Assembly: GCA_000770645.1 (NCBI GenBank)
Contig: JQID01000201.1
Coordinates: 1-64,000, forward strand
Source: Desulfosporosinus sp. Tol-M
GTDB taxonomy: Bacteria > Bacillota > Desulfitobacteriia > Desulfitobacteriales > Desulfitobacteriaceae
Direction of reading: 5' to 3'
Length of the DNA: 64,000 bases
Shown: positions 1 to 64,000 of the stretch, piece by piece
Layout: each line of letters starts with the position of its first letter
Numbering within the stretch: position 1 is the first letter of the stretch
Notes under the pieces: generated by a model
Told to the model about the DNA's origin: nothing
The model's input: only the letters and a program-made list of their open reading frames with translations
The model's database searches: none
Program-made: the position numbers and the translations under genes

Positions 1-73
1 TAGATAAGATACAATAATTAGTATAGAATACAGAAGATGGAGAGAATGATAATTTTGCTGGGAGGGTTAAATA

Positions 74-1771
74 GTGGATCGGAAGGTACGAGTGGGTATC
101 GTGGGCATGGGACAAGGGGGTTCGACAATCTATAAAACGCTGCGAAGTATTGACCAGATTGAGATTTGTGTGGTCTGTGATCTTATAGAAAAGAATTCTG
201 GGATGGGGATGGCGCGGCTGGATGGTGTGCCGACCTGCGTAACATTGGAATCATTTCTTAAGGTTCCAAATCTTGATGTAATTATTGAAGCGACAGGTAA
301 TCCTGATGTACAAGAACAATTAGAACGAAATAAAGCAAAATCCAGCGCGATAGTTGAAGCCCAAGGCGCAAATCTTATGATGTATGTTATTGAAGAAAAA
401 GAAAAACTGGCGGATATAAAACGCTTAAAAGGTGAACTGGATACTGTTTTGAACTCTGTTCAGGAAGCCATTGAAGTAGCAGGAATTGACGGAAAGATAA
501 AATATGTCAATCCGTCTTTTAGCAGAGTTACTTCAATTCCGGCGAGTCAGCGAATTGGGCATAATATTTTTGACGTTTCTCCCAACGGTGCACTGGCGAG
601 ATCTCTCCGGACGCATGAACCTGTGTTTGCTCACAGGGGACAGGTTGGAGGTACGAGCGTGGAAGTAATCTCAAATGCATCCCCTGTTGTTGTTGACGGA
701 AAATCGGAAGGCGCAGTCGTGGTATTTCAGTCAATAACGGATATTTATAAGTTGATGGAACAATTGAAAGTATCTAATCAAGTGATTGATGATTTGCAAA
801 GCCGTATCAATCAAATCTCCACTAGTTCATATACATTTGATGACCTGATCGGAAGCCATCCCGAATTCAAAAGTGCTTTGGATTTGGCCCGTAAAGGGGC
901 AAGAAGTAACTCGACCATTCTCATTTCGGGAGAATCAGGTACCGGAAAGGAATTATTCGCTCATGCCATCCATGGCGCAAGTTTGCGTTTGGACAAGCCA
1001 TTTATTAAGGTGAACTGTGCGGCAATTCCAGAGACGTTACTCGAAAGCGAATTTTTTGGGCATGAAAAGGGAGCCTTCACAGGAGCCCTGAAAACAAAGC
1101 ACGGAAAGATGGAGTTAGCAAACGGAGGAACGATTTTCTTAGATGAGATAGGGGATATGAAACCCTACTTACAGGCCAAACTCCTCCGTGTTTTACAGGA
1201 AATGGAATTTGAACGAGTTGGAGGAACCCAGACCATCAAAGTGGATGTCCGCGTAATTGCAGCTACCAACCGTAATTTGCTGAAGATGGTCAAACAAGGC
1301 GATTTTCGCGAAGATCTTTATTACCGTCTTAATGTCCTTGAATTGCGCTTGCCACCACTGCGCAAACACAAAGAAGATATTCCGGCGTATGTTCATTCCC
1401 TTATTAGCAAATTTAACCGTAAATATGGTAAACACGTAATTGGTTTAACAAGCCAAGCAGAAGAACTGTTGATGAATTATGATTGGCCAGGTAACATACG
1501 GGAACTTCAAAATGTCTTGGAACGCGCCATGGTCACAGCGGAAGAAGAAATAATTAACCATAAGTCTATGCCCAATCTCCTGGATCCTCAGAAAACAATT
1601 CAACAAGAACAGGTGATTGGTAGAATTATGCCCATTGAACAAATGGAAAAACAGATGATCCGTTTTGCCTTGAAGCGTTACGGCGACTCAGTAGAAGGAA
1701 AGAAGCAAGCCGCAAAGGCCTTAAAGATATCCCTGGCCACCCTATACAATAAACTAAGATTAATGTCTTAG
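74..1771 (+). CDS. Sigma-54-dependent activator with N-terminal NAD-type Rossmann domain, PAS, AAA+ and Fis HTH
   Basis: This is an enhancer-binding protein that would use ATP hydrolysis to open sigma-54 RNA polymerase promoters. The GTG start follows GGGAGG. Residues 1-115 resemble the NAD-binding fold of homoserine or aspartate dehydrogenases, with GMGQGG (GxGxxG) at 11-16. A PAS domain follows at about 118-230. The AAA+ domain has Walker A GESGTGKE near 286, the sigma-54 contact loop GAFTGA near 333 and Walker B LDEIGD near 356. A Fis-type helix-turn-helix ends the 565-aa protein. There is no receiver domain, so the Rossmann and PAS parts are the likely sensors. A sigma-54 promoter and sdhCAB lie directly downstream, so it probably activates sdh; the NAD(H) sensing role is inferred. 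Confidence 0.9.
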   Translation: MDRKVRVGIVGMGQGGSTIYKTLRSIDQIEICVVCDLIEKNSGMGMARLDGVPTCVTLESFLKVPNLDVIIEATGNPDVQEQLERNKAKSSAIVEAQGANLMMYVIEEKEKLADIKRLKGELDTVLNSVQEAIEVAGIDGKIKYVNPSFSRVTSIPASQRIGHNIFDVSPNGALARSLRTHEPVFAHRGQVGGTSVEVISNASPVVVDGKSEGAVVVFQSITDIYKLMEQLKVSNQVIDDLQSRINQISTSSYTFDDLIGSHPEFKSALDLARKGARSNSTILISGESGTGKELFAHAIHGASLRLDKPFIKVNCAAIPETLLESEFFGHEKGAFTGALKTKHGKMELANGGTIFLDEIGDMKPYLQAKLLRVLQEMEFERVGGTQTIKVDVRVIAATNRNLLKMVKQGDFREDLYYRLNVLELRLPPLRKHKEDIPAYVHSLISKFNRKYGKHVIGLTSQAEELLMNYDWPGNIRELQNVLERAMVTAEEEIINHKSMPNLLDPQKTIQQEQVIGRIMPIEQMEKQMIRFALKRYGDSVEGKKQAAKALKISLATLYNKLRLMS

Positions 1772-1813
1772 CTGGGAAGATGGATTAAGTATATTCCATC
1801 AATTAGAAGATTC

Positions 1814-1843
1814 TAATGTATAATTTCTAGAAATTATACATTA
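1814..1843. promoter_or_regulatory. 30-bp perfect palindrome, candidate activator (enhancer) site
   Basis: Fifteen bases from 1814 are exactly mirrored up to 1843 around a central CTAG. There is no T-run on either side, so it is a poor terminator. It lies about 160 bp upstream of the -24 element of the sdh promoter, the usual distance for a site bound by a sigma-54 activator, and 43 bp after the stop codon of such an activator. The binding role is inferred. Confidence 0.5.
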
Positions 1844-1904
1844 TCGACTAATTAAAGATTGAATCAAAGGGAATATTGACCGATTTTCTGTAATTTACCG
1901 AGCC

Positions 1905-1933
1905 CGGTTTTAACGGTTTATTGGTTGAAACCG
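1905..1933. promoter_or_regulatory. Imperfect inverted repeat CGGTTT/AAACCG upstream of sdhC
   Basis: CGGTTT at 1905-1910 is mirrored by AAACCG at 1928-1933, with a further ACGGTTTA between them. It lies 70-95 bp upstream of the -24 element and could be a second regulator site. This is weak evidence on its own. Confidence 0.25.
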
Positions 1934-2000
1934 ACTGCTTAAAGGGGGTATCCTCTATAATTAAAATAATGACGGAAAATATAGGCTATTTAATTTCAAT

Positions 2001-2016
2001 TGGCATATAGCTTGCA
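2001..2016 (+). promoter_or_regulatory. Sigma-54 (-24/-12) promoter of sdhCAB
   Basis: TGGCATATAGCTTGCA fits the consensus TGGCAC-N5-TTGCA, with the GG and GC pairs separated by exactly 10 bases. It lies about 100 bp upstream of the sdhC start, and the gene just upstream encodes a sigma-54 activator. No competing strong sigma-A promoter is visible in this gap. Confidence 0.75.
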
Positions 2017-2114
2017 TATTTCTTATTTGGTCATGGAAAAGCCGATTTGGAAAATATATGACAAAAATTCCATGTTTCTAAATAAAGAGGTTGAAAGGAG
2101 AGAAACGAAAATTT

Positions 2115-2729
2115 ATGAGTACAGCACAAACAACACAAAAACCGTATCACTTTTTAATCCGTAGAGTCCATTCTTTATTGGGACTTCTGCCCATCGGCGT
2201 ATTTCTAACATTTCATATGATTGCTAATTTAAACGCCCTTGGGGGAGAAGAGCAGTATAACCGATTCATTGATTTTATGCGGGGTATGCCGGGGATTCTG
2301 ATTATTGAAATTGTTGTCATCTTTATTCCTATTGCATTACATGCCATATATGGTTCATGGGTGGTTTATACCGGTCAAAGCAATCTTTTGAGGTATAAGT
2401 ATGCCCGGAATTGGTTCTATATAATCCAACGGGTTTCTGGTCTGTACACCGTGGTCTTTGTTGTTATTCACGTTTATCTTCTGCGTTTTGGCGATTTAAG
2501 TTTCGCTTCACTCTCTCAATTTGTAAGTCAGCCTCTTGGACTGATCTTCTACGCCCTTGGCGTGTTGTTTGCGATTTTCCATTTTACCAACGGCTTATGG
2601 GCCTTTGCCATTACCTGGGGTTTAACCATTGGACCGCGTTCCCAAAAAATGTGGTCGTATGCCTTGACGGTAGTTTTTATACTCCTGGCGGGGGTAGGTT
2701 TATCAGACCTTTCAGCCTTTGTGCGGTAG
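2115..2729 (+). CDS. sdhC: Succinate dehydrogenase/fumarate reductase cytochrome b558 subunit
   Basis: This is the membrane anchor that binds haem and passes electrons between the Sdh iron-sulfur subunit and the quinone pool. The 204-aa protein matches the Bacillus-type single-anchor SdhC, with about five transmembrane segments and conserved histidines in the RRVHS, FHMI, ALHAIYG, VIHVY and FHFTNG contexts, consistent with a di-haem b subunit. The ATG at 2115 is chosen because AAAGGAGAG lies at 2094-2102; an in-frame TTG at 2091 sits upstream of that ribosome binding site. First gene of sdhCAB, behind the sigma-54 promoter. Confidence 0.92.
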   Translation: MSTAQTTQKPYHFLIRRVHSLLGLLPIGVFLTFHMIANLNALGGEEQYNRFIDFMRGMPGILIIEIVVIFIPIALHAIYGSWVVYTGQSNLLRYKYARNWFYIIQRVSGLYTVVFVVIHVYLLRFGDLSFASLSQFVSQPLGLIFYALGVLFAIFHFTNGLWAFAITWGLTIGPRSQKMWSYALTVVFILLAGVGLSDLSAFVR

Positions 2730-2837
2730 AGGGAGAATCAGCCTTAAGATTCAACGGTCTGGATTCAACAGTCTGGAATGAAATAAACAGAAACGGTATT
2801 CATAATTAAGAACAAAGATTTTAGGAGGGTCAAGGGG

Positions 2838-4562
2838 ATGAGTAAAGTCATCGTAGTGGGAGGCGGCCTTGCGGGGCTGATGGCAACAATCAAGTTGGCC
2901 GAAGCCGGTACGTCCGTCGACTTATTTTCTTTAGTGCCGGTGAAACGATCACACTCGTTATGCGCTCAGGGTGGGATTAACGGGGCAATTAATACCAAAG
3001 GAGAAGGGGACTCACCGGAGCTTCACTTTGATGATACGATCTATGGGGGAGATTTTCTGGCCAATCAAACGCCGGTGAAAAACATGACTGCAGCGGCACC
3101 GGGTATCCTCCGCATGTATGACAGGATGGGCGTAATGTTTAGCCGTACGCCGGAGGGATTACTGGATTTCCGTCGTTTTGGAGGGACCAAAGTCAAAAGA
3201 ACAGCCTTTGCAGGGGCTACAACCGGTCAGCAGCTTCTTTATGCGCTTGATGAGCAGGTGCGGCGTTATGAAGTGGAAGGCCTGGTTCAAAAGTATGAAC
3301 AGTGGGAATTCCTGTCTGCTGTGCTTGATGAAGGAACGTGTAAGGGGATTGTCGCGCAAGATCTGCGGAGTATGGATATTAAGGCGTTTGCGGCGGACGC
3401 CGTGATTATGGCAACCGGCGGGTTGGGTATTATCTTTGGCAAAAGCACTAACTCGACGATTTGTTCGGGAACCGCTGCAGGAGCGTTATATCAACAAGGT
3501 GCCAAGTTTGCCAATGGGGAGTTTATCCAGATTCACCCCACCGCAATTCCCGGTGACGACAAGAACAGGTTGATGTCCGAAGCAGCCCGCGGCGAAGGAG
3601 GCCGGGTCTGGACCTATAAAGACGGAAAACCTTGGTATTTTCTTGAGGAAATGTTTCCGAACTACGGAAACCTGGTGCCGCGCGATATTGCGACACGTGT
3701 CATTTATGATGTTGTTTATAACCAAGGCCTTGGGGTTGAAGGCGAAAAAATGGTTTACCTCGATTTGTCGCATATTGATGCGGAATACTTACGAGTTAAG
3801 CTGGGGGGAATCCTGGAGATCTATGAAAAGTTTGTGGGTGATGATCCGACGAAAGTCCCCATGCGGATTTTCCCAAGTGTTCACTTTTCCATGGGCGGGC
3901 TCTGGGTTGATTACGATCAGATGACCAGTATTCCCGGACTTTTTGCTGCCGGGGAATGCGAATACCAGTACCATGGGGCAAACCGTCTGGGAGCGAACTC
4001 CCTGCTTTCGGCAACCTATTCGGGCACGGTCGCCGGACCCAAAGCACTGGAGTACATTAAGAACAACAAGATTAAAACTCCAAGCGGCACTGAGCCGACC
4101 TTTGTGAAAGAGAAGAAACTGCAAGACGAGAAATGGGCGAAGATCCTGGCTATGAAAGGGACAGAAAACGTTTTCGCTCTCCATAAAGAACTTGGTGATA
4201 TTTTGACTCAGAATGTGACCATCGTACGCTTCAACGATAAACTGGCGGAAACCGATGTTAAAATTCAGGAGTTTATGAAACGCTGGCAGAATATTGGCCG
4301 CAACGATAATATTGAATGGGGAACCCAGGAAGCGACGTTCATCCGTCAGTTTTGGAACATGATGGAACTGGCAAGAGTGATCACCTTAGGAGCCTTAAAC
4401 CGCAACGAAAGCAGAGGGGCACATTATAAACCGGATTATCCGGAGCGTGATGATGAGAATTTCTTAAAAACAACGATTGCCGAGTGGACTCCCAGCGGTC
4501 CGAAGTTTAGTTATGAAGACGTTGACATTGCTTATATTAAGCCTCGTCCGCGCGTCTATTAA
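2838..4562 (+). CDS. sdhA: Succinate dehydrogenase/fumarate reductase flavoprotein subunit
   Basis: This is the catalytic subunit for succinate/fumarate interconversion on the cytoplasmic side. It has an N-terminal FAD-binding VVGGGLAGL, a RSHS motif with His39 placed as the covalent flavin ligand in the Bacillus enzyme, and the active-site stretch HPTAIPGDD followed by SEAARGEGG. At 574 aa it is close to Bacillus SdhA (about 586). The ATG at 2838 follows AGGAGGGTCAAGGGG. A 108-bp gap without an obvious terminator separates it from sdhC. The sequence does not decide the in vivo direction; in an anaerobe fumarate reduction is plausible. Confidence 0.94.
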   Translation: MSKVIVVGGGLAGLMATIKLAEAGTSVDLFSLVPVKRSHSLCAQGGINGAINTKGEGDSPELHFDDTIYGGDFLANQTPVKNMTAAAPGILRMYDRMGVMFSRTPEGLLDFRRFGGTKVKRTAFAGATTGQQLLYALDEQVRRYEVEGLVQKYEQWEFLSAVLDEGTCKGIVAQDLRSMDIKAFAADAVIMATGGLGIIFGKSTNSTICSGTAAGALYQQGAKFANGEFIQIHPTAIPGDDKNRLMSEAARGEGGRVWTYKDGKPWYFLEEMFPNYGNLVPRDIATRVIYDVVYNQGLGVEGEKMVYLDLSHIDAEYLRVKLGGILEIYEKFVGDDPTKVPMRIFPSVHFSMGGLWVDYDQMTSIPGLFAAGECEYQYHGANRLGANSLLSATYSGTVAGPKALEYIKNNKIKTPSGTEPTFVKEKKLQDEKWAKILAMKGTENVFALHKELGDILTQNVTIVRFNDKLAETDVKIQEFMKRWQNIGRNDNIEWGTQEATFIRQFWNMMELARVITLGALNRNESRGAHYKPDYPERDDENFLKTTIAEWTPSGPKFSYEDVDIAYIKPRPRVY

Positions 4563-4589
4563 TAAAGAGAAGTTGGAGGTGAATTTAAG

Positions 4590-5339
4590 ATGGCTGAACA
4601 AATAATCCGCTTAAAAATCCGTCGTCAAGATGGTCCTAATAGCCCAAGTCGTTGGGAAGAGTTTAATCTTCCCTATAAAGAGAAACAGAATGTTATTTCT
4701 TGTTTAATGGAGATTCGGAAAAACCCGGTAACTGCTGCTGGGCAGAAGACGACCCCAGTGGTCTGGGAATGTAACTGTGTAGAGGAAGTCTGCGGAGCTT
4801 GTACAATGATTATTAATGGACAAGCGAGGCAATCCTGTTCTGCTCTCATAGACAAAATGGTACAACCAATCGTACTTGAACCACTGACGAAATTCCCGGT
4901 GATACGGGATCTCATGGTTGACAGACAATTCATGTTTGATAACCTGAAAAAAGTCCGTGCATGGGTTAATATTGACGGGACTTTTGATTTGGGACCCGGG
5001 CCGCGTTTCTCAGAAGGCCAGCGCCGCTGGGCTTATGCAATATCCAAGTGCATGACTTGCGGATGTTGTATGGAAGCTTGCCCGCAAGTGAATTCACGTT
5101 CTAAATTTATGGGACCTTCTCCTATTTCACAAGTCCGTCTTTTTAATGCCCATCCGACCGGAAGTATGAATAAACATGAAAGGTTGGCACCATTACTTGA
5201 TGACGGTGGGATTGCAGATTGCGGTAACGCCCAGAACTGTGTTCGGGCCTGTCCAAAGGAAATTCCTTTAACGGATAACCTGGCCGAAATGAACCGTCAA
5301 GCCAATAAGTTTGCTTTGGATCGTTGGCTCCGCAAATAG
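4590..5339 (+). CDS. sdhB: Succinate dehydrogenase/fumarate reductase iron-sulfur subunit
   Basis: This subunit carries electrons between SdhA flavin and the haem anchor. The N-terminal ferredoxin-like part has the [2Fe-2S] cysteines in ECNCVEEVCGAC and a later SCSAL. The C-terminal part has CMTCGCCMEACP and NCVRACPKEIP for the [4Fe-4S] and [3Fe-4S] clusters. The length of 249 aa is typical. The start follows GTTGGAGGTG, 27 bp after sdhA. A terminator follows at 5482-5507. Confidence 0.94.
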   Translation: MAEQIIRLKIRRQDGPNSPSRWEEFNLPYKEKQNVISCLMEIRKNPVTAAGQKTTPVVWECNCVEEVCGACTMIINGQARQSCSALIDKMVQPIVLEPLTKFPVIRDLMVDRQFMFDNLKKVRAWVNIDGTFDLGPGPRFSEGQRRWAYAISKCMTCGCCMEACPQVNSRSKFMGPSPISQVRLFNAHPTGSMNKHERLAPLLDDGGIADCGNAQNCVRACPKEIPLTDNLAEMNRQANKFALDRWLRK

Positions 5340-5481
5340 CACAATAACACAGAAGACAATTATTTAATTTATAAAGAAGATTAGCTTGTTTGGGAATACT
5401 AAGAGAAAGTGCTTTTGGTTCGAAAAAGTATAGGGAATTCGGCAAGAATAGCATTAGAATTAAGGTTCAATAGGATTGTCG

Positions 5482-5507
5482 GGGATTAGCTTTGCTAGTC
5501 CCTTTTT
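5482..5507 (+). terminator. Rho-independent terminator of sdhCAB
   Basis: GGGATTAGC and GCTAGTCCC form a 9-bp stem with one G-U pair around a TTT loop, followed directly by a T-run. It is the first strong terminator after sdhB. Confidence 0.8.
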
Positions 5508-5580
5508 ATTGGCGTTAAAGGGTTTAAGTAATCGTGCCCACGGCAAACCTATTACTGTGAATGAGAAAGGGGATATTTAG

Positions 5581-6438
5581 ATGATTGAAATAGGGAAAAT
5601 ACAAAACCTTAAAATTGCTAATTTCACATCCTTTGGCGCTTATTTAGATGCAGGCACGGGCATTCGGCGCGATAATATCCTTCTGCCCAAAAAACAAGTA
5701 CCGGAGAGCGCTCAAGAGGGGGACGAGTTAGAGGTCTTTATATATCGGGATTCCGAGGAACGGCTAATCGCCACCCGGAAAAAACCGTTGGCTCAATTAG
5801 GGGACTTAGCCTATCTAAAAGTATCTGCAAAGACATCGATTGGGGCCTTTCTGGATATAGGTCTGGAGAGAGGTTTATTATTACCATTTCAGGAACAAAA
5901 ATATCCGCTCCAGGTGGGTAAAGGCTATTTGGTAAAGGTCTACTTGGATAAGAGTCAGAGATTAAGCGCCACGACAGAAATTTATGAGTATTTATCGGCA
6001 GAATCTCCCTATCAGAAGAACGACAAAATAGGAGGGACTGTTTATGCTGTGAACCTCGATATAGGCGCTTTTGTAGCCGTAGATAATAAGTTTCTGGGAC
6101 TCATTCCGGTCAATGAGTATTTTAGTGAGTTGCGAGAGGGTGATCAAGTTGAGGCACGGGTTATCCGGGTTAGAGAAGATGGCAAGCTTGACTTATCGTT
6201 AAGAGATCTTTCCTATATTCAAATAGATAACGACACGTTGAAAATCCTCCAAGGAATCAAGAATCACGAAGGATTTCTGGCGCTTAATGACCATAGCAGC
6301 CCCCTTGAAATCCAAAGTCGCTTACAAATAAGCAAAGCCGCTTTCAAAAGAGCACTGGGCAGACTGCTCAAAGAGAAGAAAGTGATGCAGACGGATGGCG
6401 GATTGAAGGAAATTCCGAGCGGGGAGGAAGTGTCTTAA
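5581..6438 (+). CDS. cvfB: S1-domain RNA-binding protein, CvfB/YitL family
   Basis: Family members are modular RNA-binding proteins; in Staphylococcus CvfB affects virulence gene expression, but the role here is unknown. The 285-aa protein has successive S1-like beta-barrels: FTSFGAYLDAGTG near the start, TSIGAFLDIGLERG near residue 85, and a third repeat with VYAVNLDIGAFVAV. A winged-helix-like end follows (SRLQISKAAFKRALGRLLKEKKV). The start follows GAAAGGGG. The last codons and the TAA stop lie in the left-end repeat of the MITE-like element beginning at 6423, so the original C-terminus was probably altered by insertion. Confidence 0.88.
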   Translation: MIEIGKIQNLKIANFTSFGAYLDAGTGIRRDNILLPKKQVPESAQEGDELEVFIYRDSEERLIATRKKPLAQLGDLAYLKVSAKTSIGAFLDIGLERGLLLPFQEQKYPLQVGKGYLVKVYLDKSQRLSATTEIYEYLSAESPYQKNDKIGGTVYAVNLDIGAFVAVDNKFLGLIPVNEYFSELREGDQVEARVIRVREDGKLDLSLRDLSYIQIDNDTLKILQGIKNHEGFLALNDHSSPLEIQSRLQISKAAFKRALGRLLKEKKVMQTDGGLKEIPSGEEVS

Positions 6439-6460
6439 CCCGTTCGCACACGTTCCGTCG
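6423..6460 (+). repeat. Extra left-end unit of the MITE-like element (38-bp direct repeat)
   Basis: GGAGGAAGTGTCTTAACCCG and the following bases to 6456 recur at 6461-6494, giving a 38-bp tandem period. The first unit overlaps the cvfB stop codon. A shortened counterpart of this extra end flanks the second copy at about 18903-18926, so it seems to belong to the element rather than to the locus. Confidence 0.75.
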
Positions 6461-6461
6461 G

Positions 6462-6638
6462 GAGGAAGTGTCTTAACCCGTTCGCACACGTTCCATCGCT
6501 ATTCGCTTGACGCTAAGTCTAAAACGCAAAACCTCTGGGCAATTCTGCATGTTAACCGTTGCGTTTCTTCACGCCTTATCGTCTGCACTCATTGACGCGA
6601 CTCCTCTCTCCGTGCTCTCTAAGTTAAGAAACTTCCTC
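6462..6638 (+). mobile_element. MITE-like non-coding element, copy A (177 bp)
   Basis: This 177-bp segment recurs nearly unchanged, inverted, at 18726-18902. The ends are imperfect inverted repeats, GAGGAAGTGTCTTA on the left and TAAGAAACTTCCTC on the right. There is no credible coding frame. A few matching bases (TGGCTTG) continue beyond the right end in both copies. Two copies of equal length, terminal inverted repeats and intergenic placement suggest a miniature inverted-repeat element moved by a transposase encoded elsewhere; the mechanism is inferred. Confidence 0.75.
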
Positions 6639-6824
6639 TGGCTTGCTCTGGGTCGACGGGGGAGTGGAACCGTGGTGGGAGTCTTAGAGCTGTTCGGATC
6701 TTTGTCGTAGCAAAACCTCGTCGTAACCAAGCCATGAATGAAATGAAATGCAGGTGAACCGTTTAAGCCAACCCCTAAGAAGTGCTCCTTGAAAGCTTTG
6801 GTGAACATGCAATTCATTTGCATT
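6639..6824. other. Unassigned spacer between element fragments, with inverted ends
   Basis: No gene is supported here. The bases at 6734-6752 (ATGAATGAAATGAAATGCA) are an approximate reverse complement of those at 6808-6827, so the 94-bp stretch could be a second small nested element. The whole interval 6423-6877 is bounded by ends of the MITE-like element. Confidence 0.35.
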
Positions 6825-6877
6825 CATCCATTGACGCGACTCCTCTCTCCGTACTCTCTAAGCTAAGAGACTTCCTC
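6825..6877 (+). repeat. Right-end fragment of the MITE-like element
   Basis: The sequence from CATTGACGCGACTCCTCTC through CTAAGCTAAGAGACTTCCTC matches the right end of copy A and of copy B with only a few changes. It ends 12 bp before the stop codon of the convergent minus-strand gene. Confidence 0.7.
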
Positions 6878-6889
6878 AGATTTGGAGGT

Positions 6890-7288
6890 CTATGTCCTAT
6901 AAATCTTCAAGGTTAAAACTCCGTTATTGTCTACTGATTCTATAATTACATTGATCTTCACTTTGTAACCTTTCTCAATATATCCTACTAGATAGTCTTC
7001 ATGATTTTCCCCTTGCTTGTCCGTATAAAAAACTTTTATTGAACCTTCTATAAAATTATCTGGTAATATTAATTTAGTTTCGTATACTTGCTTTGGGGAT
7101 ATTCTTGGAACTTCAATGATACTCTGAGAATTTGAGTATTTAATTTTTAAATCCGAAATAGTTTCATCAGTGTTATTTTGAATTGAAAGAGTGCTATCTC
7201 TTGAAGACAAAAAAGTACCTATTAAAATACAAATAATAACCACTACCGCTAGAGCTATAAGTATATAAGCTGATTTGTTTCTTAGCAT
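6890..7288 (-). CDS. Hypothetical membrane-anchored extracytoplasmic protein
   Basis: I do not recognise this 132-aa protein. It starts MLRNKSAYILIALAVVV, a short positive N-terminus and one hydrophobic helix (about residues 5-25), followed by a mostly polar, beta-rich region (SIQNNTDETISDLKIKYSNS). This suggests a small protein anchored in the membrane with its body outside. The ATG at 7288 is preferred over an upstream in-frame ATG at 7306 because GGAGGG lies 5 bases ahead of it. It is AT-rich compared with its neighbours and ends beside the repeat cluster, so it may be accessory DNA. Confidence 0.6.
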   Translation of the reverse strand: MLRNKSAYILIALAVVVIICILIGTFLSSRDSTLSIQNNTDETISDLKIKYSNSQSIIEVPRISPKQVYETKLILPDNFIEGSIKVFYTDKQGENHEDYLVGYIEKGYKVKINVIIESVDNNGVLTLKIYRT

Positions 7289-7396
7289 AGTTGCCCTCCA
7301 ATCCATTGAATAATATAAAGAATATCATTAAAACAAAAAAATAAAAACCAGGTTTTTGTCCTGGCTCTTATATTTTATCTGGGAAGGTGTGGTTTT

Positions 7397-7831
7397 TTGA
7401 AGATTATCGTGGATGCCGACGCTTGCCCGAGGGCTGTTTTGCAGATTTGCCTGAGGATTGCCCGTGATTATGCTATACCAGTTTGGACGGTAGCGAGTTT
7501 TAATCATAATATTAAGTCGGACCATCATGTGGTGGTAGGAAATGCGTCGCAAGAGGCGGATATTCGGGTCATGAATCTAGCTCTTGAGGGAGATGTGGCA
7601 GTTACGCAGGATTGGGGCTTAGCGGCAATGCTTCTGGGGAAAGGGGTAAGGTGTTTAACTCCTGATGGACAAGAGTTTAGTGCTCAGAGTATTGCATTTT
7701 TACTGGAAGAACGGGAGGTTAAAGCAAAGTTCCGACGGGGTGGCGGCAGAACCAAAGGACCGAAAAAGAGAAGGTTAGAAGATGATCGACAATTCGAGTC
7801 CTGCCTTCAGAAGATACTCAATAGGTTATGA
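7397..7831 (+). CDS. YaiI/YqxD family protein (UPF0178, DUF188)
   Basis: The 144-aa protein has the family N-terminus [13 protein letters not shown], a [16 protein letters not shown] segment, the conserved [13 protein letters not shown] and a basic C-terminal [16 protein letters not shown]188 proteins are PIN-like in fold and are thought to act on nucleic acid, but a precise function is not established. The start is a TTG at 7397 after GGGAAGGTG. It is a stand-alone gene. Confidence 0.85.
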
Positions 7832-8007
7832 GATTTAAAGTAGCTGCACTAATAATAGATAACTTAGATTGGAATCTGATGCTTGACAGCTCAAAAGTAA
7901 AAAGACTTTGCACTTTTAACAAAATTTGATAAACTAATTATTATTGGCCCGATATTGTCGTTAGTCGGTGCCCAAAACTTATCAGAGAAAACAATGGGGG
8001 TTAATAA

Positions 8008-9855
8008 ATGAATACAATAGTAGAAACAAAGGAATTCCAAACAGAAATCCGGCAGTTGCTGGATATTGTCATCCACTCACTCTACACTGAGCGCGAGATT
8101 TTTTTGCGGGAGCTTATTTCCAATGCGGCCGATGCCATGGAAAAAGAGCGTTACACGCAACTTACGGGTCCAGAGGTTAAAGACAAGGATTTGCCTTTAG
8201 AAATCAGGATCGATACGGATGATACCGCCCGTACTTTGACCATCACTGATACCGGAATAGGGATGACCAAAGAAGAGCTGGTTGAGAATTTAGGGACCAT
8301 CGCCCATTCGGGCTCCAAGGAATTCATCAAACACTTGAGCGCCAAAGGGGATCAAAAGGATCTTAACCTGATCGGGCAATTTGGGGTTGGGTTTTACTCT
8401 GCCTTTTTGGTCGCGGATAAAGTAACCGTCTATACCCGTTCCTATCAAATGGAGGGTGAATCCCTCGTCTGGGAATCAGATGGCGTAGGGAGTTATACGA
8501 TTGCTGAAGGAGAAGAACTAAGTAGAGGTACGAAGATAGTTCTTCATTTAAAAGAAGATGCTTACGATTATGCCAAGGCAGAAACTATTCAACGAGTCAT
8601 TAAACAATATTCCAGTTTTGTACCCTATCCTATTATCGTCGATGGGCAGAAAGTAAACACGGTTGAGGCACTTTGGACAAAAAATAAAAATGAAATCACA
8701 GATGAAGGGTACGACGAATTCTATAAGTTTATTGCCAATGCTTATGACGAGCCGCTCTTTCGCCTGCATTTCTCCTCAGATGCTCCGATAAATATTAACA
8801 CCTTATTATTTGTTCCCAAGGAGAACATCGAGCAATTTGGTTTTGGACGAACTGAGCCGGGGGTAAACCTTTATTGCAAAAAAATATTAATACAAGAAAA
8901 ATCTCCGGATATCTTACCTGAATGGCTGCGCTTTTTAAGAGGTGTCATCGACAGTGAGGAACTGCCGCTTAATATTTCCAGGGAGACCATGCAAGATAAT
9001 GCTTTGGTCAGTAAACTTAGCAAAGTAGTCACCAGCCGTTTTCTTAAATTCCTGGATGAGCAAGCAACTTCCGAACCGGAGAAGTATAAAGAGTTCTGGG
9101 AAAAGTTTAACTTCTTCATTAAAGAGGGGGCAGCAAACGACTTCATCCATCGTAAAGAAATCGTCAAACTTTTACAGTTTGAATCGTCTATGACCCTTTC
9201 CGGAGAATCGGTTTCTTTAGCAGATTACGTAAGTCGGATGAAAGAAGATCAAACAGCAATCTATTATGTCAACGGTCCAACGCGAGAGGGGATAGAGTCT
9301 GGTCCGTATCTAGAAGTATTTCGGGAAAAAGGCTATGAAGTGATTTATACTTATGCAGCCATTGACGACTACATCTTTGGTTCACTTGGAGAATTTGAAG
9401 GCAAGAAACTCATTTCGGCGGATCAAAATGATTTAGATTTAGGTAATGATGAACCGAAAGATAGAAATGAACTAGCCTTGTCCGAAGAAGAAGTTAAGGT
9501 TTTGACAGATTGGCTAAAAGAGGTCTTAGGCAGTAAAGTGACTGAAGTACGGGAATCTAAGCGTTTGGTAGACAGTCCGGCAGTTGTTCTCAGCCCATAT
9601 GGGACAAATAGTATGCAGCGGATGATGCAACTCATGAATAAAGATCTCAATAACATAGGCCCCAGTGTTTTGGAAATTAATGCCTCACATCAAATGATTA
9701 AACGTTTGGATGAAGCTCGGAAAAATGAAGATCCCTTTGCGAAGATTGCCGCAGAACAAATTTTCGAGAACGCCCAAATTGCCGCTGGACTGATTATTGA
9801 TCCCAGGGGTATGGTAAAACGACTCAATGAAATTTTGGAGCGTGCCTTGGGGTAA
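8008..9855 (+). CDS. htpG: Molecular chaperone HtpG (Hsp90)
   Basis: This is an ATP-dependent cytosolic chaperone for late protein folding. The 615-aa protein has the N-terminal GHKL ATPase signatures: EIFLRELISNAADA, DTGIGMTKEEL and GQFGVGFYSAFLV. The middle domain carries ELPLNISRETMQ, and a dimerisation domain closes the protein. Length is typical for bacterial HtpG (about 620). A weak ribosome binding site AATGGGGG precedes the ATG. It stands alone, with a strong terminator at 9878-9903. Confidence 0.96.
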   Translation: MNTIVETKEFQTEIRQLLDIVIHSLYTEREIFLRELISNAADAMEKERYTQLTGPEVKDKDLPLEIRIDTDDTARTLTITDTGIGMTKEELVENLGTIAHSGSKEFIKHLSAKGDQKDLNLIGQFGVGFYSAFLVADKVTVYTRSYQMEGESLVWESDGVGSYTIAEGEELSRGTKIVLHLKEDAYDYAKAETIQRVIKQYSSFVPYPIIVDGQKVNTVEALWTKNKNEITDEGYDEFYKFIANAYDEPLFRLHFSSDAPININTLLFVPKENIEQFGFGRTEPGVNLYCKKILIQEKSPDILPEWLRFLRGVIDSEELPLNISRETMQDNALVSKLSKVVTSRFLKFLDEQATSEPEKYKEFWEKFNFFIKEGAANDFIHRKEIVKLLQFESSMTLSGESVSLADYVSRMKEDQTAIYYVNGPTREGIESGPYLEVFREKGYEVIYTYAAIDDYIFGSLGEFEGKKLISADQNDLDLGNDEPKDRNELALSEEEVKVLTDWLKEVLGSKVTEVRESKRLVDSPAVVLSPYGTNSMQRMMQLMNKDLNNIGPSVLEINASHQMIKRLDEARKNEDPFAKIAAEQIFENAQIAAGLIIDPRGMVKRLNEILERALG

Positions 9856-9877
9856 ACAGTTAAATATAGGTTGAAAT

Positions 9878-9903
9878 AAAGAGGATGGGTTTCCATCCTC
9901 TTT
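9878..9903 (+). terminator. Rho-independent terminator of htpG
   Basis: AAAGAGGATGG and CCATCCTCTTT pair perfectly around GTTT, beginning 23 bp after the htpG stop codon. Confidence 0.8.
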
Positions 9904-9972
9904 GTGAATAATCAATCAACTTATTTTATTTTGTTAAGCTATTTTATGTTATGTCCTATTGCATATACTTAC

Positions 9973-10001
9973 TTGCACAATATTATTGGCAGGAATACAA
10001 T
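9973..10001 (+). promoter_or_regulatory. Sigma-A promoter of the toxin-antitoxin pair
   Basis: TTGCAC at 9973-9978 and TACAAT at 9996-10001 are separated by 17 bases. The -10 box lies between the two half-sites of the inverted repeat at 9981-10018. Confidence 0.65.
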
Positions 10002-10018
10002 ATAACCAGCCAATAATA
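9981..10018. promoter_or_regulatory. Operator-like inverted repeat over the toxin-antitoxin promoter
   Basis: TATTATTGGC at 9981-9990 is perfectly mirrored by GCCAATAATA at 10009-10018, with 18 bases between. The repeat spans the -10 box, which fits the autorepression seen in most type II toxin-antitoxin operons. Binding by the antitoxin is inferred. Confidence 0.6.
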
Positions 10019-10036
10019 CAGTAAGGGGTGCTTTTT

Positions 10037-10309
10037 ATGTCAGGAAAAGTTAAAAATGTAACCTTTTCATTACCAACCGATCTGATGGAAAAATATAAAG
10101 ACTATGCAATAAGCAACTATATACCTTCAGTAAATGCCGGAGTGAAGGAAGCGCTTGAGGAATACTCCGGTAAAATTGAAAGAGAAATATTGAAAAAGGA
10201 AATGCTGAAAGCAGCCAAAGACCCGTTATTTATCCAAGATCTGGAAGAAAGCATGCGGGCGTTTGAATCTTCCGACCTGGATACGGCCGGGAGGGAGACT
10301 GAATGGTAA
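10037..10309 (+). CDS. Ribbon-helix-helix antitoxin (MazE/CopG-like)
   Basis: This 90-aa protein begins SGKVKNVTFSLPTDLMEKYK, the beta-strand and helix pattern of a ribbon-helix-helix DNA-binding domain, followed by a charged C-terminal tail that would wrap the toxin. The ATG at 10037 is chosen because AAGGGGTG lies at 10023-10030; the in-frame GTG at 10028 sits inside that site. It overlaps the downstream MazF-like toxin by 7 bp, the usual antitoxin-first order. It probably represses its own promoter. Confidence 0.8.
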   Translation: MSGKVKNVTFSLPTDLMEKYKDYAISNYIPSVNAGVKEALEEYSGKIEREILKKEMLKAAKDPLFIQDLEESMRAFESSDLDTAGRETEW

Positions 10310-10650
10310 CGTACCAGTGGGGAATCTTCTGGGCTGATCTTGAACCGACAAAAGGTTCTGAACAAGCCGGAAAGAGGCCGGTCTTGGTTGTATCGGCGGA
10401 AGCAGTTAATGAAGCATTGCCGATAGTTACAATATTGTCACTAACTTCGGTTAAACCAGGTAGAAAAGTATACCCTATTGAAGTATTGCTAAGCACAAAA
10501 GAAACTGGATTACCCAAAGAATCGATCGCAATGGCCCATCAGATAAGAGCAATTGCTAAAGAAAGGCTTAGCGAGAGATGTGGCAGTATTAACTCTGATG
10601 AGCTCAAAGAACAGGTGAGAATAGCGATAAAGACCTATCTGGATCTGTAA
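10303..10650 (+). CDS. MazF/PemK-family toxin endoribonuclease
   Basis: The family cuts mRNA at short sequence motifs and stops growth when freed from its antitoxin. The 115-aa protein has the family's N-terminal strand YQWGIFWADLEPTKGSEQAGKRPVLVVS, a VTILSLTSVK segment, and MAHQIRAIAKERLSERCG towards the C-terminus. All of these fit the PemK-like barrel. It is translationally coupled to the antitoxin and appears intact. Confidence 0.88.
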   Translation: MVTYQWGIFWADLEPTKGSEQAGKRPVLVVSAEAVNEALPIVTILSLTSVKPGRKVYPIEVLLSTKETGLPKESIAMAHQIRAIAKERLSERCGSINSDELKEQVRIAIKTYLDL

Positions 10651-10706
10651 ATATAGGGTTTGAGTTAAATCGTATTTTGCCAGAGGAAAAGCAATAAGCT
10701 CATAAA

Positions 10707-10740
10707 AAGTAACTGCCCGATCCTTTTAGGCAGTTACTTG
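10707..10740. terminator. Bidirectional terminator between mazF-type gene and HipA remnant
   Basis: AGTAACTGCC and GGCAGTTACT form a 10-bp stem with an 11-base loop. It lies between convergent genes and has A/T-rich flanks on both sides. Confidence 0.6.
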
Positions 10741-10765
10741 ATACGAATTATTAGCTGATGGTTAC

Positions 10766-11467
10766 TTAATGTTTCTGTTCCAAAGCAAGTTGTTCGAGTT
10801 GCCGCACACGCCCTTTTAAACCATTGCACAACTTATCTGTACGCGGCTCATCAATATAGGGAGAAGCGGAAAGAAGAATGCGGAACTCCTCGTCGATGTC
10901 CCGGAGCGCTGAAAAATCAATCCAGTCAAGGTTGCCGACCAAAATGATCTGCTCGGCATGCGTCGGTTTAAACGGATGGCTGGGCACATCACCATGCGGA
11001 TGAATTGCCCTTGAAACCTGATCATGCCAGAGGCTTGTACCGCTATCAAAGACTGGTGCAGCTCCCAACCATGTAAGGGTATCCACATTGCGGACAGCAC
11101 CAAAGTTTCCAAAATGGCGGTCTGTGTTGGCAATGAGAAAGTCAAAAACCAGCAGATAATTCAGAAATTCCTTCATGCCGGGGATGCCAAGGTGTTCACA
11201 GCAAAGAAGAAAATGTTCATGTAAGGAGTGATGATTGCGCTTCTGTTCACTCTTAAAAATGCTGTAAGCAGTGACCAGTTCTGTCTCAGGCGTGATAAAA
11301 TTTTCGCATATGCTGTAGGGGGTTTCATTCTCCCAAAGGAGGCTGTATGCTACATAAGCGGTATGTTGTAAACGCTGGTGCAGAGAAGTCGCCAATACTT
11401 CATTGAGGGGTTCCTGCAGGAACGGATTGCTCCCGGATTTAAGTAGGCAACGTTTTCCGCCAATGCT
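10766..11467 (-). pseudogene. 5'-truncated HipA-like kinase domain protein
   Basis: The longest conventional reading gives 209 aa from a TTG at 11395. The same frame stays open to about 11467 and reads KRCLLKSGSNPFLQEPLNEV, a typical beginning of the HipA kinase domain. The catalytic part VFDFLIANTDRHFGNFG, with the HipA-type DRHxxN loop, and the later VFDSGTSLW are present. No start codon with a ribosome binding site precedes it, the frame is closed by a TAG at 11468-11470, and the 5' end abuts the aldolase leader. It is therefore most likely the remnant of a larger protein. Residual expression cannot be excluded. Confidence 0.65.
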
Positions 11468-11555
11468 CTATGAAACATTAATGAAAAAGAAGTCGGAGCT
11501 GTTTGTGGTGGGCTGGCATAACGACCCACAACCAAAAGAAAAGGAGAAGGATATA

Positions 11556-12290
11556 ATGGATCATCGCCTGGAAACCCGACAAAAAGTTGTTGAGGCAGGA
11601 ATGAAAATGCTCTCGACAAACCTTACGGTAGGAACCTGGGGCAATATCAGTTGTCGGGTCCCCGGAGAAGACAATATTGCCATCACTCCGACCGGAATGA
11701 GCTACGATACATTGGTCCCTGAGGATATCGTTGTTTTGGATTTAAGAGGAAAAACCATTAGCGGATATCGTAAAGCTTCCATTGAAGTGCCCCTGCATTT
11801 GGCGATTTATCATGCTCGCCAGGACGTCCAGGCGATTGTACATACCCATAGCGCTTATACCACCGCAATGGCCGTGGCACGGCGAGAAATACCGGGAGCC
11901 GTCGAAGATTTGGTGCAAATTGTCGGCGGAAATGTGCGGGTTAATGAATACGCGCTGCCAGGAACTGAGCAGCTTGGCATCAACACGGTAAAAGCAATGG
12001 CAGGCAGAAATGCAGTTTTACTTGCCAACCACGGCATGTTGGGTGTTGGCCGAAACTTAGAGGAAGCCTTTAGAGTTTGCCAAGTCGTTGAAAAATCGGC
12101 GCAAGTTACACTTCTGGCACAACTCATGGGTGGGGTTGTCGAATTATCTCAAGAGGATATTGACGGCATGCGAAATTTCTATCTTCAGGGATATGGTCAA
12201 GATAAAGACAAAGATAAAGATAAAGACAAAGATAAAGATAAAGACGAAGACAATGATAAAGATAAAGATAAAGATAAAGATGTATCCTAA
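11556..12290 (+). CDS. Class II aldolase (fuculose/deoxyribulose-phosphate type) with Lys-Asp repeat tail
   Basis: The 244-aa protein belongs to the zinc-dependent class II aldolase/adducin family: GTWGNISCRV near the N-terminus, ITPTGMSYDTL, the metal-binding VHTHSAYTTAMAV and the later LLANHGMLGVG. These enzymes cleave sugar 1-phosphates to dihydroxyacetone phosphate and an aldehyde. The ATG at 11556 follows AAGGAGAAGG; an upstream in-frame start would lack a site. The last ~30 residues are almost only Lys-Asp repeats, absent from ordinary family members. The neighbour is S-adenosylhomocysteinase, so a role in salvage of 5-deoxy sugars from S-adenosylmethionine by-products is possible but inferred. 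Confidence 0.8.
   Translation: MDHRLETRQKVVEAGMKMLSTNLTVGTWGNISCRVPGEDNIAITPTGMSYDTLVPEDIVVLDLRGKTISGYRKASIEVPLHLAIYHARQDVQAIVHTHSAYTTAMAVARREIPGAVEDLVQIVGGNVRVNEYALPGTEQLGINTVKAMAGRNAVLLANHGMLGVGRNLEEAFRVCQVVEKSAQVTLLAQLMGGVVELSQEDIDGMRNFYLQGYGQDKDKDKDKDKDKDKDEDNDKDKDKDKDVS
12201..12281 (+). repeat. Hexanucleotide GATAAA/GACAAA tandem repeat inside the aldolase gene
   Basis: About 13 units of GAYAAA encode alternating Asp and Lys, interrupted once by GACGAAGACAAT. The tract is in phase with the reading frame, so slippage by whole hexamers would change tail length without frameshift. Confidence 0.9.
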
Positions 12291-12336
12291 ATTGAGCGTC
12301 TGCAAAATAAAATACCTAAGAAAGAAGGGTATGAGC

Positions 12337-13596
12337 ATGAAATCAACAATCCGGGATATAGCCTTAGCTCCGCTTGGACAGCGCAAAATTGATTGGGTGG
12401 CACCACGCATGCAGGTTCTAAATATGGTGCGTCAAGAATTTGAGGAGCAGCAGCCCTTTGCAGGAAAGAAAGTAGTTATTTGTTTACATTTAGAAGCCAA
12501 AACAGCTTATCTTGCGCAGGTAATTAGAGCCGGAGGAGCAGAGGTGACTGTGGTGGCCAGCAATCCTCTTTCTACTCAGGATGATGTGGTAGCTGCTTTG
12601 GTTCAACAAGGAATCGGAGCACATGCCTGGTACAATGCGACGGAAGAGGAATTCAAACATCACCTGCAATTGGCTCTGGATACAGAGCCGGATCTTATCA
12701 TTGATGACGGAGGAGATCTGGTTTCCACAATCCATACAACTCGTCCTGAGCTTCTTCCGAAAGTTAAGGGAGGAGCGGAGGAGACGACGACAGGTGTTTT
12801 GCGCTTATATTCAATGGAGCGGGATGGGGCACTGAAGTTTCCAATGATTGCGGTTAATGATGCCCAATGCAAGTTCTTGTTTGATAACCGGTATGGTACC
12901 GGGCAATCTGTTTGGGATGGGATCATGCGGACGACGAACTTGGTTGTAGCCGGTAAAACGTCAGTCATCGCAGGGTATGGTTGGTGTGGTAAAGGAGTGG
13001 CCCTCCGGGCCAAGGGATTAGGGGCACGTGTAATTATTTGTGAGGTTAACCCCATCAAAGCCAATGAGGCTTTAATGGATGGTTTTGATGTAATGCCTAT
13101 GGCTGAGGCCGCTAAGTTCGGAGATTTCTTCATAACGGTTACCGGTAACAAAGATATAATAACTAAGGAGCACTTTGGCTTAATGAAATCAGGTGCTATT
13201 ATGTGTAATGCAGGACATTTTGATGTGGAGGTAAACGTAGCCCAACTAAAAGAAATAGCAATCTCTGAAAGAATTGCTCGGACTAACATTACAGAATACT
13301 CTCTGCCGGGAGGTCAACTATTGTACCTTTTAGCTGAGGGACGCTTAGTTAACCTGGCCGCCGGTGATGGTCATCCTGCGGAAGTAATGGACATGACCTT
13401 TGCCTTACAGGCCCTGTCTCTGCAATACGTTGCTTTGAACTATGATAAATTGTCAGCTAAAGTATATCAAGTCAATACTGAGATTGATGAAAAAGTGGCT
13501 ATGCTCAAACTTCAGTCGCTGGGCCTATCGATAGATAAATTAACCGAGGAGCAAGTAGTGTATCTAGCATCCTGGAGTTCGGAAGAAGCAAAATAA
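12337..13596 (+). CDS. ahcY: Adenosylhomocysteinase
   Basis: This enzyme hydrolyses S-adenosylhomocysteine to adenosine and homocysteine in the activated methyl cycle, with bound NAD. The 419-aa protein shows the family start IRDIALAPLGQRKIDWVAPRM, the substrate part LIIDDGGDLV and EETTTGVLRLY, and the Rossmann glycine motif AGYGWCGKG, with NAGHFDVEV downstream. The frame is open further upstream but overlaps the aldolase; AAGAAGG at 12322-12328 best fits the ATG at 12337, with 12331 as an alternative. It lies 46 bp after the aldolase gene, probably in one transcript. Confidence 0.92.
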   Translation: MKSTIRDIALAPLGQRKIDWVAPRMQVLNMVRQEFEEQQPFAGKKVVICLHLEAKTAYLAQVIRAGGAEVTVVASNPLSTQDDVVAALVQQGIGAHAWYNATEEEFKHHLQLALDTEPDLIIDDGGDLVSTIHTTRPELLPKVKGGAEETTTGVLRLYSMERDGALKFPMIAVNDAQCKFLFDNRYGTGQSVWDGIMRTTNLVVAGKTSVIAGYGWCGKGVALRAKGLGARVIICEVNPIKANEALMDGFDVMPMAEAAKFGDFFITVTGNKDIITKEHFGLMKSGAIMCNAGHFDVEVNVAQLKEIAISERIARTNITEYSLPGGQLLYLLAEGRLVNLAAGDGHPAEVMDMTFALQALSLQYVALNYDKLSAKVYQVNTEIDEKVAMLKLQSLGLSIDKLTEEQVVYLASWSSEEAK

Positions 13597-13704
13597 TTGA
13601 TCAGCGGAACCGGCCAAGGCTGGTCTCTTTGGCAACCCGTTCTGATTGCAGTCTCTTGTTAATATATGTTATGGTATTGCTAGTAATCTGAAAGGATGAT
13701 ACAT

Positions 13705-14613
13705 ATGTATAATAATATTCTTGATACCATAGGCCATACACCGCTTGTCATGATCAACCGGTTGAACCCGAAACCTCATATTCCGCTTTATGCTAAACTG
13801 GAGGGCTTCAACCCTACTGGAAGCATCAAAGACCGAATTGCCCTAAAAATGATTGAGCAGGCGGAAGAAAGCGGTATGCTAACCAAGGGAAAAACAATCA
13901 TCGAGCCTACCTCCGGCAATACGGGGATTGGTCTGGCTATGATTGGCGCAGTAAAAGGTTATGCCGTAGAAATTGTAATGAGTGAGGCTGTTTCCATTGA
14001 ACGCCGCAAAATGATTGAGGCTTTTGGGGCAAGGATAACTCTGACAGATCCTTCCATGGGAACTGATGGAGCCATCCGGAAAGCTCATGAGCTCTGCCAC
14101 AGCCATCCGGGCAAATATTTCATGCCGAACCAGTTTTCTAATGAATACAATAAACTGACGCATTATTACACTACTGCAAATGAAATTTGGGAGGACACCC
14201 AGGGAAGGATCACCCATTTTGTTTCCGCACTTGGCACATCGGGGACCATCATGGGGGTAGGAATGGGACTGAAGAATAAAAACCCCGAGATCCAGATCGT
14301 AGAGGCCCATCCTGTGCTCGGTCATTATATTCAAGGTCTAAAAAACATGCAGGAAGCGATAGTCCCGGAAATATACGATCCAACGAAAATCGACCGGACA
14401 GTTATGATTGAATCCGAGGCCGCTTTTTCCATGGCCAGAGCTATTGTATTGCAGGAAGGTATTTTTGTAGGTATGAGCAGCGGAGCAGCCATGCTTGCTG
14501 CTCTGGAATGCATCAAAGATATGCAGGAAGGCTTTGTGGTTGTACTATTCGCCGACCGGGGAGAAAAATATTTGAGCACGGATTTATTCAGTCCGATTGT
14601 TTCAAACTATTGA
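13705..14613 (+). CDS. cysK: Cysteine synthase (O-acetylserine sulfhydrylase)
   Basis: This PLP enzyme makes cysteine from O-acetylserine and sulfide. It contains the PLP-lysine motif GFNPTGSIKDRIA, the phosphate-binding TSGNTGIGLA, MPNQFSNEYNKLTHYYTTANEIW and the glycine loop GTSGTIMGVG. The 302-aa length is typical. The ATG at 13705 has AAAGG 9 bases upstream; the in-frame ATG at 13696 lies within that site. It follows ahcY by about 108 bp with no strong terminator, linking sulfur amino-acid steps. A cystathionine beta-synthase-like activity cannot be excluded from sequence alone. Confidence 0.9.
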   Translation: MYNNILDTIGHTPLVMINRLNPKPHIPLYAKLEGFNPTGSIKDRIALKMIEQAEESGMLTKGKTIIEPTSGNTGIGLAMIGAVKGYAVEIVMSEAVSIERRKMIEAFGARITLTDPSMGTDGAIRKAHELCHSHPGKYFMPNQFSNEYNKLTHYYTTANEIWEDTQGRITHFVSALGTSGTIMGVGMGLKNKNPEIQIVEAHPVLGHYIQGLKNMQEAIVPEIYDPTKIDRTVMIESEAAFSMARAIVLQEGIFVGMSSGAAMLAALECIKDMQEGFVVVLFADRGEKYLSTDLFSPIVSNY

Positions 14614-14688
14614 AAGTTATGTGTATTAATAACCACATGATAATCTTTAAAAATGGATAAGAGAAAAAGGAAACATCAGTGATACTAA

Positions 14689-14722
14689 GGGGCGTAACGA
14701 AACTTCAGTTTCGTTACGCCCC
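14689..14722. terminator. Long perfect hairpin after cysK
   Basis: GGGGCGTAACGAAAC and GTTTCGTTACGCCCC form a 15-bp perfect stem with a TTCA loop. There is no T-run, so it may be a structural terminator or mobile-repeat relic; its distance of 75 bp after cysK fits a terminator. Confidence 0.5.
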
Positions 14723-14786
14723 CTGTTATCCAACCAGCTCCCAGGCATAGATAGCGAGGGAAAAGAGGGTTAATAGCTAAGACTGG

Positions 14787-14815
14787 TTGACAAAATAGCT
14801 AATACGCCTTATAAT
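14787..14815 (+). promoter_or_regulatory. Consensus sigma-A promoter of the Phd-Uma2 gene
   Basis: TTGACA at 14787-14792 and TATAAT at 14810-14815 are both perfect hexamers with a 17-base spacer, 32 bp upstream of the ATG. Confidence 0.85.
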
Positions 14816-14846
14816 TATACCTAAATTAAAATTAGCAGGTGATAGC

Positions 14847-15581
14847 ATGCGTATTAATACTACCGATATACAAAATGCTTTTGGAAAATATCTTTCCCTC
14901 GTGGAGAAGGAGGACATTATTATTACGAAAAACGGAAAGAGTGTTGCCAAACTCATCCGCTACAACGAACCTGACTGTTTTCTTGTTTACGAAGAATCAT
15001 TAAAATATCAATCGACAAAAAGAATAAGCTATGAAGAATATATGAGGCTGGTTGATTCTTCTGATCAAAGATACGAACTCATCGACGGTGAGATTTATCT
15101 GCTGGCTTCACCTTCCTTTACCCACCAGGTGGTTGTTAATGAAATATCAGGTCATTTTTATAACTATTTCAAAGGAAAACCCTGTCAATCATTGACATCT
15201 CCATTTGATGTGAGATTATTCGGTTATGCGACCAAGTTCGAAGAGGATCCCAATATTGTCCAGCCGGATGTTATGGTGATCTGTGATGAAGATAAGGTTA
15301 ATGAAAAGAACATGTATGAAGGCATACCGACACTAGTTGTCGAAGTCTTAGCTCCATCGACCAAGGGTAAAGATATGGTGAAGAAGTTAAATCTCTATAT
15401 GAAAAGCGGTGTTTTAGAATACTGGATTGTAAATCTGGAAAACAAAAGTATTCTTCAATACTCCTTTTCTCAAGATAAAGATATAGAAAGCTTAAGGAGT
15501 GTTAATGGGGATGATACAATTCAATCAATTGAATTTCGAGGACTTGAGATAGTATTAAGAGATATTTTTAATGATATTTAA
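14847..15581 (+). CDS. Fusion of a Phd/YefM-type antitoxin domain to a Uma2-family nuclease domain
   Basis: Residues 1-50 (RINTTDIQNAFGKYLSLVEK and IIITKNGKSVAKLIRY) have the Phd/YefM antitoxin fold signature, normally a separate DNA-binding antitoxin. Residues 57-240 are Uma2 (DUF820), a restriction-endonuclease-like PD-(D/E)XK domain: RYELIDGEIYLLASPS, QPDVMVI near 139, VVEVLAPSTKGKD near 164 and YWIVN. Uma2 proteins are usually free-standing and their role is unclear. Here the two are one 244-aa polypeptide with a perfect promoter and a single start. A self-regulated nuclease is possible; this is inference. Confidence 0.8.
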   Translation: MRINTTDIQNAFGKYLSLVEKEDIIITKNGKSVAKLIRYNEPDCFLVYEESLKYQSTKRISYEEYMRLVDSSDQRYELIDGEIYLLASPSFTHQVVVNEISGHFYNYFKGKPCQSLTSPFDVRLFGYATKFEEDPNIVQPDVMVICDEDKVNEKNMYEGIPTLVVEVLAPSTKGKDMVKKLNLYMKSGVLEYWIVNLENKSILQYSFSQDKDIESLRSVNGDDTIQSIEFRGLEIVLRDIFNDI

Positions 15582-15594
15582 TAAAGATTCTGAT

Positions 15595-15625
15595 CAGAGC
15601 AAACATGCTCTTGTTATTTTATTTT
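15595..15625 (+). terminator. Terminator of the Phd-Uma2 gene
   Basis: AGAGC and GCTCT pair around AAACAT, followed by a T-rich tail. The stem is short, but it sits 14 bp after the stop codon. Confidence 0.5.
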
Positions 15626-15707
15626 TTTCTTCAGACATTTGCTTAATGATGATCAGCCTTGAGTCCTTTTGACGCAGTTGCTGAATGGGACATCTTTTTC
15701 TTTTTAG

Positions 15708-15735
15708 GGGACGCATTTGAATAATTTTGCGTCCC
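15708..15735. terminator. Hairpin GGGACGCA/TGCGTCCC
   Basis: An 8-bp perfect stem with a 12-base AT-rich loop lies directly before the TTATTATTG repeat. No T-run follows. It may be a terminator relic. Confidence 0.35.
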
Positions 15736-15787
15736 ATTATTGTTATTATTGTTATTATTGTTATTATTGTTATTATTGTTATTATTG
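15736..15787 (+). repeat. Nonamer microsatellite TTATTATTG, about 5.8 units
   Basis: A partial unit ATTATTG is followed by five exact copies of TTATTATTG. It lies in the 363-bp non-coding gap between the Uma2 fusion and the ABC exporter; the rest of that gap holds the two hairpins described and no gene that I can support. Confidence 0.9.
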
Positions 15788-15944
15788 TGTCTCTTCTTAG
15801 AAATTATTTGATTGGGTTAGATATTTGGGGCATTCTAGAAGAAAGCTAATATTTTTCTGTTAGAAGACCTTACTAATTATGTCAGAATTTTAATGGATTA
15901 ATTGCTTTATCAGTTTTATGTGTTTTAGAAAGGAGGTACTATCC

Positions 15945-16727
15945 ATGGAAACCAAGGAAACGGTCTTAATTAAGACGAATCAATTAAATAAACGGTATGG
16001 GTCTGTCCCTGTGGTCAAAGACCTCAACTTAGAAGTTAAGAGCGGGGAAATATTTGGCTTCCTCGGACCAAACGGTTCAGGTAAAACGACCACTATTAAA
16101 ATGCTTACAGGGCTTTTGGATCCCAGTGAAGGAGAAGTATTTATTTGCGGCTATGATATAAAAAAACAGCCAACACAAGCTAAGGCCTTGATGGCCTATG
16201 TGCCTGAGCAGCCTAAATTGTACAATAAGCTTTCTGCACGGGAATTCTTAAAGCTTATTTCCGCTCTTTACCGTGTGCCTAAAGAAATCGCCAAAGAAAG
16301 AGCAGAACAATTTTTAGAGATGTTTGTACTTGAAGGACGGGCGGATGAATTATTGGAGGGCTACTCCCATGGTATGCGGCAGAAGGTAGTGTTGGCAGCG
16401 GCACTTATCCACCAGCCTAAGGTCATCCTTCTGGATGAACCTACTGTGGGTCTTGATCCGGCCAGTGCCCGTCTTCTGAAAGACATCCTGCAGGAGATGG
16501 CCCGGCAGGGGGCGGCAGTTTTTATCTCTACTCATATTCTGGAGATTGCTGAAAGAATGTGTCATCGGGTCGCTATACTTAAGGAGGGTCTACTGATTGC
16601 TCAAGGCAGCCCTGAGGAACTGCGTCAGAGAGTAGGGCACGGTGGGGAAAGCTTGGAAGATATCTTCCTTGAACTAACCGGCGGTCACGAAAATGCTGAA
16701 ATAATAAAAAGCCTGGAGGAGGAATAA
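15945..16727 (+). CDS. ABC transporter ATP-binding protein (ABC-2 exporter type)
   Basis: This is the ATPase of an ABC-2 exporter in the CcmA/NatA class. Walker A is GPNGSGKTT, the Q-loop lies in AYVPEQPKLY, the signature is the degenerate YSHGMRQKV, Walker B is VILLDEPTVGLDP and the H-loop is STHIL. The length is 260 aa from the ATG at 15945, which follows AAAGGAGGTAC; an upstream in-frame ATG at 15918 has no site. It is followed 5 bp later by its membrane partner. The substrate cannot be read from sequence. Confidence 0.88.
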   Translation: METKETVLIKTNQLNKRYGSVPVVKDLNLEVKSGEIFGFLGPNGSGKTTTIKMLTGLLDPSEGEVFICGYDIKKQPTQAKALMAYVPEQPKLYNKLSAREFLKLISALYRVPKEIAKERAEQFLEMFVLEGRADELLEGYSHGMRQKVVLAAALIHQPKVILLDEPTVGLDPASARLLKDILQEMARQGAAVFISTHILEIAERMCHRVAILKEGLLIAQGSPEELRQRVGHGGESLEDIFLELTGGHENAEIIKSLEEE

Positions 16728-16732
16728 AACCG

Positions 16733-18601
16733 GTGAGAATAGAATTACTTCCCCCTCTGACCGATCCTCCACCAGAACAAACTTTTGCCCAGGATTTTAA
16801 GTTGTTGTTGAAAAACCAAATGCTGGTTGCCTGGAATACAATGCGACAGCGACCGTTGGGCACTTTCTTCGGGATTATTGTCCTCTTAGTTCTGGTGCTG
16901 GCTATCTTGGTTTCCTTGGGTTCTTTTGCCTATGGCGCTTTAAAAACGATGCCCCCTCAAATAGCTCGGGGGTTTCTCTCCCTGTTATTTATGGTAGGAC
17001 TAGCCAGTCAGGTTTTTTTTGGTATTACGGCAGCTTTTGCCGCCCTGTATATGTCTGATGATTTGGAGCTGCTTTTCATGGCGCCCGTTCCCCTCAAGGT
17101 CGTTTTTGCTGTAAAGTCCCTATCTGTTCTGGGCAGTAATTTATTAATAGCCATTTTGTTTGCCTTTTTACCGGGAGTGTTCTACGGTCTCCTCTTTCAA
17201 GCAGGAGCATTATTTTACTGCCTGGTTGTTTTGGTAGGCATTGGGTTATGGGTAATAGGTACAGCTGTTGCCGAACTAATCAATCTTTTGGTGATGCGTA
17301 TTGTACCGCCGCATAGGAGTAAGGAAGCTATTGGTTTTATTGGAGCTATTGCAGGCATTCTGATTGCCCTTGTCTTTCAGATGCCTAATTTAATGTTTAA
17401 CAGTCAGGAAGGGCTAAACATAGGTGCTTGGCTGGAAGGACAAGAACGAGTGCTTCAGATCATGGACTTTTTCCCTTGGGGATGGGGTTCGCTCTCCTTA
17501 ATTGAAGGAATTTCAGGAAACTTCCTCGCTGGAATGGGATGGGGTCTTTTCATACTTTTGGTGGGTGGGCTGCTTTTTATGATCGCTTTTGTTCTGCTTG
17601 AACGGGGATTCCGCCGAGGGTTTATTGCGCTGAGCCAGGGAAAAGGCGGCAGGCGTCGTAAGGTAGTGAAGTTGGAAAGGAATTTCCGACGGGAGAGTAT
17701 TTCATATTTTTTTAAGGAAAAAGTTACTTATACAGCTTCTCCCTGGTTAGGAATGTGGGCAGTGGCTAAAAAAGATTTGCTTTCTATGAAGCGTGACACT
17801 CGGGAATGGTTTGGCTATATGGTTCCTTTGATTATCATGGCTTTTTTTATAGGTCAATATTTCCTGTCTTCTGAGAAATCCAGCCAGGCTTCCTTGATCA
17901 CAGTTTTAATCATGTACACTATCATGTTCAGCGGTAATATGGCTTTGCTCTCTTTTGGCAGAGAGGGAGAAGCCGATTGGCTCTTAAATAGTGTACCACT
18001 TGCCGGATGGCCTATAGTATGGGGAAAATTAGTTGCTGCTGTTCTACCTACCCTGGTGTTAATGGAAACCTTGCTGGTAGGTACTGCCTTAGTAATAGGT
18101 GTTTCCGCCACTTTAATCATCGGGCTTGTATTGGCGGCAGTGCTCCTTAGTTTAGGCTCAAGTGCTATCGGGCTTTTTTATTCCATCAATAACTGCCGCT
18201 ATAATCCAGATAAGCCTCAACAGCGTATTTCGCCTGGCGCTTCCATGCTCATGTATATTGTGAATTTGCTTTTCATACTCTTCTTGGCCTTAGGATTAAG
18301 CTATCTTATCCCACCCGGGGAGCTGGTTGCAATTATTACGAACCTCCCGCCCCTAAAATTTGAGGGAGGGTTTTTGTCAGCTCTAATATATGGACTTTAT
18401 CTCTTGAGCCGTCCCCTGATGTGGTCGGCAACTTTACGGATTATCCTGGGAATAATTGTGACCGGCGGAGTATGGTCGTTGATATTTTTTGGATTTATGG
18501 TTGCTACGGTGCGGCAAAGCAGGAAAGGCTTTCGGGTTGAACTTGTCACAGGCAGCAAGAAAAAGTCCGGTAAAAACCTGCCCTCTGGTAAAAAGTTATG
18601 A
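16733..18601 (+). CDS. ABC-2 type permease subunit
   Basis: The 622-aa protein has many hydrophobic segments, about twelve, grouped in two halves separated by a basic loop (GKGGRRRKVVKLERNFRRES) near residue 305. This is the layout of the large clostridial ABC permeases that pair with one CcmA-like ATPase. It starts with GTG at 16733 after GGAGGAGG and ends in a lysine-rich cytosolic tail. Its partner is the preceding ATPase gene. The substrate is unknown. Confidence 0.8.
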   Translation: MRIELLPPLTDPPPEQTFAQDFKLLLKNQMLVAWNTMRQRPLGTFFGIIVLLVLVLAILVSLGSFAYGALKTMPPQIARGFLSLLFMVGLASQVFFGITAAFAALYMSDDLELLFMAPVPLKVVFAVKSLSVLGSNLLIAILFAFLPGVFYGLLFQAGALFYCLVVLVGIGLWVIGTAVAELINLLVMRIVPPHRSKEAIGFIGAIAGILIALVFQMPNLMFNSQEGLNIGAWLEGQERVLQIMDFFPWGWGSLSLIEGISGNFLAGMGWGLFILLVGGLLFMIAFVLLERGFRRGFIALSQGKGGRRRKVVKLERNFRRESISYFFKEKVTYTASPWLGMWAVAKKDLLSMKRDTREWFGYMVPLIIMAFFIGQYFLSSEKSSQASLITVLIMYTIMFSGNMALLSFGREGEADWLLNSVPLAGWPIVWGKLVAAVLPTLVLMETLLVGTALVIGVSATLIIGLVLAAVLLSLGSSAIGLFYSINNCRYNPDKPQQRISPGASMLMYIVNLLFILFLALGLSYLIPPGELVAIITNLPPLKFEGGFLSALIYGLYLLSRPLMWSATLRIILGIIVTGGVWSLIFFGFMVATVRQSRKGFRVELVTGSKKKSGKNLPSGKKL

Positions 18602-18624
18602 TGACTAGTTTTTGTTGAGCATTG

Positions 18625-18658
18625 AGCCGGGTGCATGTTATTCATGCATCCGGCTTTT
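18625..18658 (+). terminator. Terminator of the ABC exporter operon
   Basis: AGCCGGGTGCATG and CATGCATCCGGCT form a long stem around TTATT, followed by TTTT, 24 bp after the permease stop. Confidence 0.8.
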
Positions 18659-18725
18659 CCTGCGTCACAGGACGCTTAGGTTGTACCTAATCCCTGCACC
18701 AATCCCTGGGCGGCGACACAAGCCA

Positions 18726-18902
18726 GAGGAAGTTTCTTAGCTTAGAGAGCACGGAGAGAGGAATCGCGTCAATGAGTGCAGACGATAAGGTGTGAAGAAA
18801 CGCAACGGTTAACATGCAGAAAAGCCCAGAGGTTTTGCGTTTTAGCCTTAGCGTCAAGCGAATAGCGATGGAACGTGTGCGAACGCGCTAAGAGACTTCC
18901 TC
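18726..18902 (-). mobile_element. MITE-like non-coding element, copy B (177 bp, inverted relative to copy A)
   Basis: The reverse complement matches 6462-6638 over the same 177 bp with only scattered changes. The terminal inverted repeats are GAGGAAGTTTCTTAGC (18726-18741) and GCTAAGAGACTTCCTC (18887-18902), matching at 15 of 16 positions. A shortened extra end, AAACTTCCTCC, lies at 18917-18927, mirroring the 38-bp duplication of copy A. The element fills most of the 394-bp gap before spoIIIAA. Confidence 0.78.
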
Positions 18903-18995
18903 CGAACGTGCTTGTAAACTTCCTCCACTTTTTCCAGTCTAATCATGTCTAAAACAAAAACTGAGGACATACCATCAATCAAGGGAGGCAATGAC

Positions 18996-20060
18996 GTGTC
19001 GCTGCATTACACGCTATCTGTCGTTCAGGATTCTAAATTGAGGTCTAATTTGCCAAAACCCATGCCCCCTCATCCGGAGGAGAACCTTTCCGGCCCAGAT
19101 CAGAGTGTAGCCTTATGGAGGGATATGGCTAAGTGGTTTGGCGAAGATGTTCGCTCAGTTTTAGACAAGATCAGGACTATCTCCTTTCATGAGGTTGAGG
19201 AGATCCGCTTGCGCGTGGGACAGCCACTCTTGGTTCGCACCTCAGACTCGGATCTTTTCCTCAACCGGGAAGGCGGAGTAACGAGCCCGGAAAAGGCTTA
19301 CTTCGTTAGGCAGGAAGATCTGGTCTGTGCGCTGGAACGAATGACTCACAGTTCGATTTATGCTGCCGAAGAGGATCTTAAACAGGGATTTTTAACCCTT
19401 CCGGGAGGGAATCGAGTAGGGGTAACCGGAGAGGCAGTCATATTACGTGGTCAAATTCAAACGTTGAAACACGTTTCTGCCCTGAACCTTCGCATTGCCC
19501 GGGAAATTAAGGGACAAGGTCTGAAGATCATGCCCTTACTCTTAGGAGCAGACGGAATGTTAAGGCATACTCTCCTGATATCTCCGCCTCGGGCTGGTAA
19601 AACAACCCTCTTACGTGATCTGATTCGCATAATTAGTAACGGGGTTCCGCAAATAGGGCTCAGAGGGCAGACTGTCGGCGTCGTGGATGAACGTGGGGAA
19701 CTGGCTGGGATGTGGCAAGGGGTGCCCACCTATAACTTGGGATACCGCACAGACGTATTGGACGGTTGCCCCAAAGCCAGGGGGATGAACATGATCGTTC
19801 GTTCTATGGCCCCTCAAGTGATGGCCATGGATGAGCTCGGTCACACCGATGATGCTGCGGCCCTAATGGATGCCTTACGCACCGGGGTGCGGGTTCTTAG
19901 TACGGCACACGCCGGTACTTTAGAAGAAGCACGGGGCAGGCCGACCTTAGCTCATTTGCTGGAGCAAGGAGTTTTTGAGCGTCTGGTTGTGTTAAGCAGA
20001 AAACATGGGCCGGGAACGATCGACGGAGTTTATGATCTGAAGACAGGGAGGATCCTGTGA
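18996..20060 (+). CDS. spoIIIAA: Stage III sporulation protein AA (ATPase)
   Basis: SpoIIIAA is the secretion-type ATPase of the SpoIIIA-SpoIIQ channel linking mother cell and forespore. It has Walker A SPPRAGKTTLLRD, the start of an RSMAPQVMAMDELG Walker B segment and the family stretch EEIRLRVGQPLLV. The GTG at 18996 is preferred because AAGGGAGG lies 7 bases ahead of it; an upstream in-frame ATG at 18945 has no site. The 354-aa product still has an N-terminal extension of about 45 residues over the usual length. First gene of the eight-gene operon; the sigma-E promoter could not be assigned with confidence. Confidence 0.92.
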   Translation: MSLHYTLSVVQDSKLRSNLPKPMPPHPEENLSGPDQSVALWRDMAKWFGEDVRSVLDKIRTISFHEVEEIRLRVGQPLLVRTSDSDLFLNREGGVTSPEKAYFVRQEDLVCALERMTHSSIYAAEEDLKQGFLTLPGGNRVGVTGEAVILRGQIQTLKHVSALNLRIAREIKGQGLKIMPLLLGADGMLRHTLLISPPRAGKTTLLRDLIRIISNGVPQIGLRGQTVGVVDERGELAGMWQGVPTYNLGYRTDVLDGCPKARGMNMIVRSMAPQVMAMDELGHTDDAAALMDALRTGVRVLSTAHAGTLEEARGRPTLAHLLEQGVFERLVVLSRKHGPGTIDGVYDLKTGRIL

Positions 20061-20569
20061 TGCTCATAATGGGATGTGTCGCACTTATCGCCGGGTGCGG
20101 GAGTTTGGGAGTCTGGTTAGCTCATAGAATTCGACTTAGACCGGTAGAATTACGAGAATGTTTGATGGCCTTGGCACTTCTGGATACGGAAATTGTTTGG
20201 GGGTCGACCCCTTTGCCAGAGGCCTTCCGTAGCGTAAAGGAACGTACGGATCCACCCTGGCAAGGTTTTTTTGCGGAACTCCAGGAACGCTTGCAGCGGG
20301 GAGAGTCAGCAAGCTTGGCTTGGAAAGAGACAATCTTCACCCAGAATCAGCATTTCTGTTTGAAACAAGAAGACTGGCAAGTGATCAGTGACGTTGGCAA
20401 AGGATTAGGTCGCTCGGACAGTCATGAGCAACACAAACAAATAGAACTGGTGGGGCGTCAACTCGCCTTAATTAAGGATCAAGCAGGAATATGGTCTGAC
20501 AAGCAAGCTAAAATGTGGTCCTATTTGGGCTTCCTCTGTGGGATCGCAGGTGTGCTCATTTTAATTTAA
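20060..20569 (+). CDS. spoIIIAB: Stage III sporulation protein AB
   Basis: This 170-aa-class membrane protein of the SpoIIIA channel has an N-terminal hydrophobic segment (MLIMGCVALIAGCGSLG), a helical body resembling type II secretion GspF-like proteins and a C-terminal hydrophobic end (LGFLCGIAGVLILI). Its ATG overlaps the spoIIIAA stop (TGATG), so the two are translationally coupled. Confidence 0.9.
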   Translation: MLIMGCVALIAGCGSLGVWLAHRIRLRPVELRECLMALALLDTEIVWGSTPLPEAFRSVKERTDPPWQGFFAELQERLQRGESASLAWKETIFTQNQHFCLKQEDWQVISDVGKGLGRSDSHEQHKQIELVGRQLALIKDQAGIWSDKQAKMWSYLGFLCGIAGVLILI

Positions 20570-20590
20570 CCATGGAGAGGAGTCGGAAAA

Positions 20591-20788
20591 ATGAGCTTTA
20601 ATCTAATTATTACTGTTGCGGGAATTGGTATTTTGGTCGGAGTATTAGCATCCGTGTTGGAACAATCCGGCCGCAAGGAAATGGCTCAGAGCGTTACGAT
20701 AATAGGTGTTATTGTGGTTCTCTATATTGTAGTTCAATCTATCGCGGAATTATTTACCATGGTTAAGAGTGTTTTTAACCTTTACTAG
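20591..20788 (+). CDS. spoIIIAC: Stage III sporulation protein AC
   Basis: A 65-aa protein with two transmembrane helices and the family motif EQSGRKEMAQ between them. It is a small integral subunit of the SpoIIIA complex. The ATG follows GAGAGGAGTCGG. It lies between spoIIIAB and spoIIIAD in the standard order. Confidence 0.93.
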   Translation: MSFNLIITVAGIGILVGVLASVLEQSGRKEMAQSVTIIGVIVVLYIVVQSIAELFTMVKSVFNLY

Positions 20789-20799
20789 GGGGCTATAAC

Positions 20800-21186
20800 G
20801 TGGAGATATGGCAAATCGTAGGGTTAGCCCTGATTGTTACAGTGATTAGTGTTGTTCTGAAGCAGGTCCGACCGGAAATTGCCTTGCAACTGACCATTTT
20901 AGCAGGAGCGTCGATTTTTATCCTCGTGATGAGTAAAATCAAGGTCATTGTTGATGTGCTCCAGAACCTGGCAGATCAAGCTAATATCAGCTCTTATTAC
21001 TTACTCATTATTTTAAAAATAGTGGGTGTGGCCTATCTGGCAGAGTTTGGCGCTCAAATATGCCGTGATGCGGGGGAAGGCGCCTTGGCCAGCAAAATTG
21101 AGCTTGCTGCTAAAGTTGGGGTCATTGTCTTAGCCATTCCAATTATTGTAGCCATTACAGAGTCACTGGTACGACTCGTTCCGTGA
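20800..21186 (+). CDS. spoIIIAD: Stage III sporulation protein AD
   Basis: A 128-aa integral membrane protein with about four hydrophobic helices, homologous in its first half to SpoIIIAC (KQVRPEIALQ). The segment YLAEFGAQICRDAGEGALASKIELAAK is characteristic of the family. It starts with GTG at 20800 after AGGGGG. Membrane subunit of the SpoIIIA channel. Confidence 0.93.
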   Translation: MEIWQIVGLALIVTVISVVLKQVRPEIALQLTILAGASIFILVMSKIKVIVDVLQNLADQANISSYYLLIILKIVGVAYLAEFGAQICRDAGEGALASKIELAAKVGVIVLAIPIIVAITESLVRLVP

Positions 21187-21196
21187 GGTGATGTAT

Positions 21197-22366
21197 TTGC
21201 GACGATTCTTCGCTGGGTTACTATTATTTGTCGTCTTGATTTGTGGGACAACTTCCCCTTTACTTGCCGGGGAGGTTACTTCTCAAACGGATTCAACAGG
21301 ACTTGCCGAGCAGATTGATCTGAGTCAAATGCGGGGGTATCTGGAACAACTGGATTCTGATGTAGTGAAGGCTATGCCTGGGTTCTCCTTGGCCCGAATG
21401 TTTGAGGATTTAAAGAGCGGAACGTTGGATCTGCGCCCGGAAAAGCTAGGCCAGAGTTTAATGGGAATACTTGGACGGGAAATTTTGAACAGTGCTCCTT
21501 TAATCGGCAAGTTGCTTATTTTAGCCGTTCTCTGTGCAGTGTTGGGGCAACTGCAGGCAGCCTATGGCGGAGAAGTTGGGAAAATAGCCCGGATTATGAC
21601 TTACCTTGTTCTGTTTAGTTTGGCCCTAACTTCTTTTCGGGAGGCCTTAGGTGTCGCCACGGAGACAATTGAGAAGATGGTTGGGCTGATGCAAACGTTG
21701 TTTCCGGTAATGTTAACCTTACTGATCTCCATGGGTAACCTAACCAGCGCAGCCTTGTTTAAACCTCTCATTCTGGGGAGCTTGACGGTATTAGCCACTC
21801 TGATCAAAACGGTTGTCTTACCGCTCTTTTTTCTGGCAGCCGTACTGAGACTTTTTAATCATATTTCTGAACAATTTAAGCTTAGTAAACTCGCTGGACT
21901 TCTAGAATTTGCGGGTAAATTAAGTTTAGGCGTCATTATGACCGTGTTTATCGGGGTTATGACGGTTCAAGGGGTGACGGGGGGGGTCGCGGATAGCGTA
22001 GTTTTCCGGACCGCTAAGTATTCGGCGGATCTTATCCCAGTCGTAGGCAAATTTTTTAAAGATGCTGTTGAGCTGGTTATTACATCCGGTTTACTGCTCA
22101 AAAATGCTGTCGGAATCATTGCCTTGCTGGCAATTATTGTGATCTGTGTCGCTCCTATGGTGAAACTACTAGCCATGATTCTTATGTTTCGTATTTCTGC
22201 TGCCCTCACTGAACCACTCGGCGAAAAGGCTCTTGCGGAAAGTCTCCAGGATATGGCCAAGAGTCTAACCTTAATCGTAGTAACGGTAGCTGCGGTGGCG
22301 ATTATGTTTTTTATGACCGTTGCAGTAGTCATAGGAACGGGAACCTTTTCCGTGATGTTGCATTAA
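21197..22366 (+). CDS. spoIIIAE: Stage III sporulation protein AE
   Basis: A large polytopic membrane protein with an N-terminal signal-like helix (RRFFAGLLLFVVLICG), an extracytoplasmic stretch and about seven later helices. The anti-Shine-Dalgarno match GAGGTGAT (21185-21192) overlaps in-frame GTG 21188 and ATG 21191 and is properly spaced for a TTG at 21197, chosen here (389 aa); ATG 21191 would give 391. Forms part of the mother-cell membrane channel. Confidence 0.9.
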   Translation: MRRFFAGLLLFVVLICGTTSPLLAGEVTSQTDSTGLAEQIDLSQMRGYLEQLDSDVVKAMPGFSLARMFEDLKSGTLDLRPEKLGQSLMGILGREILNSAPLIGKLLILAVLCAVLGQLQAAYGGEVGKIARIMTYLVLFSLALTSFREALGVATETIEKMVGLMQTLFPVMLTLLISMGNLTSAALFKPLILGSLTVLATLIKTVVLPLFFLAAVLRLFNHISEQFKLSKLAGLLEFAGKLSLGVIMTVFIGVMTVQGVTGGVADSVVFRTAKYSADLIPVVGKFFKDAVELVITSGLLLKNAVGIIALLAIIVICVAPMVKLLAMILMFRISAALTEPLGEKALAESLQDMAKSLTLIVVTVAAVAIMFFMTVAVVIGTGTFSVMLH

Positions 22367-22381
22367 GGGAGGTGAAGCACT

Positions 22382-22963
22382 GTGCAGACGTTACAGACAC
22401 TTGTGCGCAATTTGATCGTGATCTTGCTGTTGGCCACCTTTCTGGAAATGCTGCTTCCCAATAAATCGATGCGCGGATTTGTCCAGATGGTGATGGGTTT
22501 ATTTGTGATTTCTGCGGTTCTCGCTCCGATCACAACGTTTTTGCATACTCCTTTGGAGATGGAAATACCAGCTTGGACAGCCACAAACCCCCAGGATTTA
22601 CCGGCAATAGCCACGGAAGGGCAAGGACTAAAATTGGCACGCAATGCTTTCCAAGAGCAATACCGCCAGATTCTTGTCCATCAGATTCAAGCCCTCGCAC
22701 TGGGTTTTGAGGGAGTCGAGGGAGCGGAGGTCATCGTTGAATTTGAAGAGGGGGCGGGCGGCTTAACGGAGCAGCCGAAGATAGCGCTGATTGAAGTTAC
22801 ACTCACTTCTGCAAAAGGAGAAATATCTCCAGTCCAATCCGTTACGATCGGACAATCACCCCCCCCTACGGAAAACCAGTCCCCCAGAGCCGATAGGGTA
22901 CGTGAAAGGATTGCCGAGCTAATGAGCATTTCCCAGGAAAAGATTATCGTTCAAGAAGGTTAG
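22382..22963 (+). CDS. spoIIIAF: Stage III sporulation protein AF
   Basis: A 193-aa protein with two N-terminal transmembrane helices flanking the family motif NKSMRGFVQMVMGLFV and a soluble C-terminal domain. The GTG start follows GGGAGGTGA. It is the sixth gene of the spoIIIA operon. Confidence 0.9.
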   Translation: MQTLQTLVRNLIVILLLATFLEMLLPNKSMRGFVQMVMGLFVISAVLAPITTFLHTPLEMEIPAWTATNPQDLPAIATEGQGLKLARNAFQEQYRQILVHQIQALALGFEGVEGAEVIVEFEEGAGGLTEQPKIALIEVTLTSAKGEISPVQSVTIGQSPPPTENQSPRADRVRERIAELMSISQEKIIVQEG

Positions 22964-22997
22964 GAAGAAAAAATAAGTTTAGAAGGAGATTCTGAAG

Positions 22998-23567
22998 ATG
23001 AAGATAATTAAAGATATTTCATCATCAAACAAAATGTTCATTGGTTTTGTTGTACTCATTGCGCTGGGGATGTCACTCATTTATATCGGGAAAGAGTCTG
23101 TAACGCCTGCTCAGGAAACACTGTCTAAATCTGCTGAGACAACTTCGTTGGCGACCTCCGTGACAAAAATAGGTGTTTTGGAAAAAGAATTAGAGAGCAA
23201 ACTGCAAGCCAATTTATTGCAGATGGAAGGAGCAGGTAAGGTGCTGGTCTCGGTAAGCTTTTCAACTGGACTAAAAACTGAGTATGCGCGTAATGAGAAT
23301 GTTACTAAACGAACTTCAAAGGAAACAGACAAAACAGGAGGAATTCGGGAAACGACGGAAGTAACGCAAAATAATCAAATAGTCATGCCCAGTGGTTCAT
23401 CCCAACCGGTTATGGTAATGGAAGATCGTCCGGAGGTGGCCGGAGTTTTAATTATTGCGGAGGGTGCCAGGGACGCCAAGGTGAGAGAGGGGATTCATAC
23501 GGCAGTACAAACGCTCCTGAATATACCAGGGTCTAAAATTACCGTTGTGTCGATGGGAGGTTCATAA
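22998..23567 (+). CDS. spoIIIAG: Stage III sporulation protein AG
   Basis: A 189-aa bitopic protein: a short cytoplasmic N-terminus, one helix (MFIGFVVLIALGMSLIYIG) and an intermembrane domain with a ring-building motif (LEKELESKLQANLLQMEGAGKVLVSVS, and RPEVAGVLIIAEGA). SpoIIIAG forms a large ring in the space between mother cell and forespore. The ATG follows AGAAGGAGA. Confidence 0.92.
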   Translation: MKIIKDISSSNKMFIGFVVLIALGMSLIYIGKESVTPAQETLSKSAETTSLATSVTKIGVLEKELESKLQANLLQMEGAGKVLVSVSFSTGLKTEYARNENVTKRTSKETDKTGGIRETTEVTQNNQIVMPSGSSQPVMVMEDRPEVAGVLIIAEGARDAKVREGIHTAVQTLLNIPGSKITVVSMGGS

Positions 23568-23570
23568 CGT

Positions 23571-24146
23571 ATGTTTAATAATCGAGTAAAGCGACCGGTC
23601 ATCCTGTTTATCGGACACATGAATAAGATGTGGTTGGGAGGACTCGTGAGTTTGGTGGTGATCCTTGCGGCACTTGGGATTGGGATGATGAAGGCCCAAC
23701 CACCCGCCTACTTTTCAGTTCAATCAAGTTTACCTGTCAATGCCTCCGTGGAGGACAGTTCGATTCAATTTGAAGTGGAAACAGTCAAGCAAAACGATGC
23801 CGGGGAAAATTATTTTGTGAATTATCGCTTGAAACGAGAACAGTTTCGCCAGGAAACAAAAGCTATGCTCTCGGAGTTGCTGAACTCCACGGTAGACAAG
23901 AATAAAGGGCAAGCGCAAGAAAAATGGCTTGCACTCAGTACGAAAATTCTTCAAGAAGGAGAAATCGAGAATCTTCTCAAAATAAAAGGGTTTCAAGATG
24001 TTGTGGCGGATGTCTTTTCGGAAAACGTTACCGTAATTATTTATGCTCCTAGCTTAACGCCGAATGAAGTGAGTATCATTCAAGACATTGTCGTCCAAGT
24101 AACAAAAGTCCGATTGGATAAGATTACGATAGCAGCTAGAAAATAA
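23571..24146 (+). CDS. spoIIIAH: Stage III sporulation protein AH
   Basis: A 191-aa bitopic protein with one N-terminal helix (GLVSLVVILAALGIGMM) and an extracytoplasmic YscJ/FliF-like domain near the C-terminus. SpoIIIAH binds SpoIIQ across the intermembrane space. It lies only 3 bp after spoIIIAG, with GGGAGG inside the end of that gene as ribosome binding site. Last gene of the operon. Confidence 0.92.
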   Translation: MFNNRVKRPVILFIGHMNKMWLGGLVSLVVILAALGIGMMKAQPPAYFSVQSSLPVNASVEDSSIQFEVETVKQNDAGENYFVNYRLKREQFRQETKAMLSELLNSTVDKNKGQAQEKWLALSTKILQEGEIENLLKIKGFQDVVADVFSENVTVIIYAPSLTPNEVSIIQDIVVQVTKVRLDKITIAARK

Positions 24147-24270
24147 ATCGGACAGACATCGTCGAGACTGAAAACTTTCCACATACACATCAGCATCAAT
24201 AGGATCTTTTGCCAGATCATCAATTTATTGGGGGCATTACACAGTACAATGACCGTAAGTATTTTAGGTT

Positions 24271-24300
24271 GGGGAGAAGCTTTACGCTCTCCCCGTTTCT
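24271..24300 (+). terminator. Terminator after the spoIIIA operon
   Basis: GGGGAGA and TCTCCCC pair around a 10-base loop, followed by GTTTCT. The stem is G+C rich though the T-run is short. It lies 125 bp downstream of spoIIIAH. Confidence 0.55.
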
Positions 24301-24389
24301 ATAATAAGATGTCACACATGAGAGGAGATTTGCTTCTATGGAATATGAAGAGTTTTTGAAGGGGGTGTGCTCGTGTTCGCAGATTGCCT

Positions 24390-24418
24390 TTGCCAGATTA
24401 GTCTTTATTTGTTATAAT
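24390..24418 (+). promoter_or_regulatory. Sigma-A promoter of the yqhY-nusB cluster
   Basis: TTGCCA at 24390-24395 and TATAAT at 24413-24418 are separated by exactly 17 bases. The predicted transcript would have a leader of about 150 bases. Confidence 0.75.
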
Positions 24419-24488
24419 AGCGACAACATTGGATAAAGGAAACTTTAGGTGGAGTTTTAACTCAATCTTGGTTAAGTTAGGTTTTCCA

Positions 24489-24552
24489 AGGGTAAAATGT
24501 TCAATATTTGAACCCTAAACATCGAGCCTCGAACATCGGGCCTCGAACATCG
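24489..24552 (+). repeat. Hairpin plus 14-bp-period direct repeats in the yqhY leader
   Basis: AGGGT and ACCCT (24489-24515) can close a hairpin. AACATCGAGCCTCG at 24518-24531 is repeated as AACATCGGGCCTCG at 24532-24545, then AACATCG. The same 14-bp period with a related core (CGAGGTTCGAG) occurs reversed at 30330-30365. Confidence 0.7.
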
Positions 24553-24570
24553 ATATGGAGGTGAAGAGAT

Positions 24571-24972
24571 ATGGAAAGCTTGGGAACGGAAAATTCCCTC
24601 GGTTCTATTCGGATTGCTGATGAAGTAGTTGAAGTTATTGCCGGATTAGCAGCTTCTGAAGTCGGGGGAGTAGTTAGCATGAGCGGGGGTCTGGTTGGAG
24701 ATCTTGCGCACATGTTAGGGAGAAATAAAAACCTGTCTAAAGGGGTCAAGGTTGAAGTTGGCGAACATGAGGTTGCCGTAGATCTTTTTATTGTGGTGGA
24801 GTATGGCGTATCAATTCCTGAGGTCGCTTTATACGTGCAGGAAGCGGTGAAGGAAGCCATTGAAAGAATGACTGGGCTCATGGTCGTAGAAGCAAATGTT
24901 CATGTGCAAGGGGTAAACTTCAAATCGATACCGGAAACCAAAATCAAAGAAGAAGAATTTCTTCTGAAGTAG
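24571..24972 (+). CDS. yqhY: Asp23/Gls24 family protein (YqhY type)
   Basis: The 133-aa protein has the Asp23 pattern GSIRIADEVVEVIAGLAASEVGGV, VEVGEHEVAVDLFIVVEYGVSIPEVA and the late VEANVHVQGV. Family members sit at the membrane through AmaP; in Bacillus YqhY is linked to acetyl-CoA carboxylase control. Here no accBC genes are adjacent. The ATG follows GGAGGTGAAGAG. It is the first gene of a cluster with amaP, a DUF2273 gene and nusB. Confidence 0.9.
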   Translation: MESLGTENSLGSIRIADEVVEVIAGLAASEVGGVVSMSGGLVGDLAHMLGRNKNLSKGVKVEVGEHEVAVDLFIVVEYGVSIPEVALYVQEAVKEAIERMTGLMVVEANVHVQGVNFKSIPETKIKEEEFLLK

Positions 24973-25025
24973 AGTGGTCCCCCCCTGGATATGCCAGGGG
25001 GGGTTTCTGAAAGAGGGGACGACAA

Positions 25026-25541
25026 ATGTTGGCCTATGCTTTAGGACTCACCCTAATCCTGGGTGCTCTTTGGATATTAGCCATGGCCACAGGGTGGGAG
25101 CTTCCTTATGTTATACTTGCTCAAGGGCTGGAGTGGTTAAAATCAAACCCATGGGAAAGTATTATTGTGGCTGCTGTTTTGCTCTTACTGGGATTACTTT
25201 TGTTTGTGCGTCCGCGCAGAAGTTCGGTTCGTACGTTTCAAACGTCTTCCAAAGGGGGAAATGTCCGAATTTCTCAGGATGCCCTGCAGGAGATTATTGC
25301 GCGAAGTGCAATGGCGCTGCCGGGTGTGTTGCATGTTAAATCGAACCTTAGAGAACGGGAAACTGGTCTTCAGATAATGGTCTCTTGCCAATTTGAGCAG
25401 GGCGAACGAATTCCAATAACGTCCGAAGAACTTCAAGCAAAGGTCAAGGCGGATGTCGAACTTTATACAGGAATTATGGTAACAGAGGTGAAAGTGCTGG
25501 TGCTAAGTTTGGATAAGGCCCATTTGACACGCGTCCGATGA
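25026..25541 (+). CDS. amaP: Alkaline shock response membrane anchor protein AmaP
   Basis: A 171-aa protein with two N-terminal transmembrane helices (MLAYALGLTLILGALWILAM and SIIVAAVLLLLGLLLFV) and a cytosolic domain resembling Asp23 (ISQDALQEIIARSAMALPGVLHVKS). AmaP anchors Asp23 proteins at the membrane. Its ATG follows AGAGGGGACGAC, 53 bp after yqhY. Confidence 0.88.
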   Translation: MLAYALGLTLILGALWILAMATGWELPYVILAQGLEWLKSNPWESIIVAAVLLLLGLLLFVRPRRSSVRTFQTSSKGGNVRISQDALQEIIARSAMALPGVLHVKSNLRERETGLQIMVSCQFEQGERIPITSEELQAKVKADVELYTGIMVTEVKVLVLSLDKAHLTRVR

Positions 25542-25786
25542 GTGAGTTCTGGTCGAAAATTGGAGAGAAAATCTCCAGGTTTTTAGTATGGGTCATTGAC
25601 AATCATCCGGGCAAATTCATCGGAACGTCAATAGGTTTAGTTCTGGGTTTGCTAATGGTGACTCTTGGCTTTTGGCGCACACTGGTCTTGGCCTTGTTTG
25701 CTATTCTGGGATTTGTGTTAGGAAAACGCCAGGATGATTATAAATTTATTACAACTTGGTTAGAAAAAAACTTGAAAAAGTACTAG
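25538..25786 (+). CDS. DUF2273 small membrane protein
   Basis: An 82-aa protein with a central pair of hydrophobic helices (FIGTSIGLVLGLLMVTLGFW and LVLALFAILGFVLG), typical of DUF2273 proteins encoded beside amaP and Asp23 genes. The start overlaps the amaP stop (ATGA), so translation is coupled. Function unknown; probably part of the same membrane assembly. Confidence 0.88.
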   Translation: MSEFWSKIGEKISRFLVWVIDNHPGKFIGTSIGLVLGLLMVTLGFWRTLVLALFAILGFVLGKRQDDYKFITTWLEKNLKKY

Positions 25787-25797
25787 GAGGAATTTCC

Positions 25798-26235
25798 TTG
25801 AGTCGAAGATTAGCCCGTGAAACAGCCCTGCAAGTGCTTTTTCAAAGGGACCTGACGAAAGAACCGCTGATTACATCCGAGGAAGTTCAACATTGGGCAA
25901 CGGAATTTGTAGTCCCCGAGGCCAGTAGAAAGTTTGCTCAGGAATTAGTCGACGGAACGATAGCACATCTGGTTGAAATAGATAATATGATTACTTCATT
26001 TGCTCAGGATTGGACCATTAGCCGTATGGCGAACGTGGATCGGAATGTGATGCGTTTAGCAACGTATGAGGTTCTTTTCTGTCCGGACATTCCAGGACGA
26101 GTCAGTCTAAATGAAGCGATCGAATTAGCAAAGCGCTTTGGGGGCGAGGAATCGGCAAAGTTCGTAAACGGAATTCTTGACGGTATAGTCGCTAGGATTT
26201 CGAAACTAGAACGAAAAGAGCCTATAGGCAAGTAA
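25798..26235 (+). CDS. nusB: Transcription antitermination factor NusB
   Basis: NusB binds boxA RNA with NusE (ribosomal protein S10) and supports rRNA antitermination. The 145-aa protein starts SRRLARETALQVLFQRD and has VDRNVMRLATYEVLF and the ending KRFGGEESAKFVNGILDGIV. The frame is open upstream to 25756 but a TTG at 25798 is spaced correctly after AGGAGG at 25785-25790. Confidence 0.94.
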   Translation: MSRRLARETALQVLFQRDLTKEPLITSEEVQHWATEFVVPEASRKFAQELVDGTIAHLVEIDNMITSFAQDWTISRMANVDRNVMRLATYEVLFCPDIPGRVSLNEAIELAKRFGGEESAKFVNGILDGIVARISKLERKEPIGK

Positions 26236-26253
26236 TTGTATGGGCTCTTTTAT
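26214..26253 (+). terminator. Terminator overlapping the nusB stop
   Basis: AAAAGAGCCTATA and TATGGGCTCTTTT pair with one G-U. The nusB stop codon lies in the loop. It separates nusB from nfnAB. Confidence 0.75.
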
Positions 26254-26317
26254 TAATTCACAGATAATCTTCAGTTACAATTTCTGATCCCAAGGGATTA
26301 AATGCGACAAGATTTTA

Positions 26318-26346
26318 TTGCTATTACGAAAAATGTAATCTATAAT
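26318..26346 (+). promoter_or_regulatory. Sigma-A promoter of nfnAB
   Basis: TTGCTA at 26318-26323 and TATAAT at 26341-26346 have a 17-base spacer. The transcript would carry a leader of about 215 bases, in which ACCTAAG (about 26491) and CTTAGGT (about 26518) can pair before a TTTCCCTT stretch. The rest of this 333-bp gap shows no supported gene. Confidence 0.7.
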
Positions 26347-26568
26347 AAAACAAGTGTTATATTTTCTCCAAGCTGACTTGTCTGGGTGCATTGCATATGA
26401 TAATCGGCCAATGGGTTCTATTAGAAATGATAGGGCCTTCCGTGTTGAGAAGGAGAAATATGAGATGACTTTTTGTTATGTTTTTTTGCGACCTAAGGTT
26501 ATCTTAAAAAGAGAGCTTAGGTTTTCCCTTGTTGAGTCAAAATTATCAAGATATAGGGGAGAAGTTAA

Positions 26569-27411
26569 ATGTATGACGTAGTTAAAAAAAGACTACTGGC
26601 ACCGACAATTGTCTTGCTGGAAGTTGACGCACCGGCTGTGGCGGCCAAAGTTGAGCCTGGACAATTTGTTATTGTGCGGGTAGATGAGTTGGGTGAACGC
26701 ATTCCGCTTACAGTCATGGACTTTGATCGAGAAAAAGGGACCATCACGCTTGTTGTGCAAGATGTGGGATATTCTTCAGCCCTCATTACGCACATGAATG
26801 AGGGGGATAAGTTTCAGGATTTCGTGGGTCCGTTAGGTGTTGCATCCGAAATTGAAAATTATGGTACGGTTGTGTGCGTCGGAGGAGGTCTGGGAAATGC
26901 CCCCATTTATCCGATTGCCCGGGCTTTAAAAGCTGCCGGGAATTATGTGATTTCCGTCTTAGGTTCACGGAGTGCGGATCTTTTGATTTTAGAAGAAGAA
27001 ATGCGTGCCGTGAGTAACGAAGTTGTGATTGCCACGGACGATGGCAGTAGGGGTGTTAAAGGGTTTGTGACAGACGGGCTGGCTCAGGTTTTAGACCAAG
27101 GACATCAGGTTAAGGTGATTTGGGCAATTGGCCCCATGGTCATGATGCGAGCAGTTGTGAATTATACCCGGCCAAAGGGCATCAAAACGATTGTCAGCAT
27201 GAATCCAATTATGGTTGACGGGACTGGAATGTGTGGTGCTTGTCGGGTTAGTGTAGGCAATGAAACCAAATTTGCCTGTGTGGATGGACCGGAATTCGAT
27301 GGACATCTAGTGGATTTTGATTTAGCTATGCAACGTTTAACCTTTTATAGGGACGAAGAGAATCGGGCTAAGGCTCGGCTGGAATGTGACCGCGAAGGAG
27401 GGCATCACTAA
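26569..27411 (+). CDS. nfnA: NADH-dependent reduced ferredoxin:NADP+ oxidoreductase, small subunit
   Basis: NfnAB couples ferredoxin and NADH oxidation to NADP+ reduction by flavin-based electron bifurcation. The 280-aa protein is of the dihydroorotate dehydrogenase electron-transfer/SudB type: FAD-binding barrel (GERIPLTVMDF), NAD-binding CVGGGLGNAPIYPIA, and near the C-terminus MCGACRVSVGNETKFAC with cysteines for a [2Fe-2S] cluster. Its stop overlaps the start of nfnB (TAATG). An older name for the pair is sulfide dehydrogenase SudBA; the Nfn role is the better supported one in this family. Confidence 0.88.
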   Translation: MYDVVKKRLLAPTIVLLEVDAPAVAAKVEPGQFVIVRVDELGERIPLTVMDFDREKGTITLVVQDVGYSSALITHMNEGDKFQDFVGPLGVASEIENYGTVVCVGGGLGNAPIYPIARALKAAGNYVISVLGSRSADLLILEEEMRAVSNEVVIATDDGSRGVKGFVTDGLAQVLDQGHQVKVIWAIGPMVMMRAVVNYTRPKGIKTIVSMNPIMVDGTGMCGACRVSVGNETKFACVDGPEFDGHLVDFDLAMQRLTFYRDEENRAKARLECDREGGHH

Positions 27412-28823
27412 TGGCGGAGAATGTTGAGAAGACCAGGAAAGTGATCATCCCTCGTCATGAAATGCCCTGTCAAGAGCCTCAGGTCAGGGCGCATAACTTC
27501 GATGAAGTAGCCCTGGGCTATACACAGGAAACGGCTGTGGAAGAAGCAAAGCGCTGTTTACGCTGTAAGAAACCTTTATGCATTACGGGATGTCCTGTCG
27601 GAGTTCTCATTCCGGAGTTTATTGAAAAGATTACGGAAGAGGATTTTCTGGAAGCCGGCAAGGTCCTGAAAATTAAGAATTCCTTGCCCGCCGTTTGTGG
27701 TCGGGTTTGTCCCCAGGAAAATCAATGCGAAATAAAATGTATTCTGGGAAAAAAAGGGGAGCCCGTGGCTATCGGCAGGTTAGAGCGTTTTGTAGCCGAC
27801 TATGATATGAAATTTGGCGAATCTACGTTTGAGAAACCGGTACCGACCGGTAAACGTGTCGCTATTATCGGGGGAGGACCTTCCGGATTGGCGTGTGCCG
27901 GTGATTTGGCAAAAGCTGGGCATGGAGTGACGATATTTGAAGCGCTGCACGTTGCCGGGGGCGTTTTGATGTACGGGATTCCGCAGTTCCGTTTGCCGAA
28001 GGAAATTGTGCAGACGGAGATAGCCAACCTGAAACAAATGGGGGTTGAAATTCTCACGAATCAAGTGGTCGGCAAAATTACTTCCGTGGATGAACTGCTG
28101 GGTAACGGATACGAGGCCGTGTTTATCGGTACAGGTGCCGGACTGCCCTACTTTATGGATATCCCTGGAGAAAACCTTAATGGGGTATATTCCGCGAACG
28201 AATTTTTAACCCGGACTAATTTGATGAAGGGTTACAAGTTCCCTGACTATGCAACCCCGGTTAAGGTAGGGAAAAATGTAGCGGTTCTCGGTGCGGGAAA
28301 CGTCGCTATGGATTCTGCGCGCACCGCCTTACGTTTAGGCGCTGAAAATGTTTCTATTATCTACCGACGTTCTCGCGCCGAGATGCCGGCAAGGAATGAA
28401 GAGCTGGAGCATGCGGAAGAAGAGGGGATCCATTTTCATCTCTTAACCAGTCCCGTTTCCATCGCGGGAGATGAGCGTGGGTGGGTTAAAAGCCTAACTT
28501 GTTTGCGCTATGAACTTGGAGAGCCGGACGCTTCCGGACGACGTTCTCCGCTTGCTATTCCAGGATCAGAAATCGAGATTCCGATGGATACGGTAGTCGT
28601 GGCGATTGGGCAAGGACCGAATCCTTTGGTGACAACGTCTACTCCGGGATTGGATTTGAGCAAACGGGGTAACATTGTTGCTGACGCAGAAACGTTAATG
28701 ACTTCTAAGCCGGGAGTTTTTGCGGGCGGAGATATAGTTACCGGAGCGGCTACCGTTATTTTGGCGATGGGAGCCGGTAAAAAGGCTGCCAGTGGTATTG
28801 ATCAGTATCTTAAAGCGAAGTGA
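27411..28823 (+). CDS. nfnB: NADH-dependent reduced ferredoxin:NADP+ oxidoreductase, large subunit
   Basis: The 470-aa protein resembles the small subunit of glutamate synthase. It has N-terminal cysteine groups CLRCKKPLCITGCP and CGRVCPQENQCEIKC for two [4Fe-4S] clusters, then two dinucleotide folds: VAIIGGGPSGLACAGDLAKAG for the bifurcating FAD, and VAVLGAGNVAMDSART for NADP(H). No glutamate synthase large subunit is nearby, which supports NfnB over GltD. It is coupled to nfnA, and folD follows within 15 bp, so NADPH supply and C1-folate steps share an operon. Confidence 0.88.
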   Translation: MAENVEKTRKVIIPRHEMPCQEPQVRAHNFDEVALGYTQETAVEEAKRCLRCKKPLCITGCPVGVLIPEFIEKITEEDFLEAGKVLKIKNSLPAVCGRVCPQENQCEIKCILGKKGEPVAIGRLERFVADYDMKFGESTFEKPVPTGKRVAIIGGGPSGLACAGDLAKAGHGVTIFEALHVAGGVLMYGIPQFRLPKEIVQTEIANLKQMGVEILTNQVVGKITSVDELLGNGYEAVFIGTGAGLPYFMDIPGENLNGVYSANEFLTRTNLMKGYKFPDYATPVKVGKNVAVLGAGNVAMDSARTALRLGAENVSIIYRRSRAEMPARNEELEHAEEEGIHFHLLTSPVSIAGDERGWVKSLTCLRYELGEPDASGRRSPLAIPGSEIEIPMDTVVVAIGQGPNPLVTTSTPGLDLSKRGNIVADAETLMTSKPGVFAGGDIVTGAATVILAMGAGKKAASGIDQYLKAK

Positions 28824-28835
28824 GGATTGAGTCAA

Positions 28836-29687
28836 TTGGCTCAGTTATTGGATGGTAAAGCGGTAGCCAAGGTTCTCAAGGAAGAAATTCGTGAGGAAAT
28901 TACCCAGTGGAAAAATAAAGGGTTACAGCCAAAACTCGCGGTGATTTTAGTCGGAGATGACCCGGCTTCAGTCGTTTATGCCCACTCAAAGCAGAAGGCT
29001 TGTGAGGGTATAGGCATGGCCTTCGAACTCTTCGTAATGTCGGCAGATTCTCTCGAAACCGAAGTTTTAGAGCGGATTGAAGGTCTGAACCAGGACACGG
29101 AAGTTCATGGCATTATGATTGAACTTCCCCTGCCTAAGGGAATACGCAAAGAAAAGATCATGGCCGCAGTACGTCCGGACAAGGACGTCGATGGGGTTCA
29201 TCCGCTCAATCGGGGGTATATTTTAAGCGGCCAGGACGGGCTTTTCCCAGCAACCCCGCAAAGCTGTATGGAATTACTGCTGCGTTGTGGGGTTGAGATT
29301 GCGGGAAAACATGTTGTCATCGTCGGGCGGGGAGAAACTGTCGGTAAACCCCTTGTTTTTCTGATCTTGAAACACAATGCTACTGTGACTATTTGTCACT
29401 CCCAAACACCCGACTTAGGGGCTTTTACCAGTCAGGCTGATATTTTGATTGTCGCCGTAGGACGCGCAAAATTGATCAAAAAGGATATGGTCAAAGCGGG
29501 TGCGATAGTTGTTGATGCCGGGATCAATGAAATTCCAGGCGGAATTTGCGGAGATGTGGATTTTGATACTGTTCAAGAAGTCGCCGCCTTGATTTCCCCG
29601 GTACCGGGTGGGGTTGGTTCTTTGACCACTGCCTTGGTGCTGCGTAATGTGCTCAAAGGAATCGCCCTGCAAGGGAGGACGTATTAA
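28836..29687 (+). CDS. folD: Methylenetetrahydrofolate dehydrogenase/methenyltetrahydrofolate cyclohydrolase
   Basis: FolD interconverts methylene-, methenyl- and formyl-tetrahydrofolate. The 283-aa protein has the catalytic Y-x3-K in VVYAHSKQKAC, the motif VDGVHPLNRGYI, the NAD(P) fold VVIVGRGETVGKP (an unusual E replaces the commoner S after GRG) and PVPGGVGSLTTALVLRN at the end. TTG at 28836 is chosen, 9 bases after TGAGGA; an alternative in-frame TTG at 28827 lies too close. It overlaps fchA by one base. Confidence 0.92.
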   Translation: MAQLLDGKAVAKVLKEEIREEITQWKNKGLQPKLAVILVGDDPASVVYAHSKQKACEGIGMAFELFVMSADSLETEVLERIEGLNQDTEVHGIMIELPLPKGIRKEKIMAAVRPDKDVDGVHPLNRGYILSGQDGLFPATPQSCMELLLRCGVEIAGKHVVIVGRGETVGKPLVFLILKHNATVTICHSQTPDLGAFTSQADILIVAVGRAKLIKKDMVKAGAIVVDAGINEIPGGICGDVDFDTVQEVAALISPVPGGVGSLTTALVLRNVLKGIALQGRTY

Positions 29688-30322
29688 TGGATACAAGTAA
29701 GATTTGGGAATGGACGACGGAAGAATTTCTGGCCGTGTCTGCCAGCTCTTCACCGACACCGGGTGGGGGTAGTGTTTCCGCTTATGTTGGAGCCCTGGCG
29801 GCGGCGATGACTTGTATGGTAGCTCGGCTCACATTGGGTAAGGAAAAGTATCGAGAGGTAGAACCGCAAGTGCAAGAGATTCTAGCTCAGGCCGAAAGGG
29901 TACTTGCCTTACTTAAAACCGGACTGAGTCAGGATATCGCCGAATTCTCGAATTTTATGGCTGTTTTAAAATTACCGAAAAGTACGGCGGAGGAAAAAAC
30001 CGTGCGTACTGAGAAACTGCAAAAGGCTTTAGTCTCGGCTACGGATACCCCGCTGGGAATTGCCCAAAATTGTTATAAAATCCTGCAATTAGCTCAGGAA
30101 CTTGCTCCAATTGGCAACCTTGGCGCGATCAGTGATGTTGGCGTTGCGGCTTATTTAGCGGAAAGTGCGCTGAAATCAGCAATGCTGAGTGTCGACATTA
30201 ACCTTCCCCAGATAAAAGATGAGGGTTATCAAGAGCGGGTAAAGGCTGAACGAACCAGACTATTAGAACAAGCAACTGCCCTTTGTGCGGAGACTGTGGC
30301 CGTCGTTCAAAGCCGGATGTGA
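29687..30322 (+). CDS. fchA: Methenyltetrahydrofolate cyclohydrolase / formiminotetrahydrofolate cyclodeaminase family
   Basis: The 211-aa protein has the family N-terminus SSPTPGGGSVSAYVGALAAAM and the segment APIGNLGAISDVGVAAYLAESAL. Such proteins act as cyclodeaminase or as methenyl-THF cyclohydrolase in acetogens and purine degraders. Adjacent folD already has a cyclohydrolase, so FchA may provide extra flux in the methyl branch. ATG overlaps the folD stop (TAATG). Confidence 0.85.
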   Translation: MDTSKIWEWTTEEFLAVSASSSPTPGGGSVSAYVGALAAAMTCMVARLTLGKEKYREVEPQVQEILAQAERVLALLKTGLSQDIAEFSNFMAVLKLPKSTAEEKTVRTEKLQKALVSATDTPLGIAQNCYKILQLAQELAPIGNLGAISDVGVAAYLAESALKSAMLSVDINLPQIKDEGYQERVKAERTRLLEQATALCAETVAVVQSRM

Positions 30323-30329
30323 GCACGGG

Positions 30330-30365
30330 GCGCGAGGTTCGAGGCGCGAGGCACGAGGTTCGAAC
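30330..30365 (+). repeat. 14-bp-period direct repeats (GCGCGAGGTTCGAG type)
   Basis: GCGCGAGGTTCGAG at 30330-30343 is followed by GCGCGAGGCACGAG and then GTTCGAAC. The period and core match the reverse complement of the repeats at 24518-24552. It is downstream of fchA. Confidence 0.7.
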
Positions 30366-30501
30366 TTTGGACTTCCGATTTCAATCATCGATTCAATACA
30401 GGGGGAAAGGATTGATTTTCTTACCGCTTGTTTTTGTTTTTAACGCTCTCATTTAATCCGTGCGAGTAGATGGTATAATTTATTAATAGGAGGCGTTACA
30501 A

Positions 30502-31053
30502 ATGAAGCTATTTAAAATAGTATCAATTGTTACGTTATTAGCGGTTTCGCTCAGTATTGGTTCTTATGCGGTTTATGCAAAAAAATCAGATATTGAAACA
30601 AAAAAAGCACGACTTGAACAATTACAAACCGAATATCATGATAGACAAGTGAAAATGGAAAAAGCACTTGGAGCAATGCCCAGAAATACTGAGGAAGATT
30701 GGGAAAAAATTAGGGAGGCTGAACGACAACTTAAAGAAATGCCTATGTCTCCGGAAGCTGATCAGTTAATACGCGAATTAGCGCCGCCAAGTTCGGAACA
30801 ACCCAAAATCGACCTTGAAACAAGAATTTTTTATAGAAGAGATACTCTAGTGACTCAAAATTACGCAGATTATATAAAAGAAGAAAATGATCCGGTGCTT
30901 AAAGAAAAATACGAAAAGGCTGCTAAAGTCATAGAACAGAAAAAGCATCTACTGAATCAAATAGAACAAGATTTTAAGGAAGGAAAAGCAACAATTGAAG
31001 AATGTAATAAGCGTATTGATGAATTATCGGTAGTTGATCCGCTCAACCCATAA
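30502..31053 (+). CDS. Hypothetical secreted coiled-coil protein
   Basis: I do not recognise this 183-aa protein. It has a clear signal peptide (KLFKIVSIVTLLAVSLSIG, cleavage near AYAVYA-KK) and a highly charged helical body rich in Glu and Lys, likely coiled coil, with a short Pro-rich break near residue 95. No lipobox cysteine. The ATG follows AATAGGAGGCG. It interrupts the otherwise conserved folD-xseA order and is AT-rich compared with both neighbours, so it may be a later addition. Confidence 0.65.
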   Translation: MKLFKIVSIVTLLAVSLSIGSYAVYAKKSDIETKKARLEQLQTEYHDRQVKMEKALGAMPRNTEEDWEKIREAERQLKEMPMSPEADQLIRELAPPSSEQPKIDLETRIFYRRDTLVTQNYADYIKEENDPVLKEKYEKAAKVIEQKKHLLNQIEQDFKEGKATIEECNKRIDELSVVDPLNP

Positions 31054-31123
31054 AGATGGCTGGTCGGACCTGGATTTTTGTTGTTGCCGTGCTTTTTGAG
31101 CCAGGCGGAGTGAGGTGAAGATT

Positions 31124-32332
31124 GTGCCCAAAATATGGACAGTATCCGAGCTTGTGAACCAAATCGGTCAAGTCCTGCAGGACAGAGTGGAATTACATAA
31201 CTGTTGGATTAGTGGTGAACTTTCCAATTTTAAAAACCACCGTGCTTCCGGACACTGGTATTTTACGCTGAAAGACGAGTCGTCCAGTCTCAAGGGGGTC
31301 ATGTTTAGAAGCAGGTCTGAACGCGTGCGATTTGTCCCGACAGATGGGTTAAAGGTCATGATCCGGGGAAACATACGTATGTACGAGCGGGAAGGAACTA
31401 TTCAATTTTACGCCGAAGAGATGGAGCTCAGCGGACTCGGACAGCTTTATTTGGCCTTTGAGCAACTTAAAAAGAAACTGGCTGAGGAAGGGTTATTTGA
31501 CCCCTTAACCAAAAAAGAGATCCCTCGTTTTCCCCGGCGAATTGGGATTGTGACGAGCCCGACGGGAGCTGCCATTCGGGATATAATTAACATTATGGGT
31601 CGTCGCCATCCGGGGATGTCCTGGATCCTGGCACCCTCTGCCGTCCAGGGGGAAGCAGCGCCGCAGGAATTGGCTGAGGCGATCGCCCGGCTGAACCGCT
31701 ATGGAGCAGTAGATGTTATTATCATTGGCCGTGGGGGTGGTTCTTTAGAAGAACTATGGGCCTTTAACACTGAACTGGTTGCCCGGGCTATAGCAGCATC
31801 AGTCATACCGGTCATCTCAGCCGTGGGGCATGAAACGGATGTGACTATCTCGGATTACGTAGCGGATTTAAGAGCGCCAACCCCTTCGGCGGCGGCTGAA
31901 CTGGCCGTACCTATTTTGCAGGATTTGCAGTTATATGTGGCCCAATTGAGTGTTCGGCTGCAAGGTGGGATGGGGATGCTCATCGAGCGGAAACGGCGGA
32001 TCCTGGAAGGGCTTGCCAACAGGGGGGCACTCAAAGATCCTTTCTGGCGGATCGACCAGAATCGTCAACGTATAGATAGCCTGCAAATGCGCCTGCAGGA
32101 GAGTATGACTGGATTTCTGGCGGATAAAAATGATATACTGAATCTGTTGACTGCGAAACTGGATTTACTGAGTCCTTTGGCTATTCTCGGCCGGGGGTAC
32201 TCTTTGACTTACGATGCAGAAGGAACCCTTTTGCGCTCCGCGAGCCAGGTAGAGTTAAAGGAACAGATTCGGATTCGTTTAGGGGAAGGAACTTTAAGTG
32301 GTCTAGTGTTAGAGAAGGAGCTTACACCATGA
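31124..32332 (+). CDS. xseA: Exodeoxyribonuclease VII large subunit
   Basis: With XseB it degrades single-stranded DNA. The 402-aa protein has an N-terminal OB-fold (WTVSELVNQIGQVLQDR, CWISGELSNFKNHRASGHWYFTLKD) and the catalytic core RRIGIVTSPTGAAIRDI, IIIGRGGGSLEELWAFN and ISAVGHETDVTISDYVADLRAPTPSAAAE. GTG at 31124 is spaced correctly after GAGGTGA; the in-frame GTG at 31115 lies inside that site. It overlaps xseB (ATGA). Confidence 0.94.
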   Translation: MPKIWTVSELVNQIGQVLQDRVELHNCWISGELSNFKNHRASGHWYFTLKDESSSLKGVMFRSRSERVRFVPTDGLKVMIRGNIRMYEREGTIQFYAEEMELSGLGQLYLAFEQLKKKLAEEGLFDPLTKKEIPRFPRRIGIVTSPTGAAIRDIINIMGRRHPGMSWILAPSAVQGEAAPQELAEAIARLNRYGAVDVIIIGRGGGSLEELWAFNTELVARAIAASVIPVISAVGHETDVTISDYVADLRAPTPSAAAELAVPILQDLQLYVAQLSVRLQGGMGMLIERKRRILEGLANRGALKDPFWRIDQNRQRIDSLQMRLQESMTGFLADKNDILNLLTAKLDLLSPLAILGRGYSLTYDAEGTLLRSASQVELKEQIRIRLGEGTLSGLVLEKELTP

Positions 32333-32646
32333 GCAGAGAAAAGTGGACGGACGACCTCTTTGTTGAGCCTTCAGAGCTTAAAGAACCGCCGGCTATATTG
32401 GATGAGCAGGCAGAAGAAACGGTTACTCTGGAAACAGGTCTTCAACATCTGGAAAAGATAGTTAAAACACTGGAACAAAAAGATCTTCCCCTGGAAGAGG
32501 CCTTGAGTTTATTTAAGGAAGGTGTGGGTCTTGTTCAGTACTGTTCCAGCGTACTCAATCAAGCGGAAAAACAGATGGAAATATTACTTGTTGGTCCGGA
32601 TGGACAGTTGCAGATAAAACCCGCGAGTTTTGAAATGGAAGGATGA
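32329..32646 (+). CDS. xseB: Exodeoxyribonuclease VII small subunit
   Basis: The 105-aa protein has the XseB core (ETGLQHLEKIVKTLEQKDLPLEEALSLFKEGVGLVQYC) preceded by an acidic N-terminal extension of about 30 residues not present in the shortest homologues. It overlaps xseA and ispA by ATGA junctions, so all three are translationally coupled. Confidence 0.9.
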   Translation: MSREKWTDDLFVEPSELKEPPAILDEQAEETVTLETGLQHLEKIVKTLEQKDLPLEEALSLFKEGVGLVQYCSSVLNQAEKQMEILLVGPDGQLQIKPASFEMEG

Positions 32647-33527
32647 AGGTCAACGTGTTCAAGGTAACCTTTCAACGCTATCTCACCATGGTTGAACAGT
32701 ACCTCGCCCAATTGCTGCAGGATAAAGATACCTTAAATCAGAGCATGTCTTATTCCCTATGCGGCGGAGGGAAACGTATCCGACCGGTTTTGGCGCTGGG
32801 TTCTGCAGAAGCCGTGGGAGGAGACGTGGAAAGGGTCCTGCCTGCTGCAGTTGCGTTGGAGCTTATTCATACCTATTCTTTAATTCATGATGATTTACCG
32901 GCTATGGATAATGACGACTATCGAAGGGGAAGATTATCAAATCATAAGGTATTTGGGGAGGCTAACGCAATTTTGGCTGGGGATGCGTTATTGACTTATG
33001 CCTTTGAACTGCTCGCCGACCCAGGAGTTGGCCAGCCTGAGAGACAGCTGCGGATTATTCGTGCAGTTGCTGCAGCCGCCGGAAAAGACGGTATGGTTGG
33101 AGGGCAGGTTGCGGATATGGCCGGTGAAGGAAAAACGCTGAACCTGGATGAAATAGAAAAGATTCATACAAGGAAAACAGGTGCTTTGATAAAAGCTTCT
33201 GTACAACTGGGGGGAATTTTAGCGGGAGGAACGGAGCAGCAGGTTAAGGCACTGACCGATTATGCCCAAGCGTTGGGATTGGCATTTCAAATAAAAGATG
33301 ATATCTTGGATGTGGCAGGGAACAGTGCAATACTTGGTAATGGTAAGTCTGCAGGAAGCGATGTTCGTCAGGGTAAAGCGACCTACGTTTCTTTGCTTGG
33401 GCTCAAAGGCGCAGAGCATCAATTGCATGCCCAAATTCTCAAAGCACAAGCTGCTTTAAAACCATTAGATGAAGGCGCAATCTTTCTAAGTGACCTGGCA
33501 TACTATATTGAACATCGTCAGCATTGA
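32643..33527 (+). CDS. ispA: Farnesyl diphosphate synthase (polyprenyl synthetase)
   Basis: This enzyme condenses isopentenyl diphosphate with allylic diphosphates to make farnesyl diphosphate. It has CGGGKRIRPVL, the first Asp-rich motif DDLPAMDNDD, GQVADMAGE and the second motif FQIKDDILDV. The 294-aa length is typical. The ATG overlaps the xseB stop (ATGA); a GTG at 32655 with AAGG ahead of it is an alternative start. It lies upstream of dxs, so two isoprenoid genes are together. Confidence 0.93.
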   Translation: MKVNVFKVTFQRYLTMVEQYLAQLLQDKDTLNQSMSYSLCGGGKRIRPVLALGSAEAVGGDVERVLPAAVALELIHTYSLIHDDLPAMDNDDYRRGRLSNHKVFGEANAILAGDALLTYAFELLADPGVGQPERQLRIIRAVAAAAGKDGMVGGQVADMAGEGKTLNLDEIEKIHTRKTGALIKASVQLGGILAGGTEQQVKALTDYAQALGLAFQIKDDILDVAGNSAILGNGKSAGSDVRQGKATYVSLLGLKGAEHQLHAQILKAQAALKPLDEGAIFLSDLAYYIEHRQH

Positions 33528-33554
33528 AAGAGGTCGAGAAAGGGGGCAAGAAGG

Positions 33555-35441
33555 ATGGGACTGCTCGAAAGTATTCATGCGCCGAAGGACTTGCACACTT
33601 TAGATTTCCACGAACTTAACAAACTAGCGCAAGAGATTCGGGAAGTATTGATTGACGTGGTCTCCAGGAATGGCGGACATTTGGCGCCGAACCTTGGGGT
33701 CGTAGAACTCACCTTGGCGTTACACCGGACATTTGATAGCCCATACGACAAGATTATCTGGGATGTGGGTCATCAGAGCTATGTACATAAGCTCTTAACC
33801 GGCCGATTGGACCAGTTTGAGACCATTCGTCAATATAATGGATTGTCCGGCTTTCCTAAACGGGCTGAAAGCGACTGTGATTGCTTTCAAACAGGTCATT
33901 CCAGTACGTCCATTTCCGCTGCTGTTGGATTTGCCAAAGCACGGGATGTCCTGGGAGAGAAACACAATGTTGTGGCGGTGATCGGAGACGGGGCAATGAC
34001 AGGTGGCATGGCCTATGAGGCCTTAAACCATGCCGGACATAGTCAAACTCATCTGATTGTGGTGCTTAACGATAACGAAATGTCTATTGCCCCGAATGTA
34101 GGGGCCATGTCAGCCTACCTTAGCCGCTTGAGGGCTGACCCACGGTATAATAAGCGTAAAGAGGATATTGAGTATCTCTTAAAACGAATCCCGGTTATTG
34201 GTACTCAAGTTGCTAAAGGGGTAGCTAAAGCCAAAGATAGTTTAAAATATCTTCTCGTTCCGGGACTGATTTTTGAGGAACTGGGTTTTACGTATTTGGG
34301 ACCGATTGATGGACATGATCAAGCTTTGGTCGAACAGCTTTTAGACCAGGCTAAAAATAAAAAGGGACCGGTGCTGGTCCATGTCCTGACGCGTAAAGGG
34401 AAAGGGTACAAACCCGCAGAGGAAAATCCGGATATCTTCCATGGGGTTGGTCCGTTTGAGCCGGAAACAGGAAAACTCATCAAGAAACCTGCTCCGCCGA
34501 CTTATACGACGGTTTTTGGCGAAACCCTTTGTTCGCTCGCCAAGGAAGATCCTGAGGTCGTAGCAATCAGTGCGGCTATGCCAGGCGGGACCGGCCTGAA
34601 TGCATTCGCCAGACAATTTCCAGACCGTTTTTATGATGTCGGAATTGCCGAACAGCATGCCGTAACCTTTGCAGCCGGTTTGGCGTTTGGGGGCCTCAAA
34701 CCGGTCGTCGCCATCTACTCGACCTTTTTTCAGCGGGCCTATGATCAAGTACTGCATGATGTCTGTTTACAGCAGGCTAATGTTGTTTTGGCAATCGACC
34801 GTGCGGGAGTCGTGGGGGATGACGGACCTACGCATCATGGCGTCTTTGACATTTCAATTTTCAGGGCTATTCCTCATCTAATCTTTATGGCTCCCAAAGA
34901 TGAAAATGAATTACAGCATATGCTCTATACTGCCCTGCAGCATTGCGGACCGGTGGCCTTGCGTTACCCAAGATCGGCGGGTCAGGGCGTAAAGATGGAT
35001 GCAACGTTCAGAGAAATCCCCATCGGCAAAGCAGAAGTTTTACGCAAAGGCAGGGATGTAACCTTGATTGGGGTGGGAACCATGGTTAAGACCTGTCTTC
35101 AGGCAGCACAGGAGCTGCGTCAGCGCGGCGTGGATGCTGCAGTTATTAACTTGCGTTATATTAACCCACTCGATCGCCAACTTCTGTCCCACTATGCACG
35201 GTTAACCAAAAAAATTATCACGATCGAAGACCATATCCTCAAGGGTGGCATGGGAAGCGCTATTTTAGAACTTCTGGAAGAGGAAGGAATTGCTGGCGTA
35301 GCACTTGAACGCCTAGGGTATGACGGCTTCGTGGATCAGGGATCAATTTCCCAACTTCATGCCGTTCACGGCTTATCGGTCAAGGGGATCGTCCAAGCAG
35401 CAGAACGCTTGCAATTGTTTCGCCGCGTCGCTGGATCCTAG
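33555..35441 (+). CDS. dxs: 1-deoxy-D-xylulose-5-phosphate synthase
   Basis: This thiamine diphosphate enzyme condenses pyruvate and glyceraldehyde 3-phosphate, the first step of the MEP isoprenoid route. At 628 aa it shows WDVGHQSYVHKLLTGR, GHSSTSISAAVGFAKA, the ThDP motif GDGAMTGGMAYEALNHAG...NDNEMSIAPNVG and the transketolase DVGIAEQHAVTFAAGLA. The ATG follows AAGGGGGCAAGAAGG. Confidence 0.96.
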   Translation: MGLLESIHAPKDLHTLDFHELNKLAQEIREVLIDVVSRNGGHLAPNLGVVELTLALHRTFDSPYDKIIWDVGHQSYVHKLLTGRLDQFETIRQYNGLSGFPKRAESDCDCFQTGHSSTSISAAVGFAKARDVLGEKHNVVAVIGDGAMTGGMAYEALNHAGHSQTHLIVVLNDNEMSIAPNVGAMSAYLSRLRADPRYNKRKEDIEYLLKRIPVIGTQVAKGVAKAKDSLKYLLVPGLIFEELGFTYLGPIDGHDQALVEQLLDQAKNKKGPVLVHVLTRKGKGYKPAEENPDIFHGVGPFEPETGKLIKKPAPPTYTTVFGETLCSLAKEDPEVVAISAAMPGGTGLNAFARQFPDRFYDVGIAEQHAVTFAAGLAFGGLKPVVAIYSTFFQRAYDQVLHDVCLQQANVVLAIDRAGVVGDDGPTHHGVFDISIFRAIPHLIFMAPKDENELQHMLYTALQHCGPVALRYPRSAGQGVKMDATFREIPIGKAEVLRKGRDVTLIGVGTMVKTCLQAAQELRQRGVDAAVINLRYINPLDRQLLSHYARLTKKIITIEDHILKGGMGSAILELLEEEGIAGVALERLGYDGFVDQGSISQLHAVHGLSVKGIVQAAERLQLFRRVAGS

Positions 35442-35484
35442 TTAAGTCTGCTCATGGGCAAAAGGAAGGGACGGAAGGGATATT

Positions 35485-36294
35485 GTGATAAAAGGAAAAG
35501 AACGCATTGATGTTTTAATGGTTAAAAACGGGTTAGCAGCCAGCCGTGAAAAAGCGAAAGCAACGATCATGGGGGGAATTGTGTTTGTCGATGGACAACG
35601 CGTGGATAAGCCTGGCACGGAATTACCGGAAGATGTTTTGATCGAACTGAAAGGGCAATCCCTGCCGTTTGTTTCACGCGGCGGACTAAAACTAGCCAAA
35701 GCAATTGAAGCCTTTGCGCTCCCTTTTCAGGATAAAGTGGTTGCGGATCTAGGATCTTCGACCGGCGGTTTTACAGATTGTGTTTTGCAAAACGGGGCGA
35801 AGCGAGTTTATGCTGTGGATGTTGGGTATGGACAGTTGGCTTGGAAACTCCGTATGGATCCCCGAGTTGTCTCTATGGAACGGGTGAATGCCCGCTATTT
35901 AAATGAATATTCTCTTCCTGAGCAGGTGGATTGGATTGTTTCAGATGTTGCCTTTATCTCAATTACGAAGATATTCTCAGCCATGCTGGCCATTCTTAAA
36001 GTAGACGGGCAGGTGTTGTCTTTAATTAAGCCTCAATTCGAAGCCGGACGTGAACATGTGGGAAAAAAAGGCGTCGTTAAAGATAAATTAGTTCATCAAC
36101 AAGTTCTGAAGTTTGTCCTCAGCCAAGCAGAAAATATGGGCTTTCATGTTTTGGGTGTGGATTATTCGCCGATTCGTGGTCCGGAAGGTAATATAGAATA
36201 CCTTGTTTGGCTGGGGTTACAAAAGGGTTCAGGAATAGATTGGCATTTAGAACTCGAACGCGTGGTTCAAAATGCTCAGAAAGAGACGGATTAA
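35485..36294 (+). CDS. tlyA: TlyA-family rRNA (cytidine-2'-O)-methyltransferase
   Basis: The 269-aa protein has an N-terminal S4 RNA-binding domain (ERIDVLMVKNGLAASREKAKATIMGG) and an FtsJ/RrmJ methyltransferase fold with the S-adenosylmethionine motif VVADLGSSTGGFTDCVLQNGA. In other bacteria TlyA methylates 16S and/or 23S rRNA. The GTG start lies after GGAAGGGACGGAAGGG. It is the standard neighbour between dxs and nadK. Confidence 0.92.
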   Translation: MIKGKERIDVLMVKNGLAASREKAKATIMGGIVFVDGQRVDKPGTELPEDVLIELKGQSLPFVSRGGLKLAKAIEAFALPFQDKVVADLGSSTGGFTDCVLQNGAKRVYAVDVGYGQLAWKLRMDPRVVSMERVNARYLNEYSLPEQVDWIVSDVAFISITKIFSAMLAILKVDGQVLSLIKPQFEAGREHVGKKGVVKDKLVHQQVLKFVLSQAENMGFHVLGVDYSPIRGPEGNIEYLVWLGLQKGSGIDWHLELERVVQNAQKETD

Positions 36295-36297
36295 CGA

Positions 36298-37113
36298 ATG
36301 GAAAGGGTCGTTGGTTTATGGCTCAACATGAGTAAACCGGAAGCTTTGACGTTTAGCCTCCAAATCAGACCTTGGTTTGAAGCCCGTGGGTGGGACGTTT
36401 TAACAGAGTGGGAAGATATTATTAAACGCAGAACACAGTTTCTTATTTCATTAGGCGGAGATGGAACGCTTCTTCAAGCAGCTCGCGAAGGAGCATCGTT
36501 TGGGATCCCCGTGTTAGGGGTTAATCTTGGACAGCTAGGCTTTTTATGTGAGATAGAGCGGGAAGACGTTTTTGGTGCCTTAGAAAAGGTTCTGCGTCAG
36601 GACTATACAATTCAGGAACGTTTGATGTTGAGCGCCGTTGTTAAGCGGGTTGGGGAGGCCGATCAAATGCATCTCGTTCTAAATGATGTTGCGTTTTCCA
36701 GAGAGAGCACCGACTCCTTAATCACGCTTCAAGCAAATCTGTCGGGGGAACCCACCATAAGTTATCCGGTCGACGGGTTGATAGTGGCCACTCCAACCGG
36801 CTCTACGGCCTATTCTCTTTCGGCAGGCGGCCCCATCATCAGTCCAAATGTTCAAGCAATTTTACTGACGCCTTTGGCCGCGCATTCCTTGTCGGCACGC
36901 CCTGTGGTTGTCTCGGATTTGGAGGAAATTGAAATTATTTTAATAAGCGGGGAGCAATGCCTGGTGACCTTCGATGGGCGGCATAGTATCAGGATTTGCT
37001 CAGGAGAAACAGTCATTATCAAAACTGCTCCGATCAAGGCTCAACTGATTCGGTTAGGAAGCCGCAGCTTTCCTCAAGTGGTACGCGAGAAATTGAGGGA
37101 TCGTTGGCATTAA
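36298..37113 (+). CDS. nadK: NAD kinase
   Basis: NadK phosphorylates NAD+ to NADP+. The 271-aa protein has the family motif ISLGGDGTLLQAAR, GVNLGQLGFLCEIE, the NE/D-type segment LVLNDVAFSRE and VATPTGSTAYSLSAGGPII. ATG at 36298 follows the tlyA stop by 3 bases with no strong ribosome binding site, suggesting coupling. Confidence 0.94.
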   Translation: MERVVGLWLNMSKPEALTFSLQIRPWFEARGWDVLTEWEDIIKRRTQFLISLGGDGTLLQAAREGASFGIPVLGVNLGQLGFLCEIEREDVFGALEKVLRQDYTIQERLMLSAVVKRVGEADQMHLVLNDVAFSRESTDSLITLQANLSGEPTISYPVDGLIVATPTGSTAYSLSAGGPIISPNVQAILLTPLAAHSLSARPVVVSDLEEIEIILISGEQCLVTFDGRHSIRICSGETVIIKTAPIKAQLIRLGSRSFPQVVREKLRDRWH

Positions 37114-37131
37114 TGGGAAAGGAGCCAGTAT

Positions 37132-37584
37132 ATGAAAGCTCGACGCCAGATGAAAATTCAGGAAATTATTACCAAGGAGATCATTCGTACCCAGGAAGAT
37201 CTGGCGGACAAATTGCACCTGTCCGGCTTTGACGTCACGCAGGCAACAGTCTCCCGGGATATTAAGGAAATGGGTTTAATTAAAGTCCCTAGTGCAGATG
37301 AGGAATACCGCTACGCTGTTCCTAATGAAGTGCATCCGCCGAACCTGCAGGATCGCCTTAAGCGTGTACTGCGCGAAACCGTGGTTTCCATTAATGACAC
37401 GGAAAGCCTGGTCGTCATTCGAACGCTTCCGGGAAATGCCCATGCTTTGGCAGCGGTCCTGGATAATAGCAATTGGGAAGAGATCATCGGTACAGTAGCG
37501 GGGGATGACACGATTCTCTTGGTCATCAAGCCGAAAGAAGCTGTTTCGGAGGTCTTAGAGCGGCTTGCCGGCTTGCTTGGATAG
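37132..37584 (+). CDS. argR: Arginine repressor ArgR/AhrC
   Basis: The 150-aa protein has a winged helix at the N-terminus (EIIRTQEDLADKLHLSGFDVTQATVSRDIKEMGLIKV) and an arginine-binding oligomerisation domain ending in GTVAGDDTILLVIK. It regulates arginine metabolism genes; its place in this cluster is conserved in Firmicutes. The ATG follows AAAGGAGCC. Confidence 0.94.
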   Translation: MKARRQMKIQEIITKEIIRTQEDLADKLHLSGFDVTQATVSRDIKEMGLIKVPSADEEYRYAVPNEVHPPNLQDRLKRVLRETVVSINDTESLVVIRTLPGNAHALAAVLDNSNWEEIIGTVAGDDTILLVIKPKEAVSEVLERLAGLLG

Positions 37585-37595
37585 GAGGGGGCATT

Positions 37596-39266
37596 ATGCT
37601 TGCTGAGTTGAACGTTGAGAATTTCGGCCTCATGGAAGCGGTCCGCTTGAAATTTGGCCGGGGATTATCGGTTTTCACGGGAGAAACCGGCGCAGGAAAA
37701 TCAATGCTGATTGATGCGCTGGGGGTTCTCTTGGGCGGACGAGCCAGTGCTGATCTTATTCGGCATGGGGAAGCGCAGGCGCGGGTTGAAGGAGTCTTCG
37801 AAGATCTTGCTCCAGAATCCGTAATGAGGCTTGAATTGGCAGGTTATCCCGTTGACGAAGGACAATTATTTCTCTGTCGTGAAATGAATGTCTCAGGAAA
37901 AAATGTCTGTCGTCTTCAGGGGAGGACAATTCCGCTGACCCTTTATCGTTCACTCTGTGAAGGACTCGTAGATATTCACGGCCAAATTGAACATTTGTCT
38001 CTCTTTCGCCCAGAAACTCATCGGGACCTCTTAGATGCGCTGGGGGGGCTTCAAGACGACGTCAGCTTAGTAAATGAAGCGGCGAAAACCTATCAGGCAA
38101 TTATCCGCAAAGAACGTGAGTTGTCTATTTCCGAAGAGGAACGTCAAAAGAAAGAGGAAATCCTGCGTTATCAAATTGAGGAAATCGAGCTTATTAACCC
38201 GCTTCCAGGAGAAGAGGCCGAACTCATCCAGGAAAAGAAACGCTTAACCAATGCGGAACGTATAACGAATTTGGTTTCTGAAGCTTACGCTATACTTTAT
38301 GAGGGTTCATCAGGGAAGCTCGCAGTTTTTGACCTATTAGGTCAAGCTCGCAAAGCCCTCCAAGAGTTGGCTCGCCTGGATGAGGAATTTAATGCCATCG
38401 ATCAAGTCGAAGCCATCTATTATGCTGTTGAGGATTTGGCTGACCAAGTTAGGGTGTATAAGGATAATTTCGAGTCCGAACCGGGAAGGCTCGAACAGAT
38501 TGAAGAGAGGTTACTTCAGTTAAATAGGCTCCGTAAATATGGGACAACCTTAAGTGACGTTTTGGAAAGACGTTTTAAAATGCTTGAAGAGTTGGAGCAA
38601 ATCACCCATATTCAGGAACAATTTGAGACGATCCATAAAGAAAAGAAAATGGCGCTCCTTGCCTATCAAGCAGTCTCAGAGCAGCTCAGCCAGAAGCGCC
38701 GTATAGTTGCTGAACGCATCGAGAGTGGGCTAACCCTTGAACTTGCAGATTTGGGCTTAGAGAGAAGTCGATTTGAAGTTCGCTTTGTACCCAAGCCTGA
38801 GCCAACGAGCGGTGGTGCGGAGATGGTAGAATTTTATTTCTCGGCCAATCTCGGAGTACCCCCTAAACCCTTGGCAAAAGTCGCTTCCGGAGGAGAAATG
38901 TCCCGCTTAATGTTAGCCTTAAAAAGTTTATTAGCTAAAGTAGAGTCTGTTGGAACCTTTATCTTTGATGAAGTTGACAGCGGGGTTGGTGGCAGGACGA
39001 TTCATAAAGTGGGTGAAAAGCTGGCAAAAATTGCTCAAAGTAAACAGGTTTTTTGTATTACTCATGCTGCGCAAATAGCCGCCTTTGCAGATGTTCATTA
39101 TGGTATTGTGAAAGAAGAAAACGGCGAAAGAACAAGAACACAGGTTGAACCGTTGTCAGAATTCGAGCGTATTGAGGAACTTGCCCGGATGCTGGGCGGC
39201 GGGGAAGTAGAAATTACGCGTCAACACGCTCAGGAGTTATGGCAGCGCTCCGGACAACATAGGTAA
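37596..39266 (+). CDS. recN: DNA repair protein RecN
   Basis: RecN is an SMC-like ATPase that acts early in double-strand break repair. The 556-aa protein has Walker A FTGETGAGKSML, a central coiled coil, the ABC signature KVASGGEMSRLMLALK and Walker B TFIFDEVDSGVGG. The ATG follows TAGGAGGGGGC, 11 bases after argR. A terminator lies at 39365-39398. Confidence 0.95.
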   Translation: MLAELNVENFGLMEAVRLKFGRGLSVFTGETGAGKSMLIDALGVLLGGRASADLIRHGEAQARVEGVFEDLAPESVMRLELAGYPVDEGQLFLCREMNVSGKNVCRLQGRTIPLTLYRSLCEGLVDIHGQIEHLSLFRPETHRDLLDALGGLQDDVSLVNEAAKTYQAIIRKERELSISEEERQKKEEILRYQIEEIELINPLPGEEAELIQEKKRLTNAERITNLVSEAYAILYEGSSGKLAVFDLLGQARKALQELARLDEEFNAIDQVEAIYYAVEDLADQVRVYKDNFESEPGRLEQIEERLLQLNRLRKYGTTLSDVLERRFKMLEELEQITHIQEQFETIHKEKKMALLAYQAVSEQLSQKRRIVAERIESGLTLELADLGLERSRFEVRFVPKPEPTSGGAEMVEFYFSANLGVPPKPLAKVASGGEMSRLMLALKSLLAKVESVGTFIFDEVDSGVGGRTIHKVGEKLAKIAQSKQVFCITHAAQIAAFADVHYGIVKEENGERTRTQVEPLSEFERIEELARMLGGGEVEITRQHAQELWQRSGQHR

Positions 39267-39364
39267 ACTTAAGTAGAGTGCTCGACTCTAACATTAAATA
39301 AGCTTATAAAAAATCTGTTAAATTGATTATGGTATTCATCAAATCAGGGATTCCCATGGTTATA

Positions 39365-39398
39365 GATTGCAAAAATAATTTTGCAATCTTTATTTTCT
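39365..39398 (+). terminator. Terminator between recN and spoIVB
   Basis: GATTGCAAAA and TTTTGCAATC form a perfect 10-bp stem around ATAA, followed by TTTATTTTC. It ends the long xseA-recN transcript and separates spoIVB, which needs its own late-sporulation promoter. Confidence 0.8.
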
Positions 39399-39536
39399 GT
39401 CCCTATGGTATTGTTTTAGAAAATTTGGAACTTATTTTACAGGATGAATCGCAACGAATTTGGTTAATTTAACATAGAATCAGAATTCATTTAACTTATT
39501 ACAGGCACTCTATTTATGGAGGAATAAGGAAGAGAT

Positions 39537-40832
39537 GTGGGGAGAAATAGAGTGGAGGATGATAAGAGAGTGAAAAACAGAAGGATTATAATTTTTGTCA
39601 GTCTCTTGTTCTGTACCTTCATTAGTTTCAATCCAAATGTTCAACGGTTGATGAAATTTCCAGATCATTATCTTATCAGTAAAGAGGGGATTCAATTAAA
39701 TGGTGTTTGGTCCAAAGTTATTCAGGTAGAAAAAGTATCATCCAGTCCAATTGTTACTGTATTATCAGGGAAGTCTAATTCTCGAGGGTCGGAAAAGTTG
39801 GAAGTGTCTTACAAGCTTTTTGGGATTTTCCCCTTAAAATCCGGTGAGGTTCAAGTAATGAATCCTATAAAATTGATACCAGGCGGACAATCCATTGGGG
39901 TAGCTTTGCAGACAAAAGGTGTTATGGTGGTTGGGCAGGCGCCGGTAGTCGATATAACCGGCAGAAAAGTATTTCCTGCCAAAGAAGCCGGAATCGAAAT
40001 AGGAGATATTCTCTTGAAGATTAACACCCAGGAGGTCCGCACAGATCAGGAGGTGTCAAATGCAGTTCATCTGGCTGGAGAGCAAAAAGGAAATGTAAAT
40101 GTGCTTTACAAGCATCAAGACCAGATATTAGAAAAAATTATAAAACCAATTTATTGTGTGGAAACGGGTAGGTATCGCATGGGTTTATTTGTTCGGGACG
40201 AAGCAGCAGGGGTTGGAACCCTCTCTTTTTTAGACCCGGTTTCTAAGAAATATGGCGCACTAGGACATGTAATCACGGATGCAGACACGAATCAGAAAAT
40301 TGAAGTCTTCAACGGTAAAATTGTTGCTTCTACAATTTATGCCATTGAAAAAGGGAAGCGGGGTCATCCTGGTGAAAAAATCGGTTCCTTCGATCCAAAT
40401 TCGGCTTTTACAGGGACAATTGAAAAAAACACCATGACAGGTATTTTCGGTACAATAAGCGGCCAAGTAGTAAATCCCTATTATAAAGAAGCAATTCCGG
40501 TGGGATGGGAATCTGAGGTTAAAGTTGGTCCTGCTAAGATTTATACAGTGATTCAGGGGGAGAAAGTTGAAGAGTTTGAGGTAAATATTGATCGTGTGAT
40601 GCATAATCGTACGGACAGTAAAAATATGATCGTGCGAGTGACCGATCCAAGATTACTGGAGGTTACGGGTGGAATTATCCAAGGCATGAGTGGAAGTCCA
40701 ATCATTCAAAACGGTAAAATCATCGGAGCGGTCACGCATGTTTTTGTCAATGATAGTCAACGCGGATATGGGGTGTTTATCCAAAATATGATCAATGAGA
40801 GTAGTCAACTGACCGAAAACAGAGCGGCTTAG
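39537..40832 (+). CDS. spoIVB: SpoIVB peptidase
   Basis: SpoIVB is the forespore-secreted serine peptidase that signals sigma-K activation through SpoIVFA. The 431-aa protein has an N-terminal membrane/signal helix (RIIIFVSLLFCTFISF), a PDZ domain (AKEAGIEIGDILLKINTQEV) and the S55 peptidase domain with GALGHVITD and the serine motif GMSGSPIIQNGKIIGAVTHV. The GTG at 39537 has AAGGAAGA ahead of it; GTG at 39570 behind GGAGG is an alternative. Confidence 0.93.
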   Translation: MGRNRVEDDKRVKNRRIIIFVSLLFCTFISFNPNVQRLMKFPDHYLISKEGIQLNGVWSKVIQVEKVSSSPIVTVLSGKSNSRGSEKLEVSYKLFGIFPLKSGEVQVMNPIKLIPGGQSIGVALQTKGVMVVGQAPVVDITGRKVFPAKEAGIEIGDILLKINTQEVRTDQEVSNAVHLAGEQKGNVNVLYKHQDQILEKIIKPIYCVETGRYRMGLFVRDEAAGVGTLSFLDPVSKKYGALGHVITDADTNQKIEVFNGKIVASTIYAIEKGKRGHPGEKIGSFDPNSAFTGTIEKNTMTGIFGTISGQVVNPYYKEAIPVGWESEVKVGPAKIYTVIQGEKVEEFEVNIDRVMHNRTDSKNMIVRVTDPRLLEVTGGIIQGMSGSPIIQNGKIIGAVTHVFVNDSQRGYGVFIQNMINESSQLTENRAA

Positions 40833-40857
40833 AAATAAAAATTGGAGCTATATTTGG

Positions 40858-40893
40858 AAAAGAGCAGTCTTTACAAAAACTGCTCTTTCTTTA
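40858..40893 (+). terminator. Terminator of spoIVB
   Basis: AAAGAGCAGT and ACTGCTCTTT pair perfectly around a 10-base loop, then CTTTAATTTT. Confidence 0.8.
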
Positions 40894-40940
40894 ATTTTAA
40901 CTTTTTTCTATGATTAAAAAGGAGGAGTATAGAAAACTAT

Positions 40941-40947
40941 TGTCGAA
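40941..40947 (+). promoter_or_regulatory. Spo0A box (TGTCGAA) upstream of spo0A
   Basis: TGTCGAA is the exact core of the Spo0A-binding box, 72 bp ahead of the spo0A start. An AGGAGTAT sequence about 15 bases upstream and GAAAT overlapping the box could form a sigma-H-like promoter, but this is tentative. It fits the known autoregulation of spo0A. Confidence 0.6.
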
Positions 40948-41018
40948 ATGAACATCCATTTAATATTTTAAAATTAAAGCAAAATTTAACGTGTACAAAA
41001 TGAGGGGGATTCTAGGAA

Positions 41019-41837
41019 ATGCAAAGGCCTATAAGAGTCTTATTGGCAGATGACAACCGGGAATTTGTCGAGATAGTCAAACAATTTATTGAACGGCAAG
41101 AAGATATGACCCTAGTTGGGGTAGCGTATCATGGGAATGAGGCTTTGGAACTAATATCTCGAGAAGAACCTCATGTTGTGCTATTAGATATTATTATGCC
41201 CCATCTTGATGGTTTGGGGGTCCTTGAAAAACTGCAAAATTTAGTTCAAAGACCTAAGATCATTATCTTAACAGCGTTTGGACAGGAAACAATGACCCAA
41301 CGTGCCGTAAAACTCGGAGCGAATTACTACATATTGAAACCTTTTGATTTGGAAACATTAGGTAAGCGAATTCGCCAATTACATGATGATTTTTCGGAGT
41401 CACTCAGTGGAGCTCAACAAACAAATGCGGGGTCAAACAGGATGTTATATACACAAATCTCAAATGGGATTTTGCCGCCGACGACGAAGAATTATGAAGT
41501 TGAAGTCACGCGAATGATCCATCAGATGGGGGTACCGGCGCATGTCAAAGGATACCAGTATTTACGGGATGCTATCGTTTGCGTGGTTCAGGATGTATCG
41601 CTGCTTGGAGCTGTAACCAAAGAGCTTTATCCGATGATCGCAGGTAAATATAAAACCACCCCAAGTCGTGTCGAACGCGCAATTCGTCATGCTATAGAGT
41701 TGGCTTGGGATCGGGGAAACGTAGATTTTATGAATCGTTATTTTGGCTACACCATTAACGTTGATCGTGGTAAACCAACAAATTCGGAATTTGTGGCGAT
41801 GGTCGCTGATAAATTGCGGATGTCGATGATGGAATAA
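41019..41837 (+). CDS. spo0A: Sporulation transcription factor Spo0A
   Basis: This is the master response regulator of sporulation entry. The 272-aa protein has a receiver domain with the acidic pair DD at residues 10-11 and the phospho-acceptor Asp57 ([12 protein letters not shown]), then an effector domain with [41 protein letters not shown] and the recognition stretch. Location after spoIVB is conserved. ATG follows TGAGGGGG. Confidence 0.97.
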
Positions 41838-42055
41838 GAATTGGCTTATAACAAGGGATACAGGGTTTTGAAAACAGATTGCATACATCTCTATGTTGAA
41901 TAAACTTGGAGGTGTTTTTGTTATAAGATTATCCCCAATTTGAAGCCGGGATTGTAAAGTGATTTATGCCGAATAGCTAAATATTAGTTTACATATAGTC
42001 GATTAAAGTTTAGAATAGGGTGATGTAGTTCCAAGGATTGAATGGGGGATTATAG

Positions 42056-43819
42056 ATGAAACGGTTGATGAGCGGTAATGAAGCTGCAGCTCGAGGAGCT
42101 TATGAGGCAGGGGTTACAGTAGCTGCGGCATATCCGGGGACACCAAGTACGGAAATAACCGAATCCATTGCCAAATATAATAATATCTATGCAGAATGGT
42201 CACCTAATGAGAAAGTTGCCCTGGAAGTGGCAATCGGAGCCGCTTTTGCCGGAGCCAGAGCAATCTGTGCAATGAAGCATGTTGGCTTGAATGTCGCGGC
42301 GGATCCTTTGTTTACAGTATCCTATACCGGAATAAACGGCGGCTTGGTCTTGATGATAGCCGATGATCCGGGAATGCACAGCTCGCAAAATGAACAGGAC
42401 AGCAGGCACTATGCCCGGGCAGCAAAGGTTCCGATGCTTGAACCTTCCGACAGTCAGGAATGTTTGGATTACGTCAAACAAGCTTTCGAGATAAGCGAGA
42501 GCTTCGATTGCCCTGTGATAGTCAGACTATCGACAAGGATTTCACACTCTCAGAGTGCCGTTGAAACAGGAGAGAGGGTAGATTATCAGCTTAAATATTA
42601 TACCAAGGACATTAATAAATATGTAATGATGCCTGCAATGGCCAGAAGAAGACATGTTGAAGTAGAAAAAAGAATGCTTGCCTTACAGGAGTACGCAGAG
42701 ACAGCTAATTTAAACACTATAGAATGGGGAAGCAAAAAAATAGGTGTGATTACCAGTGGGATAGCATATCAATATGCCAAAGAAGCTTTTGGTGATGTTT
42801 CCTATTTGAAAATCGGGATGGTATATCCTCTGCCGGAACAACTTATTGCCAGGTTTGCCTCTGAAGTTGAAACACTTTATGTCGTTGAAGAATTGGAACC
42901 ATTTTTGGAGAACGAAATCAAAAAAAATGGGATCAAAGTTATCGGAAAAGAATTTCTTCCTGTTATTGGTGAACTGACCGCTCAATTAATCAAAGAAAAG
43001 CTGCTCGGAGTTAAGCAGGAAGTAAATGAACCGCTGATGGAAAACATACCCCTAAGACCGCCTGTAATGTGTCCGGGATGTCCGCATAGAGGCCTGCATT
43101 ATGTTCTGAGCAAACTTAAACTGAATGTGATCGGTGATATAGGTTGTTATACACTTGGAGCACAGCCGCCTACTGAATCCCTGAATTCCGTTATCTGTAT
43201 GGGCGCCAGCATCGGTAATGCACTTGGGATGGAAAAAGCAAGGGGGGCGGAGTTTGCGAAAAAGACAGTAGCGATCCTTGGAGACTCAACATTCATCCAC
43301 TCTGGAATAACCGGGTTGATTGATGTTGTTTATAATAAAGGTAATTCAACTGTAATAATTCCGGATAATTCAACAACAGGTATGACAGGTCATCAAGACA
43401 ATCCCACAACCGGTTTAACAATTAAGGGTGAAGTTACCAGGCAGGTTGATTTAGTAAAACTTGCCAGGGCAATTGGAGTCGATAGAGTAAGGGTTGCTGA
43501 TCCGTTCGATATTCAAGAATTAAAGAAGATTGTCAAAGAAGAAATCGCGTCGCCAGAACCTTCTGTAATTATCTCCCAAAGACCATGCGCTCTGTTAAAG
43601 AATGTTAAACATGCCGGGGCATTAAAGATAGATATGGAAAAGTGTAAAAAATGCCGGAAATGTTTGGCTATCGGTTGTCCTGCTCTTGCTGATAAGGGAG
43701 ATTTTATTGAAGTAAATGAAGCGCTGTGTGTCGGATGCCGATTATGTACGAAAGTATGCAGTTTCAATGCATTTGAAACGTCGGATAGTGCAGAAAAGGC
43801 AGGTGCGCTTAATGGATAA
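42056..43819 (+). CDS. iorA: Indolepyruvate ferredoxin oxidoreductase, alpha subunit
   Basis: IorAB oxidatively decarboxylates aryl pyruvates from aromatic amino acids to aryl-acetyl-CoA with ferredoxin as acceptor. The 587-aa protein has the N-terminal YPGTPSTEI pyrimidine domain, the ThDP part GDSTFIHSGITGLIDVVYN with MTGHQDNP, and a C-terminal two-cluster ferredoxin with CKKCRKCLAIGCP and CVGCRLCTKVC. Upstream CPGCPHRG is typical of IorA. The ATG follows GGGGGA. iorB overlaps it by 8 bp. Confidence 0.93.
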   Translation: MKRLMSGNEAAARGAYEAGVTVAAAYPGTPSTEITESIAKYNNIYAEWSPNEKVALEVAIGAAFAGARAICAMKHVGLNVAADPLFTVSYTGINGGLVLMIADDPGMHSSQNEQDSRHYARAAKVPMLEPSDSQECLDYVKQAFEISESFDCPVIVRLSTRISHSQSAVETGERVDYQLKYYTKDINKYVMMPAMARRRHVEVEKRMLALQEYAETANLNTIEWGSKKIGVITSGIAYQYAKEAFGDVSYLKIGMVYPLPEQLIARFASEVETLYVVEELEPFLENEIKKNGIKVIGKEFLPVIGELTAQLIKEKLLGVKQEVNEPLMENIPLRPPVMCPGCPHRGLHYVLSKLKLNVIGDIGCYTLGAQPPTESLNSVICMGASIGNALGMEKARGAEFAKKTVAILGDSTFIHSGITGLIDVVYNKGNSTVIIPDNSTTGMTGHQDNPTTGLTIKGEVTRQVDLVKLARAIGVDRVRVADPFDIQELKKIVKEEIASPEPSVIISQRPCALLKNVKHAGALKIDMEKCKKCRKCLAIGCPALADKGDFIEVNEALCVGCRLCTKVCSFNAFETSDSAEKAGALNG

Positions 43820-44393
43820 TTTAAATATTATGATTGTAGGCGTAGGCGGACAGGGGACGCTGCTGGCTAGCAGGATATTAGGAGCCGTTGCCTTAAAAAA
43901 AGATTATGCTGTCAAGCTTTCTGAAGTACATGGCATGGCTCAGAGAGGCGGTAGTGTTGTAACATATGTTAAATTTGGCCGGAAGATTCATTCACCTTTG
44001 ATAGAAAAACATGAAGCGGATATCCTCCTTGCTTTTGAAGAGCTTGAAGCATTAAGATGGGCTGACTATGTGAAGGATGAGGGCATGATTATTATTAATA
44101 GTCAAAAAATTGATCCTATGCCGGTAATAGTAGGTAAAGCTAAGTATCCCTCAGAGATAGTTAGGACGTTGAGTCAAAAATACAAAAACGTTTTTACGTT
44201 AGATGCCTTAAAGATAGCCTTACAGTGTGGAAACATCAAAGTTGTAAATATAGTTTTACTGGGTCTGATGGCTGCCAAAACAGCCATAGAAAAGCAAATT
44301 TGGGATGAAGCATTAAAGGAAATTGTTCCGGAAAAGCTGCTTGAAGTAAATGTCGAAGCATTTAATGCAGGATATCACGCTATCCAGGATTAG
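43812..44393 (+). CDS. iorB: Indolepyruvate ferredoxin oxidoreductase, beta subunit
   Basis: The 193-aa protein corresponds to the gamma-type domain of 2-oxoacid oxidoreductases: NIMIVGVGGQGTLLASRILGAVAL, VHGMAQRGGSVVTYVKFG and EELEALRW. The ATG at 43812 overlaps the end of iorA; the frame is open further upstream within iorA but only as a shadow. A strong terminator follows at 44400-44438. Confidence 0.92.
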   Translation: MDNLNIMIVGVGGQGTLLASRILGAVALKKDYAVKLSEVHGMAQRGGSVVTYVKFGRKIHSPLIEKHEADILLAFEELEALRWADYVKDEGMIIINSQKIDPMPVIVGKAKYPSEIVRTLSQKYKNVFTLDALKIALQCGNIKVVNIVLLGLMAAKTAIEKQIWDEALKEIVPEKLLEVNVEAFNAGYHAIQD

Positions 44394-44399
44394 TGTGTT

Positions 44400-44438
44400 A
44401 AAAAGTCTGCTTATCCTGCCCGGATAAACAGACTTTTT
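44400..44438 (+). terminator. Terminator of iorAB
   Basis: AAAAAGTCTG-TTATCC and GGATAA-CAGACTTTTT form a long stem around CTGCCC with one bulge, followed by T-rich sequence. Confidence 0.85.
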
Positions 44439-44616
44439 CAGTGCCTTTTGCTTTCGGGTGCCAAAAGGGTGCCAAAAGAATATAGCACCCTCCTTTGATG
44501 CCCCTTCAGGTGAAATTTAACCTATTGAATCTATTCTGAAATTATGATAAAACTATGGTGTAGAATTAGTAGTTTCTTGACCTCTTTCTCTTTAGGGATC
44601 AAAGGCAGGTGGTAAT

Positions 44617-44649
44617 ATGGTTAAAATAGTAGAACGGGTAGATTGGTAG
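44617..44649 (+). CDS. Possible 10-codon leader peptide before the liv operon
   Basis: An ATG at 44617 preceded by AGGTGG opens a frame reading MVKIVERVDW and a TAG stop. Four of ten residues are Val or Ile and the last is Trp, immediately before the stop. A terminator-like hairpin begins 21 bases later. This resembles an amino-acid attenuation leader, but a frame this short can arise by chance. Confidence 0.3.
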   Translation: MVKIVERVDW

Positions 44650-44669
44650 AATGAAGTTGTCGATCTGGG

Positions 44670-44697
44670 CACTCTCATTCGAGGTGTTTTTTTATTT
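44670..44697 (+). terminator. Hairpin and T-run directly before livK, possible attenuator
   Basis: CACTCTC and GAGGTG pair with one bulge around ATTC, followed by seven T residues, ending 30 bp before the livK start. Its position inside the leader rather than after a gene suggests attenuation of the liv operon. The 334-bp gap from iorB also holds the iorB terminator, two copies of GGTGCCAAAAG at about 44458-44478 and no other gene that I can support. Confidence 0.45.
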
Positions 44698-44727
44698 GTT
44701 TAATTTTATCAAACGGAGGCTAATAAA

Positions 44728-45903
44728 ATGACTAAAAGGATAACGATCTCATTAATTAGTGTGTTGGCATTATTAACCTTGATCTTTGCCGCTGGCTGTT
44801 CGTCACAGAGTCCCACATCTAAAGAAGGTGACCCGATCAACATCGGCGCGGTGCTGGATATCAGCGGTCCGTCTTCTTCCCTCGGTATTCCGGAAAGAGA
44901 CACCCTGCAGATGCTGACAGACCAGTTAAACGCTAAAGGCGGAATCAATGGGCGTCAGGTTAAATTGATCGTCCTTGATAATAAAAGCGAAGAGACAGAA
45001 GGCGTTCTGGCGGTCAAGAAATTAATCAACCAGGAAAAAGTAGTGGGTATCATCGGCTCAAGCGCCAGTGGCACGTCACTGGCCATGGTTGATACGGTGC
45101 AGAAGGAAGGTGTCCCTCTGATCTCGCTGGCTACCAACAGCAAAATTGTCGAGCCGGTAAGCGATCGCAAGTGGGTTTTTAAAATGGCTCAGAGTGACGC
45201 GACCGTAGCCGGAGGGATGATTAAATATGCAAAATCCAAAGGCATCCAGAAAATCGCCATCCTTTCCATGAACAACGCTTACGGTGATGGGGGACAAAAA
45301 GCCTTGGTCAAAGCCGCGGCGGATAACGGTATGAGTGTTGTCCTGCAGGATAAGTTTGAAGCAACCGACAAGGAAATGTCCGCCCAACTGGCCAAAATTA
45401 AAAGCAGCGACGCCCAGGCAGTTATGGTGTGGGCGATTCCTCCTTCCGCTGCGATTGTAACCAGTAATTACCGTCAACTGGCTATGAACATACCCATGAT
45501 TCACAGCCACGGTATTGCCAACCAAAACTTCCTTGATGTGGCCGGCAGCGCAGCCAACGGTATTGAATTCCCCGTAGGCAAAATCGTTGTGGCTGATCAA
45601 CTTCCTGACAATGACCCGCAGAAGCAGGTTCTCGTGTCATATACAAAAGACTATACCGCCAAATTTAATACCCCTCCGAGCACTTTCGGTGGTCATGCCT
45701 GGGACGCTTTCAATATGATGGTTAACGCGATCAAAGAAGCCGGCACTGACCGGGCAAAAGTAAGGGATGCATTGGAACAAACCAAGAACTTTGTAGGCAT
45801 CTCCGGTGTGTTCAATATGTCCGATAAGGATCATAACGGGCTGGCGGACGACTGCATGGTCATGGTAATGGTTAAAGATGGCAAGTGGACTTTGATTAAA
45901 TAG
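44728..45903 (+). CDS. livK: Branched-chain-type amino acid ABC transporter, substrate-binding lipoprotein
   Basis: The 391-aa protein has a lipoprotein signal (ISLISVLALLTLIFAAGC, lipobox AAGC) and a periplasmic-binding-protein type I domain: INIGAVLDISGPSSSLG, ALRVT-like INGRQVKLIVLDNKSE and VVGIIGSSASGTSLAM. It would be anchored outside the membrane and deliver substrate to LivHM. The ATG follows ACGGAGGC. Nearby iorAB suggests that aromatic as well as branched-chain amino acids should be tested as ligand. Confidence 0.88.
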   Translation: MTKRITISLISVLALLTLIFAAGCSSQSPTSKEGDPINIGAVLDISGPSSSLGIPERDTLQMLTDQLNAKGGINGRQVKLIVLDNKSEETEGVLAVKKLINQEKVVGIIGSSASGTSLAMVDTVQKEGVPLISLATNSKIVEPVSDRKWVFKMAQSDATVAGGMIKYAKSKGIQKIAILSMNNAYGDGGQKALVKAAADNGMSVVLQDKFEATDKEMSAQLAKIKSSDAQAVMVWAIPPSAAIVTSNYRQLAMNIPMIHSHGIANQNFLDVAGSAANGIEFPVGKIVVADQLPDNDPQKQVLVSYTKDYTAKFNTPPSTFGGHAWDAFNMMVNAIKEAGTDRAKVRDALEQTKNFVGISGVFNMSDKDHNGLADDCMVMVMVKDGKWTLIK

Positions 45904-45921
45904 CTTCAAGGCGGTGTAATA

Positions 45922-46803
45922 GTGCACATTAACGACCTGTATTTACAGTTTCTTTTTTCCGGCTTGACGCTCGGGAGCATATATGCCCTGATTGCACTTG
46001 CCCTGGTGACAACCTATAATATTACCGGCATTCTGAACATGGCCCAAGGCGAGTTTGTCGCCTTGGGCGCACTTTCCGCCTGCACCTTTTCTGCAGCGGG
46101 TTTTTCCCTTCCTGCGGCGTTCTGCCTTTCAGTGATTATAACCGCGCTTGTTGGCGGCTTGGTGGAGAGATTGGCGATTAACCCGATACGTAACGGCTCA
46201 AGCATAACTTTGATTATCGTCACCATCGGCCTGTCAATAATGCTCCGCGGCCTTGCGCTTTTAATTTGGGGGACGAACCCTTACTCCCTGCCGGCCTTCA
46301 CGCAGGGGGGTCCTTTGATGGTGTGGGGCGCCGCCGTAAACACCCAGAGCATTTGGATTTTTGGACTTCTAATAGTAACTGTTACCGGTTTGTTCGTTTT
46401 CATGGAAAAGACTTACTGGGGAAAGGTTGTCAGAGCATGTGTCATCAACCGTCTTGCGGCGAAACTAATGGGTATCAACCCATATATCCTGTCCTTGATG
46501 GCTTTTGTCATTAGTGGGGCACTGGGCGCCGCCGCGGGCGTATTTATAACCCCGATTACGCTGGCTACCTATGATATGGGCTTCACCCTCGGGCTGAAAG
46601 GTTTTGTAGCGGCAATTATCGGAGGAATAAACAATGTCGGGGGTGCCATTATCGGCGGACTCCTGCTTGGTGTTCTTGAAATTTTCGGGGCTGGTCTGAT
46701 TTCTTCCGGATTTAAAGACGCCATAGCCATGATTGTTTTGATTATTGTCCTTTTATTTAGACCGCAGGGAATTATCGGCGTTGTTTCTGGGAGGAAAGTG
46801 TAG
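45922..46803 (+). CDS. livH: Branched-chain amino acid ABC transporter permease LivH
   Basis: The 293-aa integral membrane protein has about eight helices and LivH signatures: FSGLTLGSIYALIALALV, TYNITGILNMAQGEFVALGAL and VAAIIGGINNVGGAIIGGLLLG. GTG start after AAGGCGGTG, 18 bp after livK. Its TAG stop overlaps the livM GTG by one base. The liv genes look more G+C rich by eye than neighbouring iorAB and the acyl-CoA ligase. Confidence 0.9.
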   Translation: MHINDLYLQFLFSGLTLGSIYALIALALVTTYNITGILNMAQGEFVALGALSACTFSAAGFSLPAAFCLSVIITALVGGLVERLAINPIRNGSSITLIIVTIGLSIMLRGLALLIWGTNPYSLPAFTQGGPLMVWGAAVNTQSIWIFGLLIVTVTGLFVFMEKTYWGKVVRACVINRLAAKLMGINPYILSLMAFVISGALGAAAGVFITPITLATYDMGFTLGLKGFVAAIIGGINNVGGAIIGGLLLGVLEIFGAGLISSGFKDAIAMIVLIIVLLFRPQGIIGVVSGRKV

Positions 46804-47795
46804 TGCATAGGGGTAGCTTAACGAAATATTTACTCGTTGCAGCGGTAACCGTATGTTTCTTGGTGTTGCCGTTTTTGCTGAAAAGCAACTATCTGCTCAG
46901 TATTATTATTGTCATAGGCATATATACTCTAGTGGTGGAGGGGCTTGGCATCCTCATGGGATACGCCGGGCAAGTGTCTTTTGGGCAGGCAGCTTTTTTC
47001 GGCATCGGCGCTTATGCGGTGGCTATTTTAACAACCCGCTATCACTGGGGAACTATTTCTGCCCTTCTGGCAGCGATCGTCCTTTCCTCGCTGGTGGGAG
47101 TTGTTATAGGCAAGCCCACTTTGAAGCTCAAAGAGCACTACCTGGCCCTGGCAACGTTGGCGTTCGGAATCCTGATCAACATCTTTTTCAACGAGGGCGG
47201 AGAACTGACCGGCGGCCCTTCCGGACTGACAGGTATTCCTTACCTGAATATCGGTGGTTTTGTTTTCAACCGGGATATCAAATTTTATTACCTCATCTGT
47301 GTGGTTGTGCTGCTGGTGTTCCTGGGCGTGCGCAACCTTGACCGTTCCAGGATCGGCCGCACGCTGCGGGCTATCCGGGACAGTGAAGTAGCCGCCGAGG
47401 CGAACGGAATCAATACCGCCGCTTTGAAATTACAGGCCTTTGTGTTCAGCGCTTTTCTTGCGGGTCTGGGCGGAGGAATCTATGCCTATTACATTACCTT
47501 CATCAGCCCTGCTCCCTTTAACTTCAACATGTCGATCCAGTTCGTACTGATGGCGGTTATCGGAGGACTGGGCACCATTTGGGGCCCTGTTCTCGGCGTG
47601 GTTTTGGTGGTGGCCCTGGGCGAAGTGCTCAGGTGGTTGGTTCCTCTTGTTATCCCTCAGGCGGGTGGGGAATATCAGATCATATTTTTCGGACTGATCC
47701 TTGTCCTGGCAATGATTTTTAAACCGGAGGGTTTAAGCAGCGGATGGCGGAAGAAAACCGATTTAGATGAAGCGGGAGAAAACACGAAAATTTGA
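46803..47795 (+). CDS. livM: Branched-chain amino acid ABC transporter permease LivM
   Basis: The 330-aa polytopic protein has the LivM signatures LLGYAGQVSFGQAAFFGIGAYA (here LMGYAGQ), RIGRTLRAIRDSEVAAEANGIN and AVIGGLGTIWGPVLG. It pairs with LivH to form the transmembrane channel. The GTG overlaps the livH stop. Confidence 0.9.
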   Translation: MHRGSLTKYLLVAAVTVCFLVLPFLLKSNYLLSIIIVIGIYTLVVEGLGILMGYAGQVSFGQAAFFGIGAYAVAILTTRYHWGTISALLAAIVLSSLVGVVIGKPTLKLKEHYLALATLAFGILINIFFNEGGELTGGPSGLTGIPYLNIGGFVFNRDIKFYYLICVVVLLVFLGVRNLDRSRIGRTLRAIRDSEVAAEANGINTAALKLQAFVFSAFLAGLGGGIYAYYITFISPAPFNFNMSIQFVLMAVIGGLGTIWGPVLGVVLVVALGEVLRWLVPLVIPQAGGEYQIIFFGLILVLAMIFKPEGLSSGWRKKTDLDEAGENTKI

Positions 47796-47819
47796 TCATA
47801 TCTAGGCGGAGGGAGCACC

Positions 47820-48608
47820 ATGTTTCTTGAAGTAGGCGGACTGACCAAGCATTTCGGCGGCGTAATGGCTGTCGAACACATCAATTTTAAGATTAATAAG
47901 GGTGAGATCTTTGCGCTTATCGGGCCCAACGGCGCGGGGAAAACCACGGTTTTCAACCTTCTCACGGGCATGCTCCCTCCGGACGAAGGTGAAGCTACAT
48001 TCAAAGGTCAACGCCTCAGCGGGTTGAAGCCTTTTCAAATCAGAAATCTGGGCATCGCGCGTACATTTCAGAATCTTCAGCTTTTCAACAGCCTTTCAGC
48101 GTTGGAAAACGTCATGGTCGGCGCTTATCTCAGCGGCAGGAAAGGTTTTATCCAATCGCTGCTGCGTCTGCCAGGAGTAGCCGGGGAAGAGGAGCAGGTC
48201 CGGAAAAAATCGCTGGAAGTCATCGAAGAACTGGGACTCGGAAAAGATATCAATACTCCCGCGTCGGCACTGCCCTTTGGTAAGCAACGGCTGCTGGAGA
48301 TTGCCAGGGTGCTTTCAGGTTCCCCTGAACTGGTCTTTCTGGATGAACCGGCCGCCGGGCTTAACGCCGGCGAGACGAAACAGCTGGCCAACTTTTTAAA
48401 AAAATTAAAAGAGAAAGGCTTTACCTTAGTCCTGGTGGAGCATGACATGGAAACAGTGATGGATGTAGCCGACCGGATTCTGGTTTTGAATTTCGGTACG
48501 GCAATCGCTGAAGGGACTCCGGAAGAGATTCAGAGGAACGATGAAGTAAAGAAAGCTTATCTTGGGGAGGATGATCAGGATGAATATGCTGGATGTAAAT
48601 GGTCTTAA
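47820..48608 (+). CDS. livG: Branched-chain amino acid ABC transporter ATP-binding protein LivG
   Basis: ATPase of 262 aa with Walker A GPNGAGKTT, the family motif GIARTFQNLQLFNSLSALENV, a degenerate signature LPFGKQRLLEIAR, Walker B VFLDEPAAGLN and the H-loop VEHDM. ATG follows GGCGGAGGGAGC. The 3' end overlaps livF by 29 bp. Confidence 0.92.
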   Translation: MFLEVGGLTKHFGGVMAVEHINFKINKGEIFALIGPNGAGKTTVFNLLTGMLPPDEGEATFKGQRLSGLKPFQIRNLGIARTFQNLQLFNSLSALENVMVGAYLSGRKGFIQSLLRLPGVAGEEEQVRKKSLEVIEELGLGKDINTPASALPFGKQRLLEIARVLSGSPELVFLDEPAAGLNAGETKQLANFLKKLKEKGFTLVLVEHDMETVMDVADRILVLNFGTAIAEGTPEEIQRNDEVKKAYLGEDDQDEYAGCKWS

Positions 48609-49338
48609 AGTGTTTCACGGACATGTACAGGCCCTGCGCGGGGTGACCTTTCAGGCCAGAGAGGGCGAGATCGTTGCTGTGCTGGGAGCCAATGGCGCCG
48701 GAAAAAGTACTCTTCTGGGCGCGCTGTCCGGCATATACCCTGCGAAAACCGGTGAAATATTATTTAAGGGCAAACCGATCACTCGCCAGTCCCCGGGATA
48801 TATTGTGAAGCAGGGTTTGATTCTGGTGCCGGAGCACCGGCAGATATTCAATGCGCTTACCGTTCGGGATAATCTGCTCTTGGGCGCGTTCCACCGTTAT
48901 CTTAAAGATAAAGATAAACTGAGTGAAGATATGGAAAGGGTCTTGCGAATATTCCCTGCCCTGCAGGGCAAGGAGATGCAAACAGCCGGGATCTTAAGCG
49001 GCGGCCTGCAGCAGATGCTGGCCATAGGGCGGGGCCTGATGGCCAAGCCGAAACTGCTCATGCTGGATGAGCCCTCCATAGGACTCGCGCCGATGGTAGT
49101 CGCCGAGATTATGGCGGCTCTGAGAGAATTGAGAGAAGACGGTACGACGATAATCCTTGTAGAACAAAACGCCGCTGCAGCTTTCAGAGTCGCCGACAGA
49201 GCCATCGTTATCGAGCGGGGACAGGTGGTAATTAGCGGCAAGCCCAGCGAGCTTGTCAATGATGAAAGAGTCCAACACGCTTACCTGGGACGTACCAGAG
49301 GCCATGCCGGCCAAGTAGCCGTGGCTTTCGGATATTGA
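48580..49338 (+). CDS. livF: Branched-chain amino acid ABC transporter ATP-binding protein LivF
   Basis: ATPase of 252 aa with Walker A GANGAGKST, the family motif LVPEHRQIFNALTVRDNL, signature LSGGLQQMLAIGR (G replaces the usual E), Walker B LLMLDEPSIGLAP and H-loop VEQN. The ATG at 48580 lies 9 bases after GGGGAGG inside the end of livG; ATG 48571 and 48586 are alternatives. Confidence 0.9.
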   Translation: MNMLDVNGLKVFHGHVQALRGVTFQAREGEIVAVLGANGAGKSTLLGALSGIYPAKTGEILFKGKPITRQSPGYIVKQGLILVPEHRQIFNALTVRDNLLLGAFHRYLKDKDKLSEDMERVLRIFPALQGKEMQTAGILSGGLQQMLAIGRGLMAKPKLLMLDEPSIGLAPMVVAEIMAALRELREDGTTIILVEQNAAAAFRVADRAIVIERGQVVISGKPSELVNDERVQHAYLGRTRGHAGQVAVAFGY

Positions 49339-49373
49339 GAGCCAGTTTATACGGGAGGGAACTGTAAATTGTA

Positions 49374-49420
49374 AAATACCCCAAGAAATGGTATTTAAAA
49401 TAGTGCACATAAAAGTGCAC
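49374..49420. terminator. Inverted repeats after livF, shared end with the minus-strand genes
   Basis: AAATACC (49374-49380) pairs with GGTATTT (49390-49396), followed by AAAATAG. Next, GTGCAC occurs twice (49403-49408 and 49415-49420), each a palindrome. The region lies between convergent genes and probably serves as terminator in both directions. Confidence 0.5.
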
Positions 49421-49439
49421 GATAATAAATATAATTCGT

Positions 49440-49583
49440 TTACTTTTTGCGTTCATATACACCATCCAGCCATACTTGATAAACGTAGATTAAGGCTGCG
49501 TGAATAAAGTTTAGACTATAGACGATTAATCCTGTCCAAGGACCTATACCTAATATTCCTCTTCGGTCAAACCAAGGGAACAT
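49440..49583 (-). CDS. 47-aa single-helix membrane protein overlapping the DUF3231 gene
   Basis: This short frame starts at an ATG at 49583 with AAGGAAAG 9 bases ahead of it, and its first 34 bases overlap the 3' end of the DUF3231 gene in another frame. It reads MFPWFDRRGILGIGPWTG, then a hydrophobic helix (LIVYSLNFIHAALIYVYQVW) and a charged end LDGVYERKK. The clean topology, the site and the overlap typical of coupled genes support it; I do not recognise a family. A small spore or envelope protein is a guess based on its DUF3231 partner. Confidence 0.55.
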   Translation of the reverse strand: MFPWFDRRGILGIGPWTGLIVYSLNFIHAALIYVYQVWLDGVYERKK

Positions 49584-50107
49584 GTTAGAAAACTTTCCTT
49601 CGTAACAATATCCATTTCGGGTCTTGTCGGCACAGAAGGAGTTCTAACGTAGAAGCCTTTTTTCAGCATCAATTCTGTGACCAGTTGATTCACGAGGATT
49701 AGTTTATTAAGATAATCTTTAAAGATTTGTCTTATATCGTCTCTGGAGCTTTGGGAATATGCAGTACTAAATGTCGTTAAAGCAAATTGAGCCATACAGT
49801 TTAGATAAAGTATATAGAAGATATCTGAAAATAAACGTGGGGCCGTCAAGCATACGTCCTCCGAAATTGTCCCCCTGGTGGTATGCAGGCCAGCTTTTTT
49901 AAAGGTATTTTCTAATAAGCCAAGACTATCATTTGTCGTATATACACATATCTCAAGTATTTCTTTAATGTTTACGTCTGCGACATGTTGTAAAAAATAG
50001 GAGAACATATGATGTACCGTTGACTCCAGCATATAAGTATTCCAAAGATGCCCTATTTCAGACGATGTCAGCCTAATTGATTCAGTATTATGTTCTATTG
50101 GTTTCAT
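49550..50107 (-). CDS. DUF3231 family protein, single-domain form
   Basis: The 185-aa protein resembles one half of the two-domain DUF3231 proteins of spore formers, helical ferritin-like bundles of about 330 aa (IRLTSSEIGHLWNTYMLESTVHHMFSYFLQHV and LMLKKGFYVRTPSVP). Function is unknown. The short length may be a natural single-repeat form or a truncated one; the intact start region and a tightly overlapping downstream ORF argue against simple decay. It is transcribed against the flanking genes. Confidence 0.7.
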   Translation of the reverse strand: MKPIEHNTESIRLTSSEIGHLWNTYMLESTVHHMFSYFLQHVADVNIKEILEICVYTTNDSLGLLENTFKKAGLHTTRGTISEDVCLTAPRLFSDIFYILYLNCMAQFALTTFSTAYSQSSRDDIRQIFKDYLNKLILVNQLVTELMLKKGFYVRTPSVPTRPEMDIVTKESFLTCSLGLTEEEY

Positions 50108-50320
50108 TAAGATAAAACCCCTCCCAGTTTGGGTACCTTATTTATAATATTCGCAAGAAATGTAAAAAATATTCAGTATGGTACTTTTTAGCCTTTCACT
50201 AGTTCGACAGAATAATAACAAAAATTTGGTGCGAGGGATTGTAAGGCTTTTGAGCCTTATCTTTATTTTATCAATTTAATCTTATATTGAGCAGAATGGC
50301 AGAATCGAGGTTGTTTTTAT

Positions 50321-51883
50321 ATGACTATAATGGAATTACTTAAGCTAAATTCACAAAAATACCCTTGTGAGACCAGTCTTATCGAACTTGAACCGGCTTT
50401 AAACTCTCGAAGAGAAATAACATGGCTTGAATTCGAAAGTATGACAAACAGGTTTGCCAATTTCCTGTTGTCCCGAAATATCCGAAAAGGTGATAAAGTT
50501 GCCTTGCTGATGATGAACTGTCTTGAATGGCTGCCAATCTATTTCGGTATTTTGAAAACCGGAGCTGTGGTAGTCCCTTTAAACTTTCGATTCACAGCGG
50601 AGGAAATTGCAAAATGCCTTGAAACTGTTCAGACAAAAGTGCTGGTTTATGGGCCGGAGTTCCTGGAGAGAATGAGCAAAATCCAATCCACACTGGAATC
50701 TTTGCAGAGTATTATTTTTGTTGGCGGCTGCTGTCCGGATAAGACGGAGGATTATTTCAAACTCTTGGAGGAATTTCCTGCCGATTGTCCCAACATTAAT
50801 ATTATCGAACAAGATGAGGCGGGGTTATATTTTACTTCCGGGACAACGGGGGTTCCGAAACCCATTATGCTAACCCACGCCAATTTATATTCGGCCTGCA
50901 TCACGGAAAACGTACATCACAAGCAAAATCATGAAGACAATTTTCTTTGTATTCCGCCCTTGTATCATACCGGAGCTAAAATGCATTGGTTCGGGAGCCT
51001 GCTTGTCGGTTCCAGAGCCACGCTACTCCGTGGGGTGAAACCGGAATGGATCCTCAAAGCTGTATCTGAAGAAAAGTCTACAATAGTGTGGCTGCTTGTC
51101 CCTTGGGCACAGGATATCCTGGACGCGATCGAGAGCGGGAAGGTTGACTTAAACGATTATCGCCTGGAGCAATGGCGCTTGATGCATATTGGTGCCCAAC
51201 CTGTTCCGCCCAGCCTGATCATCCAGTGGAAAAAGTTTTTTCCCAATCAGTTGTACGATACCAATTACGGGTTAAGTGAATCAACCGGTCCAGGTTGTGT
51301 CCACCTTGGAATTGAGAACATTTACAAGGTTGGGGCCATTGGAATCCCGGGTTTCGGCTGGGAAGTGAAGATAGTCGATGACAGTGGAGTTCCCTTGCAG
51401 TACGGAGAGAAGGGAGAAGTTATTGTCAAAGGTCCCGGAGTTATGAAGGGTTATTATAATAATCCGGAAGCAACTGGTAAAGCATTGAGGGACGGATGGC
51501 TTTACACAGGGGATATCGGATACCGGGATCAAGATGGATTTATCTACCTGGTAGACCGTAAAAAGGACGTCATTATTTCCGGAGGAGAAAATATTTATCC
51601 GGTAGAAGTTGAAAACTTTCTTCAGGCTCATGAAGATGTAAAGGATGTTGCGGTTATTGGAATACCTGATAAGCGTCTCGGGGAAATTTCATTAGCCATT
51701 GTCGAATTGAAAGCCGGGCGAAATATCACGGAGGAAAATCTGCTTCAGTTCTGCAATGCTTTGCCGAGATATAAAAGGCCTAAAAAGGTTATTTTTGACA
51801 AGGTGCCCAGAAACCCGACCGGAAAGATTGAAAAGCCCAAGCTGCGGGAAAAGTGGCGTAACTATGGTTTAGCTACGATATGA
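50321..51883 (+). CDS. AMP-dependent acyl-CoA synthetase/ligase
   Basis: The 520-aa enzyme activates a carboxylic acid with ATP to its CoA thioester. Adenylation motifs are present: the P-loop LYFTSGTTGVPKPIM, IPPLYHTGA, YGLSESTG, YTGDIGYRDQDGFIYLVDRKKDVI and the C-terminal catalytic lysine in NPTGKIEKPKLR. The exact acid is not readable from sequence. Closeness to iorAB and the liv transporter makes an aromatic or branched acid plausible. GAGG lies 12 bases before the ATG; ATG 50330 is possible. A small hairpin AAGGCT/AGCCTT at 50243-50258 with a T-rich tail precedes the gene. Confidence 0.85.
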   Translation: MTIMELLKLNSQKYPCETSLIELEPALNSRREITWLEFESMTNRFANFLLSRNIRKGDKVALLMMNCLEWLPIYFGILKTGAVVVPLNFRFTAEEIAKCLETVQTKVLVYGPEFLERMSKIQSTLESLQSIIFVGGCCPDKTEDYFKLLEEFPADCPNINIIEQDEAGLYFTSGTTGVPKPIMLTHANLYSACITENVHHKQNHEDNFLCIPPLYHTGAKMHWFGSLLVGSRATLLRGVKPEWILKAVSEEKSTIVWLLVPWAQDILDAIESGKVDLNDYRLEQWRLMHIGAQPVPPSLIIQWKKFFPNQLYDTNYGLSESTGPGCVHLGIENIYKVGAIGIPGFGWEVKIVDDSGVPLQYGEKGEVIVKGPGVMKGYYNNPEATGKALRDGWLYTGDIGYRDQDGFIYLVDRKKDVIISGGENIYPVEVENFLQAHEDVKDVAVIGIPDKRLGEISLAIVELKAGRNITEENLLQFCNALPRYKRPKKVIFDKVPRNPTGKIEKPKLREKWRNYGLATI

Positions 51884-51934
51884 TAGAAAGACATTAGCAA
51901 AAGCGCTTTACTCATTCCTAAAGGAGGATACACT

Positions 51935-52471
51935 TTGGAAGAGCAAAACCAACAAGAGGAACGCATCGGGGGAGAAGTACTATTTAAGGGGCGAATGCTC
52001 CGTGTGGAACGTGATACGGTTCACTTGGCAAATGGACTTCAAACGTCTCGCGAAGTCGTTAGGCATCCGGGAGCGGTTGCGATCGTAGCCTTGAAGGATC
52101 AACAGGTGCTCCTGGTTCGGCAATACCGTTATGCTATTACTCAAAAAATTTTGGAAATCCCAGCAGGAAAACTCGACCCACAGGAACCCCCTCTGGACTG
52201 TGCGGTAAGAGAACTCCGTGAAGAAACCGGTTACCGAGGGACGATGGAACATATCAGTACCTATTATACCTCGCCAGGTTTTACAGATGAAGTGCTGCAC
52301 CTTTTTCTGGCTCGGGATTTGGTCTGGGATCCGCTGACTCCGGATGACGACGAATTTATTGAGGTGGAAAGAATCCCCTGGGCTGAGGCTGTACAAAAGG
52401 CCCAACAGAACGAGTTTAAGGACGCTAAAACTATACTCGGGATTTTACTTGTTAAGGGTCGAATCGGCTGA
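51935..52471 (+). CDS. nudF: ADP-ribose pyrophosphatase (NUDIX hydrolase)
   Basis: The 178-aa protein has the complete Nudix box (G-x5-E-x7-REL-REETGY in GKLDPQEPPLDCAVRELREETGY) and the ADP-ribose pyrophosphatase Pro downstream in YYTSPGFTDE. It hydrolyses ADP-ribose to AMP and ribose 5-phosphate. TTG at 51935 follows AAAGGAGGAT. In Bacillus the same gene lies before spoIIM. Confidence 0.9.
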   Translation: MEEQNQQEERIGGEVLFKGRMLRVERDTVHLANGLQTSREVVRHPGAVAIVALKDQQVLLVRQYRYAITQKILEIPAGKLDPQEPPLDCAVRELREETGYRGTMEHISTYYTSPGFTDEVLHLFLARDLVWDPLTPDDDEFIEVERIPWAEAVQKAQQNEFKDAKTILGILLVKGRIG

Positions 52472-52598
52472 TTTTTACAGATTATAATAAAGCACGACAT
52501 GTTGAACCAAAGGCGGAAGAGGATGGGTGTATTCGGTAGAGTTGAGGGCATACTTTCCCAGTTCATGGAATAAAATTTCATAGGATGTATGGGGGGGG

Positions 52599-53207
52599 AT
52601 GTTCAAGATGTGGAAAAAACTTGGCGAACACATTCGTCAATATTGTGTCATTTATCTTACGCTCTCAAGTGTCTATCTTGCAGGTGTGGTGTTTGGAGCG
52701 GTCGGAGTTGGCGCCTTAGAGGTATCTGAAACCTCCCAATTGGGGAAATTCCTGGATACACTTTTACAAAGTCAACCGAAAACTCTTGATCCGGTTTTCT
52801 TGAGTGCGCTTGCCAGGGACATGTTTATAATGATGGCCGGAATTTGGATTTTAGGACTCACGATCATTGGGGCCCCTTTAATATATATCATTGTCTTTAC
52901 CCGGGGATTTATCCTTGGATTTACCGTCAGTTTTATCATTGGGGTTAAAGGGACGTTTGGGCTCGGCTTGATTCTAATTACCGTTCTTATACCCGCCTTA
53001 TTGGCTATTCCATTGCTGCTTCTCGGAGCAGGACTTGCCACTATTTTTTCGTTTCTGTTACTTCGAGGTAAGGCGAGAGGGGAATCACTGCGCAGAGAAT
53101 TTCTATATTATACGGCTGCAGCAACTTTTGTTACTGTAGGAGCAGTTGCTGTCGGCGTCGTGCAAGGATATTTTTCAATACTTGGAGTTCGCTTTTTTGG
53201 AATATAA
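52599..53207 (+). CDS. spoIIM: Stage II sporulation protein M
   Basis: SpoIIM is the membrane part of the SpoIIDMP peptidoglycan-remodelling machine that drives engulfment. The 202-aa protein has about five transmembrane helices and the family N-terminus LGEHIRQYCVIYLTLSSVYLAGVVFGA, with FTRGFILGFTVSFIIG in the middle. ATG 52599 directly follows a run of eight G; ATG 52608, 9 bases later, is equally possible. spoIID and spoIIP are not in the window. Confidence 0.88.
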   Translation: MFKMWKKLGEHIRQYCVIYLTLSSVYLAGVVFGAVGVGALEVSETSQLGKFLDTLLQSQPKTLDPVFLSALARDMFIMMAGIWILGLTIIGAPLIYIIVFTRGFILGFTVSFIIGVKGTFGLGLILITVLIPALLAIPLLLLGAGLATIFSFLLLRGKARGESLRREFLYYTAAATFVTVGAVAVGVVQGYFSILGVRFFGI

Positions 53208-53285
53208 TAATACAAGTGGGAGTGCTTATTGGGAAGCCGTATAGGTCTTATATTGCGGACAATTGAGGCATCAAACCTCTTAAGC

Positions 53286-53314
53286 TTGCGTATAGCATAA
53301 TACATGCTTATAAT
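53286..53314 (+). promoter_or_regulatory. Possible sigma-A promoter of ald
   Basis: TTGCGT at 53286-53291 and TATAAT at 53309-53314 are separated by 17 bases. The -10 is perfect, the -35 weak. Confidence 0.5.
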
Positions 53315-53353
53315 AAACAGATGAGGGTTAATGATTATGACGGAGGTAGTTTT

Positions 53354-54466
53354 ATGCTGATTGGAATACCAAAAGAGATTAAAAACAATGAAAGTCGGGT
53401 AGCAATTACCCCTGCAGGGGTCCATGCTTTAACTTTGAATGGGCATCAAGTTGGTGTGGAAAAATCCGCAGGTGAAGGTTGTGGAATCAGCGATCAGGAG
53501 TATAGCGGAGCGGGTGCAATGATCCTGGACTCTGTTGAAGAAGTTTGGAACGCCGACATGATCATAAAGGTCAAAGAACCCCTTGCCACCGAATACGCAT
53601 ATTTTAAACCCCAACAAATTCTGTTAACCTTTTTGCATTTGGCGAATGAACCGGAATTAACCAAAGTCCTCATGGAAAAAGAAGTGGTGGCGATTGCCTA
53701 CGAAACCATCCAATTAGATAATGGTTCATTGCCTTTGCTTATTCCGATGAGTGAGGTTGCCGGGAGAATGGCTATTCAAATCGGAGCACAATTACTTGAA
53801 AAACCCAATGGGGGAAGAGGGATTTTGCTGGGCGGAGTCCCTGGAGTAACTCCCGCAAATATAACCATTATCGGTGGCGGAATAGTGGGTACAAATGCGG
53901 CCAGGATGGCTATTGGCCTGGGCGCAGGAGCAACAATTATCGAAAAGAACGCCCAGCGGTTAAGGGAGCTTGATGAGGTCTTTAATGGCCGGGTAAGAAC
54001 ATTGATGTCCAATCCCTATAATATTGCGAGGAGTGTAGCTAAAGCGGATTTGCTTGTGGGGGCCGTACTGATCCCTGGCGCCCGAGCGCCTCGTTTGGTT
54101 ACGGAAGAAATGGTGAAGACAATGACGCCTGGAAGTGTCATCGTCGATGTTGCCATCGACCAAGGCGGTAATATAGCAACTACTGACCGGGTGACAACCC
54201 ATAGTAATCCCACTTATGTTAAATATGGGATTATCCATTACAGCGTCGCCAATATAGCCGGAGCAGTTGCCCGGACGTCGACCTATGCCCTAACCAATGT
54301 AACGCTGGAGTATGTGCTGGAGATAGCAAATAGTGGTTATTTTAAAGCGATCCAGAAAAATCGTTCGCTTCGTAAAGGAGTTAACGTCGTTAACGGTAAG
54401 TTAACCTATCAGGCAGTCGCCGAAGCGCTAAACATGGAGTATACGCCACTGGAGGAAGTACTCTAA
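53354..54466 (+). CDS. ald: Alanine dehydrogenase
   Basis: Ald interconverts L-alanine and pyruvate with NAD(H) and ammonia. The 370-aa protein begins [22 protein letters not shown] and has the active-site region [26 protein letters not shown], the Rossmann motif [19 protein letters not shown] and [12 protein letters not shown] at 53354 follows CGGAGGT; the frame is open 33 bp upstream. In Bacillus alanine dehydrogenase supports sporulation. It is flanked by its own promoter and terminator. Confidence 0.95.
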
Positions 54467-54502
54467 GTTTAGGTTCCAGCAGCTCGTGGCTAATGTATTT
54501 GA

Positions 54503-54538
54503 GTGGAATCCGTTTAAAACGGGTTCCACTTTTGTTTC
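54503..54538 (+). terminator. Terminator of ald
   Basis: GTGGAATCCGTTT and ACGGGTTCCAC pair around AAA with one G-U, followed by TTTTGTTT. Confidence 0.85.
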
Positions 54539-54610
54539 AATCGTCCTTTCATTTTTCCAGGATAAGGACAATCCGGTGATGCATAGGTTTTAGGGATAGG
54601 GGGGAGTGCA

Positions 54611-54838
54611 TTGCCGACAAAACGCTGGAGTGCTTTTTTCCTTTACCTGGGAAGGATATTAATACTCCTAATAATTCTAGCCGTACTCTTACCAAAGGTA
54701 GCTGCGGTGTTTAACATTTGGATGTCTTCACACTTACATAATGAGCAAAGACCAATCGGAAACCCACTGCGTGTTGAAACACCGGGGTGGAGCAAGTTTG
54801 TCATTCAGTTGTTCCCGAATGCTCAGAAAGAACGATAA
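54611..54838 (+). CDS. DUF4227 / YqzK-like small membrane protein
   Basis: A 75-aa protein with one transmembrane helix (LYLGRILILLIILAVLLPKVAAVF) near the N-terminus and an extracytoplasmic tail. The Bacillus gene yqzK occupies the same place before xerD. TTG start after TAGGGGGGAG. Function unknown. Confidence 0.75.
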   Translation: MPTKRWSAFFLYLGRILILLIILAVLLPKVAAVFNIWMSSHLHNEQRPIGNPLRVETPGWSKFVIQLFPNAQKER

Positions 54839-54912
54839 TTTTTGCAGGGAAAACAGTTGGAAAGGAAAATCCCTTTGCCGTGTAGAACGTTCCTAGGAAA
54901 GGAGTGGATAAA

Positions 54913-55806
54913 GTGACCTCCAAGGAACAACTACTGAAGCAGTATATGATTTATCTGCATGTTGAACGGGGGCTGTCAGAGAATACACGTCAGGCTTATG
55001 AGCGGGATCTGCGTCAACTAATCATCTTCCTTACACAGCGGGGGACAGATTTTACCGGCTGTGAAGCCAATGATCTATTTTTATTCCTTCTTCAATGGAG
55101 AGATAACGGAAAATCACCGCGCAGTATTGCTCGTTGCAATGCGACTTTACGAGGATTCTTTGCGTTCCTGTTGGATGAAGGGAGAAGGAATGACAATCCC
55201 AGTACTTATTTAGTGACCCCCAAGCTAAATCAAGCACTTCCGAAGGTGTTGTCGGAAGCAACAATGGATAAACTGTTACGGGCAGGGGAGAAATCCGATC
55301 TTGCCCTGCGAGATTTGGCGATGCTGGAGGTGCTTTATAGCAGCGGTCTCCGTGTTTCTGAATTGGTCGGGTTACGTTTGTCCGATGTCTCGTTGGATGT
55401 CGGATATGTTCGCTGCCTGGGCAAGGGAAATAAGGAACGGATTATCCCCTTAGGTGACCCGGCTGTTCGGGCTGTGAAGGCTTACTTAAATTCCTTGCGC
55501 CGGCGTTTGTGCGGGAAGCGGGAAAGCGATATTCTATTTTTGAATGTTCACGGCCGCCCTCTCACCCGCCAGGGGATAGTGTACATTTTGAAAAAATGGG
55601 GAAAAACTCATAATGTCGAGCGAACAATTTCCCCCCACATGTTTCGGCACAGTTTTGCCACTCATCTGCTGGATCATGGGGCCGACCTGCGTTCCGTGCA
55701 GGAAATGCTGGGACATGTGGATATCTCGACGACGCAAATTTATACGCATTTAACACGGACACGTTTGCTGGATGTCTTTAGGAAGTCGCACCCACGGGCG
55801 GAGTAA
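54913..55806 (+). CDS. xerD: Site-specific tyrosine recombinase XerD
   Basis: XerCD resolves chromosome dimers at dif. The 297-aa protein has the SAM-like N-terminal domain (LHVERGLSENTRQAYERDL) and the tyrosine recombinase catalytic residues: Arg in LYSSGLRVSELVGL, HMFRHSFATHLL (H-x-x-R), LGHVDISTTQIYTHL with the late His and nucleophilic Tyr. GTG 54913 is well spaced after AAAGGAG; the in-frame GTG at 54904 overlaps that site. Length matches Bacillus XerD. Confidence 0.93.
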   Translation: MTSKEQLLKQYMIYLHVERGLSENTRQAYERDLRQLIIFLTQRGTDFTGCEANDLFLFLLQWRDNGKSPRSIARCNATLRGFFAFLLDEGRRNDNPSTYLVTPKLNQALPKVLSEATMDKLLRAGEKSDLALRDLAMLEVLYSSGLRVSELVGLRLSDVSLDVGYVRCLGKGNKERIIPLGDPAVRAVKAYLNSLRRRLCGKRESDILFLNVHGRPLTRQGIVYILKKWGKTHNVERTISPHMFRHSFATHLLDHGADLRSVQEMLGHVDISTTQIYTHLTRTRLLDVFRKSHPRAE

Positions 55807-55836
55807 GCCCTATGGATAGGGAGGGAGAGGGAAAAC

Positions 55837-57012
55837 ATGGCACGGCGAATTATAATCATTGTTTTAGATAGTGTCGGAATTGGAGAAATGCCTGATGCCG
55901 AAGCATATGGAGACCGGGGGAGCAATACATTAGGAAATATCGCCCGTCTCCGGGGGGGACTCCATCTTCCTCAGCTTGCAAAACTTGGTCTGGGGAATAT
56001 TGACTCGCTTACTGGAGTTCCGGAAAATGCCAACCCGGAAGGCAGTTTTGGGAAAATGGCGGAACGGTCCGCCGGTAAGGATACGACGACTGGACATTGG
56101 GAGATGGCGGGGGTAATTTTGGAGAGAGCGTTTCCGACCTTTCCACATGGTTTTCCTACAGAGTTTATTGAACGCTATGAGTCAGCGATTGGGCGAAGGG
56201 TACTTGGGAATGTTGCCGCCTCGGGAACAGAAATTATCCAGCGTCTCGGCGAAGAACATGTCCGGACAGGGAAACCCATTGTCTATACTTCGGCGGACTC
56301 TGTTTTCCAGGTGGCAGCCCATGAAGGAGTTATTCCTCTGGCGGAATTGATGCGGATCTGTCAGCTTGCCCGGGTAATGCTTAAGGGTGAGCTGCAAGTT
56401 GGAAGAGTCATTGCGCGGCCATTTCTAGGTGTTGACGGACAGTTTTATCGAACCCCAAACCGGCATGATTTTGCGCTGGAGCCTCCCCACAAAATTTTAA
56501 TGGAATATGTGCAGGAACGAGGTCTTGAGGTTTGCGGCGTGGGGAAAATCTATGATATTTATGCTGGGAAAGGAATAACCGACTTTGCGACCACAAAGGG
56601 AAACATGGAAGGCGTTCAGAAGACTTTAGAATACATGGCTAAGGTAAAATCCGGTCTGATCATGACCAACCTTGTGGACTTCGATATGTTATATGGACAC
56701 CGCAATGATGTGGAAGGATATGCACGGGCTTTAGAGGCCTTTGACCAACGCTTGCCGGAAATCTATGCTGCTCTGCGCTCAGAGGATATGCTCATTATTA
56801 CGGCTGATCATGGATGTGATCCTACCCAGCCCGGGACGGATCATACCCGGGAATATGTTCCGTTACTGGTGCGCGGTCCAAATCTGAAAAAAGGGATTAA
56901 TCTGGGAGTCAGAGCCACCTTCGCGGATATCGGGGCAACAGTGGCTGAATACCTGGAGACCGAGATGATATCTAAAGGGACAAGTTTTTACCCGTTGACT
57001 AAGCGCCACTAA
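55837..57012 (+). CDS. deoB: Phosphopentomutase
   Basis: DeoB interconverts (deoxy)ribose 1- and 5-phosphate in nucleoside salvage. The 391-aa alkaline-phosphatase-fold protein shows [42 protein letters not shown] and [24 protein letters not shown] with metal ligands. ATG follows GGGAGGGAG. It opens a nucleoside salvage group with punA and pdp. Confidence 0.95.
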
Positions 57013-57049
57013 ATTTTGAGTTTAAGTGAAAGATGAGTGGCGCTTAGTC
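56997..57049. repeat. 14-bp perfect inverted repeat over the deoB stop
   Basis: GACTAAGCGCCACT (56997-57010), which carries the last codons, is mirrored by AGTGGCGCTTAGTC (57036-57049). The direct repeat ACCCGTTGACTAA recurs at about 57094, just before the punA ribosome binding site. It may act as terminator or mRNA-stability element. Confidence 0.6.
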
Positions 57050-57122
57050 CCTGGCTAAGTTCAACTAGCTTCAGATGAAGTAAGTTTCCTATACCCGTTG
57101 ACTAAAGGAGGAGGATGATAAA

Positions 57123-57953
57123 ATGATTTCGAAAAAGGGATATAGCGTTAAACTGGAGGAAGTGCGTAAATATCTTATGGAGAGTGTCACTGGACTGCCG
57201 GAACTCGGTGTGATCCTGGGTTCAGGGTTAGGCGCTTTTGCCGATCATCTTCTGGAAAAACAGGTGATAGCCTACAAAGACATTCCGCACTTCCCTGCTT
57301 CGACTGTTGAAGGGCATGCCGGACAATTGGTCTTTGGTAACGTTGATGGTCGTCGGGTCGTGGTTATGCAAGGACGCTTTCACTATTACGAAGGGTACAC
57401 GATGCACGAAGTGATCTTCCCTGTTCGGGTCATGCAAGTCCTGGGAGTGAGCGGCCTTGTTGTCACGAATGCCGCCGGGGGGATAAATCCTGCCTTTCAG
57501 CCGGGGGACCTGATTCTCATTAAGGATCATCTCAACCTGATGGGAGTCAATCCGTTGCGGGGTGCAAATTTGTCGAGTTTAGGCCCACGTTTTCCGGACC
57601 TAAGCGAAGCGTATAATTGGGATTGGCGGCAAAAGGCCTTAGTGATCGCCAGAGAATTGGGGATAAATCTTCAGGAAGGGGTTTATGCGGCTCTGAGCGG
57701 TCCCAACTATGAAACTCCTGCAGAAATACGTTTTTTACGTACGATTGGCGCTGATATGGTCGGCATGAGTACCGTACCGGAAGTGCTGGCAGCCAACCAT
57801 GGAGGAATGCGAGTCCTGGGCATCTCCTGTGTGACAAATATGGCGGCTGGTATTTTGAAACAAAAACTCAGTCATGTAGAAGTCATGGAAACGGCGGGAC
57901 GAATTGAAAAACAATTTGTGCACTTTGTTCAGGCGCTGGTCAAGGTGCTTTAG
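57123..57953 (+). CDS. punA: Purine nucleoside phosphorylase
   Basis: PunA splits purine (deoxy)nucleosides with phosphate into base and pentose 1-phosphate, the substrate of DeoB. The 276-aa protein has the phosphate-binding GVILGSGLGAFADHL, the family motif VEGHAGQLVFG, MQGRFHYYEGY and VVTNAAGGINPAFQPGDLILI. ATG follows AGGAGGAGG. Confidence 0.93.
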   Translation: MISKKGYSVKLEEVRKYLMESVTGLPELGVILGSGLGAFADHLLEKQVIAYKDIPHFPASTVEGHAGQLVFGNVDGRRVVVMQGRFHYYEGYTMHEVIFPVRVMQVLGVSGLVVTNAAGGINPAFQPGDLILIKDHLNLMGVNPLRGANLSSLGPRFPDLSEAYNWDWRQKALVIARELGINLQEGVYAALSGPNYETPAEIRFLRTIGADMVGMSTVPEVLAANHGGMRVLGISCVTNMAAGILKQKLSHVEVMETAGRIEKQFVHFVQALVKVL

Positions 57954-57980
57954 GCATATGAAAGAAAAGAGTGATTTCGG

Positions 57981-59282
57981 ATGCGTATGATCGACTTGAT
58001 TGAAAAGAAACGGGATGGGGAATCTCTTTCCAAGTCGGAAATCAACTTTATTATTAAAAGCTATGTCTCGGGAGATATCCCGGATTATCAAATGTCTGCC
58101 TGGGCTATGGCCGTCTATTTTCGGGGGATGTCACTCGAAGAAACGACCGAACTGACGCTGGCCATGGCCCAAAGCGGGGATCAACTGGATCTTTCCGCCC
58201 TGGGGAGACGGTCTGTGGATAAACACAGTACCGGAGGGGTGGGGGACAAGACGACCTTGCTGCTCGGACCGATGGTTGCAGCCTGCGGCGTGCCTATGGC
58301 GAAAATGTCCGGGCGAGGGCTTGGCCATACGGGAGGGACAATCGATAAACTCAGCGCGGTGCCCGGTTTCCGGGCGGAGCTTACGCAGGAAGAGTTTTTG
58401 GCTCAAGTGAAGAAAATTGGTTTGTCTGTTATCGCTCAGACGGGAAACCTTGTCCCTGCCGATAAGTTGCTTTATGCTCTGCGTGATGTAACGGCGACTG
58501 TCAGTTCCATTCCGCTGATTGCCTCTTCGGTGATGAGCAAGAAAATAGCCGCAGGAGCGCAGGGGATCGTCTTAGATGTCAAGTACGGCTCAGGTGCCTT
58601 TATGAAGACCGTGGAGGAGGCACGGTTGCTGGCGAAGACAATGGCGAATATCGGGAAAGCGCTGGGACGACGGACGATTGCGGTATTGAGTAATATGAAT
58701 CAACCGCTGGGGCGCGCCGTCGGAAATAGCCTGGAGATCCTTGAAGCAGCCGACGCGCTGCAGGGTAAAGGCCCAGAAGATTTAATGAAGGTCAGCCTCG
58801 AACTGGGGGCTTGGATGCTTGTGGCTGGTGACGCCGTACCCAATGCAGGGGGAGGGAAGGAAGTTTTAAGGCAAAGTGTGGCAAGCGGAGCGGCGTGGAA
58901 CAAATTTCTGTCCTTCTTGACCGAGCAGGGGGGAGATGCAGGGGCGGTAGCCGATCGTCGCCTTCGGGTTGCGCCGTGCAATCTGCCGCTCCTCGCTCCT
59001 GACACAGGTTATGTTCAGTTGGTTGATGCTCAGAAAATCGGAATCCTGGCTATGGTACTCGGGGCCGGTCGGGTTACTAAAGATAGCCCGATTGATTTAG
59101 GAGCCGGGGTTGTGCTCACCCGCAAAGCAGGCGAGTGGGCTAAGGCGGGAGAACCCCTTATGCAGCTCTATAGCAGTAATCAAGAAATGTTGGCTGAGGG
59201 ACTCAAGCTCGCGCAAAACCTGGTTAAGGTGGACAGCGTTGCTCCCAAGCTGCCCCCGTTAATTGAGGAAGTTATCCAATAG
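57981..59282 (+). CDS. pdp: Pyrimidine-nucleoside phosphorylase
   Basis: Pdp cleaves uridine and thymidine with phosphate. The 433-aa protein has YQMSAWAMAVYFRGMS, the signature KHSTGGVGDKTTLLLGPMVAACG, MSGRGLGHTGGTIDKL and the C-terminal barrel-hammerhead domain (GAGVVLTRKAGEWAKAGEPLMQLYS). It completes a deoB-punA-pdp nucleoside salvage operon. Confidence 0.93.
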   Translation: MRMIDLIEKKRDGESLSKSEINFIIKSYVSGDIPDYQMSAWAMAVYFRGMSLEETTELTLAMAQSGDQLDLSALGRRSVDKHSTGGVGDKTTLLLGPMVAACGVPMAKMSGRGLGHTGGTIDKLSAVPGFRAELTQEEFLAQVKKIGLSVIAQTGNLVPADKLLYALRDVTATVSSIPLIASSVMSKKIAAGAQGIVLDVKYGSGAFMKTVEEARLLAKTMANIGKALGRRTIAVLSNMNQPLGRAVGNSLEILEAADALQGKGPEDLMKVSLELGAWMLVAGDAVPNAGGGKEVLRQSVASGAAWNKFLSFLTEQGGDAGAVADRRLRVAPCNLPLLAPDTGYVQLVDAQKIGILAMVLGAGRVTKDSPIDLGAGVVLTRKAGEWAKAGEPLMQLYSSNQEMLAEGLKLAQNLVKVDSVAPKLPPLIEEVIQ

Positions 59283-59350
59283 GTACACGATGTGGACAAT
59301 TAACATAAAATCCTCTTCCTTACGTATGCATATATAAAGAAAACTTGGCT

Positions 59351-59467
59351 GGCGCTCACACGAAGACACTGTCTTCGCACGTGTTAACCTTCTTGCAGGA
59401 CGGCGAGAAGGGACCCTCCAGAAAGTATACCAATGAAGTTTATACTTTCCGACTAGTGCAAGAAAGG
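59351..59467 (+). ncRNA. Hairpin-rich leader, possible cis-regulatory RNA
   Basis: Several exact stems are visible: CGAAGAC/GTCTTCG (59361-59377), CCTTCT/AGAAGG (59388-59411) and GAAAGTATA/TATACTTTC (59421-59449). The strand CCTTCTTGCA at 59388-59397 can also pair with TGCAAGAAAGG at 59457-59467, excluding the second stem. A strong GGGGAGGAGG and the start of the next gene follow 20-50 bases later. Matching no riboswitch I know, it may be a regulatory leader or a dispersed structured repeat. Confidence 0.4.
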
Positions 59468-59506
59468 GGCACCGTATCGTGTCTCTGGGGAGGAGGATTT
59501 TAATTG

Positions 59507-59995
59507 ATGCGTGAAAAGAAAATTTACCCTTTGGCTGAGGGGTTGACAACTGCGGATACGTTTGCCGTGCTGGGGGATGCTCAAAAATTCCAAAAGCATA
59601 AACATGCCTGGAAGGTTTGGAGGGCATTAAAAGGGTTTGGTTGTGTTGTCTATCCGGTTGCCGAAGATTTGAAGCGCCTGGATGGGAGCAGGGTTTATCC
59701 GAATTTAGCGGAACTGACGGATAAGGTGACAGTCGTAGTACCGTGCCTGCTCACAGAGAGACTCAAGACTTTGGCTGCCGATGCTGCATCTGCCGGAGCC
59801 GGCAGTATTTGGTTTCAAGAACAGACCTGGTCCCAGGAACTGCAGCAAGCCTGCGATAGCGCCGCGATTAAGACGGTCCGCGGGTGCGTGCTGCAGCATG
59901 TCAGTTATTCTCGCCTGAGCATGTGTTATTTCAATCCCTGTTACTGGCATGGTCTCCGAGCTGCCAAAGTACCTGCGAAGCGGTATGCTCGGTAG
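59507..59995 (+). CDS. CoA-binding domain-like protein with Cys-rich C-terminus
   Basis: The 162-aa protein resembles small CoA-binding (YccU-type) Rossmann proteins: TADTFAVLGDAQKFQKHKHAWKVWRALKGFGCVVYPV, VTVVVPCLLTERLK and SAGAGSIWFQEQTWSQELQQACD. The first glycine loop (LGDAQK) is degenerate. The C-terminus MCYFNPCYWHG is rich in Cys, Trp and His. ATG at 59507 follows GGGGAGGAGG; TTG 59504 is an in-frame alternative. The ligand is unproven. Confidence 0.6.
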   Translation: MREKKIYPLAEGLTTADTFAVLGDAQKFQKHKHAWKVWRALKGFGCVVYPVAEDLKRLDGSRVYPNLAELTDKVTVVVPCLLTERLKTLAADAASAGAGSIWFQEQTWSQELQQACDSAAIKTVRGCVLQHVSYSRLSMCYFNPCYWHGLRAAKVPAKRYAR

Positions 59996-60024
59996 GGAGG
60001 TAGGTTGGTAGGTTGGTAGGGAGT
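59996..60024 (+). repeat. Short GGTAGGTT tandem repeat
   Basis: Starting at the stop codon region, (GGTAGGTT) units repeat about three times before GGTAGGGAG. Low-complexity sequence between convergent genes. Confidence 0.7.
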
Positions 60025-60154
60025 GAGGGAGTTTCCTGGTATCCTACGGCGGAAAGTGTTCGTTGTGGGACAGCGGTCTTTTACTTGCTTCAGCAAGGCT
60101 AGTGTTTCGTATCTGGTTTTTAATAATTTATTTTTTAGATTTTTTTGTCGTATT

Positions 60155-61933
60155 TTAACGACGCTTGGAATAACGTAATTTTGCCAAAGAAAGCTCTTCA
60201 AAGAATAGTTCGAACAAAAGGGAGATTATGCCGAGGGGTTTAAGCTGAAATCTCTGCTTTCCCCAGCTCACAAAATCTGTCTGGGCATAAACACGTTTGC
60301 TATTGACATCCTTAGCCTCATTTTTTAGAGCGGCGATTGCCAAGCTGCGCTCCTTTTTGTTTTTTATTAAGACCGCTTGCTCCATTTTATTATTTAAATA
60401 TTGGGCTTGAATAATCAGATTTGTGGTCTCTGTTGCTTCTTCATTCGACATGAGACCGAGTTTATTCTTGCTGGCTACTAATTTAGCTGTGGCTTCGTAG
60501 GTGGTGTTTACCAATTCTTGGGGGGGCATACTCATACTTTCATAATTCAGGATCTGTCCCCACGTGGAATTGGTCAGGAGTTTGCGATGTTCTTCCAACG
60601 TGTGGGCCCGCAGCTTGTAGCCGAATTTCTCAGGGTCCTCGAAGGCAGGGCTGCCGGGGTCTAAAAAAGGTGCTAACGGCGCCACGTATACTTTAATCCG
60701 GCCGTCCAGACCATAATCACTTAAAAGTTTATGAGCATAATCCATGGAATCCATTACGGACTGCGTTGTTTGAAAGGGCAGTCCTACCATAAAGAAAATA
60801 TCCAGTCTATTACACCCGTTAGCCATGGCTGCGGCAATAGTTGCTTCGATCGCCTCGTTACTGACGGCGAATTTGCCATTTGTTTTTCGCAGTTCCGGGT
60901 CATGGGTTTCCAGGGTCATTTCCAGACTGAAGTGCAGGGCAGCGTCCTTGAGTTGGGAGATGAATTCTTCATCTGCAGGATAAAATAGCTCGAAAACCAT
61001 TTCATTTTCGATTTTTTCCTGTTTCAGCAAATATAAAAAACGATCGGCAAATTCTTTACCGCCCATGCGGAGATCATGGATCACAAAAATCGGGGCCCGG
61101 CTGAATCTTTTAATCAAGCGGACATCTTCAATTAATCTTTCCGGCGAACGAAAAGCCGGCTTTTTGCGCTGGCAGACCTGGCGATAAGCTTGCTTGGATC
61201 CCCCGCAAATGGAACAGTTGATATTGCAGCCCCGGGCAGTTAAGATGGTAGTCATCGGGTATTCCAGCCAACGTAAATAGGGAACGATATTAGACAGATT
61301 CCAGTATTTAAAAACAGAACGCATTGTATAGCGATAAGCAGGCACAGTCGGCGCGTTCAGGTTATCCGGTACGTTGGTCAGCGGGTTGACCACTACGGAA
61401 CCGTCTTTTTGTTTCCAGGTGAGATTCGGCACACCTTCTAGAGGGAGACCGGCACGTACTCTTGTTAAGAGCTCCAGAACAGGTCCTTCGGTGGAATCAC
61501 CCCGGACAACGAAATCAACATCAGGATTTTTGATTAACTCTTCGTGGAAATAAGATGAGCTTAAGCCGCCCATCAGGACCGGTACATCAGGGTGATGCTT
61601 TTTGATTAAAGCGGCCAGGGCTAACGCGCCGTGAACATGGGGCAGCCAGTGCAGGTCGATGGCCCAAACCCTGGGATGGCGTTTTTTAATTTCCTTTTCC
61701 GGATCATAGGCCGGAGATTTTAACATGCGATAGGCCATGTTAATAATTTGCACATTCAAGCCGGACTTTTCCAGGTGTTCGGCTATGCTGGTAATCCCGA
61801 TCGGATACATCTCGAAGACGGAAGAAGAAGGGATCACGTCGTTTATTGGTCCAAAAAGAATCGTGTCTTTGCGGAAATCATAAATACTTGGCGCGTGCAG
61901 AAATATTACATCCCGCCGCAGAGATTCAAACAA
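60155..61933 (-). CDS. B12-binding domain radical SAM protein
   Basis: The 592-aa protein has an N-terminal cobalamin-binding-like Rossmann part (PIGITSIAEHLEKSGLNVQIINM, ALAALIKKHHPDVPVLMGGLSSSYFHEEL) and a radical SAM domain with the cluster motif C-x3-C-x2-C in ARGCNINCSICGG. The usual B12 DxHxxG motif is not evident. Such proteins catalyse methylations or rearrangements; the substrate is unknown. TTG start at 61933 with GGGGGTG ahead. It is a single gene, convergent with the CoA-binding protein gene. Confidence 0.82.
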   Translation of the reverse strand: MFESLRRDVIFLHAPSIYDFRKDTILFGPINDVIPSSSVFEMYPIGITSIAEHLEKSGLNVQIINMAYRMLKSPAYDPEKEIKKRHPRVWAIDLHWLPHVHGALALAALIKKHHPDVPVLMGGLSSSYFHEELIKNPDVDFVVRGDSTEGPVLELLTRVRAGLPLEGVPNLTWKQKDGSVVVNPLTNVPDNLNAPTVPAYRYTMRSVFKYWNLSNIVPYLRWLEYPMTTILTARGCNINCSICGGSKQAYRQVCQRKKPAFRSPERLIEDVRLIKRFSRAPIFVIHDLRMGGKEFADRFLYLLKQEKIENEMVFELFYPADEEFISQLKDAALHFSLEMTLETHDPELRKTNGKFAVSNEAIEATIAAAMANGCNRLDIFFMVGLPFQTTQSVMDSMDYAHKLLSDYGLDGRIKVYVAPLAPFLDPGSPAFEDPEKFGYKLRAHTLEEHRKLLTNSTWGQILNYESMSMPPQELVNTTYEATAKLVASKNKLGLMSNEEATETTNLIIQAQYLNNKMEQAVLIKNKKERSLAIAALKNEAKDVNSKRVYAQTDFVSWGKQRFQLKPLGIISLLFELFFEELSLAKLRYSKRR

Positions 61934-62035
61934 ACTTAAGCACCCCCGAAAAAAGTCTATTTTTGAAATAGTATATCATAATATTTCGGATTTACCCTTA
62001 TGTATTTCCCAGCATGTGTTGTACCAGAAAAGCGT

Positions 62036-62078
62036 AAGAGCAAGTAGCCCATCCCTTGCATGGGAGCTTCTTGCTCTT
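62036..62078. terminator. Bidirectional terminator hairpin
   Basis: AAGAGCAAG and CTTGCTCTT enclose an inner stem CCCAT/ATGGG. On the minus strand it lies downstream of the PIN/antitoxin pair and is followed by CGCTTTTC. Confidence 0.6.
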
Positions 62079-62174
62079 CATTATTGTGCCGCCCATTGCG
62101 GCTGGTTGTACAACCGGGATATTAAAGCATTCTTATTATATGAATCGAGAACCCGCTGAAAGAGTATACTTGTT

Positions 62175-62351
62175 TTAATTACCGCTTGCTTTTACAACCT
62201 TTTTTCTTAATTCTTGGATTCGCATTTTGCTGGCTGCGGCATCGTGTTTTGTTTTTTCTATCAGTTCCACAGGTTTAAGATCTTTTGTATTCTCGTAGTT
62301 TTCATGTCTGATCTGGTGAATATCATCAATTGTAAACTTCGCGCTCATCAT
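62175..62351 (-). CDS. Antitoxin-like protein downstream of PIN toxin
   Basis: The 58-aa frame (start MMSAKFTIDDIHQIRHENYE, end RIQELRKKVVKASGN) is highly charged and helical, resembling small antitoxins encoded with PIN-domain toxins. Its ATG overlaps the toxin stop (ATGA) and is preceded by AAGGAG. The toxin-first order is the reverse of the usual one. It lies within the typical size and arrangement range, but the family is not certain. Confidence 0.7.
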   Translation of the reverse strand: MMSAKFTIDDIHQIRHENYENTKDLKPVELIEKTKHDAAASKMRIQELRKKVVKASGN

Positions 62352-62824
62352 TCTTCTCCTTTCAGCATCATAGACGGTGGGAGTATATTGATTTCATTGT
62401 AATCCAACAGCTTATTTACAGCCTGTACCTTATTAATGGTTCTAATATTGACAAAGTGCTTAAAATTCCAGCTAACGATATATAGGCATCCGATTATGGT
62501 AGCGATTGCAATATGGCGGCAATCATCCCTGCTTTTTTGGCTTAAAACCCCGTGTCTTATATACTCTTCTGCCAAGGCAATTATCTCTGGAGCTTCTTCA
62601 ACTTCTTCATAATCAATTTGACTAAGATATACGAAAAGCTGAGACCGTTTCGGTTCAGGACATTTGGCCAGTTCAGCTAAAGTCAGGTCGGAGACAGAAA
62701 CTTTATAGTAAATTTTAATAATCTCTTGCCAAAAAAGAAGCGTATCTTGCATCTTCTCCGGTGTATCTTCGGCTTCTAAATGGCTGATTACTGAGGTATC
62801 CAAATATATTTTAACCTTATTCAT
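62348..62824 (-). CDS. PIN-domain toxin (VapC-like ribonuclease)
   Basis: The 158-aa protein starts VKIYLDTSVISHLEAED, with the first catalytic Asp, has a conserved Glu in LTLAELAKC and the later acidic pair SRDDCRHIAIATIIG. This is the metal-binding set of PIN nucleases, which cut RNA when free of antitoxin. ATG at 62824 follows GGAGGATGGG. It is coupled to a downstream antitoxin gene. Confidence 0.82.
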   Translation of the reverse strand: MNKVKIYLDTSVISHLEAEDTPEKMQDTLLFWQEIIKIYYKVSVSDLTLAELAKCPEPKRSQLFVYLSQIDYEEVEEAPEIIALAEEYIRHGVLSQKSRDDCRHIAIATIIGCLYIVSWNFKHFVNIRTINKVQAVNKLLDYNEINILPPSMMLKGEE

Positions 62825-62851
62825 GATAACCCATCCTCCAATTCTTACTTA

Positions 62852-62882
62852 TAATAGTACTATTAACATTTCCGATAAGCAA
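62852..62882 (-). promoter_or_regulatory. Promoter and palindromic operator of the PIN toxin pair
   Basis: On the minus strand TTGCTT and TACTAT are separated by 17 bases (62854-62882). The -10 lies in the 14-bp perfect palindrome TAATAGTACTATTA at 62852-62865, a likely site for autorepression. Confidence 0.55.
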
Positions 62883-63241
62883 CCGCTGGCCGGAGAATAC
62901 AGATACCGGAGTCGAACGTCAGTAATGTGTTGTCTATAGAACAAATTAGCTAACACTACGGCGGCCGCTTCATTCAAACATGTTAAGCACGGCGGGTGCC
63001 GCAGTTGGGGTTCCTTTGAATGCGCAACTCAAAAAATCATATTTTGTGGAAGATAATACAAATGGCAACGCCTTATCTTGAGACAATTCAGGGAAATAGC
63101 GAGCCTAGGGTTTATGGACAATTCCTCCAGTTGCCTGCTCAAAGGGTGCTGACTTGTCCCCTTTTTGCCGCGCTTCCTGATATACTTGATTCGAGATATA
63201 GTATAATAAGCATGAAATTTAGGCCTGAAAGGATGGAATAA
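62883..63241. other. Non-coding gap before the SNF2 gene
   Basis: No gene, terminator or strong promoter could be supported in these bases. An open frame of 73 codons at 63020-63241 lacks a ribosome binding site and reads as non-protein-like sequence. Confidence 0.5.
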
Positions 63242-64000
63242 GTGGTTGCCGGCATGGAGAGACCTGAAAAGATTACATCCAAAGAGCTGATTGCGCTCAT
63301 CCAGCCGGACGGTTTGTTTGAACTGGACTGGCAGATAACTGAAGAAAAAATGGAGAGCAGCCAAATCGATTACCAGTTAGAAATCTACAGACGCTATCGG
63401 ATGGATGCGCCTGAAGCCCTTTTCCTGCTCGGTTTTTCGGAGCGCACGGTAGTCACGTCTGAATCTCTGCGTTATCTCTGGCTGATAGCTGCCGCATTTG
63501 TTCAGAAACTGGCCATGAATCCGGAGCTGGAGATTTTACGGGAAAACGCCGTGACTGAATTAGAGGAGAATGCCGTAGAGCATCTCTTGCAAAAAGCGCC
63601 CTATATAAAGGGAGCGGAATACTTAACTCCAGCCTGGGTGGAAAAGGCCTGGACAACGCTGAATCAGGCCTTTGGGAAAATGATCAAGTCCTACGAAGGC
63701 AGTGTCGGGGCATTTTTTGCTTCACATAATTCGCATGTCCAGCCGGTGGGACGGGTTTTCTTTCATCTTGTGGAGAGTAAGAAAGAGGAATACCCGTTTG
63801 CTTTTTTGGCGACTTATGCGGCGGGTGTCTCGGCTAATGGCCAAGCAAAGCACCTCCCACTGAAAAATGCGCTGGTAGACTATGGGAAGCAGAGCAGAAA
63901 GCTGCTGGAACTTCTTTCGACTGTGCATAAGGCCTCTCAGAAAAGCACCTTTATTGCAGAACTCGTGGAATCGGGAGAACTATTTCATCCGCTGAGCTTA
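63242..64000 (+). CDS. SNF2-type DEAD/DEAH helicase, N-terminal part (cut by window edge)
   Basis: An open frame runs from a GTG at 63242 (AAAGGATGG ahead of it; ATG at 63254 also possible) to the window end, 253 codons. It reads MERPEKITSKELIALIQPDG, a helical region, and later AFFASHNSHVQPVGRVFFHLV, FLATYAAGVSANGQAKHLPL, KLLELLSTVHKASQKS and VESGELFHPLSL, which I recognise as the N-terminal region of the large SNF2/DEAD helicases of clostridia. The helicase motifs themselves lie outside the window. Confidence 0.65.
   Translation, partial: MVAGMERPEKITSKELIALIQPDGLFELDWQITEEKMESSQIDYQLEIYRRYRMDAPEALFLLGFSERTVVTSESLRYLWLIAAAFVQKLAMNPELEILRENAVTELEENAVEHLLQKAPYIKGAEYLTPAWVEKAWTTLNQAFGKMIKSYEGSVGAFFASHNSHVQPVGRVFFHLVESKKEEYPFAFLATYAAGVSANGQAKHLPLKNALVDYGKQSRKLLELLSTVHKASQKSTFIAELVESGELFHPLSL

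Follow-up and report, generated by a model that had tools for sequence, protein, structure and literature searches.

A conserved Phd-Uma2 fusion protein of Desulfosporosinus, very likely self-repressing and predicted to be a nuclease

Uma2 genes are heavily proliferated and functionally unexplained, and a gene in which a Uma2 domain follows the DNA-binding domain of an antitoxin raises the question of whether one protein may be both a nuclease and its own regulator. We examined such a gene in Desulfosporosinus sp. Tol-M, within a window of 64,000 nucleotides (positions 1 to 64,000 of contig JQID01000201.1), where an earlier note had proposed a Phd-type antitoxin domain joined to Uma2 in one gene with a consensus promoter and had suggested a self-contained regulated nuclease. 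Fused versions of this kind offer a handle on Uma2 through their promoter, candidate operator, linker motif and invariant predicted catalytic residues and, if confirmed, would show how a potentially harmful nuclease can exist without a partner antitoxin gene.

Architecture of the fusion gene and its predicted active site

The gene was found to be a single uninterrupted open reading frame (Table 1). Pfam profiles identified Uma2 (PF05685) at residues 63–234 with an E-value of 3.3e-29 and 102 bits, against a curated cut-off of 27. The PhdYeFM_antitox match to residues 3–43 (E 7.1e-7) scored 29.4 bits, 0.4 below the cut-off of 29.8, and the NCBIfam profile phd_fam scored 23.9 bits, above its own cut-off of 20.8. 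All 38 members of our protein alignment A2, the window protein among them, matched both Pfam families at E <= 0.01. An AlphaFold model generated from 38 sequences had a mean pLDDT of 85 for the full protein and folded residues 1–36 into a small beta-alpha-alpha-beta-beta domain, whilst the N-terminal domain modelled alone (residues 1–57) reached a mean pLDDT of 88. The first 29 PDB matches to this domain model were all chains of antitoxins or toxin-antitoxin complexes (Phd, VapB46, YefM, RelB and similar), at E-values of 0.019 or more and none at 0.001 or less. Comparison of the full model with the PDB recovered the N-terminal domains of VapB46 and P1 Phd further down (E >= 0.18, probability 1.00), and a phmmer search of residues 1–57 against the PDB gave nothing useful. 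The accessible part of a report on an unusual Enterococcus faecalis Phd contrasts it with canonical Phd, a beta-alpha-alpha-beta-beta protein that binds two adjacent palindromes (PMC13034048); as modelled, the N-terminal domain of the window protein belongs to this canonical type.

The Phd part comprises the DNA-binding half of an antitoxin only. Profile and fold both place this half in the Phd/YefM family, but the usual C-terminal tail that binds and neutralises a separate toxin is missing, and Uma2 comes after a short linker instead. The single reading frame, the two profile matches and the antitoxin-like fold of the N-terminal domain thereby bear out the one-gene fusion that had been proposed from the sequence, whilst the description of its first part as a Phd-type antitoxin domain stands for the DNA-binding half and falls for the toxin-binding tail.

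The predicted model of the Uma2 part resembled 6okh, 9y1l, 3ot2 and 1wdj, with TM-scores of 0.89, 0.87, 0.82 and 0.77, respectively, by target length. A PD-EXX-K active site was proposed for the Uma2 family by Feder and Bujnicki (PMC551604, in the part available), and from their position D141, E166 and K180 would form this site in the window protein. All three residues were invariant in 92 of 92 distinct fused genes, a set with no thinning by identity, as were Q139, P140, C146 and D176. The window protein thus shares with Uma2 (also COG4636 or DUF820) its fold, predicted active-site residues and occurrence as a solo gene, but adds a preceding Phd domain, a conserved linker motif and a matching array of palindromes at the promoter.

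Table 1. Features of the Phd-Uma2 locus, in coordinates of the window
Feature	Position	Strand	Basis
Candidate operator site 1, TAGCTA palindrome (AATAGCTAAG), just 5' of the -35 element	14774–14779	.	Sequence; conserved in family
Sigma-70 promoter, TTGACA-17 bp-TATAAT, perfect consensus	14787–14815	+	Consensus scan
Candidate operator site 2, TAGCTA (AATAGCTAAT), between the -35 and -10 elements, 22 bp from site 1	14796–14801	.	Sequence
Putative operator site 3, degenerate TACCTA, just 3' of the -10 element, 22 bp from site 2	14818–14823	.	Spacing
Likely ribosome-binding site, AGGTG	14837–14841	+	Read from sequence
Phd-Uma2 fusion gene, 244 aa, ATG at 14847 to stop at 15581	14847–15581	+	ORF, profiles, survey, alignment
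Phd/YefM-type DNA-binding domain, residues 1–36	14847–14954	+	Profiles, AlphaFold, fold matches
Linker, residues 37–61	14955–15029	+	AlphaFold; residues 43–56 with pLDDT <50
Linker motif V47-x-E49-x-S51-x-x-Y54	14985–15008	+	Common to Phd-Uma2 and HTH-Uma2 proteins
Uma2 PD-(D/E)XK domain, residues 62–241	15030–15569	+	Pfam, AlphaFold, fold matches
Stretch with predicted catalytic residues D141 (15267–15269), E166 (15342–15344) and K180 (15384–15386)	15267–15386	+	Alignment
Terminator-like hairpin 3' of the gene	15596–15611	+	Consensus scan only

Candidate operators at fused and stand-alone Phd genes

The perfect consensus promoter reported by the earlier note was confirmed, being the only 12-of-12 match in a scan of positions 14500–16000. 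Three candidate operator sites lie across it, the third of them degenerate; an exact TAGCTA occupies the equivalent of this third position in some relatives (e.g. L008, L009 and L012). Across the family, TAGCTA was present within 100 bp upstream of 74 of 91 Phd-Uma2 genes with less than 80 % protein identity (two of which, L185 and L186, are partial), against 9.6 expected by chance from dinucleotide shuffles of a 92-gene set that included L145_2, which proved to be an HTH-Uma2 gene and is omitted from the 91. In the 92-gene set, two copies were found in 46 upstream regions, three in 20, one in 8 and none in 18 (two or more in 66), and TTAGCTAA was found in 48, where dinucleotide shuffles gave 0.98. 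TAGCTA was found in the first 100 coding bases of none of the 92 genes, did not rank with the four leading palindromes downstream of fused genes, and was upstream of just 1 of 62 Uma2 genes without Phd. Gaps between neighbouring copies were mostly 9, 17–18 or 22–23 bp. A subgroup (e.g. L102, L103, L107, L109 and L187) displayed TCGTACGA-like sites in place of TAGCTA, and 12 of the 91 fused genes had neither operator class within the upstream stretch taken, some of which may have been assigned the wrong start codon.

Mapping of the exact pattern TTAGCTA-N3-18-TAGCTAA to eight genomes, selected as carriers of fusions, returned 12 matches, ten of them directly upstream of Phd-Uma2 genes (two of these overlapping at one promoter); the reversed control returned four. 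The remaining two, one inside an open frame (G400) and one 5' of an unrelated frame (G015), were the only matches away from Phd-Uma2 genes in these genomes; we saw little sign of a wider regulon. Genome G346 contained fused genes and no match to the exact pattern. A looser pattern was found in three places in the Tol-M genome, one of them the Phd-Uma2 promoter, and its reversed control in seven. At the sequence level, the palindromic operator at its own promoter is a further Phd/YefM trait of the gene, and fused Phd-Uma2 genes carrying a candidate operator of their own are new here.

We compared these genes with 42 stand-alone Phd genes of 70–82 aa from genomes of the phylum. The adjacent frame starts like a PIN protein in 33 of the 42 by a simple pattern, and two such partners checked by profile were PIN_3. 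Where readable, the stand-alone genes displayed the same two operator types as the fused genes, with strict patterns leaving 22 of 42 without either class. Over fused and stand-alone genes together, Q9 with a readable operator was accompanied by TAGCTA in 69 of 69 cases and a TCGNNCGA operator by K9 in 18 of 18; 12 genes nonetheless combined K9 with TAGCTA, ten of them with N10, and K9 does not fix the class. The window protein carries Q9-N10 (encoded at 14871–14876), and residues 9–10 covary with operator class, although this pair was selected post hoc, as those of 42 positions that separated the classes best, and the counts are uncorrected for relatedness. Phd/YefM antitoxins beside PIN genes thus share with the window protein the N-terminal domain, the operator classes (where readable) and the residue 9–10 trend, but possess a tail and a separate toxin gene, whereas the window protein is fused to a predicted nuclease.

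Because the operators are conserved, recur as the same types at stand-alone Phd genes and are tracked by residues 9–10, the Phd part very likely acts as a repressor at its own promoter, and the conserved Phd-Uma2 protein is, judged from these comparisons, very likely self-repressing. The regulated half of the suggested self-contained regulated nuclease is well supported in this way, given the promoter palindromes, their presence at stand-alone Phd genes and the location of the arrays mostly at Phd-Uma2 genes in the eight fusion-carrying genomes. Elsewhere in the Tol-M genome (contig C176, L276), a Phd match (54180–54380) and a partial Uma2 match (55113–55397) were observed on one strand, approximately 700 bp apart.

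A linker motif shared with HTH-Uma2 proteins

Some Uma2 proteins open with an HTH_17 domain as identified by profile (e.g. L059), and near-full-length matches to one such HTH-Uma2 protein were frequent across the 398 genomes also surveyed for Phd-Uma2 (below). Direct repeats of 10 bp (AGTTGATTAT) were observed upstream of HTH_17-Uma2 genes at L059, L060, L169, L187 and L285–L314. AGTTGAT was present in 21 of 32 HTH-Uma2 upstream regions (0.8 expected) and pairs of AGTTG 10 or 11 bp apart in 10 of 32 (0.01 expected), with repeat spacings peaking at 10 and 20; these counts are inflated by relatedness, because only exact doubles were removed from the set. Like Phd-Uma2, these proteins combine a DNA-binding domain, the same linker motif and Uma2, with repeats 5' of their own gene. 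Unlike Phd-Uma2, they have HTH_17 and direct repeats rather than Phd and palindromes, and belong to a separate Uma2 clade. For the HTH-Uma2 repeats only, a model by analogy is BldC, described in the accessible part of PMC5859096 as a small MerR-like protein bound in head-to-tail order on direct repeats of DNA; BldC is not a Uma2 protein.

The Uma2-domain tree, thinned by identity, comprised 21 Phd-Uma2, 4 HTH-Uma2 and 30 other sequences; L184 (cut by a contig end) and L232 (long branch) were dropped. The four HTH proteins formed a supported group with one HTH-less member, apart from Phd-Uma2, which suggests that Uma2 acquired a DNA-binding domain on more than one occasion. A strict single origin of Phd-Uma2 was rejected: the tree requires two changes and a single clade was rejected (p 0.011), indicating either that Phd was gained twice or that a single gain was accompanied by a loss. 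In a quick tree, the free-standing Uma2 L198 was nested among Phd-Uma2. Mixed paralogue clusters, in which Phd-Uma2 had another Uma2 frame nearby, some of them HTH-Uma2, were also observed (L020, L022, L023, L070, L160, L176 and L187).

The motif V-x-E-x4-Y lies on the N-terminal side of the Uma2 domain, most often 7–9 residues ahead of it. One expression applied to all sets matched 74 of 91 Phd-Uma2, 30 of 32 HTH-Uma2 and 1 of 60 other Uma2 proteins, the last being L176_2, the HTH-less member of the HTH clade; the motif alone was found in none of the 42 stand-alone Phd proteins. Linkers carried it in 71 of 83 Phd-Uma2 proteins (shuffled mean 4.1, maximum 10), eight of the 91 having been dropped without an anchor, and in 28 of 30 distinct HTH-Uma2 linkers (shuffled mean 0.6, maximum 4). 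The expressions were composed with the motif already in view, which biases the exact counts towards it; E49 (97 %) and Y54 (93 %), within a linker of low pLDDT, are conserved irrespective of the expressions. We also considered, and rejected, descent from a two-gene arrangement in which a small gene of its own carried the motif: none of 58 loci had a small upstream frame ending in it. As the motif goes with Uma2 and not with either DNA-binding domain, we read it as a putative Uma2-side control element, which could inhibit, dimerise or be cut.

Distribution, genomic context and readings of the gene

Some match to the window protein was found in 198 of 398 genomes across the phylum. Matches spanning both domains (query start at residue 6 or before, end at residue 237 or beyond) were found in at least 56 of the 398, a lower bound with no more than six candidates scored per genome, and in 11 of 24 genomes of the genus, the Tol-M genome being included in both counts. 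The best 80 of 538 relatives comprised fusions in Desulfosporosinus, Syntrophomonas, Bacillus, Caldibacillus, Paenibacillus, Spirochaetia assemblies and others. Far from being rare, Phd-Uma2 forms a family that extends across Bacillota, with some representatives in Spirochaetia assemblies as well. The survey for the same domain order proposed by the earlier note thus had a positive outcome, and the possibility it raised of a unique fusion created by a sequencing error joining two genes is ruled out by the number of genomes with both-domain matches. Relatives up to 83 % identical were present in another family and DNA similarity between genomes covered little beyond the promoter and the Phd-Uma2 gene, which suggests horizontal transfer. 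A phage or plasmid gene was rejected as an identity for the fusion: 11 viral-contig loci and one phage record matched only from about query residue 39 on, as did 29 of the 30 plasmid records listed (of 42), the other plasmid match beginning at residue 16 with 24 % identity. A literature search found no co-mention of PhdYeFM_antitox and Uma2, and the accessible parts of PMC2701414, PMC1274311 and PMC4963859 do not mention the fusion, which may nevertheless have been published before.

Pfam matched seven of the nine proteins that we scanned next to the gene or elsewhere in the window, namely a PLP-dependent enzyme, two ABC-transporter proteins, SpoIIIAA, adenosylhomocysteinase, a class II aldolase and Hsp90. 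Such housekeeping, transport and sporulation neighbours make the surroundings unlike a defence island. We also compared 1–3 kb of flank (shorter at contig ends) at the 91 fused loci for a conserved partner gene: none recurred at more than three other loci, bar Uma2 genes and ABC-type ATPases. A second Uma2 frame was present in the flank of 8 of the 91 loci, that at L185 probably being the second part of a single broken gene. The two-gene operon with a cognate toxin that characterizes type II toxin-antitoxin modules was not seen; the gene stands alone with its own promoter and no recurring partner. Membership in two-gene modules fails on this basis, and a single-chain analogue is possible.

The reading that we favour, with somewhat better than even confidence, is that the gene encodes an autorepressed, stand-alone predicted nuclease. 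The N-terminal Phd domain would dimerise and bind two or three TAGCTA palindromes in 22-bp steps across its own promoter, which would keep transcription low, with a flexible linker connecting it to the Uma2 PD-(D/E)XK domain. Since the predicted catalytic residues are kept, the Uma2 part most likely cuts nucleic acid when the level or state of the protein changes; this nuclease half is predicted from the fold and the invariance of those residues. The trigger might, at a guess by analogy with antitoxins, be proteolysis of the linker or Phd part, and the protein may have a role in stress or phage defence. A rather doubtful elaboration is a single-chain toxin-antitoxin, in which V-x-E-x4-Y would act as a peptide that neutralises Uma2 in cis and the DNA-binding domain, whether Phd or HTH, would serve as a replaceable repressor, much as it does in two-gene antitoxins. 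The predicted nuclease would then become active only once the linker had been cleaved or displaced. The prevalence of the motif in both fusion types and its near absence from other Uma2 and stand-alone Phd proteins are consistent with this, as are the grouping of L176_2 with the HTH clade, the excess over shuffled linkers and the conservation of E49 and Y54 where pLDDT is low. Against it, AlphaFold gives no confident docking of residues 43–56, the 58 loci yielded no two-gene version, free-standing Uma2 proteins do without the motif, and the motif expressions postdate its sighting. That Phd-Uma2 and HTH-Uma2 might be two forms of one such kind, each with a Uma2 nuclease, the in-cis peptide and unrelated DNA-binding domains with their own operator arrays, is a suggestion we make tentatively. 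If true, Uma2 would be the toxin, and a rule of constant tail and exchangeable DNA-binding domain would apply within a single protein.

An anti-phage effector, in which an autorepressed Uma2 nuclease acts in abortive infection and is derepressed when a phage disturbs Phd binding, we regard as unlikely. The Uma2 part matches the PADLOC family PDC-S03 (E 3.4e-58), which we take to be a label for a candidate defence gene, and the distribution within the genus is patchy, but the name PDC-S03 was not found in the literature among the matches listed and the seven Pfam-matched proteins near the gene are of the ordinary kinds given above. Both this and the single-chain toxin-antitoxin are compatible with the autorepressed predicted nuclease, and the likelihoods we attach to the readings are not shares of one whole. 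We consider it quite improbable that the protein is a non-cutting regulator whose Uma2 fold does no more than link Phd dimers bound at adjacent operators; the 22-bp phasing of the sites would suit such a role and PD-(D/E)XK folds without catalysis exist (PMC551604, in the same available part), yet D141, E166, K180 and other residues are invariant in all 92 fused genes and little points to a regulon beyond the gene's own promoter. Scarcely credible, finally, is a homing-like self-targeting in which Phd guides Uma2 to operators and empty or paralogous loci are cut and converted. The confinement of DNA similarity to little beyond promoter and gene would fit, as would the lack of Uma2 (E <= 1e-3) beside the flanking genes in relatives, at nine of nine ABC-anchored loci over approximately 1.4 kb on that side (a tenth, L134, with 0.3 kb only, was left out) and at six of six loci anchored on the cysteine-synthase-type gene. 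The accessible part of PMC6997586 further reports 20 clustered variants, many at approximately 40 % frequency, in the Uma2 gene Tsac_2318 in one strain of Thermoanaerobacterium saccharolyticum, which look like gene conversion from a paralogue. With palindromes in its own promoter, however, such a gene would cut itself.

Several repeats were also observed in the window. Between the cysteine-synthase-type gene and the promoter, an inverted repeat of 24 nt with a perfect core (88 % complementary; 14681–14730) resembles stretches present in several relatives on both strands. The adjoining intergenic stretch (approximately 14608–14681) has similar copies elsewhere in the Tol-M genome and in relatives, five of them listed in G410, and is possibly a small mobile repeat. 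Tandem repeats were present at the end of the class II aldolase gene (12199–12281; 6 bp, 13.8 copies), where they encode a (KD)n tail, and between Phd-Uma2 and the ABC transporter (15736–15788; perfect 9 bp, 5.9 copies), and a 38-bp unit is repeated twice with 97 % matches at 6422–6498.
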